From NCBI GenBank assembly GCA_021734445.1, contig JAIPIY010000002.1, positions 1 to 32,785 on the forward strand: DNA of 32,785 nt, written 5' to 3'. Of this stretch, positions 1-32,785 are shown piece after piece. Source of the stretch: Minisyncoccota bacterium (GTDB taxonomy: Bacteria > Patescibacteriota > Minisyncoccia > Phycocordibacterales > UBA1006). Numbering within the stretch: the first letter of the stretch is position 1; each line of letters begins with the position of its first letter. Under the pieces are notes generated by a model. It saw only the letters and a program-made list of their open reading frames with translations, did not search any database and was not told where the DNA came from. Position numbers and translations under genes: made by a program.

Positions 1-2
1 AA

Positions 3-254
3 ATTGACACACTTTTTACAGAACTTATCGAAGCAATTTCTGTTGCAACCTTTTTGGACAAAACAGAAAAACAACCCTGGGTTCGTCTTGCAATACGAAA
101 AAATGACACCATAAAAGTCTTTCTTATGATTCTTTGGGAAACGAAATCTCTTGATGATAAAAAATATATTGGACTTTCAGAAAAACTTGAAGAAATCGGA
201 AGAATGCTTGGCGGTTGGAATGGGCAAATTACAAAATCTTTGGAAAAGAAGTAG
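3..254 (+). CDS. avd: Avd-like DGR accessory protein, 3' part only
   Basis: The reading frame is open from the left edge to a TAG stop, so only the last 83 residues of a four-helix-bundle protein are present. The end carries LSEKLEEIGRMLGGW, the hallmark C-terminal helix of Avd-like (bAvd) proteins. These are small basic proteins that bind the reverse transcriptase and template RNA of diversity-generating retroelements; the family is usually about 110-130 residues, so the N-terminal third is probably missing. A template repeat lies 50 bases downstream and a matching variable repeat about 500 bases downstream, which supports the assignment. The gene is on the plus strand, opposite to the TR and the target gene, so it converges on them. 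The related S23/23S-intervening-sequence proteins share the fold; context makes Avd the better call. Confidence 0.85.
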   Translation: MDTLFTELIEAISVATFLDKTEKQPWVRLAIRKNDTIKVFLMILWETKSLDDKKYIGLSEKLEEIGRMLGGWNGQITKSLEKK

Positions 255-258
255 CCGT

Positions 259-291
259 AAACAAAACTCCCTCGACATATAGTCGAGAGAG
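259..291 (-). terminator. Intrinsic terminator after the DGR template repeat
   Basis: A 10-bp stem (267-276 with 282-291, one G-U pair, loop ATATA) is followed on the minus strand by TTTTGTTT (266-259). The T tract exists only in the minus direction. It would end a minus-strand RNA carrying the TR and protect it from the converging avd transcript. Confidence 0.7.
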
Positions 292-303
292 AAATGAAGA
301 GAG

Positions 304-403
304 TTTCGGACACCAGCGAACCACCAGTTGTCATTCCACCTGTTGTCATTGCGGTTAACGTTCACGTTGCGGTCGCCATTGAAACGATTGAACGTAGCGA
401 ATT
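304..403 (-). repeat. DGR template repeat (TR)
   Basis: This 100-base segment aligns without gaps to 765-864. Read on the minus strand, 20 of 28 adenines in the TR are replaced in the VR, while none of the 72 non-adenine positions differs. That is the adenine-specific signature of DGR mutagenic retrohoming. The TR reads as N-rich codons (AAC, AAT), which maximise amino-acid change when A is randomised. The minus-strand 3' part (327-307) has no adenines and is identical to the VR, as expected for the initiation-of-homing region. Confidence 0.93.
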
Positions 404-470
404 GTGCTAAGTAACGTCAGAGACACCACCCCTCGAAGTAGTATTATCTCAGGGTTGTATATAATTCGAC

Positions 471-498
471 ATCATAATGCCTTAATACTCAGCACCAA
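471..498 (-). promoter_or_regulatory. Possible promoter of the TR RNA
   Basis: On the minus strand, TTGGTG (498-493) and TATGAT (476-471) are separated by 16 bases. Transcription would start near 464 and, with the terminator at 259-291, give an RNA of about 205 nt centred on the TR. The -35 match is only partial. Confidence 0.4.
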
Positions 499-642
499 GT
501 TTCTTTATTTTTTGAAACAAACTATACATCACTCTTACTTTGACCGTGATCAAAACAATTCTCGATATATAGATGCTGGGTTCGGTCGCATGTAACCATG
601 ATCACATACAAATTTACCTAGTTCCGAGATTGATTGTAACAT

Positions 643-679
643 AAATAAGAAGAAACCCCCACGTATTGCTACGTGGGGG
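643..679 (-). terminator. Intrinsic terminator of the DGR target gene
   Basis: A perfect 10-bp stem, CCCCCACGTA (656-665) with TACGTGGGGG (670-679), has a GCAA loop in minus-strand RNA and is followed by TTTCTTCTTATTT. It lies about 80 bases past the target stop. A weaker 5-bp stem (682-695) precedes it. A DGR-type cruciform is an alternative, but those normally sit only a few bases from the VR. Confidence 0.75.
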
Positions 680-760
680 GCGAGGTTTATACCTCTCTTA
701 AAAAGCTGAAGGACAAAGGTCAAATTCCAAAATAAGGACGAAGTGACCAATATCACAGTG

Positions 761-1366
761 CTACTTGCGGACACCAGCGAACCACCAGCGGCCATTCCAC
801 CCGTGGACATAGCGGTAAACGAACACGCGGCGGCCGCCACTGAAACGACCGAACGCAGCGAAGCACCATTTACCGTTTTGATCCTTCCAATGAGTGCCGT
901 TAGGATGTTCGTCAGCAAAGGCAGGGTCGGCTTCGTTTACAGCAGCTTGGGAATACGGGTCTGCGGGTTTCAATCCACGCTTTTCATATTCTTGGTCAAG
1001 CTCTTCGTCTGTCAAAGAACTACCGACCTTGAAGAAATACACCTCAGCGGTTTCACCTTCGCCTTTTGGCATGGCGTCAACCACTTCATCGGTTACATAC
1101 AGGGTTCTACCTGTAGCCTTCAAAGCTTCCTTGCCTGAGCGTTTGCGGTTTACGGTTACTTTGCGGATTAGCATTCCGCTTACCGCCTCTACACGTTCTT
1201 TAATAACAGCCAACAGGGCTTCTCCCAGGCTATCATCACCCAAAACGGTTTGTAGGGCATCTTTCGGGAGTTCATCTTTGTGCTTCCTCATCGCAGCCGT
1301 GAATACTTCATTTACTTTACCGAATTGACCCTCGGTTGCGGGCTCAAATGTGGTCATGTCTTTCAT
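761..1366 (-). CDS. DGR target protein with C-type-lectin-like variable end
   Basis: The protein is the retroelement's diversified product. Its C-terminus has the layout of CPR DGR targets: a conserved lead-in (DPYSQAAVNEADPAFADEHP, then NGTHWKDQNGKW) followed by the VR-coded RRVFVYRYVHGW segment and the closing WWFAGVRK. This matches the C-type-lectin (formylglycine-enzyme-like) ligand-binding fold. No signal peptide or membrane helix is visible, so an intracellular role is possible. I chose the ATG at 1366 (201 residues) because other genes here start with ATG; an in-frame TTG at 1408 would give 215 residues and lies just after GAAGG. The gene is visibly more GC-rich than its neighbours, which hints at transfer. 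It has its own promoter, structured leader and terminator. The N-terminal ~110 residues are unrecognised, and the ligand cannot be told from sequence. Confidence 0.85.
   Translation of the reverse strand: MKDMTTFEPATEGQFGKVNEVFTAAMRKHKDELPKDALQTVLGDDSLGEALLAVIKERVEAVSGMLIRKVTVNRKRSGKEALKATGRTLYVTDEVVDAMPKGEGETAEVYFFKVGSSLTDEELDQEYEKRGLKPADPYSQAAVNEADPAFADEHPNGTHWKDQNGKWCFAAFGRFSGGRRVFVYRYVHGWNGRWWFAGVRK
765..864 (-). repeat. DGR variable repeat (VR)
   Basis: This is the diversified copy of the TR at 304-403, at a constant offset of 461 bases. All 20 differences fall at TR adenines (minus strand). The effect is on codons: AAC becomes CGC, TTC, TAC or CAC, AAT becomes TAT, GGT or AGT, and GAC becomes GTC or GGC. 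The VR ends immediately before the target stop codon and encodes the last ~33 residues of the target protein. The conserved WWFAGVR end is encoded by the unvaried segment. Confidence 0.93.
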
Positions 1367-1416
1367 GGCATCATTTTTTAGGTTAGACAAAACGCCATCG
1401 GACAGCAACCTTCGTG

Positions 1417-1478
1417 GTTGTAGTCATAGCCAGAAAATACCGAAATTACAGTATCTTGTGGCTATGACTACGTGCAAC
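1417..1478 (-). promoter_or_regulatory. Long leader hairpin before the DGR target gene
   Basis: A perfect 13-bp inverted repeat (1420-1432 and 1459-1471) continues inward, after one C/C mismatch, as a second 7-bp stem with a G-U pair and a 10-base loop. Outward it gains three more pairs past a 4-base bulge. It lies in the 5' leader between the promoter (1514-1542) and the start codon, so it would fold in the mRNA. It could be an attenuator, a stability element or a protein-binding site; a miniature mobile-element remnant is less likely. Confidence 0.6.
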
Positions 1479-1513
1479 AAGTAGTGTGTAAAAGAACGTA
1501 TTTTTCTAAATAT

Positions 1514-1542
1514 ATCATAGCATGTATAGGTATAAAAGTCAA
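1514..1542 (-). promoter_or_regulatory. Sigma-70-type promoter of the DGR target gene
   Basis: On the minus strand, TTGACT (1542-1537) and TATGAT (1519-1514) are exactly 17 bases apart. Transcription would start near 1507, leaving a leader of about 100-140 nt. Such a long leader is unusual in this window. Confidence 0.7.
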
Positions 1543-1605
1543 GACATCGTAATGGTTTAATATTTTTGGAATCACACCCTAAAAATCTCTCCATCCAATA
1601 GCACT

Positions 1606-1633
1606 TTGAGAAATATTCCAAAAAAGGTATACT
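1606..1633 (+). promoter_or_regulatory. cysS promoter
   Basis: TTGAGA (1606-1611) and TATACT (1628-1633) are 16 bases apart. The -10 box ends 9 bases before the cysS ATG, so the predicted leader is only about 3 nt. No Shine-Dalgarno sequence is present. Confidence 0.6.
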
Positions 1634-1642
1634 AAACACACT

Positions 1643-3115
1643 ATGAAGCAAAAACCTATTACCCTATTTAATACCCTGGGCAAACAAAAGAACCTCTTGG
1701 AGCCTATTAAAACAGGCTACGTTGGAATTTACCACTGTGGCCCAACGGTATATTGGACCCAACATATTGGCAATATGCGATCTGTGGTTATTTCAGATTT
1801 ACTGGTGCGAACATTGCATATATCAGGATACAAAACTACGTTGGTTCGTAATTATACCGATGTTGGGCATCTAACCGGTGATAATATCGGGGATGCAGAT
1901 CAGGGCGAAGACCGCATGACAAAAGCCGTACAACGCGAACAATCTACCCCTGATGAAATCGCACAAAAATATATCGATGTTTTTCAAAAAGATATAACCA
2001 CGTTAAACACATTACCGGCAAATCATACACCACGTGCGACTGATCATATTTCTGGAATGATTACATTAACCCAACAACTGTTAGACACAGGTTATGCATA
2101 CGCAACCGATTATGCTATTTATTTTTCGGTTGAAAAATTTCCTGAATACACAAAATTATCTGGGCAAAAATTAGAATTACAAAAACAAGGATTGGGTCAT
2201 GGTGACGTTGCTGATACCAATAAAAAACACCCCCAAGATTTTTCTTTGTGGTTTTTCAAAGCGGGTGCACATGCAAACGCACTACAAACATGGGAATCAC
2301 CTTTTTCTTCGTCATTGGTAAAAAACGGTGAAGGTTTTCCTGGGTGGCATATCGAATGTTCTGCCATGAGTAAACATTTTTTGGGAACTACTTTTGATAT
2401 TCATATGGGTGGTATCGAACATATCCCTATTCACCACACCAATGAAATCGCACAATCTGCATGTGCCAACCAGGTTCCCCACACAGAATATGCACATATT
2501 TGGATGCATAATGAACACCTGGTGACGGACAACAAAAAGATGTCAAAATCAGAAGGTACTGCATATACGATTCAGGATATTATTGATCGTGGATTCAATC
2601 CCCTTTCATTACGATATTTTTTCTTGCAGGCACATTATCAATCCAAACAAAATTTCACCTGGGAAGCATTGCAGGCATCTGAAACATCGTTACAAAAACT
2701 CTACACCACAGCAAAGACATTGTACAAACAAATTCCCTGGTACAAAAGATTGTTCATGAAACCACACGCACAATATGCACATGATTTTGTATCTTTTCTT
2801 GGTGATAATATTGATACCCCACAATCACTGGCATTGGTGTGGAATATGATCAAAGATGATTCGTTGTCTCCATCAGAAAAATATGCAACGTTAATCTATA
2901 CGGATCAGGTTCTGGGATTACATATACATCAACACATAACTGCAAAAGAAAAATCTGTACCTATTCCAAAAGAAATATTAGAATTAGTAGAAAAACGAGA
3001 ACAAGCGCGCGCCAACAAAGACTGGAAAGAATCCGACCGACTACGAGATGAGATCCAAAACAAAGGATACGAAATCAAAGATACCTCCGACGGACAACAA
3101 ATACACAAAAAATAA
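1643..3115 (+). CDS. cysS: Cysteinyl-tRNA synthetase
   Basis: This class I aminoacyl-tRNA synthetase activates cysteine with ATP and loads it onto tRNA-Cys in the cytoplasm. The 490-residue length is normal. The HIGH-type motif HIGN is at residues 41-44 and KMSKS at 299-303. The zinc ligands are visible: C32 in HCGPTVY, C239 in HIECSAMS, and the HHTNE segment around 264-268. A C-terminal anticodon-binding helical region ends with the family's ESDRLRDEI pattern. It is one of the few plus-strand genes. It is monocistronic, between its own promoter and a terminator shared with the convergent dnaJ. Nothing is missing. Confidence 0.98.
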   Translation: MKQKPITLFNTLGKQKNLLEPIKTGYVGIYHCGPTVYWTQHIGNMRSVVISDLLVRTLHISGYKTTLVRNYTDVGHLTGDNIGDADQGEDRMTKAVQREQSTPDEIAQKYIDVFQKDITTLNTLPANHTPRATDHISGMITLTQQLLDTGYAYATDYAIYFSVEKFPEYTKLSGQKLELQKQGLGHGDVADTNKKHPQDFSLWFFKAGAHANALQTWESPFSSSLVKNGEGFPGWHIECSAMSKHFLGTTFDIHMGGIEHIPIHHTNEIAQSACANQVPHTEYAHIWMHNEHLVTDNKKMSKSEGTAYTIQDIIDRGFNPLSLRYFFLQAHYQSKQNFTWEALQASETSLQKLYTTAKTLYKQIPWYKRLFMKPHAQYAHDFVSFLGDNIDTPQSLALVWNMIKDDSLSPSEKYATLIYTDQVLGLHIHQHITAKEKSVPIPKEILELVEKREQARANKDWKESDRLRDEIQNKGYEIKDTSDGQQIHKK

Positions 3116-3140
3116 TCCCGCATCTGCGGGATTATTTTTT
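3111..3140. terminator. Shared terminator between cysS and dnaJ
   Basis: An 11-bp perfect stem, AATAATCCCGC (3111-3121) with GCGGGATTATT (3126-3136), has a 4-base loop. T-rich sequence follows in the plus direction and the minus direction is also followed by T-rich DNA. It serves the convergent cysS and dnaJ genes and overlaps the cysS stop. Confidence 0.88.
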
Positions 3141-4041
3141 ATAGACCTTCTTTCTTTAATGTTTCAACTGCTTTTTCAGCATCTTTTGATAATTTTTTAG
3201 GTATTTGAATAGAGGTATAGACAAGAAAATCTCCACCGTGCCATCTACCTGATGCAATACCTTTTCCTTTGATACGAAGAATCGTTCCTGGTTGCATTCC
3301 TTTTGGTACAGTAATTTTTTCTGGACCATCCAATGTTTCCACCGTATGCACTGCACCCAAAATAGCATCAGTCAAAGGAATATCCAGATTCATTGCGATA
3401 TCCATACCTTCGCGTCTTAATTTTGGATGAGGATCAACAGCAATAGCAACAAGTAATTTTCCTGTTTGACCATTGGTTAATTCTTCACCATATCCATCAA
3501 CACGCAACGATTGACCATGATCTACCCCAGCGGGTATTGTTATCGTTAATTCTCTGTCTTTGGATAATTCCTTTCCATCTTTGATATGAGGTACACGTAT
3601 CTTCTTTTCTACACCCTGGATTGCTTCTTTGAATGTCAGTCGTACTGAAACCTGGATAGTTCTCCCTCGTGGAGTTCGTCTACCACCAAAACCAAATGCG
3701 CTAAAAATATCACCAAAATCGTCAAAATCAAACTGAGCACCACCCTGATTTCCTGCCTGACGCATAATGTCTTCCCATTGGAATCCACCAAAGCCACCAC
3801 CCTGGAAACCACCTGATCCTCCGCCAAATTGTGGGCCAGCAGATCCAAATTGATCGTACTGTGCCCTTTTTTTGTCGTCGGATAATGTTTGGTATGCTTC
3901 GTTGATTTCTTTGAATTTTTTCTCATTACCACCCTGCTTATCAGGATGATGTTCATGAGCTAATTTACGAAATGCTTTTTTAATCTCATCTTTTGATGCA
4001 GATTTTGAAACACCTAATAATGCATAATAATCTTTTGACAT
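3139..4041 (-). CDS. dnaJ: DnaJ-family co-chaperone, type B (no zinc finger)
   Basis: The protein stimulates DnaK's ATPase and delivers unfolded clients to it. The J domain covers residues ~4-68 with HPD at 32-34, followed by a Gly/Phe-rich linker (~70-120) and the two beta-barrel substrate domains typical of DnaJ C-terminal regions. No CxxCxGxG repeat is present, so at 300 residues it is a CbpA-like type B protein rather than the ~370-residue zinc-binding type A. It is the last gene of grpE-dnaK-dnaJ, with a 61-base gap after dnaK that holds an RNA hairpin. Because it is coupled to dnaK, it is probably the main partner, but a second DnaJ elsewhere cannot be excluded. Confidence 0.93.
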
Positions 4042-4069
4042 ACAAGAGTTTCAAAGCTATGAGCGACCG

Positions 4070-4102
4070 GCATCACGCTTACTAATAAATACTGCATGAC
4101 GC
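4070..4102 (-). promoter_or_regulatory. RNA hairpin between dnaK and dnaJ
   Basis: Directly after the dnaK stop, minus-strand RNA can pair GCGUCAUGC (4102-4094) with GCGUGAUGC (4078-4070) as a 9-bp stem with two G-U pairs and a 15-base loop. The wobbles become A-C mismatches on the plus strand, so the fold favours the operon mRNA. No T tract follows, so it is more likely a stability, processing or partial attenuation element than a full terminator. Confidence 0.45.
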
Positions 4103-5998
4103 TTATTTCGCTTCGTTATCCCCTGTTTCTTCTTTTGCATCTACAGGTGTTTCTGTCTGATCTGCTGGTGCAGAATCCCCTCCAGATTTTTCCGCTTCTG
4201 CTTTTTGCATGATTTCATAAATCTTTGACAATTCAGTAGATAATTCTTGCTGAGCAGTATCAATTGCAGAAATATCATCTCCATCTTTTGCAGATTTTAA
4301 TGCGCTTAATTTTTCTTCGATAGATTTCTTTACATCTTCTGGGATTTTTTCCGCATATTCTTTTAATGATTTTTCTGCAGTAAATACAGATGAATCAGCC
4401 AGATTTTTCTTTTCAATAAGTTCTTTTTTCTTTGCATCTTCATCTGCATGTTTTTCTGCATCTTCTTGCATCCGTTTGATTTCTTCGTCAGTTAGACCTG
4501 ATGATGCTTCGATTTTAATTGATTGTGTTTTTCCAGAAGTTTTATCTTTTGCGGTAACATTTAATATACCGTTTGCATCCACATCAAAACTTACTTCAAT
4601 TTGTGGCATTCCTCGTGGTGCTGGTGGAATACCATCCAACACAAATCGTCCCAAAGACTTATTATCAGTAACCATGGGTCGTTCACCCTGCACTACATGA
4701 ATTTCTACCTGAGGCTGATTATCAGCTGCCGTAGAAAATACCTGAGATTTAGAAGCAGGAATAGTGGTATTTTTTTCGATTAATTTTGTTGCAACACCAC
4801 CCAATGTTTCGATACCCAAAGACAATGGAATAACATCCAATAGTAATACATCTTTGACGTCTCCTTGTAATACACCGGCTTGCACCGCTGCACCCAATGC
4901 TACTACTTCGTCTGGGTTAATAGATCGATTTGGTTCTTTGCCAAATAGTTTCTTTACTTCTTCTTGGATTTTTGGCATTCGTGTCTGACCTCCTACCAAA
5001 ATAATTTGGTGAATATCAGATGCAGAAAATCCAGAATCTTTTAATACCTGACGAGTAATTTCGATTGATTTATCAACATACGGAGAAGCAAGATCTTCTA
5101 ATTGTACACGAGTTATTTTTACCAACAAGTGTTGAGGCCCTGATTCGGTTGATGTAATAAACGGAATGTTTACTTCGGTTTCTGTGGTTGTAGACAATTC
5201 ATGCTTTGCTTTTTCTGCAGCTTCTTTCAAACGTTGTAGAGCCAAAACATCTTTAGTAATATCTACACCTGTATCTTTTTTGAATTCATTTGCGATAAAA
5301 CCAATCAATGCCTGGTCGATATCTTCTCCACCCATGTGTGAATCTCCACCAGTTGATTTTACTTCGATAACTGAATCACCTACTTCGAGAACAGAAATAT
5401 CAAATGTTCCACCCCCAAAATCGTACACCACGATTTTTTCTTCTTTCTTTTTATCAAATCCATATGCCAACGCTGCTGCAGTTGGTTCGTTGATAATACG
5501 TTTTACATCCAATCCTGCAATTCTACCAGCATCCTGAGTTGCCTTTCGCTGTGCATCATCGAAATATGCAGGTACCGTGATAATTGCTTCGGTAACTTTT
5601 TCACCCAATTTTGCTTCGACGTCTGCTTTTATTTTTTGTAGTACCATTGCAGAGATTTCTTCTGGACGATATCCCTTGCCACCCATATCAATCGTTACCC
5701 CACCATTTCCATCTTCTTTTACCGCATATGGCAATTGATTGATATCTTTTTGTACTACATCATCTTTGAAACGGTGTCCGACGTATCGTTTTACACCGTA
5801 CACCGTGTTTGATGGGTTGGTTACCGCCTGACGTTTTGCCAACAATCCAACCAACCGGTCATTGTTTTTTCCAATAGCAACAACAGAAGGAGTAGTTCGG
5901 TTCCCTTCGGCGTTTTCAATAATTTTTGGTTGACCACCTTCCATGATGGCAACCGCACTGTTTGTAGTTCCTAGATCGATTCCAATTATTTTTGACAT
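4103..5998 (-). CDS. dnaK: Hsp70 chaperone DnaK
   Basis: This ATP-driven chaperone binds exposed hydrophobic segments and refolds client proteins with DnaJ and GrpE. The nucleotide-binding domain starts with [14 protein letters not shown] and includes the [16 protein letters not shown] phosphate-binding loop and the [13 protein letters not shown] motif. The linker [19 protein letters not shown] leads to the substrate domain and an alpha-helical lid. The acidic C-terminal tail ends in EAK rather than the EEVD type. At 631 residues it is full length. It lies 25 bases after grpE in the same operon. No Shine-Dalgarno sequence precedes the ATG. Confidence 0.98.
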
Positions 5999-6023
5999 AA
6001 ATGTATATAAATAAAATTAATAA

Positions 6024-6644
6024 TTATTTTTCTTCGACAGTTTTTAACACGTATACTTTTACCTTTGCTGGTCTGATAATGCGGTCTCCTATTTTGTATC
6101 CTGTTTGAATGATTGATTCAATCGTATTATCTTTACCTGCATCATCTACCGGAATATGTTCGAACGCTTCGTGTAATCGTGGCTCAAACGGTACGCCCGT
6201 TTCTGAAATACTTTGCACGTTTCTATTTTCCAAAAAGGTCATGAATTGTTGATGAATATATTCAATTCCTTTTCTCCATGTGGCATCTACCTTTTCCCAC
6301 GATTCTTTATTTTTGAAAGCCATTTCAAAGCTGTCTAATGTGGGCAATAAGTCTTCGATACATTCTGAAACATACAATTGTTTCAGTCCTGATCTTTTTG
6401 ATTCTTCTTCTTTTTTAAGGTTCGCATATTCTGCACGAGATTTTTGCCATCCGGCAAGATATTCAGCACGTTCTTTTTTTGATTCTGATAATTCTTGTTT
6501 TAATTTCTTCACCTTTTCTGAGGCTGATGATCCAAATGAGTCTGTTTCACTGTCATCTTCTTCGACAAAAGAAACGTCTTCTTCTTGGATTATTTCCTCT
6601 TCTGGAGGTGAATCTATTTGTGGTTTTTTATCATCTTTGCTCAT
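6024..6644 (-). CDS. grpE: Nucleotide exchange factor GrpE
   Basis: GrpE releases ADP from DnaK and resets the chaperone cycle. The 206-residue protein has an acidic disordered N-terminus (~1-45), a long coiled-coil dimerisation segment (~45-100) and the C-terminal beta domain with GVPFEPRLHEAFEHIP and the closing GYKIGDRIIRPAKVKV motif. It is first in the operon, so the order is grpE-dnaK-dnaJ with no hrcA. Its promoter lies only 9 bases upstream of the ATG and its -35 box overlaps a large inverted repeat shared with the divergent PaaX-like gene. No CIRCE element (TTAGCACTC-type repeat) is visible. Confidence 0.95.
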   Translation of the reverse strand: MSKDDKKPQIDSPPEEEIIQEEDVSFVEEDDSETDSFGSSASEKVKKLKQELSESKKERAEYLAGWQKSRAEYANLKKEEESKRSGLKQLYVSECIEDLLPTLDSFEMAFKNKESWEKVDATWRKGIEYIHQQFMTFLENRNVQSISETGVPFEPRLHEAFEHIPVDDAGKDNTIESIIQTGYKIGDRIIRPAKVKVYVLKTVEEK

Positions 6645-6653
6645 ACGTATACG

Positions 6654-6682
6654 AGTATATACTATTCTTAAAATTTTGACAA
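6654..6682 (-). promoter_or_regulatory. grpE-dnaK-dnaJ promoter
   Basis: On the minus strand, TTGTCA (6682-6677) and TATACT (6659-6654) are 17 bases apart. The -10 box ends 9 bases before the grpE ATG, giving a predicted leader of about 3 nt. The -35 box overlaps the left arm of the inverted repeat 6679-6708. Confidence 0.7.
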
Positions 6683-6708
6683 GTATTTTACGTACAGAAA
6701 ATACTTGT
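6679..6708. promoter_or_regulatory. Candidate operator between grpE and the PaaX-like gene
   Basis: A perfect 11-bp inverted repeat, ACAAGTATTTT and AAAATACTTGT, is separated by 8 bases. Its arms overlap the -35 boxes of both divergent promoters (6677-6682 and 6705-6710). A dimeric winged-helix regulator bound here would block both. The obvious candidate is the protein of the adjacent gene at 6740. The sequence does not resemble CIRCE. Confidence 0.65.
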
Positions 6709-6733
6709 AAATAGTCTATTTATATGATATATT
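6705..6733 (+). promoter_or_regulatory. Promoter of the PaaX-like gene
   Basis: TTGTAA (6705-6710) and TATATT (6728-6733) are 17 bases apart. The -10 box ends 6 bases before the ATG at 6740, so transcription would begin at the start codon. The -35 box overlaps the right arm of the operator. Confidence 0.55.
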
Positions 6734-6739
6734 ACAAAC

Positions 6740-7291
6740 ATGAGCGCTAAAAGCACGAACGACATCCAAAAAAACATACTGAAATACCTTCAAAACAAGC
6801 GTGCTTCGGATATTTCCGAGCTATCTGACCACATACATCAAACCTGTGATACCAGCGACAGAAAAGTGAATATAAAGTACATTATTTCACGCAGTTTAAA
6901 GAATCTAGAAACCAGTGGTGACATTACGATCCATAAAACAGACCAGGGATCATTTGCCCGTCTGACATCCACTGGGCGTCAAAAATTACGTTCGTTGCGG
7001 TTATCAGAAAAAACCCACCTGATGCCGTTGGGATGGGACGGAAAATGGAGAATTGCCATATTAGATATTCCAGAAAATGACAAAGAAAAAAGAAACGCAT
7101 TGCGATATATTTTAAAAAAAGCCAGTTTTATTTGTCTCAAAAATTCGGTATGGATATCCCCTCACCCATTTGAACATATGTTAGAAACAATGAAAGAAGA
7201 TTTGGAATTATCCAATGAGTTATCTGTTATCGTAACAGACTACATCGACCCCGCATCCGAAGAAGAATTCAGAAAAGCTTTTTGGAAATAA
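6740..7291 (+). CDS. PaaX-like winged-helix regulator with Cas2-fold domain
   Basis: The 183-residue protein has an N-terminal winged-helix region (~10-90; LKNLETSGDITIHKTDQG looks like recognition helix plus wing) and a C-terminal ferredoxin-like domain opening with WDGKWRIAILDIP. That signature belongs to the Cas2-like central domain of PaaX-family regulators, common in Patescibacteria and often mislabelled Cas2. No CRISPR array or cas gene is nearby, so a DNA-binding regulator is the better reading. It is shorter than classical PaaX (~300 residues). It is divergent from grpE and shares a 95-base region with an inverted repeat over both promoters, so autoregulation and control of the chaperone operon are plausible; this is inference. 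The ligand is unknown. Confidence 0.75.
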   Translation: MSAKSTNDIQKNILKYLQNKRASDISELSDHIHQTCDTSDRKVNIKYIISRSLKNLETSGDITIHKTDQGSFARLTSTGRQKLRSLRLSEKTHLMPLGWDGKWRIAILDIPENDKEKRNALRYILKKASFICLKNSVWISPHPFEHMLETMKEDLELSNELSVIVTDYIDPASEEEFRKAFWK

Positions 7292-7307
7292 AAACACTTT
7301 TATTTCC
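7284..7307. terminator. Hairpin at convergent gene ends
   Basis: A 10-bp inverted repeat, GGAAATAAAA and TTTTATTTCC with loop ACAC, covers the stop codons of the convergent genes at 6740 and 7300. It is AT-rich but symmetric, as for a weak bidirectional terminator. Confidence 0.45.
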
Positions 7308-7581
7308 TACCTTCTCTATTCAACCATTTATATAATGAACCCGTAAAAGTCAGTACGAGAAGCCCTGTGAGAAGGAGTAGAATTGGGTTCTCTTTGAGAA
7401 AAGGTATTTGATCAATAATTCTTTCAAAACCTTTTAAGGTCATCCCAACACCAAACACAACCAAAAAAGAAAAAACCAAAGGATACCGAGAAAGAACCGG
7501 TTCTGTATATTTACTGGTAGTATCATGGACTTCTTTTACAATTTTTTCCACGCTATGTATGGGGTCTTTGATGTTCATCAT
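7300..7581 (-). CDS. Small membrane protein, unknown function
   Basis: The 93-residue protein has an amphipathic N-terminal region (~1-30), then two predicted membrane helices (about 34-50, VFSFLVVFGVGMTL, and 67-83, ILLLLTGLLVLTFTGSLY) and a basic tail. I do not recognise a family. The ATG at 7581 is chosen because a TATTAT -10-like box ends exactly 6 bases upstream, as for other genes here; a second ATG follows directly. It is convergent with the PaaX-like gene and appears monocistronic. Confidence 0.7.
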   Translation of the reverse strand: MMNIKDPIHSVEKIVKEVHDTTSKYTEPVLSRYPLVFSFLVVFGVGMTLKGFERIIDQIPFLKENPILLLLTGLLVLTFTGSLYKWLNREGRK

Positions 7582-7587
7582 GTATTT

Positions 7588-7593
7588 ATAATA
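7588..7593 (-). promoter_or_regulatory. -10 box of the small membrane protein gene
   Basis: TATTAT on the minus strand ends 6 bases before the ATG at 7581, predicting a leaderless mRNA. No convincing -35 box is seen. Confidence 0.4.
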
Positions 7594-7615
7594 TCATAAA
7601 ATCACTTTTTAAGCG

Positions 7616-7644
7616 TTGACTTTTGGGTTATAATTTGATACCTT
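7616..7644 (+). promoter_or_regulatory. Promoter of the candidate small RNA
   Basis: TTGACT (7616-7621) lies 17 bases before TACCTT (7639-7644), which is preceded by TGA as an extended -10. Transcription would start at about 7651, the first base of the predicted closing stem. A TATAAT at 7629-7634 is an alternative -10 without a good -35. Confidence 0.5.
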
Positions 7645-7650
7645 GTAATT

Positions 7651-7738
7651 AGGTGTTTGGAGGGTTCGCCCTCTCACGGCTAATACATAAGCTGTAACCA
7701 GACACCTACAAAGCACCCGCCCAAAAGGCGGGTTTTTT
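7651..7738 (+). ncRNA. Candidate structured small RNA (three-way junction)
   Basis: An intergenic RNA of about 88 nt with promoter and terminator. The predicted fold is a closing stem P1 of 10 bp (7651-7660 with 7698-7707, one G-U), a hairpin P2 capped by UUCG (7661-7672), and a hairpin P3 of 6 bp (7676-7681 with 7690-7695, one G-U, 8-base loop). A short linker then leads to an intrinsic terminator (7715-7738). No ORF follows on the plus strand, so it is unlikely to be a riboswitch. It does not match SRP RNA, tmRNA, 6S, RNase P or a tRNA by eye. Function is unknown. Confidence 0.6.
7715..7738 (+). terminator. Intrinsic terminator of the small RNA
   Basis: A 7-bp GC-rich stem, ACCCGCC (7715-7721) with GGCGGGT (7727-7733), has loop CAAAA and a run of six T. 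It also faces the end of the convergent 45-residue ORF. Confidence 0.88.
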
Positions 7739-7740
7739 GT

Positions 7741-7878
7741 TTATATTTTCTTTAATATCTTTTTTGCTTGTTTTTCACCATCTTTTACTGCCTTGATATA
7801 TGCGGAAACAAGCTTGCTTTTGGGGGCATGCAAGACCTTGCCGGTTGTTTTAAATGTAACGCCTAAGATATGTATCAT
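7741..7878 (-). CDS. Small basic protein of 45 residues
   Basis: ATG at 7878 to TAA at 7741 encodes a 45-residue lysine-rich peptide beginning MIHILGVTFKTTGKVLHAP and ending in an amphipathic helix (KDGEKQAKKILKKI). It starts only 4 bases after the stop of the zeta-toxin-like gene, which suggests one mRNA and perhaps coupled translation. No Shine-Dalgarno sequence is visible. I recognise no family. It could be an antitoxin-type partner of the upstream kinase-like protein, but that is a guess from position alone. Confidence 0.45.
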   Translation of the reverse strand: MIHILGVTFKTTGKVLHAPKSKLVSAYIKAVKDGEKQAKKILKKI

Positions 7879-7882
7879 ATAA

Positions 7883-8515
7883 TTACATCATATCAAAATT
7901 AATTTCTAAATCAAGTCCTAAATTATCAGCTGTTGTATATAATCTTTTTGCTATTGAAATAAGGTTATTTGCAAGCTTTTTTCTACCAATTTTTCCAATA
8001 GGCAATCTAATAAAATCTAATTTATTAGACCCTGATAAAACACGGCTTATATATACTTCGACACGAACATTACTATTGATAAGAATTTTTGAGATAGAGA
8101 TTTTACTCAAAATATGAGTATTAAAGAACGTAATGTTCTCCATTTTTCTATCTCGTTTCAAAAAGGCGGCAAATGATTTTGTTGTATTTTCTGGGAGAAT
8201 AAGTACAACTTTTATTTTAGGATTGTTTTTAGTATATCTTTGAATGTTTTTTAACTTTACTTGAAAACCATCAAAGGTTTTTAATGTTCCATCATATACT
8301 AATTGATCTTTTTTATTGAGATAAGAAAAAGCAAACTCTGTTTTACCACTGGCTGTACCGCCAGCCATAAAAATAATACGCTTATATTTTTGGGACTTCA
8401 AAGCAGTATCAAAATCTTTGTTAGCTAGTTTTGCACTTTCACTATGCACTAGTTCAGATTTTTCAGGGTCATACCCAGGAATTTTCTTTTTGTATTCATC
8501 AACTTCGATAATCAT
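7883..8515 (-). CDS. Zeta-toxin-like P-loop kinase family protein
   Basis: The 210-residue protein has a Walker A loop GGTASGKT at residues 52-59, preceded by a hydrophobic strand (RIIFMA) and followed by VYDGTL with D75, which resembles strand 2 and the catalytic Asp region of zeta-toxin/small-molecule kinases. A basic KRDRK segment could be the lid. The N-terminal region with HSESAKLANKDFDTAL fits the helix before the P-loop in zeta toxins. Such toxins phosphorylate UDP-N-acetylglucosamine or related substrates; here the substrate cannot be judged. A -10-like box sits 6 bases before the ATG. It lies between a small ORF and a restriction-modification gene, consistent with a defence or toxin-antitoxin role. 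Confidence 0.65.
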   Translation of the reverse strand: MIIEVDEYKKKIPGYDPEKSELVHSESAKLANKDFDTALKSQKYKRIIFMAGGTASGKTEFAFSYLNKKDQLVYDGTLKTFDGFQVKLKNIQRYTKNNPKIKVVLILPENTTKSFAAFLKRDRKMENITFFNTHILSKISISKILINSNVRVEVYISRVLSGSNKLDFIRLPIGKIGRKKLANNLISIAKRLYTTADNLGLDLEINFDMM

Positions 8516-8521
8516 AGAATA

Positions 8522-8527
8522 ATTTTA
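8522..8527 (-). promoter_or_regulatory. -10 box of the zeta-like gene
   Basis: TAAAAT on the minus strand ends 6 bases before the ATG at 8515, after the terminator of the preceding gene. No clear -35 box is seen. A leaderless mRNA is predicted. Confidence 0.45.
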
Positions 8528-8564
8528 CCCTAAACAAAATAAGAAAACCACAACTCCACCCACC

Positions 8565-8588
8565 AAAAAACCGCTTATGCGGTTTTTT
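8565..8588 (-). terminator. Terminator after the unknown gene at 8575
   Basis: A 10-bp perfect stem, AAAAAACCGC and GCGGTTTTTT with a 4-base loop, contains the TAA stop of the gene at 8575. The T run works in the minus direction and separates the restriction-modification unit from the zeta-like gene. Confidence 0.85.
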
Positions 8589-9123
8589 GTATTTCTATAA
8601 GATCTGTTTTATTTATAACAACACCTAAATATACATCTGCTGAATTTACAAATGGAATCTTTTGAGAAAAAACACACATCTGATTTTTATTGTGAATTTC
8701 CTTAGTAAGAGTATTCTTGTCTGGATAAAAAATAAAGTAAACTTTCTGCAAGTATATACTTTTTATTGGAATAACAATATCTTCCTTTTTTGGTTCTTTT
8801 TTAATTGGATATCTTTCAATTTTTTGAGGCCAACAAGAAAAAAATGGCCTTTTTCTCTGTGCTAATGGTTTTTGTTGTTTTTCTGTTGGGTTTAATTTTT
8901 GAGTACAATCATGCTTAAGGTGTACAATAACTAAACCATTTTTTTCTTTAACATGATACGAGTAATGCAACCTTTTTGAAGGATTATCAACGTTGGGTAA
9001 ATGAATATAGATACTTGGGTCACTTATCTTATCTCCTTCAATCTTAAAAACTTTTCTAAAGTTTCCATCTGTATCTTTTATCAAAATATCACAAACATGG
9101 TTTATTTTTATTATTTTCCCCAT
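8575..9123 (-). CDS. Unknown protein coupled to the restriction-modification gene
   Basis: The 182-residue, lysine-rich protein has no motif I recognise and no signal peptide or membrane helix. It reads as two beta-rich halves (~1-70 and ~115-182) joined by a basic, proline-containing linker. Its start overlaps the end of the type IIG-like gene by 13 bases, so translation is probably coupled and the two share an mRNA. The position suggests an accessory, control or specificity partner of that enzyme, but no known controller (C protein) helix-turn-helix is visible. An intrinsic terminator follows directly. Confidence 0.6.
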   Translation of the reverse strand: MGKIIKINHVCDILIKDTDGNFRKVFKIEGDKISDPSIYIHLPNVDNPSKRLHYSYHVKEKNGLVIVHLKHDCTQKLNPTEKQQKPLAQRKRPFFSCWPQKIERYPIKKEPKKEDIVIPIKSIYLQKVYFIFYPDKNTLTKEIHNKNQMCVFSQKIPFVNSADVYLGVVINKTDLIEIQKTA

Positions 9124-12100
9124 ATATTATCAACCTCCTTCATTACCCTATCAGTTTCTGCCAGCACCTTTATTATCTTTTGATAATGTTCAATTTCTTC
9201 GTTTGAAAGTTTTCGCCCCTTGCGGTCTTTGAGATATTTTTGTGCTGGTTGATAACCACCGATATAGAAATTCCATGCAATTTCTGGAACATTTCCAAAA
9301 TACTGTGTACTGTTGACATATACATTTCCGTCTTTGTAAGTCATCTTCTCTACTTCGTCAGTTCCACCCACCGGAAAAGTGGTTATCAAATCATTCACCT
9401 CTGGCGCGGTCATCAAGTGGAACCCTCGCAATTTTTCTCCCAATTTTACCAAAGCGAAAAATGTTTCTTTGTTTTCTGGATATGGAACACGTGGAAAATC
9501 TATTTTCAAGAATTCTTTGTATTTTTCACGATATGTTGGAGAATACAAAACTGCGTAAATATAATCAATTACTACTGTAGGATCTATTTTTTCTGCTTCA
9601 TCATAGATTTTATATTTATACAAATACCTCATAAAATCCTGACTTAGATTAATAGAAATCGAGCCAGTTTGCATACCTGCAAAACTATCATTTCCAACTT
9701 TAACTATGTATGCCGGTGCTACATAATTAATTTCACCCGTTTTGTTTGAAATCAAAGAAGATTCAATTATGTTTTTAGTAATCCCAACATGAGTCCAATT
9801 ATTTGAATTTACCTGCTTGCAAAAAACTAAACCTAGATTATTGGGAGCAAAACTATTTTGATTTGAATTTTTAAATGAATCTTCTATTAAAGAAGCCATT
9901 ATTTTTTCTCTTGCTCTTTCAATTTTTTTAGCATCATAATAAACATATCTTTTATCAAAAATTCTATAATCGATAGTATTAACAAAAATTGGATCTGCTT
10001 CGCTTTTATAAAACTCAGCAACATTTTTTAATAATTCTTCTTTGTTGTCATTGATAAGAATCTTATCTTTTGCAGTAACAATACCAACACTATTCACAGG
10101 AAATATTTCAGCAACTGAAAAACCTTTTTGATATTCAGCTTTCCCTGCACCTTCAAGAACCCATATATCATTATCTTCTGGGAGCTCTATCCAATTTGCA
10201 GAACCTATTGATTCCGTATCTAATATTTTAAACTTATCCTCACGTAATCCATGTAGATCTAATTTATATACTTGAGCGAGTTTTTTATCTTTTGTATCAA
10301 ACTTTTTAATACCAAAAATCATTGATACTCCCGTCATAATATCAAAAACATTTTCATCTTTTGATCCGTCTGGTGAAACTTCTTTTTTGCGAGAGTTTCC
10401 ATGCAAATCTACAACATAAATCTTGTCGAATGTATTTCGCAAATGCCAACGCATTCCCCGAAATGTTGGATTATCGATATATCCATGCGCAGTAATCATA
10501 CCCATGATACCTTCGCCATTTTTCTCGATCAAACTTTCGGCAAAGTGCATAAATTTCACATAGTCATCATTAATCCATTTACTATTTCTTTCTTTTAATT
10601 TCTGCTTTCCTCCTGGTTCAACTTTATATACATCATTATCGGTATAATCAGGATTCATAGATTCACCAGAATACGGCGGATTTCCTATCACACACATGAT
10701 CGGATATTCAGATTTTATTCGGGATGCGCTTTTTGCTTCTTCGGCGATGGTATCCATTAATCCAAACAAATTTCCCTGATTAGAATAATCTTTTGGCTCT
10801 TCTAATGTGTTCGTCAAATACACACCCAACCGCTGGTTCAGGTTTTGCACACCTGTTTCGTGCAAGGTCATACCCAATTTCAAATGTGCAATTGTATATG
10901 ATGCCATCATTAATTCAAACCCATGTAACCTTGGCAATAAATCTTCTTTTACATATCCTTCCCAGCGACCTTGTTGGCCGGCAAAGCTTTTGTGGACATG
11001 TTCTATGACTTCGTTCAAGAATGTTCCTGTACCTGTTGCTACGTCCAATACCTGCACCTTGTGATATTCTTTTTCGACATCAACCATTTTTCCGTCTTTT
11101 GATTGTTCTGATTTTGTTAGTTTCTGAGCTTGGTATTGTTCTTGTTTGGTGACTTTTATTTTTGTTGTATCAGAAAGACCTTTTGTCAAACCAAATTCTT
11201 TTTTTAATATTTCATCTACAGCACGCACGATAAATTGCACCACCGGTCTGGGTGTGTAGAATACCCCCATTTCCATTTTCTTTTTAGCGTCATATTCTTT
11301 TAGGAAATCTTCGTAGAAATGTATAATAGGGTCTTTGGTATCTTTTTCTTGTTTATAGAAATCATGGAGAATCTTTTCAATATCTGCATGAGAAAAAACT
11401 TCACATAATTCATCTACGATATATCGTAGCCTGTCAGGAAATGACTGCCCGGCAATGTGGTCAAAAAATGATCCCAGAAATGGATTGGTTTTTGGTACCA
11501 AATCGCGTGCTTCAGTACGAGAAAAAGTATCCGCTGTTTTATCATGATAACGCGCGGCAAATAATCCGTACACCAATGTCTGTGCATACATATCAGCAAA
11601 TGATTCATCGTCTAGACTGGAAACCAACGATTCTTTGATAACGTTTTGCATGCGTATTAGTTCTGCATATTTTTCAGAATCAGATACCAACATATCAAGA
11701 ACATTATCCCGAATACGCTGAGCTTTTCCACCCATAATCTGAGCGAGGTGTTTTCCGCGCTTGATTGGTTCTTTGTGTGAGAGAGAAAAATCTACAAGAG
11801 TTTTTTCTAATTGTGAGAAATTTTCTGGAATTGGCGAAATGGTACGATTGGTTTTGTCGTATGTTGCAATGTGTATTGGTTCACCATATTTTTCTCCGTT
11901 ACGATAAAAGCGAAATTCTACCTGGTCAGTCAGAATCAGGTTATCATATCCAAAGTACCGATCCATTTGGTTCGATTTTTCTATTTTATCTAAATCAATG
12001 CCAATATCTTTGTTTTCGATATACAATACTGGAACCTGGTTTTTGAGCACTACGAAATCAGGCTTGTTGCCACCAACAGATTTTGCATCGTGATGAATGT

Positions 12101-12221
12101 GGTATTTTTGCTCTTTTGGGAAAATAGTCAAAAGGAGGTTTTCAAAGTCAGTTCGATATCCCATTTCACTGGTTTGAAAGTCTTTGAATTTTTCTGTGAT
12201 ATTAGCGAGATATTCTTGCAT
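9111..12221 (-). CDS. Type IIG-like restriction-modification enzyme (N6-adenine methylase fusion)
   Basis: A single 1036-residue chain joins nuclease and methyltransferase. Numbered from the chosen start, an N-terminal PD-(D/E)XK core is visible as D55 in KPDFVVLK and E69/K71 in LYIENKD. Methylase motifs follow: GVFYTP (~319-324), motif I VLDVATGTGTFL (~391-402) and motif IV GNPPYSG (NPPY ~514-517), the signature of N6-adenine methyltransferases. The C-terminal third resembles the specificity domain of type ISP/IIG enzymes, including YRIFDKRYVYYD. No helicase domain is present, so it is not type ISP proper. I start at the ATG at 12221 because a promoter ends 6 bases upstream; an in-frame extension to 12272 adds 17 unlikely residues. 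It probably methylates and cuts one asymmetric site. Confidence 0.88.
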   Translation of the reverse strand: MQEYLANITEKFKDFQTSEMGYRTDFENLLLTIFPKEQKYHIHHDAKSVGGNKPDFVVLKNQVPVLYIENKDIGIDLDKIEKSNQMDRYFGYDNLILTDQVEFRFYRNGEKYGEPIHIATYDKTNRTISPIPENFSQLEKTLVDFSLSHKEPIKRGKHLAQIMGGKAQRIRDNVLDMLVSDSEKYAELIRMQNVIKESLVSSLDDESFADMYAQTLVYGLFAARYHDKTADTFSRTEARDLVPKTNPFLGSFFDHIAGQSFPDRLRYIVDELCEVFSHADIEKILHDFYKQEKDTKDPIIHFYEDFLKEYDAKKKMEMGVFYTPRPVVQFIVRAVDEILKKEFGLTKGLSDTTKIKVTKQEQYQAQKLTKSEQSKDGKMVDVEKEYHKVQVLDVATGTGTFLNEVIEHVHKSFAGQQGRWEGYVKEDLLPRLHGFELMMASYTIAHLKLGMTLHETGVQNLNQRLGVYLTNTLEEPKDYSNQGNLFGLMDTIAEEAKSASRIKSEYPIMCVIGNPPYSGESMNPDYTDNDVYKVEPGGKQKLKERNSKWINDDYVKFMHFAESLIEKNGEGIMGMITAHGYIDNPTFRGMRWHLRNTFDKIYVVDLHGNSRKKEVSPDGSKDENVFDIMTGVSMIFGIKKFDTKDKKLAQVYKLDLHGLREDKFKILDTESIGSANWIELPEDNDIWVLEGAGKAEYQKGFSVAEIFPVNSVGIVTAKDKILINDNKEELLKNVAEFYKSEADPIFVNTIDYRIFDKRYVYYDAKKIERAREKIMASLIEDSFKNSNQNSFAPNNLGLVFCKQVNSNNWTHVGITKNIIESSLISNKTGEINYVAPAYIVKVGNDSFAGMQTGSISINLSQDFMRYLYKYKIYDEAEKIDPTVVIDYIYAVLYSPTYREKYKEFLKIDFPRVPYPENKETFFALVKLGEKLRGFHLMTAPEVNDLITTFPVGGTDEVEKMTYKDGNVYVNSTQYFGNVPEIAWNFYIGGYQPAQKYLKDRKGRKLSNEEIEHYQKIIKVLAETDRVMKEVDNIWGK

Positions 12222-12227
12222 ATATCT

Positions 12228-12256
12228 ATAATGCCTTAAAATAGACGTTTTTACAA
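12228..12256 (-). promoter_or_regulatory. Promoter of the restriction-modification gene
   Basis: On the minus strand, TTGTAA (12256-12251) and CATTAT (12233-12228) are 17 bases apart. The -10 box ends 6 bases before the ATG at 12221, predicting transcription from the start codon. This also supports the shorter start. Confidence 0.5.
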
Positions 12257-12322
12257 GCCATAGAAACACCAATTATCCACGTGGAGAACGATTTAAAAAA
12301 CCACAATAAAATAGATTTAATC

Positions 12323-13285
12323 CTATAGCACAAAAATAAGAATTAACATAGTAACAATAGCAATAACAAATCCCACTAAAAAGATATTATTTCTTCTTTT
12401 ATCTTGCACTGATGAGTCTCGGGTAACCAAATATATGTAGCCAACCACAATAACGCTCATCACAAACCCATATGCCGATGGCACAATAGCAACCTGTGGA
12501 GCATTTAACAGATATGGAGAAACAGCGATACTAATCGCCAATGAGGCATTTTGCATACCAACTTCGATACCTAATGTCGCTCGTTGTTTTTTACCCAAAC
12601 GAAATGGGGCACCAATAAAATACCCAAAAGCAAACATACACACAGCCAGTGCAGAGGCAATCAATGCTGCTTGTTTTGCAAACGCAACAAAAAATTCTCG
12701 TTCAATAATCATAGCAGTAAATACAACAGCAATCAGAACAATAGGGGTGACGATTTTTGCAACTTTTAATACTTTATTTGAAAAATTTGAAAAATACGTA
12801 TGCGTTATTAATCCAAGAATAATAGGAAGCAACGTCACTAATGCAATTTGCACAATTGTTTCCCAAAATGGCAGATGCAACACATAGGTTGTGCCTGTAA
12901 AATAATTCGCTGCTAAATTAACAATGAGAGGAATAGTGAAAATAGTGATAACACTGTTAATAGCAGTTAAACTGACCGCCAAAGCAACATCCGCATCGGC
13001 AAGAAAAGTAAGAAAATTAGACATAGGACCACCAGGTACAGACGCCAAGAGGACAAGACCGACACTGAGAATGGGATCTAGATTAAATATATGTGCAAGA
13101 CCAAACGCAATTAATGGTGCCCCGATTATTTGTGCCAGTATTCCTATACCGACAGCTTTCGGAGAATCAAGGAGCCTTTTGAAATCAGCGACCGTCAACG
13201 ACAATCCCATAACATACATTACAAGCCCGATGAGAATCGGCAAAAAGATTGCAACAAAAATATTAGTGTCGAGAAACTGATCCAT
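12323..13285 (-). CDS. BASS-family (bile acid:sodium symporter-like) transporter
   Basis: The 320-residue integral membrane protein has about ten hydrophobic segments. Family motifs are present: MGLSLTVADFKRLL near the start, SVPGGPMSNFLT (~84-95) in the first crossover region, and GIEVGMQNASLA (~239-250) in the second. BASS proteins couple sodium entry to uptake of organic anions; the substrate here cannot be inferred, and 'bile acid' is only the family name. It begins 6 bases after the secreted-protein gene at 13292, so both are probably co-transcribed. No strong terminator follows. ACR3-type arsenite efflux is related but less similar. Confidence 0.87.
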   Translation of the reverse strand: MDQFLDTNIFVAIFLPILIGLVMYVMGLSLTVADFKRLLDSPKAVGIGILAQIIGAPLIAFGLAHIFNLDPILSVGLVLLASVPGGPMSNFLTFLADADVALAVSLTAINSVITIFTIPLIVNLAANYFTGTTYVLHLPFWETIVQIALVTLLPIILGLITHTYFSNFSNKVLKVAKIVTPIVLIAVVFTAMIIEREFFVAFAKQAALIASALAVCMFAFGYFIGAPFRLGKKQRATLGIEVGMQNASLAISIAVSPYLLNAPQVAIVPSAYGFVMSVIVVGYIYLVTRDSSVQDKRRNNIFLVGFVIAIVTMLILIFVL

Positions 13286-13291
13286 ACATCA

Positions 13292-13966
13292 TTAAGATGA
13301 AGGGCACGCTTGAAATTCACAATTCGGACCAACACGCCCCACATAACTACCATCTGGGCACATCATTGCATCCATCGTACATGCGACCATTTCATCTTCT
13401 GGGACAACAGAATCTGTAGGATTAATTTCTATTTCTATCACAGAATCAGAAGATGTATTTTCTGTATCTAACATAGCACAATCTATTTTTTTCATTTGAA
13501 ATCCTTTGGTTAAATTATCTGTATCTTTGTATACATACACCCCATCACCACGATCTACCATTTCACCAAAAAGAGCAGCTGCGCCATTATTATCAAAACT
13601 AAGATGTAATTGCTCCATCACATACATACCTTCGGCAAAACTATACCACCAGACGTCACCAAATGCATCAGAAGTCGTAGCATCAGGATAGAGATACCCT
13701 TCAAAAGTTCCTATTTTTGAATCTGATTCTGCAGGTAAATTATGATATTCTCCTTTTATAAATTCTCCCTTTACGATTGATTTCAACCACGCTCGATCTG
13801 TGATACCGCGAGAATTTTCTTTTGCATAAGAATAACACATAGCAATTTCTTGGACCGGATCTGATTCCGATGGTACCACCGTTTGATTATCTTTTTTTGT
13901 AGTAACTAAAAAAATAGCAATAAAAACAAATACCATAACAATACCAAGAAATATTTTTTTATTCAT
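13292..13966 (-). CDS. Membrane-anchored extracytoplasmic protein with CPDGSYVGR cysteine tail
   Basis: The 224-residue protein starts with a short basic stretch and one hydrophobic segment (~4-22, IFLGIVMVFVFIAIFLV) that acts as signal or anchor; no lipobox cysteine follows it. The central region (~40-165) is an unrecognised soluble domain with two cysteines. The last ~35 residues contain a cysteine-rich module with CPDGSYVGR followed by GPNCEFQACP, a tail found on many CPR surface proteins; its four cysteines could form two disulfides. A TATAAT box ends 8 bases before the ATG. It shares a 75-base intergenic region with the divergent gene at 14042 and is followed by the transporter after 6 bases. 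Function is unknown. Confidence 0.7.
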   Translation of the reverse strand: MNKKIFLGIVMVFVFIAIFLVTTKKDNQTVVPSESDPVQEIAMCYSYAKENSRGITDRAWLKSIVKGEFIKGEYHNLPAESDSKIGTFEGYLYPDATTSDAFGDVWWYSFAEGMYVMEQLHLSFDNNGAAALFGEMVDRGDGVYVYKDTDNLTKGFQMKKIDCAMLDTENTSSDSVIEIEINPTDSVVPEDEMVACTMDAMMCPDGSYVGRVGPNCEFQACPSS

Positions 13967-13974
13967 ATGTTTAC

Positions 13975-13980
13975 ATTATA
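13975..13980 (-). promoter_or_regulatory. -10 box of the gene at 13292
   Basis: A perfect TATAAT on the minus strand ends 8 bases before the ATG at 13966. The -35 region is poor. The predicted leader is 1-2 nt. Confidence 0.5.
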
Positions 13981-14029
13981 CCACATATAAACAACTAAAG
14001 TCCTATGTGGATTAAATAATGGCCTATGT

Positions 14030-14035
14030 TATACT
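14030..14035 (+). promoter_or_regulatory. -10 box of the gene at 14042
   Basis: TATACT ends 6 bases before the ATG at 14042, predicting a leaderless mRNA. No good -35 box is seen. Confidence 0.45.
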
Positions 14036-14041
14036 GTATAT

Positions 14042-14257
14042 ATGAACGAACAGTTCCCTACTTATACATGTTCTGGAGATGCTATTGCTGATGCAAATAA
14101 TCCCCGTATCAGCGATTCGTTGTTTTTACTTCATTATGGAGAAGATAAAAAAACCATATTAAATGAAAATGCAAGAATAAAACGTTTTGAACAAGCACAA
14201 GAAGCTCTGACAAAGGCAGAAGAATCTGAACAAGAACCACCCAAAATGGCAGCCTAA
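14042..14257 (+). CDS. Small acidic protein, unknown function
   Basis: The 71-residue soluble protein has a C-terminal helix with heptad-like spacing (about 41-63, ENARIKRFEQAQEALTKAEE) that could form a coiled coil. The N-terminal half is unrecognised. Support for it being real: a -10 box at the spacing used by other genes here, an ATG start and a strong terminator 30 bases after the stop. Confidence 0.6.
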   Translation: MNEQFPTYTCSGDAIADANNPRISDSLFLLHYGEDKKTILNENARIKRFEQAQEALTKAEESEQEPPKMAA

Positions 14258-14285
14258 CATGCAAACCTTTATCATCTATGCATAT

Positions 14286-14315
14286 ACAAAAAACCGGCGA
14301 ATGCCGGTTTTTTGT
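14286..14315. terminator. Shared terminator between the gene at 14042 and rpsI
   Basis: A 13-bp stem, ACAAAAAACCGGC (14286-14298) with GCCGGTTTTTTGT (14303-14315), has loop GAAT. T runs occur in both directions. It ends the ribosomal protein operon (minus) and the small gene (plus). Confidence 0.9.
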
Positions 14316-14327
14316 AATAAGGAGATA

Positions 14328-14810
14328 TTAACGTTTTGACCATTGTGGTGCCTTTCGCGCCTTTCGAAGTCCGAATTTTCGTCGTTCTTTTGATCTTGGA
14401 TCTCGTTTCAAGAATCCATAATCTTTCAATGTCTTTCGTACCGGTGGGTACAATTTTTCCAAAGCTCGCGCAATACCGTGTCGGATTGCTTCTGCTTGTG
14501 AATGAATTCCACCTCCAACTACACGTACAGTAATTTTAAAGGTATCTGGGAATTCTACTTTTTTGAAAGGTTCGTTAATGATTTTCACTAATTCTTCAAC
14601 CTTGAGATATTCTGAAGCATCTTTATCATTTACAGTGATTGATGTTTTTGATGCATTTGAAAACCGTACACGTGCAGTTGATGTCTTTCGTCGTCCAACC
14701 ACCTCCATGTAACCTTCGATTTTCTTTGAATCTAATTCCAAAACCGCTGGTTTTTGCTCAGCTTCTTCGACGATATTTGTTTCTTCTATAGTATTATTTT
14801 CTTCTGACAT
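14328..14810 (-). CDS. rpsI: 30S ribosomal protein S9
   Basis: S9 sits in the 30S head and its C-terminal arg/lys tail contacts P-site tRNA. The core from about residue 33 (YMEVVGRRKTSTARVRF) and the closing RKARKAPQWSKR are typical. At 160 residues it is longer than the usual ~130 because of an acidic N-terminal extension of about 30 residues. It is last in the operon, 10 bases after rplM. Confidence 0.97.
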   Translation of the reverse strand: MSEENNTIEETNIVEEAEQKPAVLELDSKKIEGYMEVVGRRKTSTARVRFSNASKTSITVNDKDASEYLKVEELVKIINEPFKKVEFPDTFKITVRVVGGGIHSQAEAIRHGIARALEKLYPPVRKTLKDYGFLKRDPRSKERRKFGLRKARKAPQWSKR

Positions 14811-14820
14811 ACAACATTAT

Positions 14821-15183
14821 TTATTCGCTAATGGTAAGTTTTTTCAAAATCAAAGGACGTAGCTTGTTTGCAGGCATCATACCTTTGATTGCTGTTTCTA
14901 AAATTTGTTTATACCCTTTTTTCTCTACTACTTGTGTCATCGTTGGCTGTTTCAAACCTCCTGGGTATCCTGAATATCGAGAGTATGTTTTTTGTTTCAT
15001 TTTTGAACCAGTGATTTTCATTTTGCTGGCATTCGTAATTAATACACGAACATCAGCGACAATGTTTTTACGAAATCCTGGAGTATCTTTTCCACGCAAA
15101 ATAGTAGCCACGCGGGTTGCGATACGTCCCAATGGTTGTCCTGTTGCGTCTATTGTATATTCTTTTGTATTCATATTCTGCAT
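14821..15183 (-). CDS. rplM: 50S ribosomal protein L13
   Basis: L13 is an early-assembly 50S protein. The core motif GQPLGRIATRVATILRGKD and the region KITGSKMKQKTYSRYSGYPG are family features. The protein is 120 residues, shorter than the ~142 of E. coli, mainly by loss of C-terminal residues. A second in-frame ATG lies three codons in (15174) and may be the true start. It is coupled to rpsI, as almost always in bacteria. Confidence 0.97.
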   Translation of the reverse strand: MQNMNTKEYTIDATGQPLGRIATRVATILRGKDTPGFRKNIVADVRVLITNASKMKITGSKMKQKTYSRYSGYPGGLKQPTMTQVVEKKGYKQILETAIKGMMPANKLRPLILKKLTISE

Positions 15184-15191
15184 AATAATTA

Positions 15192-15548
15192 TTATCCAAC
15201 AAATTCAATAATTGCCATTTTGCTGGCGTCTCCTGCACGTCGAGGTAATTTCAAGATACGTGTGTATCCACCTGGTCGTTCAATAAAACGCGGAGCAATC
15301 ACGTCAACCATTTTCTTTGCATTATCTTCATTCCCACCTAAACGTGAAATAATCAATCGTCGAGATGCCAATGTCGCTTTTTTTCCATGAGTAACAATTT
15401 CTTCAATAAAAGGTCGTAATTCACGAGCTTTTGCATCAGTAGTTGTTATTCGTCCATGTTCTATTAAAGAAATTGCTAAACCACGCAAAAGCGCTGTCCG
15501 CTGACTTCGTGTTCTTCCAAATTTTCGTTTTGCTTTGTGATGATTCAT
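15192..15548 (-). CDS. rplQ: 50S ribosomal protein L17
   Basis: L17 lines the 50S near the exit tunnel. The 118 residues begin with NHHKAKRKFGRTRSQRTALL, the family N-terminus, and end with YTRILKLPRRAGDASKMAIIE, the usual C-terminus. It follows rpoA by 26 bases, the standard alpha-operon order. No Shine-Dalgarno sequence is visible. Confidence 0.97.
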   Translation of the reverse strand: MNHHKAKRKFGRTRSQRTALLRGLAISLIEHGRITTTDAKARELRPFIEEIVTHGKKATLASRRLIISRLGGNEDNAKKMVDVIAPRFIERPGGYTRILKLPRRAGDASKMAIIEFVG

Positions 15549-15574
15549 AGTACTTTCGTTAGCTTACACGATTA

Positions 15575-16546
15575 TTATTTTAAAAACAAGTCGTAATCTG
15601 CAAGCATGCTCTTAATTTCGTCTACACCTTTTGCCCCGATTCCATCAAGTTCCAACAAATCAACTTCGGTTTTTCGAACAATTCCACCGATGGTGCGGAT
15701 ACTTGCGTTAGTCAAAGCATTCAAAGTTCGTGTTGAAAGATTCAAATTATCAACACGAGTTTTCAATACATCGCTCAGATCAAGATCGTCTGTAGAAGAA
15801 GAACCTTTTTCCTCTTGCCCCTGATTCACATCAGGTTGTGGCATAGGCGGTAGTTCCTTCAAATCCAAAACGGCTTTGATTTGAGTCAACATAGTTAACA
15901 ATGATTTTTCCAAGGCTTCCTTTGGTGCAATAGAACCGTCTGTTTCAATATTCAAACGAAGTTTGTTAAAATCTGTTCGGTCTCCCACACGCATATTTTC
16001 TACTTCGTAGTTCATACGTCGGATAGGCGTAAATACTGCATCAACTGCAATACTACCGATATCAGCTTTTTCTTTGTGATGCATCTCTTTTGGAACAAAC
16101 CCCAAACCAGATTCAATCACTACTTCGATATCCAAAGAACCAGTCTTTGAGGTTATCTCTGCAATATGTTGGTCAGGTGTCATTACTTCGATTCCTGCTG
16201 GTAATTCAAATGCAGATGCATCAACCATACCAATTCCTTTTGATTTTAGACGTACAGTCTGAGGTCCATCAATGTCTAAACGGAAACGCACTTGTTTCAA
16301 ATTAAGAATAATATTAATGACATCTTCTTTTACGCCATCTAAAACAGAGAATTCATGCTGAGCACCTTCGATACGAACTAATGTAACAGCGCATCCAGAA
16401 AGAGAAGAAAGAATAATACGACGCAATGAATTACCCAGTGTATGACCATACCCTGGAGCCAATCCTTCGATTTCGTATGTTCCTGATGTCGCAGTATCCT
16501 GAACAACAGTTAATTTTGATGGAAGCACGATGTGTTGTGATGACAT
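15575..16546 (-). CDS. rpoA: RNA polymerase alpha subunit
   Basis: The alpha dimer nucleates RNA polymerase assembly, and its C-terminal domain contacts UP elements and activators. The N-terminal domain (~1-230) includes GYGHTLGNSLRRIILSSL. A flexible acidic linker (~235-262) leads to the C-terminal helix-hairpin-helix domain (LNLSTRTLNALTNASIRTIG, then LLELDGIGAKGVDEI). At 323 residues it is complete. It lies between rpsD and rplQ, as in the canonical alpha operon. Confidence 0.98.
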   Translation of the reverse strand: MSSQHIVLPSKLTVVQDTATSGTYEIEGLAPGYGHTLGNSLRRIILSSLSGCAVTLVRIEGAQHEFSVLDGVKEDVINIILNLKQVRFRLDIDGPQTVRLKSKGIGMVDASAFELPAGIEVMTPDQHIAEITSKTGSLDIEVVIESGLGFVPKEMHHKEKADIGSIAVDAVFTPIRRMNYEVENMRVGDRTDFNKLRLNIETDGSIAPKEALEKSLLTMLTQIKAVLDLKELPPMPQPDVNQGQEEKGSSSTDDLDLSDVLKTRVDNLNLSTRTLNALTNASIRTIGGIVRKTEVDLLELDGIGAKGVDEIKSMLADYDLFLK

Positions 16547-16585
16547 AACTATAAAAAGTTCCTTAAGCTCGTAATGTTTTTAAAA

Positions 16586-17197
16586 CTATCGACTATAAAA
16601 TTCGATTACTGTACCAAATTGCAATTCAGAATCTTGAAGAATCGGTCTTTCTTTCATTACAGAAGTTAAGGCAGCGGAATCAACCTGCAACCATTTTGGA
16701 GATTGATGACTATTTAATTTCTTTTCAGCATCATGGAAAACAGTTTTTGATTTGCTGGCTTCACGAACAGATATTTTATCTCCCAAGGTAATCATCTGAG
16801 AAGGAATAGTTGACTTACGTCCGTTTACGGTAATATGCCCATGAGAAACTAATTGTCGAGCCAAAGGTCGTGTGCTAGCCAATCCAGTTCGGTATACCAT
16901 ATTGTCCAGACGCATTTCTAATGAAATAAACAATTCTTCTGAAGGACTTACTCCTTTCTTTGTTTTTTCTGTAGCTCTTTTTACATAGTTAGAAAATTGT
17001 TTTTCGCTGACACCATAGGTGAATCGAACTTTTTGTTTTTCAATCAATTGACGACCATAGTCAGTCAAAGGTTTTCCTCGTTTTCCACGAACTTTTGCCT
17101 TTCGTGCTTGTGAAAGCATGAATTTTTGAGACTGCGTCTTTTCGTGGATTCCAGCACCAAGACGACGAGCTAATTTGTATTTTTTCTTCAATAACAT
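16586..17197 (-). CDS. rpsD: 30S ribosomal protein S4
   Basis: S4 starts 30S assembly by binding 16S rRNA. The N-terminal domain has KYKLARRLGAG and KRGKPLTDYGRQL; the S4 RNA-binding domain (from about residue 93) has MRLDNMVYRTGLASTRPLAR and HGHITVNGRKSTIPS. I chose the ATG at 17197 (203 residues) over an in-frame TTG at 17206. There are no cysteines, so this is the zinc-free form. Confidence 0.97.
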   Translation of the reverse strand: MLLKKKYKLARRLGAGIHEKTQSQKFMLSQARKAKVRGKRGKPLTDYGRQLIEKQKVRFTYGVSEKQFSNYVKRATEKTKKGVSPSEELFISLEMRLDNMVYRTGLASTRPLARQLVSHGHITVNGRKSTIPSQMITLGDKISVREASKSKTVFHDAEKKLNSHQSPKWLQVDSAALTSVMKERPILQDSELQFGTVIEFYSR

Positions 17198-17215
17198 AAT
17201 AAACAATTATATCTC

Positions 17216-17650
17216 TTAAACGCGACGAGCCTTCTTAGAACGTACCCCATTGTGTGGTACAGGCGTTCTATCTTGTAATACCGACAATTCAATACCTTTT
17301 GAAATAAAACCACGTACAGCTGATTCACGGCCAGATCCGATACCTTTGATGATTACATCCACTTCGGTGATTCCGATCATTTGTGCTTTTTCTCCCAATA
17401 GTTCTCCTACTTTTGCAGCAGCAAATGGTGTTCCCTTTTTAGCTCCTTTGAATCCCAAAGCTCCTGAAGATGACCAAGCCAATGTATTTCCTTGTTTATC
17501 AGCAAGAACCATTTTTGTATTATTAAAAGTTGATTCAACATGGATAACACCTGATGTAAGTTTTCTCTTGATAGCACGAGCAAGAGACCGGGCTTTCATT
17601 CCCTGATCTACACCTTGACCTTTTTGAGTTACAATACGTTTTTTTCCCAT
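17216..17650 (-). CDS. rpsK: 30S ribosomal protein S11
   Basis: S11 lies in the 30S platform next to the mRNA exit. Motifs include HVESTFNNTKMVLAD, GSGRESAVRGF and the C-terminal DRTPVPHNGVRSKKARRV. The 144 residues include an N-terminal basic extension relative to the ~129-residue E. coli protein. It follows rpsM by 18 bases. Confidence 0.97.
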   Translation of the reverse strand: MGKKRIVTQKGQGVDQGMKARSLARAIKRKLTSGVIHVESTFNNTKMVLADKQGNTLAWSSSGALGFKGAKKGTPFAAAKVGELLGEKAQMIGITEVDVIIKGIGSGRESAVRGFISKGIELSVLQDRTPVPHNGVRSKKARRV

Positions 17651-17668
17651 ACAGTGATTAATTATCTA

Positions 17669-18049
17669 TTATTTCTTATCGGCAGTTTTTCGACCAGAAC
17701 CCATCGTTACACGTTTGTTACCACGTACAGTACGAGAGTTTGTCTTTGTTCGCTGACCTCGGGCTGGTAAACTTTTTGCATGACGTGAACCTCGGTAGCT
17801 CTGGATATCTTTTAATCGTTTGATATCTTGGCTAATCTGTCTTTTAAGGTTTCCCTCAAGAGTCATTTCTTCGACCAAGGTACGTATTTTTGATTCTTGT
17901 TCGTCAGTAATATCTTTTGTTTTTGTCAAAGGTTCAACAGAAACTTGTTTCAAGATAGAACGTGAACGAGAAAGACCAACACCAAACAATGAAGTCAGAG
18001 CGTAGTCGATAGTTTTGTTTTCAGGAAGTGTAATACCAAAAAGTCGCAT
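17669..18049 (-). CDS. rpsM: 30S ribosomal protein S13
   Basis: S13 forms intersubunit bridges and contacts P-site tRNA. The helix-two-turn-helix region (ALTSLFGVGLSRSRSILK) and the C-terminal GQRTKTNSRTVRG tail are typical. At 126 residues it is about normal. It follows rpmJ by 21 bases. No Shine-Dalgarno sequence precedes the ATG. Confidence 0.97.
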   Translation of the reverse strand: MRLFGITLPENKTIDYALTSLFGVGLSRSRSILKQVSVEPLTKTKDITDEQESKIRTLVEEMTLEGNLKRQISQDIKRLKDIQSYRGSRHAKSLPARGQRTKTNSRTVRGNKRVTMGSGRKTADKK

Positions 18050-18070
18050 ATAAATAAAATATAAAAATGA

Positions 18071-18187
18071 TTAACCTTGACGAGCCTTGTTTCGAGGCAA
18101 TTTTTTATTAATACGATACAACCGTCCTTTTCTTCGGACGATTTTGTCATCTGCATTAATTTTTTTGATTGATGATCTAACTTTCAT
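18071..18187 (-). CDS. rpmJ: 50S ribosomal protein L36, cysteine-free form
   Basis: ATG at 18187 to TAA at 18071 gives 38 residues starting [20 protein letters not shown] and ending PRNKARQG, the normal L36 length and ends. The zinc-ribbon cysteines of typical L36 (CxxC near residues 11-14 and later Cys/His) are replaced: the site reads INADDK. This is therefore a zinc-independent C-minus L36. It sits in the canonical place between infA and rpsM. Confidence 0.93.
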
Positions 18188-18214
18188 GTTGAATAAGTAT
18201 GTAGAGAACAATTA

Positions 18215-18427
18215 TTACAATCTACGAGTAATTCTGCCCTTCCCTCCGTATGGATCTTTTAAAACTTCGACAGTGTCACCAATCAACACTTTGATTCGAT
18301 ACAATCGCATCTTACCAGCAAGATAAGAAAGAAGTAATGTACCATCCTCAAGTTGCACGCGAAAAAGCGCATTAGGAAGCGCTTCCGTTACTGTTCCGGT
18401 TACTTTTTGTGAAGTTTCATTATCCAT
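18215..18427 (-). CDS. infA: Translation initiation factor IF-1
   Basis: IF-1 occupies the 30S A site during initiation. The 70-residue OB-fold protein has GTVTEALPNALFRVQLEDG and the closing VEVLKDPYGGKGRITRR motif. It leads the operon infA-rpmJ-rpsM-rpsK-rpsD-rpoA-rplQ-rplM-rpsI, transcribed from a near-consensus promoter 15 bases upstream. Confidence 0.97.
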   Translation of the reverse strand: MDNETSQKVTGTVTEALPNALFRVQLEDGTLLLSYLAGKMRLYRIKVLIGDTVEVLKDPYGGKGRITRRL

Positions 18428-18442
18428 TTGAGAACGTATAGT

Positions 18443-18471
18443 ATCTTATCAAAAACGAATCCTATTGTCAA
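18443..18471 (-). promoter_or_regulatory. Promoter of the infA-rpsI ribosomal operon
   Basis: A perfect -35 TTGACA (18471-18466) and TAAGAT (18448-18443) are exactly 17 bases apart on the minus strand. The predicted leader is about 9 nt. It is the strongest promoter I see here, fitting for ribosomal genes. Confidence 0.8.
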
Positions 18472-18474
18472 GAA

Positions 18475-19752
18475 CTATATTTGGGGATTATTAATGATAA
18501 TATGAATTTTCTCTTTTTTAGGTAATTTCGAACGCCAAAATGGTCGAATAGACACTTCGGCTTTTATAATAGACTCCGTATTTTGAAGAGCATAGGAAAT
18601 ATCTTTTTTCTTTGTCTTTTCTATTATTTGCACTACCTCTTGTTCATCGATATCCCATACCAGATTTCCTAATCCAGAAACAACCACTGCAATAGTGTCA
18701 GATTCTAATTCACCTGGAGTAAATACATATGTCAGATCATCCAAATTCACTACACGTCCTACACCTTTTTGTTCGTCAGGCAAAGATGCATTTGCAATAG
18801 CCATACTAAATTCTTTTCGATCAATAACCGGAGCGCGCAAGACTCCCTTTTGTTTGAGCTGTAATGCTTCACCGGGAACATTAATACGTTCTATGGGTAG
18901 TATTTCAATATGAGATCCATCTTTTGTTGGCACAAAAAAATCCAATGACACCTGAGCATCAAGAGCCAACTGTAATTTTTCCCGCACCATAGTTTCTAAT
19001 TTCTTTTCAGAAAGTATAATCGTCTCTTCTGGAACAATAACGCTTTCACCCTTGAACCCACCAGTCATTTCTGTTTTTGATCGAGCATAAAAAGTTTTTT
19101 CTTTTGAAGTCCCTTTGAAGCCAGGAATAGTAAAATCAGAAAATCCAATATTGTATTCTTGCCCCGGTTGGTCAGCATATACCATAACATCCAATGATCC
19201 TGGTATTAATTTACCACCTTGCATTTTTCCACCTGGAACAGTAATGCCTGGACCTTTTGCAGTTTTGTAAATCTTTCCATCAGGAGTTTCAAACCTTGTT
19301 TCTTCTAATAATCTTTGTGAACTGGTTCCATGAGCGTTAAATATCGTAATAGTTCCTGATGCTTTTTCTTCTTGATATTCAGTTTCTGTTGCAGGAATAG
19401 AAATAGTTTCAGTTTCTTCTAATTCTATTTCATGATAGGATAATTCACCTTGTTTTTGTAAAACAATTTCCAAATTTCTCATTTCAAGATCTTGTGATCT
19501 AGGAGTCAACGCCACAACTGCAGTAGCAAAAAATGACCAACCGACAATACCAACAATAAGAAGGATCATGAAAACAAGAGTACCTTTTTTCCAAGAAGAA
19601 CCATTACCTTGTAACAAAGGCGTCTCTAATCTTTTGCTTTGTAGAGGTGTAGCTTTTTTAGTTATCTCTTTTTTTTCGGGAGTTGTTCTTGCATCGATTT
19701 TTGCACGAATTCTTTGTGATGGTTGAATATCTCGGATTAATCTTTTTGTCAT
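18475..19752 (-). CDS. Single-pass membrane protein of the CPR 'baseplate J-like' family
   Basis: The 425-residue protein has a basic, unstructured cytoplasmic N-terminus (~1-55), one membrane helix (~57-80, starting GTLVFMILLIVGIVGW) and a large beta-rich outside domain. The segment ASGTITIFNAHGTSSQRLL followed by RFETPDGKIYKT and ITVPGGKM is the pattern that makes many Patescibacteria proteins carry the label baseplate J/gp47-like. The true role is unknown; no phage tail genes are near. It follows the actin-like gene by 11 bases, so the two probably work together, perhaps as PilM with PilN in type IV pilus machines. Confidence 0.7.
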   Translation of the reverse strand: MTKRLIRDIQPSQRIRAKIDARTTPEKKEITKKATPLQSKRLETPLLQGNGSSWKKGTLVFMILLIVGIVGWSFFATAVVALTPRSQDLEMRNLEIVLQKQGELSYHEIELEETETISIPATETEYQEEKASGTITIFNAHGTSSQRLLEETRFETPDGKIYKTAKGPGITVPGGKMQGGKLIPGSLDVMVYADQPGQEYNIGFSDFTIPGFKGTSKEKTFYARSKTEMTGGFKGESVIVPEETIILSEKKLETMVREKLQLALDAQVSLDFFVPTKDGSHIEILPIERINVPGEALQLKQKGVLRAPVIDRKEFSMAIANASLPDEQKGVGRVVNLDDLTYVFTPGELESDTIAVVVSGLGNLVWDIDEQEVVQIIEKTKKKDISYALQNTESIIKAEVSIRPFWRSKLPKKEKIHIIINNPQI

Positions 19753-19763
19753 AAGGCTGTGAA

Positions 19764-20939
19764 TTATTTTTTATAGATATAATAATGGGTAAAGACTGTA
19801 TCTATCATAGCACAAGTATCACGAGAAACACCATCTTCAAATGTGCACAACGAATGCACTAACGCAGGATTAATAGGTGTAATTTTAAACTTTTTGTGTG
19901 TAAAAGTAACATGATGAAATACGTCAGTACCAAGAATGTCTTGGAACCATGCCATTGTATGTTTATTTCCAAAAAGAAACACATGATCGGGTAACAATAA
20001 TCGTTTTGCAAATAAAGAAAAAACCTGTTGTGTATTATTTTGCCAGTCCAAACGTACTTTTTCTATCATTTTATCAACACGGTCATTATGCACACCATGT
20101 AATGCATCCGTAAGATGCATGGTGAATAATTGTTGTGCTAGGGTATATGTCTTTTTTTCTGCCATCATGATTGCACGAACAACATGATTGGTGCCAATAG
20201 GAAACGAATGAGATTCCACCAGCAATCCATCACGCATAATAGAACATTCTGTAGTTTCTCCTGATACATCAACTAAGACATAATCACGATCATCTGGAAA
20301 CATGTCTCTTAATAATGTTACGTGAGTAAACAATGATGTGTGTATAATAGGTTCACGGTGAAAAAAGGTATGCATCTTTTTTTGAATCAAATCATGCACA
20401 TCTTTTGGCATAAAACTGGTAAACAAGGAAATAGAAACGTCTTTTGTTTTTTTATTCAATGGCTGAGCAGTTGCATAACCATTTAATTTTACGGAAACCG
20501 TTTTATTTTCTAATAGCATTTGATCTGATGTAATATTGAGCTCTTTTTGAATACTGGAAAGCTCTTTTGCAACCAAATCATCGGCAAATTTTTTCGAGAA
20601 CACAAATGGGGTTTTTTCTTGTACTAAAACATTCCTGGTATGTGCGGTATACCAGGGTGCACCCAAAATACATATGATATCTTTTGGAGCACCCAAATGT
20701 TGAGACTCTAAAAATCGTGCTACTTCTTCTACGGTATTGAATGTTCCTTTTACCAATTGGTCATAACTAGAATCGTCATGCAAAGGAATGGAGAAACTTT
20801 TACTAACCAAGATATGAGGACGAACTGATTCTTTGGAAGAGAATCGAACCAATGCACCAGTGACGTGAGAACTACCAATATCAAAAATAGCGATGAGTTG
20901 GTCTTTTTTCTTTCCTGATAGAAACGAGAATATATCCAT
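19764..20939 (-). CDS. Actin-like ATPase of FtsA/PilM type
   Basis: The 391-residue protein has an actin-fold phosphate-1 loop, AIFDIGSSHVTGALV (D20), and a phosphate-2 loop, VLVDVSGETTECSIM (~221-235). The order and length fit the FtsA/PilM group rather than DnaK or MreB. A C-terminal membrane-binding helix of FtsA is not evident, though the short N-terminal IFSFLSGKKK could be amphipathic. It is followed by a membrane protein with a long cytoplasmic tail, as PilM is followed by PilN. A -10 box ends 7 bases before the ATG. Confidence 0.65.
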   Translation of the reverse strand: MDIFSFLSGKKKDQLIAIFDIGSSHVTGALVRFSSKESVRPHILVSKSFSIPLHDDSSYDQLVKGTFNTVEEVARFLESQHLGAPKDIICILGAPWYTAHTRNVLVQEKTPFVFSKKFADDLVAKELSSIQKELNITSDQMLLENKTVSVKLNGYATAQPLNKKTKDVSISLFTSFMPKDVHDLIQKKMHTFFHREPIIHTSLFTHVTLLRDMFPDDRDYVLVDVSGETTECSIMRDGLLVESHSFPIGTNHVVRAIMMAEKKTYTLAQQLFTMHLTDALHGVHNDRVDKMIEKVRLDWQNNTQQVFSLFAKRLLLPDHVFLFGNKHTMAWFQDILGTDVFHHVTFTHKKFKITPINPALVHSLCTFEDGVSRDTCAMIDTVFTHYYIYKK

Positions 20940-20946
20940 ACACTAT

Positions 20947-20952
20947 AGTATA
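20947..20952 (-). promoter_or_regulatory. -10 box of the actin-like gene
   Basis: TATACT on the minus strand ends 7 bases before the ATG at 20939. It overlaps no known gene and lies in the 52-base gap after alaS. Confidence 0.4.
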
Positions 20953-20991
20953 CCATGTACACAAAAAGAGAAAAGATACAGAGAGGTTTTA

Positions 20992-22746
20992 TTATTGTAA
21001 TACAGCTTTAATGCGTCGAATTCCTGCAGATGAAGCTTCTTCTTTTTGGATTTTAAATGTTCCAAGTTCGCTAGTATTTTGTACATGAGGCCCACCACAA
21101 AATTCTTTTGAAAAAGCGTGCGCGTCTTCCCCACCAATCATATACACAGAAACAGTATCAGGATATTTTGCACCAAATTCCATTTGTGCACCAATTTGTT
21201 CTGCATCTTCGCGTTTCATTTCTTTGCGAACCACTGGCAATTTTGCTTGGATTTTTTCGTTTACTATTTTCTCAACTTCTGATTTTTCTTCATCGGTCAT
21301 TTTTCGATCAAAGACAAAGTCTATCCGAAGACGTTCTTCGGTGATATTACTACCTCGTTGTTTCACTTCGGGACCCAAGACTTGTTGCAATGCAGACAAT
21401 AGCAAATGATGAGCGGTATGAAGCTGTACTGTTTTTTCATTCGTATTTGCAAGTCCGCCTTTGAACATCCCCGCAGAAGCTGATTGAGAAAGTTTTTGGT
21501 GTTCTGACATTTTTTTATCAAAATCCACGCGATCAATGTTAATACCACGCTCTTTTGCAAGTTCTTCAGTAAGTTCAATAGGAAAACCATACGTAGTTGC
21601 AAGGATAAAAGGATCAATCCCCTTTTCGAATTCTTTTAAACCATTATGAAGTGTGTTTTGAAATTTTTCTATTTCTTTGATAAATATCTCATATTGATGC
21701 ACTGGGTTTTGCTTTAAATTGTTATATATTTTTTCATACCGACTAACAAACGTACTTTGCAATCCCATAAGTATAGAATAACCAGACTGTATTTTATTTG
21801 CTTGCACCAAAGCTCTTCGTATTAATCTTCTCAGAACATAACCCTGATCTTTATTTCCAGGAATAACACCATCCGAAATCATCAATGTTGCGGTTCTTAC
21901 ATGATCAGCAATTATTCTTGCTGGAATTACATCGAATGCATCTTTACTGTTATCTTTTATATATTCAAAAATATCTTTAAACAAATCCGTATTATATGCT
22001 GTATGTTTCCCTTGCATTACTGCCGCCAATCGTTCCAATCCTGCTCCAGTATCAACATTTTTTTGCGCTAATTTACCAATAACTTTACCTTCACGTTTTT
22101 CATATTCCATGAATACGTCATTCCAGATTTCAATAAATTTTTCTTGTTCTATTAATTGCAAAAAATCATTGTGTGAAATTTCTTTACCGACAAATTCCCC
22201 GGTCATATCATAAAACATTTCACTACACGGACCACATGGACCATTATCTCCTGGGCTCCACCAGTTATCACCAGCTGGCAATGCATAAATGCGATGTTCG
22301 GGAATACCAAGAGAGAGCCAAATATCTTTTGACTCTTGGTCATATGGAGCATTTTCGTCACCCTTGAAAATAGTTACCGCAAGTCGCGCTGGATCAAGCC
22401 CGAGACCGTGTTCTTTATCCGTTAAAAATTCATAACTCCATTTGATGGCCTCTTCTTTGAAATAGTCACCCAATGACCAATTACCCAACATTTCAAAAAA
22501 AGAAAAGTGCCGATTATCACCAATGTCATCTAAATCCCCCGTTCGTACACATTTTTGACAACTGGCTAGACGATTTCCCAATGGGTGTTTTTGCCCCATC
22601 AGATACGGCACCAGCGGTTGCATGCCAGCTGTGTTAAATAAAACCGATGGATCATTTTCTGGAACAAGTGATGCCGACGGTAAAATAGCATGTCCGCGTT
22701 TTGCGAAAAAATCTAAAAACCTTTGTCGTATTTCGTGTGATTGCAT
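20992..22746 (-). CDS. alaS: Alanyl-tRNA synthetase lacking the C-terminal domain
   Basis: The enzyme charges tRNA-Ala and hydrolyses mischarged Ser/Gly-tRNA. I start at the ATG at 22746 (584 residues), because MQSHEIRQRFLDFFAKRGH is the conserved beginning and a -10 box lies 6 bases upstream; the open frame further upstream is not alaS. The class II core has FNTAGMQPLVPY, and the editing domain shows zinc ligands HTAHH and CGGPH. The chain stops right after the editing domain (SSAGIRRIKAVLQ). The usual C-Ala/DHHA1 region that brings bacterial AlaRS to about 870 residues is absent, ending cleanly with TAA. Confidence 0.95.
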   Translation of the reverse strand: MQSHEIRQRFLDFFAKRGHAILPSASLVPENDPSVLFNTAGMQPLVPYLMGQKHPLGNRLASCQKCVRTGDLDDIGDNRHFSFFEMLGNWSLGDYFKEEAIKWSYEFLTDKEHGLGLDPARLAVTIFKGDENAPYDQESKDIWLSLGIPEHRIYALPAGDNWWSPGDNGPCGPCSEMFYDMTGEFVGKEISHNDFLQLIEQEKFIEIWNDVFMEYEKREGKVIGKLAQKNVDTGAGLERLAAVMQGKHTAYNTDLFKDIFEYIKDNSKDAFDVIPARIIADHVRTATLMISDGVIPGNKDQGYVLRRLIRRALVQANKIQSGYSILMGLQSTFVSRYEKIYNNLKQNPVHQYEIFIKEIEKFQNTLHNGLKEFEKGIDPFILATTYGFPIELTEELAKERGINIDRVDFDKKMSEHQKLSQSASAGMFKGGLANTNEKTVQLHTAHHLLLSALQQVLGPEVKQRGSNITEERLRIDFVFDRKMTDEEKSEVEKIVNEKIQAKLPVVRKEMKREDAEQIGAQMEFGAKYPDTVSVYMIGGEDAHAFSKEFCGGPHVQNTSELGTFKIQKEEASSAGIRRIKAVLQ

Positions 22747-22752
22747 GGCAAA

Positions 22753-22758
22753 ACTATA
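22753..22758 (-). promoter_or_regulatory. -10 box of alaS
   Basis: TATAGT on the minus strand ends exactly 6 bases before the alaS ATG at 22746, supporting both the short start and a leaderless mRNA. Confidence 0.45.
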
Positions 22759-22778
22759 GCAGAAATGCGGTAATAAAA

Positions 22779-22801
22779 AAAGCCTCCCGGAGGAGGTCTT
22801 T
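22779..22801 (-). terminator. Terminator after the orphan gene at 22814
   Basis: CCTCC (22783-22787) pairs with GGAGG (22792-22796) around a 4-base loop, extended by AAG/CTT past one bulged base. On the minus strand it is followed by a run of seven T. It separates the gene at 22814 from alaS. Confidence 0.65.
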
Positions 22802-22813
22802 TGAAATACTGCC

Positions 22814-23158
22814 CTATTGTTTCTTATAAGACAGAAAATTTTCAAGAAGTAATTTCTGATTCTCCCAAGGTGCAAAGCCATAACCAGAATACAAGTGACC
22901 ATCAACTCCAAGCCAAAGGTCATCGTGCGTATCAAGATGGATTGGATTTGGTAATTCTATTATATGACCGCCTTCAATCCATTCATCAATTACTTTCCGA
23001 GAAACAGCATCTGCGGTCCCGCCCATTCCATGAAAATATGGACTTACAACATCGCATGGAGAATCTTGGGTATAATAAGACAACCTACGGAAGCCAGCTG
23101 GTGGCGCAATCTCCATTAACACGTGAGTAATGTGCCTATTTGTGATATCTTGTACCAT
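22814..23158 (-). CDS. Unknown protein of 114 residues
   Basis: I recognise no family. The protein is soluble, rich in His, Asp and Pro, with motifs such as PYFHGMGGTADAVSRKVIDE and NPIHLDTHDDLWLG; the cluster of His/Asp could bind metal but nothing proves it. The ATG at 23158 is chosen over one at 23203 because a CATAAT box ends 6 bases upstream. It ends in TAG and is followed by a terminator, so it looks like a single-gene unit. Confidence 0.6.
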   Translation of the reverse strand: MVQDITNRHITHVLMEIAPPAGFRRLSYYTQDSPCDVVSPYFHGMGGTADAVSRKVIDEWIEGGHIIELPNPIHLDTHDDLWLGVDGHLYSGYGFAPWENQKLLLENFLSYKKQ

Positions 23159-23164
23159 GAGTGT

Positions 23165-23170
23165 ATTATG
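23165..23170 (-). promoter_or_regulatory. -10 box of the orphan gene at 22814
   Basis: CATAAT on the minus strand ends 6 bases before the ATG at 23158. No good -35 box is visible. Confidence 0.4.
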
Positions 23171-23237
23171 TAGATGAAACTTTGATGAGCATTCTTCTTC
23201 CACTATACAGAAAACCAGATTTGTGTCAATGAATATG

Positions 23238-23714
23238 TTAACTCTCTATATCATTCTTTTCCCCAATACGTTTTCGTAATGGTCGTTCGATAAATGAAAA
23301 AATCACTAATGTAACCAGCGCTAACACAGTTACAATGACTGCTTCTGTAAACAATCCAAATCCTGCTGCCATACCAATACTGGCTGCAACCCACAAACCT
23401 GCTGCAGTAGTTAAATTAGCAATATGATTATTTTGAAACACAATCAATCCTGTTCCCAAAAATCCAACACCAACAACTATTTGGGCCGCCACTCGAAGAG
23501 GATCAAACGTAAAACCTTCTACCCCAAGATATTGCATCGAAACCAATTGTGATGTATACACAAAAAATGCCGACGCCATAGCAACCAAACCATACGTACG
23601 CATGCCTGCTGATTTATTTGCAAATACACGTTCCAAACCTAATACCAATCCCAATACTAATGCGATACCTAATCGCATCACTGTATCCCAAATATCTAAT
23701 GTCATTATTTCCAT
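23238..23714 (-). CDS. MgtC/SapB-family membrane protein
   Basis: The 158-residue protein has four to five hydrophobic helices. The family signature is clear: GLVLGLERVFANKSAGMRTYGLV (residues ~22-44, with ER, K and GMRT) and later GVGFLGTGLIV and LTTAAGLWVAASIGMAAGFG. Related proteins occur with magnesium-transport or stress functions, and MgtC itself is a regulatory membrane protein, not a proven transporter. The long C-terminal soluble domain of MgtC is absent, as in SapB-type proteins. It has its own promoter 8 bases upstream. Confidence 0.88.
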   Translation of the reverse strand: MEIMTLDIWDTVMRLGIALVLGLVLGLERVFANKSAGMRTYGLVAMASAFFVYTSQLVSMQYLGVEGFTFDPLRVAAQIVVGVGFLGTGLIVFQNNHIANLTTAAGLWVAASIGMAAGFGLFTEAVIVTVLALVTLVIFSFIERPLRKRIGEKNDIES

Positions 23715-23722
23715 ATATACCC

Positions 23723-23751
23723 AGTATGACTGAATTTGTTTTGAAAAACAA
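23723..23751 (-). promoter_or_regulatory. Promoter of the MgtC-like gene
   Basis: On the minus strand, TTGTTT (23751-23746) and CATACT (23728-23723) are 17 bases apart. The -10 box ends 8 bases before the ATG at 23714. Confidence 0.55.
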
Positions 23752-23754
23752 TAG

Positions 23755-24852
23755 TTATATACGTTGTATTGATTCTACGATGCCACCGCCTAAACAATAT
23801 TGCCCTGTATAGAGGACGATAGATTGCCCGATCGATACCAATCCTGAACCCTTGATACGTACAACAGCTGTTGTATCTGAAATAGATTCTATATACACAT
23901 CATACAAAGAACCATGATATCGTACCTGACATTGTATATTTTTGTTATGTTCCCAATCACCTAGTTGATTGATATCAGACAGCTGACATTCGTACCAAAA
24001 ATCATCTTCATCAGCATTACTAAAAGAAGGAGCTGTATGCGATACGATCAATGTATTTTCTGGTATGTTTTTATCAATAATATAATACGGTTCACGAGTG
24101 GTATTTTTTTCTGTTATGGTAAATCCATGACGTTCACCTATAGTATATAATACTGCACCATCATGATAACCTACCACCTGGTCTTGTTCATTTTTAACAT
24201 CACCCATATCCACGGTAATAAAATGTTGCAGAAAAGTTTTTACATCAACATCACCCAACATACAGATTCCCTGTGAATCTTTTTTTTGCGCTGTGGGTAA
24301 TCCAAATTTTTCTGCCAGTGTGCGCACATCTTTTTTTTCTAACCCACCCAGTGGAAACAATATATTTTGAAAATGATTTTGAGAGACCGCCCATAGAAAA
24401 TATGACTGATCTTTTCCCATATCAACACCACGCATCAATGGAGAAATTGTAGATGTGTCATCTATAGATACTTGTGCATAGTGACCCGTTGCAACCATAT
24501 CTGCACCCATACCCATTGCCCAATTATAAAAAGCACCAAATTTAATATATTTATTACATAAAATATCTGGATTTGGTGTTATACCATTTTTATATCCTTG
24601 GATAAAAATATCTACTACTTCTTTTTTATATATTTCTTGCAAATCGCATTCTAAAAAAGGTATCCCCAAATGCGCACATATCCGCATTGCATCGCGTCTG
24701 TCATCGCGCCAGGTACATTCAATAAAATCTGGTTGCCAGGTGCGAATAAAAACCCCAACAACGTCATAACCCTGTTGTTGTAATAATGCAGCGGTGACCG
24801 AAGAATCTACCCCACCAGATACGCCGACAAAAATTGTCTTTTTCTTGACCAT
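23755..24852 (-). CDS. mnmA: tRNA-specific 2-thiouridylase MnmA
   Basis: MnmA makes 2-thiouridine at wobble position 34 of tRNA-Lys, -Glu and -Gln, using ATP and a relayed persulfide. The PP-loop SGGVDSS is at residues 12-18. The two catalytic cysteines are visible: C99 in ILCNKYIKFG and C197 in SQGICMLGD, with GHYAQV (~123-128) between them. At 365 residues it is full length. A possible -10 box lies 9 bases before the ATG. Confidence 0.97.
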   Translation of the reverse strand: MVKKKTIFVGVSGGVDSSVTAALLQQQGYDVVGVFIRTWQPDFIECTWRDDRRDAMRICAHLGIPFLECDLQEIYKKEVVDIFIQGYKNGITPNPDILCNKYIKFGAFYNWAMGMGADMVATGHYAQVSIDDTSTISPLMRGVDMGKDQSYFLWAVSQNHFQNILFPLGGLEKKDVRTLAEKFGLPTAQKKDSQGICMLGDVDVKTFLQHFITVDMGDVKNEQDQVVGYHDGAVLYTIGERHGFTITEKNTTREPYYIIDKNIPENTLIVSHTAPSFSNADEDDFWYECQLSDINQLGDWEHNKNIQCQVRYHGSLYDVYIESISDTTAVVRIKGSGLVSIGQSIVLYTGQYCLGGGIVESIQRI

Positions 24853-24861
24853 ATAACATTG

Positions 24862-24867
24862 ATACTA
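24862..24867 (-). promoter_or_regulatory. Possible -10 box of mnmA
   Basis: TAGTAT on the minus strand ends 9 bases before the ATG at 24852. The -35 region coincides with the T tract of the upstream terminator and is not distinctive. Confidence 0.3.
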
Positions 24868-24884
24868 CACGAGAATGCAAAAAT

Positions 24885-24916
24885 AAAAAAGGGGCAACAC
24901 CATTGTGGTGCACCCC
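24885..24916 (-). terminator. Terminator after the gene at 24931
   Basis: An inner stem CACCA/TGGTG (24898-24902 with 24906-24910) and an outer GGGG/CCCC stem are separated by a small internal loop. On the minus strand a run of six T follows. It ends the transcript from the gene at 24931 before mnmA begins. Confidence 0.75.
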
Positions 24917-24930
24917 CTGTATTCCTCTGG

Positions 24931-25629
24931 TTAGATTCGCAAATATTGACCATTTACAAATCCCTCTACCAGAGTTTTAATTTTGTGCAGAATCACCTCA
25001 TCTGACATATGTATGTCGACAAACAATCCCGCAACCCCATCTTTTACTTCTCTTAACCCATTTTCATATGATTTTATATCAATGGGAAGAAATTCTCTCC
25101 CCTTTGAAGTCATCACAACAAGCCGAATATCAATCCCGGCATATTTATCGGTTTTAGTGTCAGCAATAAGATAATCCAAAACAGATACTAACACCCTGGA
25201 TTGAACATCTTTCTCTTTGTCTTCCCCTAAAATTCTTGATACCTGTAATTCAGCAAAAGCCCCCTTGTAGCGCTTTTTCACCTGATAGTGAAGAACCCTA
25301 AAAACGGATTCGTTCAACGACATATCGACAAACGCAGTATCGGGGAACTCATAGATGACCTCCTGAAGATAGCTCGTTTTTTCTTTTTTCGATGTAATCG
25401 TATTCTTAAAATACACGACAAACGTAAATGAAAATTTACTACACGGTTCACCAAAAAAAATATGAACGGTGAGTTTATTGTCAGCATAATCGCAACTGAC
25501 TTCTGTAATAACCCTATTGTCAATAAAGAATTTCTTTACGTATGTTTCAAATGTATCGGCATTAAACTCTTGTGGCTTGTCTGATGATTTTCCACCAGAC
25601 GTGCCATTATTGTGGCTGTATGGTGACAT
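24931..25629 (-). CDS. Unknown protein, possible PD-(D/E)XK nuclease fold
   Basis: The 232-residue soluble protein starts with a disordered polar stretch (MSPYSHNNGTSGGKSSDKPQ), then a beta-rich region (~45-100). The second half contains GAFAELQVSRIL, GIDIRLVVM and EFLPIDIKSY, in the order helix with Glu, Asp-strand, D-x-K strand expected of PD-(D/E)XK nucleases. This is a pattern match by eye only. The ATG at 25629 is preferred because the 17 residues before it from 25680 look non-conserved. It has a strong terminator. No partner gene suggests its target. Confidence 0.5.
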   Translation of the reverse strand: MSPYSHNNGTSGGKSSDKPQEFNADTFETYVKKFFIDNRVITEVSCDYADNKLTVHIFFGEPCSKFSFTFVVYFKNTITSKKEKTSYLQEVIYEFPDTAFVDMSLNESVFRVLHYQVKKRYKGAFAELQVSRILGEDKEKDVQSRVLVSVLDYLIADTKTDKYAGIDIRLVVMTSKGREFLPIDIKSYENGLREVKDGVAGLFVDIHMSDEVILHKIKTLVEGFVNGQYLRI

Positions 25630-25707
25630 GATTTTAATGAATTGGTTTTCATATGAAGAGTACCATATATTTAAATACATGTCCAGGATTCATTGTCGGC
25701 ACAAACA

Positions 25708-26253
25708 TTACATATTCATGAGTTTTTCGTATATCTCCATCGTAGCTCTGGCATCTGCCAATGCAGTATGAGCACGTTCATTTACAACACCAAATCGTTT
25801 ACATAAAAACCCTAATGATAATCTGGTTTCTGGTTCTTGTAATAATTTTACATATGCCAAAGAAAGAGTATCTAATCTGTGATAATGCATTTTTGATTCT
25901 TTGTTATAATCACGAAATGCTTTTTCAAGAAACATTGCATCAAAAGATACATTGTGTGCAACCATGCTGGCTCCTTCGGTTTTATCTATAAGCATTTGCA
26001 ATGCTTGATCCGGAGCATACGCAAACATCCATGCAGATGCATCATATCTATTGATACGCAAAGCTTCGGGGTCAGCATTTTCAATATGCTGAGGCTGTAC
26101 TTTGATGTCTAATTCATGTAACACGGACAAAGAAATTTTTCCAGCAACTTCTGTTTGTTCTACAACAATACATCCAATCTCAAGAATCTCGTGCTTTGTA
26201 ATATCAAGCCCGGTTGTTTCAACATCGATAAATGCAAGTTTTTTTATAGCCAT
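25708..26253 (-). CDS. DEDDh 3'-5' exonuclease (DnaQ/epsilon-like)
   Basis: The 181-residue protein shows all DEDDh active-site parts: D10 and E12 in FIDVETTG, D105 in AHNVSFD, and H162 with D167 in HTALADARAT. Such enzymes proofread for DNA polymerase III or act as stand-alone exonucleases; no clamp- or polymerase-binding motif is evident, so dnaQ is not assigned. It is third in an operon, 6 bases after mltG. Confidence 0.92.
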   Translation of the reverse strand: MAIKKLAFIDVETTGLDITKHEILEIGCIVVEQTEVAGKISLSVLHELDIKVQPQHIENADPEALRINRYDASAWMFAYAPDQALQMLIDKTEGASMVAHNVSFDAMFLEKAFRDYNKESKMHYHRLDTLSLAYVKLLQEPETRLSLGFLCKRFGVVNERAHTALADARATMEIYEKLMNM

Positions 26254-26259
26254 AAATAA

Positions 26260-27222
26260 TTATCGTAAATAAAGGTTTTTGTTTCGAATATGATCATCGT
26301 GTGTTTTGCCATAACGAATTTTTCCATCGGAACCGTGTAAATAAAATAAAAAGTCTGTTTTCTCAGGATACAGTGCTGCACGTAAAGATGCAAGCCCAGG
26401 GTTTCCTATCGGTGTTGGCGGTAAGCCCTTGTTGGTATAGGTATTATAAGGTGCAGGTGTTTGTAAATCATCTATGGTCAACTGCGCACTGGTTTTTCCT
26501 AGATACACAAGAAAAGGTGCATCAACCTGCAATGGTATACCAATACGAATTCTGTTCCATAAAATTCCTGATACAATGGGTCTCTCTTTGTCAGTGATTG
26601 CTTCACGTTCGATCAAAGATGCCATGATTACAATATCTTGTAGAGATTTTCCAGAAGCTTCAACATCCTGTTGTAATGGTGCTATTTTTTTCTGAAATTG
26701 AGATCGCAACATCTCTATAAATTTTGGAATGGTAAGACCTTGCTGAATACGATAGGTGTCTGGAAACAAAAACCCTTCATATTGAGATGCCTGCTGTATA
26801 AAATCTTCTCTTGATCCAATCTCTTTTTCTTCTACCAATGCACCAATTTGATCCACAGTGAATCCTTCGGGAATAGTAATAGACCTCTGGTCCATTTGAA
26901 AATCTCCGCGTGTAATACGTTTGATTATCTGGAATAATGATGACCTGTCTTGAAATATATAATCACCAGCAACCACTGAACCTTCTTTTGATTGTGCAAC
27001 TAGCACCATTTGAAAAATCTGAGGTGACCGTATAATATTTTCATCATGCAATTTTTTTCCAACATGTTGCACTGATGATCCAGGCACAATACTGACAATA
27101 GTATCAGGTGTAAAAGAAAATGGTGTAGAAATAAACCACAAAAAAGAAACTATTACTAAAAATACGGCTATGCCGACACCATAATATATAGTATTACTTT
27201 CACTGATTAAAAAACGTAACAT
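26260..27222 (-). CDS. mltG: Endolytic peptidoglycan transglycosylase MltG
   Basis: MltG cuts nascent glycan strands and sets their length. The 320-residue protein has an N-terminal membrane anchor (~13-33), a LysM-like region (~40-105) and the YceG domain with YEGFLFPDTYRI and the catalytic Glu at ~205 in ASLIEREA. The C-terminal GLPPTPIGNPGLASLRAAL motif is typical. It lies in a three-gene operon after the gene at 27228 and before the exonuclease, with gaps of 5-6 bases. Confidence 0.95.
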   Translation of the reverse strand: MLRFLISESNTIYYGVGIAVFLVIVSFLWFISTPFSFTPDTIVSIVPGSSVQHVGKKLHDENIIRSPQIFQMVLVAQSKEGSVVAGDYIFQDRSSLFQIIKRITRGDFQMDQRSITIPEGFTVDQIGALVEEKEIGSREDFIQQASQYEGFLFPDTYRIQQGLTIPKFIEMLRSQFQKKIAPLQQDVEASGKSLQDIVIMASLIEREAITDKERPIVSGILWNRIRIGIPLQVDAPFLVYLGKTSAQLTIDDLQTPAPYNTYTNKGLPPTPIGNPGLASLRAALYPEKTDFLFYLHGSDGKIRYGKTHDDHIRNKNLYLR

Positions 27223-27227
27223 AAAGA

Positions 27228-28514
27228 TTATCCTATAGGGAGATTACTTGGCGGTTCAGCACTGCGAGATTCGACACGTTCAATACTTGGACTTTCTGAT
27301 ACACGTCCAGGGAAATGAAATAGAGTTGCAATTTCTTCAGTATTCAACACAAAAGACTGAGGACGTAAATCAGGAACAAAAAAAGCAGGCCAAATAGATG
27401 AAAACGCGCGCTCTAACCGTGGATAAAAAAATTCTCTATCACGATACTGTTGTAACATTTCAGTTTTTAATCTGAAAACTTTTTTACCATACGGATCTTG
27501 CCATGGACTGAAACTGGTCCCCTTTCTTCTTTCTAATGTATTATTTGCCTGTGATGCAAATTGTCTGAACAATAGCCGAATATTTCTCCGCATCATATCA
27601 AAATCCGCCTGTGAACATACGCCCTTTTTTCCCAATGCAACAACACGTATTCCTGTATCAAAACCTAATTTATCTAATTTACGATATACAGATAACACAT
27701 CTTCTTTGACTAAATCAGGTAATTTTATTTCCTTGCTACCATCTTCTTTTTTCACTGTATAAGGTGATTGTAATGATTCCAAAAATGCTTGTCCTTCGGC
27801 AATCCAATTATGTGAACCAAACCAACTATCCTTGTTGGGATATTTTTTCACCGCTGGACGAATCAGAATTTGTACCCATACCTGTTGACCTTTTCCTAGT
27901 GATCCCAATGCTTCGACTGTTGATGACATCGTATCTACTTTTTGATTTTCTTTTGTTCCTGGTTTATCAAGTCCTAAATCGACATAGGTACGCAATGGAA
28001 AAAATTCTGGTTTAGACAAACCAAATTCAGTCCCCCATAAAAACCAATTACCATCAGGAGTAATCGCATACGGACCTTTGTATACATAATCCCCTTCTTC
28101 TGAAATTTCTTGTACACGCGACTGAGGATATTGTGCGTAAATCTGAGATTTTACCAAACTAACCAATCGCGAAGGTGTTCGAATAAAAAAATGCACACGA
28201 CCTTCGATAGAAACAATTTCAAGAGAAAACCACAAAGGTACTGCCCCATCAACCCATGTTGACCACATATCTTTATTTGTATGCTGATATAATGCATTAG
28301 AAAGTATCATTTCTATCGTCAATGGTGTTCTTTCAATATCTCTTGGAATTTGGACCTCTAATAATGTCCACGTAATACCCGAAATGAATTTCTGCTGATT
28401 ATAATGTAACCATAATTTCATAAAAGTATAGAACAACAAACCCCCACCCCATAATGGAGAGGTTTTTATTATGATTTGCACTATGGCTTGAAAAATACCC
28501 TGAATGATTTCCAT
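27228..28514 (-). CDS. Membrane protein of the CPR type IV secretion-associated family
   Basis: The 428-residue protein has one hydrophobic N-terminal segment (about 12-33) and a large soluble domain. The motif WFSLEIVSIEGRVHFFIRTP followed by QIYAQYPQSRVQE, and the ending LNTEEIATLFHFPGR, are shared with Patescibacteria proteins found next to TraG/VirD4-like ATPases. No ATPase gene is in the window, so the assignment rests on memory of the family. I chose the ATG at 28514 because a TATAAT box lies 10 bases upstream; the frame extends to 28544. It heads the operon with mltG and the exonuclease. Confidence 0.6.
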   Translation of the reverse strand: MEIIQGIFQAIVQIIIKTSPLWGGGLLFYTFMKLWLHYNQQKFISGITWTLLEVQIPRDIERTPLTIEMILSNALYQHTNKDMWSTWVDGAVPLWFSLEIVSIEGRVHFFIRTPSRLVSLVKSQIYAQYPQSRVQEISEEGDYVYKGPYAITPDGNWFLWGTEFGLSKPEFFPLRTYVDLGLDKPGTKENQKVDTMSSTVEALGSLGKGQQVWVQILIRPAVKKYPNKDSWFGSHNWIAEGQAFLESLQSPYTVKKEDGSKEIKLPDLVKEDVLSVYRKLDKLGFDTGIRVVALGKKGVCSQADFDMMRRNIRLLFRQFASQANNTLERRKGTSFSPWQDPYGKKVFRLKTEMLQQYRDREFFYPRLERAFSSIWPAFFVPDLRPQSFVLNTEEIATLFHFPGRVSESPSIERVESRSAEPPSNLPIG

Positions 28515-28524
28515 ATGTATAACC

Positions 28525-28530
28525 ATTATA
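28525..28530 (-). promoter_or_regulatory. -10 box of the operon headed by the gene at 28514
   Basis: A perfect TATAAT on the minus strand ends 10 bases before the ATG at 28514. The -35 match is weak. Confidence 0.45.
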
Positions 28531-28560
28531 ATACGGAAAGCCAAAAGATACTAGAAAAAC

Positions 28561-28584
28561 AAAAAACCCCACAGTATTGTGGGG
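28561..28584 (-). terminator. Terminator after the sigma4/HARE-HTH gene
   Basis: CCCCAC (28567-28572) pairs with GTGGGG (28579-28584) around a 6-base loop. On the minus strand it is followed by TTTTTTG and more T. It separates the regulator gene from the mltG operon. Confidence 0.82.
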
Positions 28585-28592
28585 AATTTTTG

Positions 28593-29630
28593 TTACGCTA
28601 TTGTATAGGTTCCATCTGATAATTTTTTAAAGTGTTTTGGATTTTGTAGATTTACCAAAACGGTATTTTTCTTCAGATATCTTTCTTTGAGAACTCGGTC
28701 AATGATTTCTTCTTTTGTCATTGCGCCTTCTCTTTCTAATATATCACGGATGACGTCTCGGACAACACCACCGCGGTATCCCCATTCTTTTAGTGCGTAC
28801 ATTCCACGACCAACTAAAACAAATCGAGGGTCTTTGATCAATTCATTGTGACAGGTTGCCATATGGGTTTTTCTTCCAAAGGTAGCTGTAATTTCTTTTG
28901 CAACTTCACGGAAATGCATAGGTGATCCATGTTTTCGCATAATCAAATATGCATAATCTTTTACACCACGTACTTTGATATTAGAGGAATCTGATTTTCC
29001 CCATTCACCTAATGGATTTTTAGAAAGTTTTTTAGATAATGATAACCATCGTTTTAATATCTCAGGAGATTTTACATGATGAGCGATGTCAGCATGTAAC
29101 TCATTAATAAAGTGTTCAATTATTTCTGCTTCTGAAACAAGATGTTCGTGAGTAAATTTTTCGTGCAATGCCTGTAGTGCATCATGTACATGATTAGCTA
29201 CTTTTTCATCAATATGCCAACGCACTTTGAAATGATCATCATCTTTGTGTTTGGTAAAAGTATCATTTGCCAAAACAAGATGGAAATGAAAATGATTTTG
29301 CACCACCTTGTCTTTTGATAGGGATGCTAGTAGTTCATCTTCATGAACAATGCCTCCAAAATCTTTAAGTATAGATTCAAGATTATTATATAGAGCAGAT
29401 TCTTCTTCAAAAGCCTTTGATTTACGCAAAGTTTCCAAAGCAAGACGTTCGATTTGTCGTACTCGCTCACGCGTAATACCATATCGAGTTCCAATAGCCT
29501 CGAGGGTTTTTTGATCTTCATTGGTAAGACCAAATCGTTCTATTAATACATCGCGAGCTCGGTCTCCCAAACCGCGAAGAATTTTTTGTGTACTCTTTTT
29601 AGGAGCAATACGAGTAGATGAAGTAGGCAT
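28593..29630 (-). CDS. Sigma-region-4 HTH plus HARE-HTH domain protein
   Basis: The 345-residue protein starts with a helix-turn-helix like sigma factor region 4: TLEAIGTRYGITRERVRQIERLALETLR (residues ~42-69). No region 2 is present, so it is not a full sigma factor. The C-terminal part contains winged-helix segments of the HARE-HTH/RpoE-delta type (KHGSPMHFREVAKEI and REGAMTKEEIIDRVL). The combination is common in Patescibacteria and is assumed to act in transcription. It has a normal promoter with a ~50-nt leader, and an 8-bp inverted repeat flanks its -35 box. Confidence 0.75.
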   Translation of the reverse strand: MPTSSTRIAPKKSTQKILRGLGDRARDVLIERFGLTNEDQKTLEAIGTRYGITRERVRQIERLALETLRKSKAFEEESALYNNLESILKDFGGIVHEDELLASLSKDKVVQNHFHFHLVLANDTFTKHKDDDHFKVRWHIDEKVANHVHDALQALHEKFTHEHLVSEAEIIEHFINELHADIAHHVKSPEILKRWLSLSKKLSKNPLGEWGKSDSSNIKVRGVKDYAYLIMRKHGSPMHFREVAKEITATFGRKTHMATCHNELIKDPRFVLVGRGMYALKEWGYRGGVVRDVIRDILEREGAMTKEEIIDRVLKERYLKKNTVLVNLQNPKHFKKLSDGTYTIA

Positions 29631-29688
29631 ATCACTAAAAAACTAAATTATTAATATTGTTCATAAAAACAAATAAATTCACCCTTGT

Positions 29689-29717
29689 ATAGTAGCATCC
29701 CTGCAGAAAAAAGTCAA
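29689..29717 (-). promoter_or_regulatory. Promoter of the sigma4/HARE-HTH gene
   Basis: On the minus strand, TTGACT (29717-29712) and TACTAT (29694-29689) are 17 bases apart. Unlike most promoters here it leaves a leader of ~50 nt. An 8-bp inverted repeat, AGTAGCAT (29691-29698) and ATGCTACT (29724-29731), spans the core and could be an operator. Confidence 0.55.
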
Positions 29718-29795
29718 ATATTTATGCTACTTATTTTTACCTTTATTCTCTCATGAAATACAAGCCTTATTTAAAAACCCTAAATCAGGACTACG

Positions 29796-32468
29796 TTATT
29801 TTTTTCTTTTCAAAACTTTTTTTAAATAAGCACCTGTATGTGATTTGGTACTCCCTGCGATATCTTCGGGGGTACCTTTTGCAACCAATATTCCCCCACC
29901 AGATCCACCTTCGGGACCAAAATCCAACAGATAGTCAGCTGTTTTGAGAATATCCAAATTATGTTCAATAACAACCACTGAATGCCCTCGATCAACCAAT
30001 TTGTTTAATACCTGAATCAATAATGCAACATCATCAAAGTGCAACCCCACGGTTGGTTCATCCAATAAATACATGGTTCGTGCAGTCATTGGACGATACA
30101 ATTCAGATGCGATTTTTACACGTTGTGCTTCACCGCCGGATAATGTTGTTGCTGACTGACCCAAAGTTAGATACCCTAAACCTACATCTACCAATGTTTG
30201 TAATCTATCAGCAACTGATGGTATATCATGGAAAAGAGCCAATGCTTCTTCGACAGTCATTTGCAATATTTCGTAGACATTTTTCTTTTTGAAATACACC
30301 TTCAAAGTTTCTGGATCAAAACGTTTCCCATTACAAACTTCACACGTTACATATACTGTTGGCAAGAAATGCATCTCGACTGCGACAACCCCGTTCCCCT
30401 GACACGCTTCGCAACGACCACCTTTTACATTAAAACTAAATCGTCCAGCTTTCCATCCACGAACACGAGCTTCTTGGGTTGATGCAAATAATTCACGAAT
30501 AGGCCCCCACGCACCTGTATAGGTTGCAGGGTTTGATCGGGGTGTACGACCAATCGGAGATTGATCCACCAAAATAGTTCTAGTCAAAGAAGTATCTCCT
30601 TTGAAGACTGAACAGTTGTAGACTTTTGCACTGCGATATCTTCGGTCATACTGAGCCAATAAATTCTTGTGTAATATTTCATATAAAAATGTAGACTTTC
30701 CAGAACCAGAAACTCCAGATACTACAACCAATCTTCCCAAAGGAATATCCACTGTTAAATTCTGAATATTATGACATGAACCACCTTCGATATGAATGAC
30801 ACCCTTATCGCCAGTACGTCTTTTTTCTGGTATAGGAATACTGTGTTCTCCACGCAAATAAGAAAGTGTTCTTGATTTGCTGGTATTTTTAGGAGCATCA
30901 AGAAGCTCATTTAGATACCCAGATACCACAACTGATCCCCCATGCACACCTGCTCCAGGACCGATATCAATCAGATAATCCGAAGCCAACACGGTGTCTT
31001 CATCATGTTCAACCACCAAAATAGTATTTCCCAAATCCCGCAATCGAACCAATGTTTTAATCAATCGGTCATTATCACGCTGATGCAAACCAATAGTTGG
31101 TTCATCTAATACATATAATGCACCAACCAACTGTGAGCCTAACTGACTGGCCAAACGAATACGTTGAGCTTCTCCTCCGGATAATGTATTAGCGCGTCGA
31201 TTCAATGACAGATACGTTAAACCAACATCATACATAAAACCTAAACGTGCTTCGATTTCACGTACGATTACTTTTGCAACTTCACGATCTGTTTTTGATA
31301 GATTTACTTCGCAAAAGAAATCTATTGCCTGACTGATAGTCATTTCTGTTACCTGTACAATATTTTTCTTTGCACCGTGTTCATCGTATAAAAATACATG
31401 TAATGATTCTGGTCGTAATCTAGCACCCTGACATACATGACACGCATCATCTGATTCATTACCAAACAAATGTTGTACACCCAACCCATTACATTCAGGA
31501 CATGCACCATAGGGACTATTAAAAGAAAACAATCTTGGTTCAATATCGGGAAATGAAAATCCATCATGTGCACATGCAAATTTTGATGACAATACATATT
31601 CATGTGGTTCCAATGTATCAACACTGTCCCTGGAAACTCCATAGCTTTTTTGTGCATCTCCAAAAGAAATTAATACTACACCATCAGAATCTTTGACAGC
31701 ACGTTCAATAGATTCCGATAGGCGCTCTTTTGCACCTTCTTTATTGTCTTTGAATTCATGTATCAATAATGTATCAACAAGAAAATCCAAATTGTGTTTT
31801 TTGTGTTTTGACAAAGTAATTGTCTCGCGTAAGTTGTGCATCACACCATCCACACGAACGTCCGCATATCCTGCACCCAACATGTCATACAATAATTGAT
31901 AGTATTCCCCTTTTCGTCCACGAACAACCGGAGCAAAAATATGCACCGGCGTGTCGCTCCAGGTAATACCCATCACCGCCTTTTTTCCACCTTTGTTTTC
32001 AAAAGATTCAACACGTTGTAATACCGCATCAACAATTTCTTGTAATGATAATTTTTGAATAGGTCGTCCACATTCCAAACATTCTGGTTTTCCTACGCGT
32101 GCGTACAATACACGCAAGTAATCGTAAATTTCTGTAATGGTTGCAACGGTAGACCGTGGATTATTTGATCTTGATTTTTGATCAATAGAAATAGCCGGAG
32201 ACAAACCCGATATTTCATCCACATCTGGTTTTGGCATTTGGTTTAAAAATTGTCGCGCATATGCAGACAATGATTCTACATAGCGACGTTGACCTTCGGC
32301 AAAGATGGTATCAAAAGCCAATGATGACTTTCCAGATCCTGACAAACCAGTAATAGCTACCATCGCATTACGAGGCATTGATACCGAGATATTTTTTAAA
32401 TTGTGTGTACGTGCACCCTTGACGATGATTTGTTCATCGGGTGCCAAGTGTTTCCTTTTTGGTGACAT
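29796..32468 (-). CDS. uvrA: Excinuclease ABC subunit A
   Basis: UvrA finds bulky DNA lesions and loads UvrB in nucleotide excision repair. The 890-residue protein has two ABC ATPase modules with Walker A GLSGSGKSSLAF and GVSGSGKSTFLYE, two LSGGEAQR signature motifs and both zinc modules (CPEC...CHVC and CEAC...CEVC). I start at the ATG at 32468 (MSPKRKHLAPDE) because the conserved region begins soon after; the frame runs 52 codons further and another ATG is at 32501. A 9-bp inverted repeat lies 60-95 bases upstream. No obvious terminator follows the stop. Confidence 0.97.
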   Translation of the reverse strand: MSPKRKHLAPDEQIIVKGARTHNLKNISVSMPRNAMVAITGLSGSGKSSLAFDTIFAEGQRRYVESLSAYARQFLNQMPKPDVDEISGLSPAISIDQKSRSNNPRSTVATITEIYDYLRVLYARVGKPECLECGRPIQKLSLQEIVDAVLQRVESFENKGGKKAVMGITWSDTPVHIFAPVVRGRKGEYYQLLYDMLGAGYADVRVDGVMHNLRETITLSKHKKHNLDFLVDTLLIHEFKDNKEGAKERLSESIERAVKDSDGVVLISFGDAQKSYGVSRDSVDTLEPHEYVLSSKFACAHDGFSFPDIEPRLFSFNSPYGACPECNGLGVQHLFGNESDDACHVCQGARLRPESLHVFLYDEHGAKKNIVQVTEMTISQAIDFFCEVNLSKTDREVAKVIVREIEARLGFMYDVGLTYLSLNRRANTLSGGEAQRIRLASQLGSQLVGALYVLDEPTIGLHQRDNDRLIKTLVRLRDLGNTILVVEHDEDTVLASDYLIDIGPGAGVHGGSVVVSGYLNELLDAPKNTSKSRTLSYLRGEHSIPIPEKRRTGDKGVIHIEGGSCHNIQNLTVDIPLGRLVVVSGVSGSGKSTFLYEILHKNLLAQYDRRYRSAKVYNCSVFKGDTSLTRTILVDQSPIGRTPRSNPATYTGAWGPIRELFASTQEARVRGWKAGRFSFNVKGGRCEACQGNGVVAVEMHFLPTVYVTCEVCNGKRFDPETLKVYFKKKNVYEILQMTVEEALALFHDIPSVADRLQTLVDVGLGYLTLGQSATTLSGGEAQRVKIASELYRPMTARTMYLLDEPTVGLHFDDVALLIQVLNKLVDRGHSVVVIEHNLDILKTADYLLDFGPEGGSGGGILVAKGTPEDIAGSTKSHTGAYLKKVLKRKK

Positions 32469-32526
32469 ATAAGTGTTCAAAGTATTACACGTTTTAGGCA
32501 TTTGGTAAAGAAAGGGATTTTTAAAA

Positions 32527-32562
32527 TATAGACAACTATTACGGTCGTGATACTTGTCTATA
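32527..32562. repeat. Inverted repeat upstream of uvrA
   Basis: TATAGACAA (32527-32535) and TTGTCTATA (32554-32562) form a perfect 9-bp inverted repeat with 18 bases between. Its position ahead of a DNA-repair gene suggests an operator, but it does not match a LexA box I know. Confidence 0.4.
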
Positions 32563-32599
32563 AAAAGATTCAAGGGGATATATTTAAAAGATAAATATA

Positions 32600-32633
32600 T
32601 AAAAAGACCCGCCACGCATTGCATGACGGATCT
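32600..32633 (-). terminator. Terminator of the gene entering from the right edge
   Basis: Minus-strand RNA forms a 13-bp stem (32633-32621 with 32617-32605) with three G-U pairs and a 3-base loop, followed by UUUUU. The wobbles break on the plus strand, so it acts in the minus direction, about 20 bases after the stop at 32653. Confidence 0.85.
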
Positions 32634-32652
32634 TCTGTCTCAGATCTCAAAA

Positions 32653-32784
32653 TTAGACCTGAGAACTCTCTAAGACCATTTCAGCTTTCTGGGTGTAGTT
32701 TCTGAAAAATCGTAATTGCAAACCAGTCAACTGGTAGCAATGATACGTTTCATTAACTTCATTCCCCTCATGCTCAAGGTTGGC
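32653..32784 (-). CDS. Unknown protein, C-terminal 43 residues only
   Basis: An open frame runs in from the right edge to a TAA at 32653 and encodes 43 residues ending RNYTQKAEMVLESSQV. I recognise no family. A strong minus-strand terminator follows the stop by about 20 bases, which supports a real gene end rather than a chance frame. Confidence 0.55.
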   Translation of the reverse strand, partial: ANLEHEGNEVNETYHCYQLTGLQLRFFRNYTQKAEMVLESSQV

Positions 32785-32785
32785 T

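Follow-up and report, generated by a model that had tools for sequence, protein, structure and literature searches.

A Patescibacteria diversity-generating retroelement with a structured leader RNA and a candidate slippery repeat in avd

Bases 1-1366 of the window, as we call the whole stretch of 32,785 nucleotides analysed here from a Minisyncoccota genome, very probably form the right-hand side of a diversity-generating retroelement (DGR) of Patescibacteria (CPR) type that is cell-encoded and chromosomal. This DGR is of a kind already known, and two features, the RNA that carries its template repeat (TR) and a simple repeat at the 5' end of the accessory gene avd, set its group apart as a variant. 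We are highly confident that the DGR has a structured leader RNA. The avd repeat, as read from the sequences of relatives, makes it likely that avd is phase-variable in this DGR group.

The repeat pair, the target gene and the end of the contig

The TR (304-403, minus strand) and the variable repeat (VR; 765-864, minus strand) form a gap-free alignment with an offset of 461. On the minus strand, which is the coding strand, the TR has 28 adenines, and every one of the 20 mismatches with the VR lies at a TR adenine (10 A>G, 5 A>C and 5 A>T), with no difference at the remaining 72 positions. The restriction of 20/20 differences to adenines has a hypergeometric p of 5.8e-15, and the 100-base pair described in the earlier note proved exact on recheck. 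The VR had also been claimed as the final segment of a gene, and the minus-strand target ORF does terminate in it. In the two other DGRs of the same genome, on contigs C1 and C6, 17/17 and 20/22 of the TR/VR differences fall on TR adenines.

The target gene (761-1366, minus strand) encodes 201 aa with a C-type-lectin-like C-terminal domain, as assigned from the starts of relatives and from the fold; a TTG at 1408 is a possible start, and the ATG at 1366 is the better one, judging by relatives. A hairpin at 656-679 (minus strand) followed by TTTCTTCTT, with the T run just below base 656 (+ strand), was read from the sequence as the intrinsic terminator of the target gene. In an AlphaFold2 model (pLDDT 89.9), the target is C-type-lectin-like across residues 74-209, in agreement with the lectin-like end proposed before; nearly all rows of its structural alignment were C-type-lectin-like domains over these residues, with a middling best Z of 7.0. 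The C-type-lectin signal comes from this second-look structural aligner and the known sequence pattern, and Foldseek alone gave no match to the model below E 0.1. Neither the window target nor the genome's two other targets received a name from Pfam, PHROG or NCBIfam (the NCBIfam run excluded the full C1 target), and the window target had no match in a search of PDB sequences. The N-terminal part, which the earlier note had called unrecognised, is thus still unnamed in Pfam, PHROG and PDB sequences, but this target has company, with relatives in 17 of the 380 sampled Patescibacteria genomes. The target may have a binding role. The C1 target (L007:755-2884, minus strand, 709 aa) and the C6 target (L002:10233-10898, minus strand, 221 aa) have unrelated N-terminal parts and are without a convincing Pfam or PHROG match.

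The Avd-like protein that had been noticed next to the TR is the 3' part of avd (3-254, plus strand, 83 aa), which matches NF033474 (2.2e-7), PHROG 3206 'Avd protein of DGR' (6.1e-8) and Pfam bAvd (PF22296, 1.8e-5). Base 1 of the window is the end of its contig, C4, which breaks inside avd, and the 5' part of avd and the reverse transcriptase (RT) of this locus lie beyond the contig end; no RT was found on the window's own contig. The earlier note had let the DGR reading hang on a DGR-type RT in the genome (672 kb in 11 contigs, a bin 90% complete), and a complete RT is present on C6 and a second RT C-terminus on C1. The C6 enzyme, the single complete RT of the genome, carries the DGR-like motif GLPLGNLTSQ and is accompanied by its own Avd, TR, VR and target, forming a third, complete DGR. 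The C1 DGR likewise has its own TR, VR and target. Window bases 1-139, which belong to avd, are identical to the start of C1 before the two sequences diverge, and the far end of C1 encodes the last 78 residues of an RT; one more RT end is absent from the bin. We infer that the assembly broke off where the window DGR and the C1 DGR share a nearly identical RT-avd repeat, which would explain the loss of the window's RT and avd 5' end; the missing RT probably lies in this collapsed repeat. The simplest reading of the order would be C1 - RT - avd - window. A separate circular C1 element was considered and ruled out by the chromosomal genes on that contig (nth, rsmE, recR and rplU types, recognised by eye).

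A simple repeat at the 5' end of avd

About 60 relatives were compared, with DGR loci recovered through relatives of the target in GTDB genomes and in the 380 sampled Patescibacteria genomes. Their common layout is the target, 300-400 nt, the TR, avd on the opposite strand and then the RT, with one exception (L028) in which the target and the TR are 1577 nt apart; in the recovered loci the 5' end of the RT gene overlaps that of avd. Among the 56 relatives' avd genes that are uncut, 46 carry a simple repeat at the 5' end, which is poly-C (7-13) in 38, CA in 4, CT in 2 and GA in 2. The background for such repeats is 2.9% of 230-nt windows, and across 561 kb, 37 of the 43 distinct C/G runs of at least 8 sit at the 5' end of avd. 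Three cut avd loci, the window and C1 among them, stand outside the 56, and the window's own tract is off the contig.

Read from the upstream ATG, 14 of the repeat-bearing avd genes are in frame, 30 are out of frame and 2 have no ATG, these states being taken from MAG consensus sequences in which homopolymer length errors are possible. The fraction in frame, 14/44, equals the random one third (p = 1.0). By this measure the complete DGR on C6, with a C11 tract, is off, as is L024, the closest named relative, with a C10 tract. The RT start generally lies past the tract on the RT's own strand, therefore the frame being switched would be that of avd.

A tract at this place might instead be a mere polyproline-coding stretch or a feature of the start site, with no switch involved. 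Poly-C loci do encode PPP or PPPP, the run of G on the strand of the RT might act as its Shine-Dalgarno sequence, and Avd might begin at a GTG or TTG beyond the tract. However, some loci have CA, CT or GA repeats at the same place, and the frames of repeat-bearing genes differ from those of repeat-free avd genes, 8/8 of which are in frame (Fisher p = 4e-4; this count excludes two avd genes, one with a run of N and the other a spurious-looking ORF). In addition, the sequences upstream of the tract are alike whatever the frame (MSELN, MNKFN and MTQLN types) and similar to the way in which repeat-free genes begin. A repeat that does not switch is thus unlikely, and we prefer a phase-variable avd. 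By analogy with its relatives, the avd of the window should start with a slippery repeat, which would make hypermutation phase-variable here too.

The longest tract seen, in L132 (around 3440, avd strand), consists of 46 nt of GA repeat, again at the avd 5' end. In L106 and L087, runs of N stand at or beside the expected avd tract, as if the assembly had failed there. The window's genome also has a C9 run outside any DGR (L080:4219, contig C1 around 12219), where a further phase-variable gene is possible.

The template RNA and its distribution

In the relatives, the TR is embedded in a dedicated RNA with a structured 5' leader, a coevolving helix that closes the TR and a terminator directly after the TR. 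The corresponding elements of the window, all on the minus strand, start with a possible -10 element of the promoter of this RNA, TATGTTACAAT (633-643), proposed from the aligned position in relatives. Downstream are leader hairpin 1 (588-609), which was folded with the loop CAUG here and whose position is common to relatives, and a hairpin with a YNMG loop (CACG; 537-556). YNMG hairpins recur in relatives, with at least one in the leader of 43/46 loci (2.95 expected). The 5' strand of a helix that we call PX, AAAUAAAGA (502-510), is followed by R1 (404-500), a three-way-junction module of the leader that scores 73.4 bits (E 2e-15) with a seed to which the window's own sequence belongs. The last R1 helix stops at the start of the TR. 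Just 3' of the TR lie the 3' strand of PX, UCUUCAUUU (292-300), and the intrinsic terminator of the TR RNA (261-291; hairpin 267-291, T run 261-266), and the same hairpin and T-run scan found a terminator after the TR in 42/46 relatives.

The covariation of R1 was tested against shuffles in A1, an alignment of 17 sequences built without structure. Within the module, 92% of cells were paired compared to 70% in shuffles, double changes numbered 99 compared to 28.6, and the covariation score was 0.73 compared to 0.27. The 46 R1 matches repeat this picture, as weaker evidence since they are fitted to the model. PX joins the leader strand just before R1 to the segment just after the TR and thus pairs across the TR. 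Its two strands coevolve: over 42 loci, a leader strand pairs with its own partner at -8.7 kcal/mol and with swapped partners at -5.4 kcal/mol (permutation z -9.8). No Rfam family reached its gathering score on the DGR RNA, and the weak matches to the window are those expected by chance.

The R1 model matches 70 of the 380 Patescibacteria genomes. By a hand count from two genome lists, Avd is present in 68/70 R1-positive and 83/310 R1-negative genomes (p = 6e-30). Among the best 30 R1 loci, 26 of which are outside the seed, an RT was found within about 1.5 kb in 28/30 and Avd in 29/30. Of 12 further weaker or second matches, 10 have both RT and Avd, L122 has Avd only and L121 has neither. The L121 match (L121:4211) has an E of 7e-14, and 4.7 kb of sequence showed neither RT nor Avd. 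One high-scoring match without RT or Avd, L119, comes from a relative whose DGR has decayed: the target and the leader are retained (L119:3652-4530), the TR is cut after about 16 nt, and RT and avd are gone. The R1 covariance model thus finds Patescibacteria DGRs through their RNA, decayed ones included. It found no match in the DGR of phage BPP-1 or in six other phage DGRs.

In the window, PX has one A-C mismatch and a pairing energy of -3.0 kcal/mol. The 3' strand of PX sits in the block that is nearly identical to C1, so the mismatch probably dates from a recent conversion in which the C1 copy took the place of the RT-avd-3' flank; alternatively, function could be reduced at this locus. We also considered that the window DGR is dead or decaying and that its TR and VR record past activity after loss of RT or Avd. 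The PX mismatch and the lack of an RT on the contig are compatible with it, and L119 provides a precedent. Against it, the contig ends inside avd, within 139 bp that C1 also begins with, and C1 in turn ends in an RT C-terminus, so the apparent RT loss is most simply an assembly break; moreover, the avd fragment, the terminator and the TR are intact. We regard a dead element as improbable, and an element cut by the assembly as the better account of the window. That the leader serves the target gene as an attenuator or riboswitch, separate from the DGR template RNA, is most unlikely: it does lie directly downstream of the target, but it comes after the terminator of that gene, the helix that closes it stops at the TR start, its upstream strand pairs across the TR with the segment behind it, and Avd accompanies it in almost all leader-bearing genomes.

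Proposed mechanism and relation to known systems

These features can be combined into a scheme that borrows mutagenic retrohoming from BPP-1 (PMC12875486). A separate non-coding RNA would start around base 630 on the minus strand and comprise, within approximate boundaries, the leader hairpins, the three-way-junction module, the 100-nt TR, one strand of the long-range helix and the terminator. RT and Avd would bind this RNA and make a cDNA of the TR in which random bases stand opposite the TR adenines; this cDNA would then replace the VR in which the target gene ends, altering residues of the C-type-lectin-like domain. Slippage in the avd repeat would switch Avd, and hence hypermutation, on and off. 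In the geometry of PX, the leader strand would have its 3' side next to the TR 3' end, where a primer would sit, and we tentatively raise the possibility that cDNA synthesis is primed from the leader strand at this helix. On balance we favour a Patescibacteria-wide form of the scheme, in which a permuted template RNA (a 5' leader and a TR-closing helix with the leader strand positioned as a primer would be) is combined with slippage in the avd repeat that switches targeted hypermutation.

The window DGR resembles that of the Bordetella phage BPP-1 (mtd-avd-TR-brt) in its adenine-specific TR/VR pair, Avd, a target that ends in a C-type-lectin VR domain and, probably, an RT. In BPP-1, however, all genes are on one strand, whereas avd is on the opposite strand in the window and its relatives. 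BPP-1 has structured RNA 3' of the TR, in a spacer of about 160 nt between TR and brt (PMC12875486), and the TR lies about 140-190 nt from the annotated RT start in 5/7 phage DGRs measured. The Patescibacteria DGRs instead have structured RNA 5' of the TR, a terminator within tens of nucleotides after it and then antisense avd; a long structured spacer of the BPP-1 type was not found 3' of the TR at the window, where the terminator follows directly. The leader RNA thus suggests that cDNA priming may be arranged unlike that of BPP-1, the best-studied DGR. No simple repeat of the kind scanned for was present in the seven phage DGR loci (BPP-1 and the six others).

DGR clade 2 is confined to Patescibacteria/CPR (Roux et al. 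2021, PMC8144416), and the window resembles it by description, as cell-encoded CPR DGRs whose targets have no recognisable transmembrane or other conserved domains. A search of the text of PMC8144416 found no terms for non-coding RNA or orientation. In PMC10053308, which has terms for both DGR and phase variation, the phase variation is that of host surface molecules. The structured leader RNA and the avd repeat were found in neither Rfam nor the openly accessible literature searched.

Retrons, with their msr-msd RNA, also use a dedicated structured RNA copied by their own RT. The Patescibacteria DGRs differ from them in TR/VR mutagenic homing, in having no known msDNA and in the neighbours of the RT.

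The avd repeat resembles the poly-G/C contingency genes of Campylobacter jejuni (PMC4965091), in which a C homopolymer or a repeated dinucleotide near the start of the coding sequence sets the frame on or off. There the switched genes are surface or modification genes, whereas the gene switched here would, judging by consensus frames among relatives, encode the accessory protein of a mutator. If so, avd would act as a stochastic, heritable mutator switch, and the conserved slippery repeat would offer a direct and easily tested answer to how a DGR avoids constant mutation of its target. As a minor observation on layout, one relative (L059:557-2574) has a single TR (2476-2574) serving two tandem VR-bearing targets.
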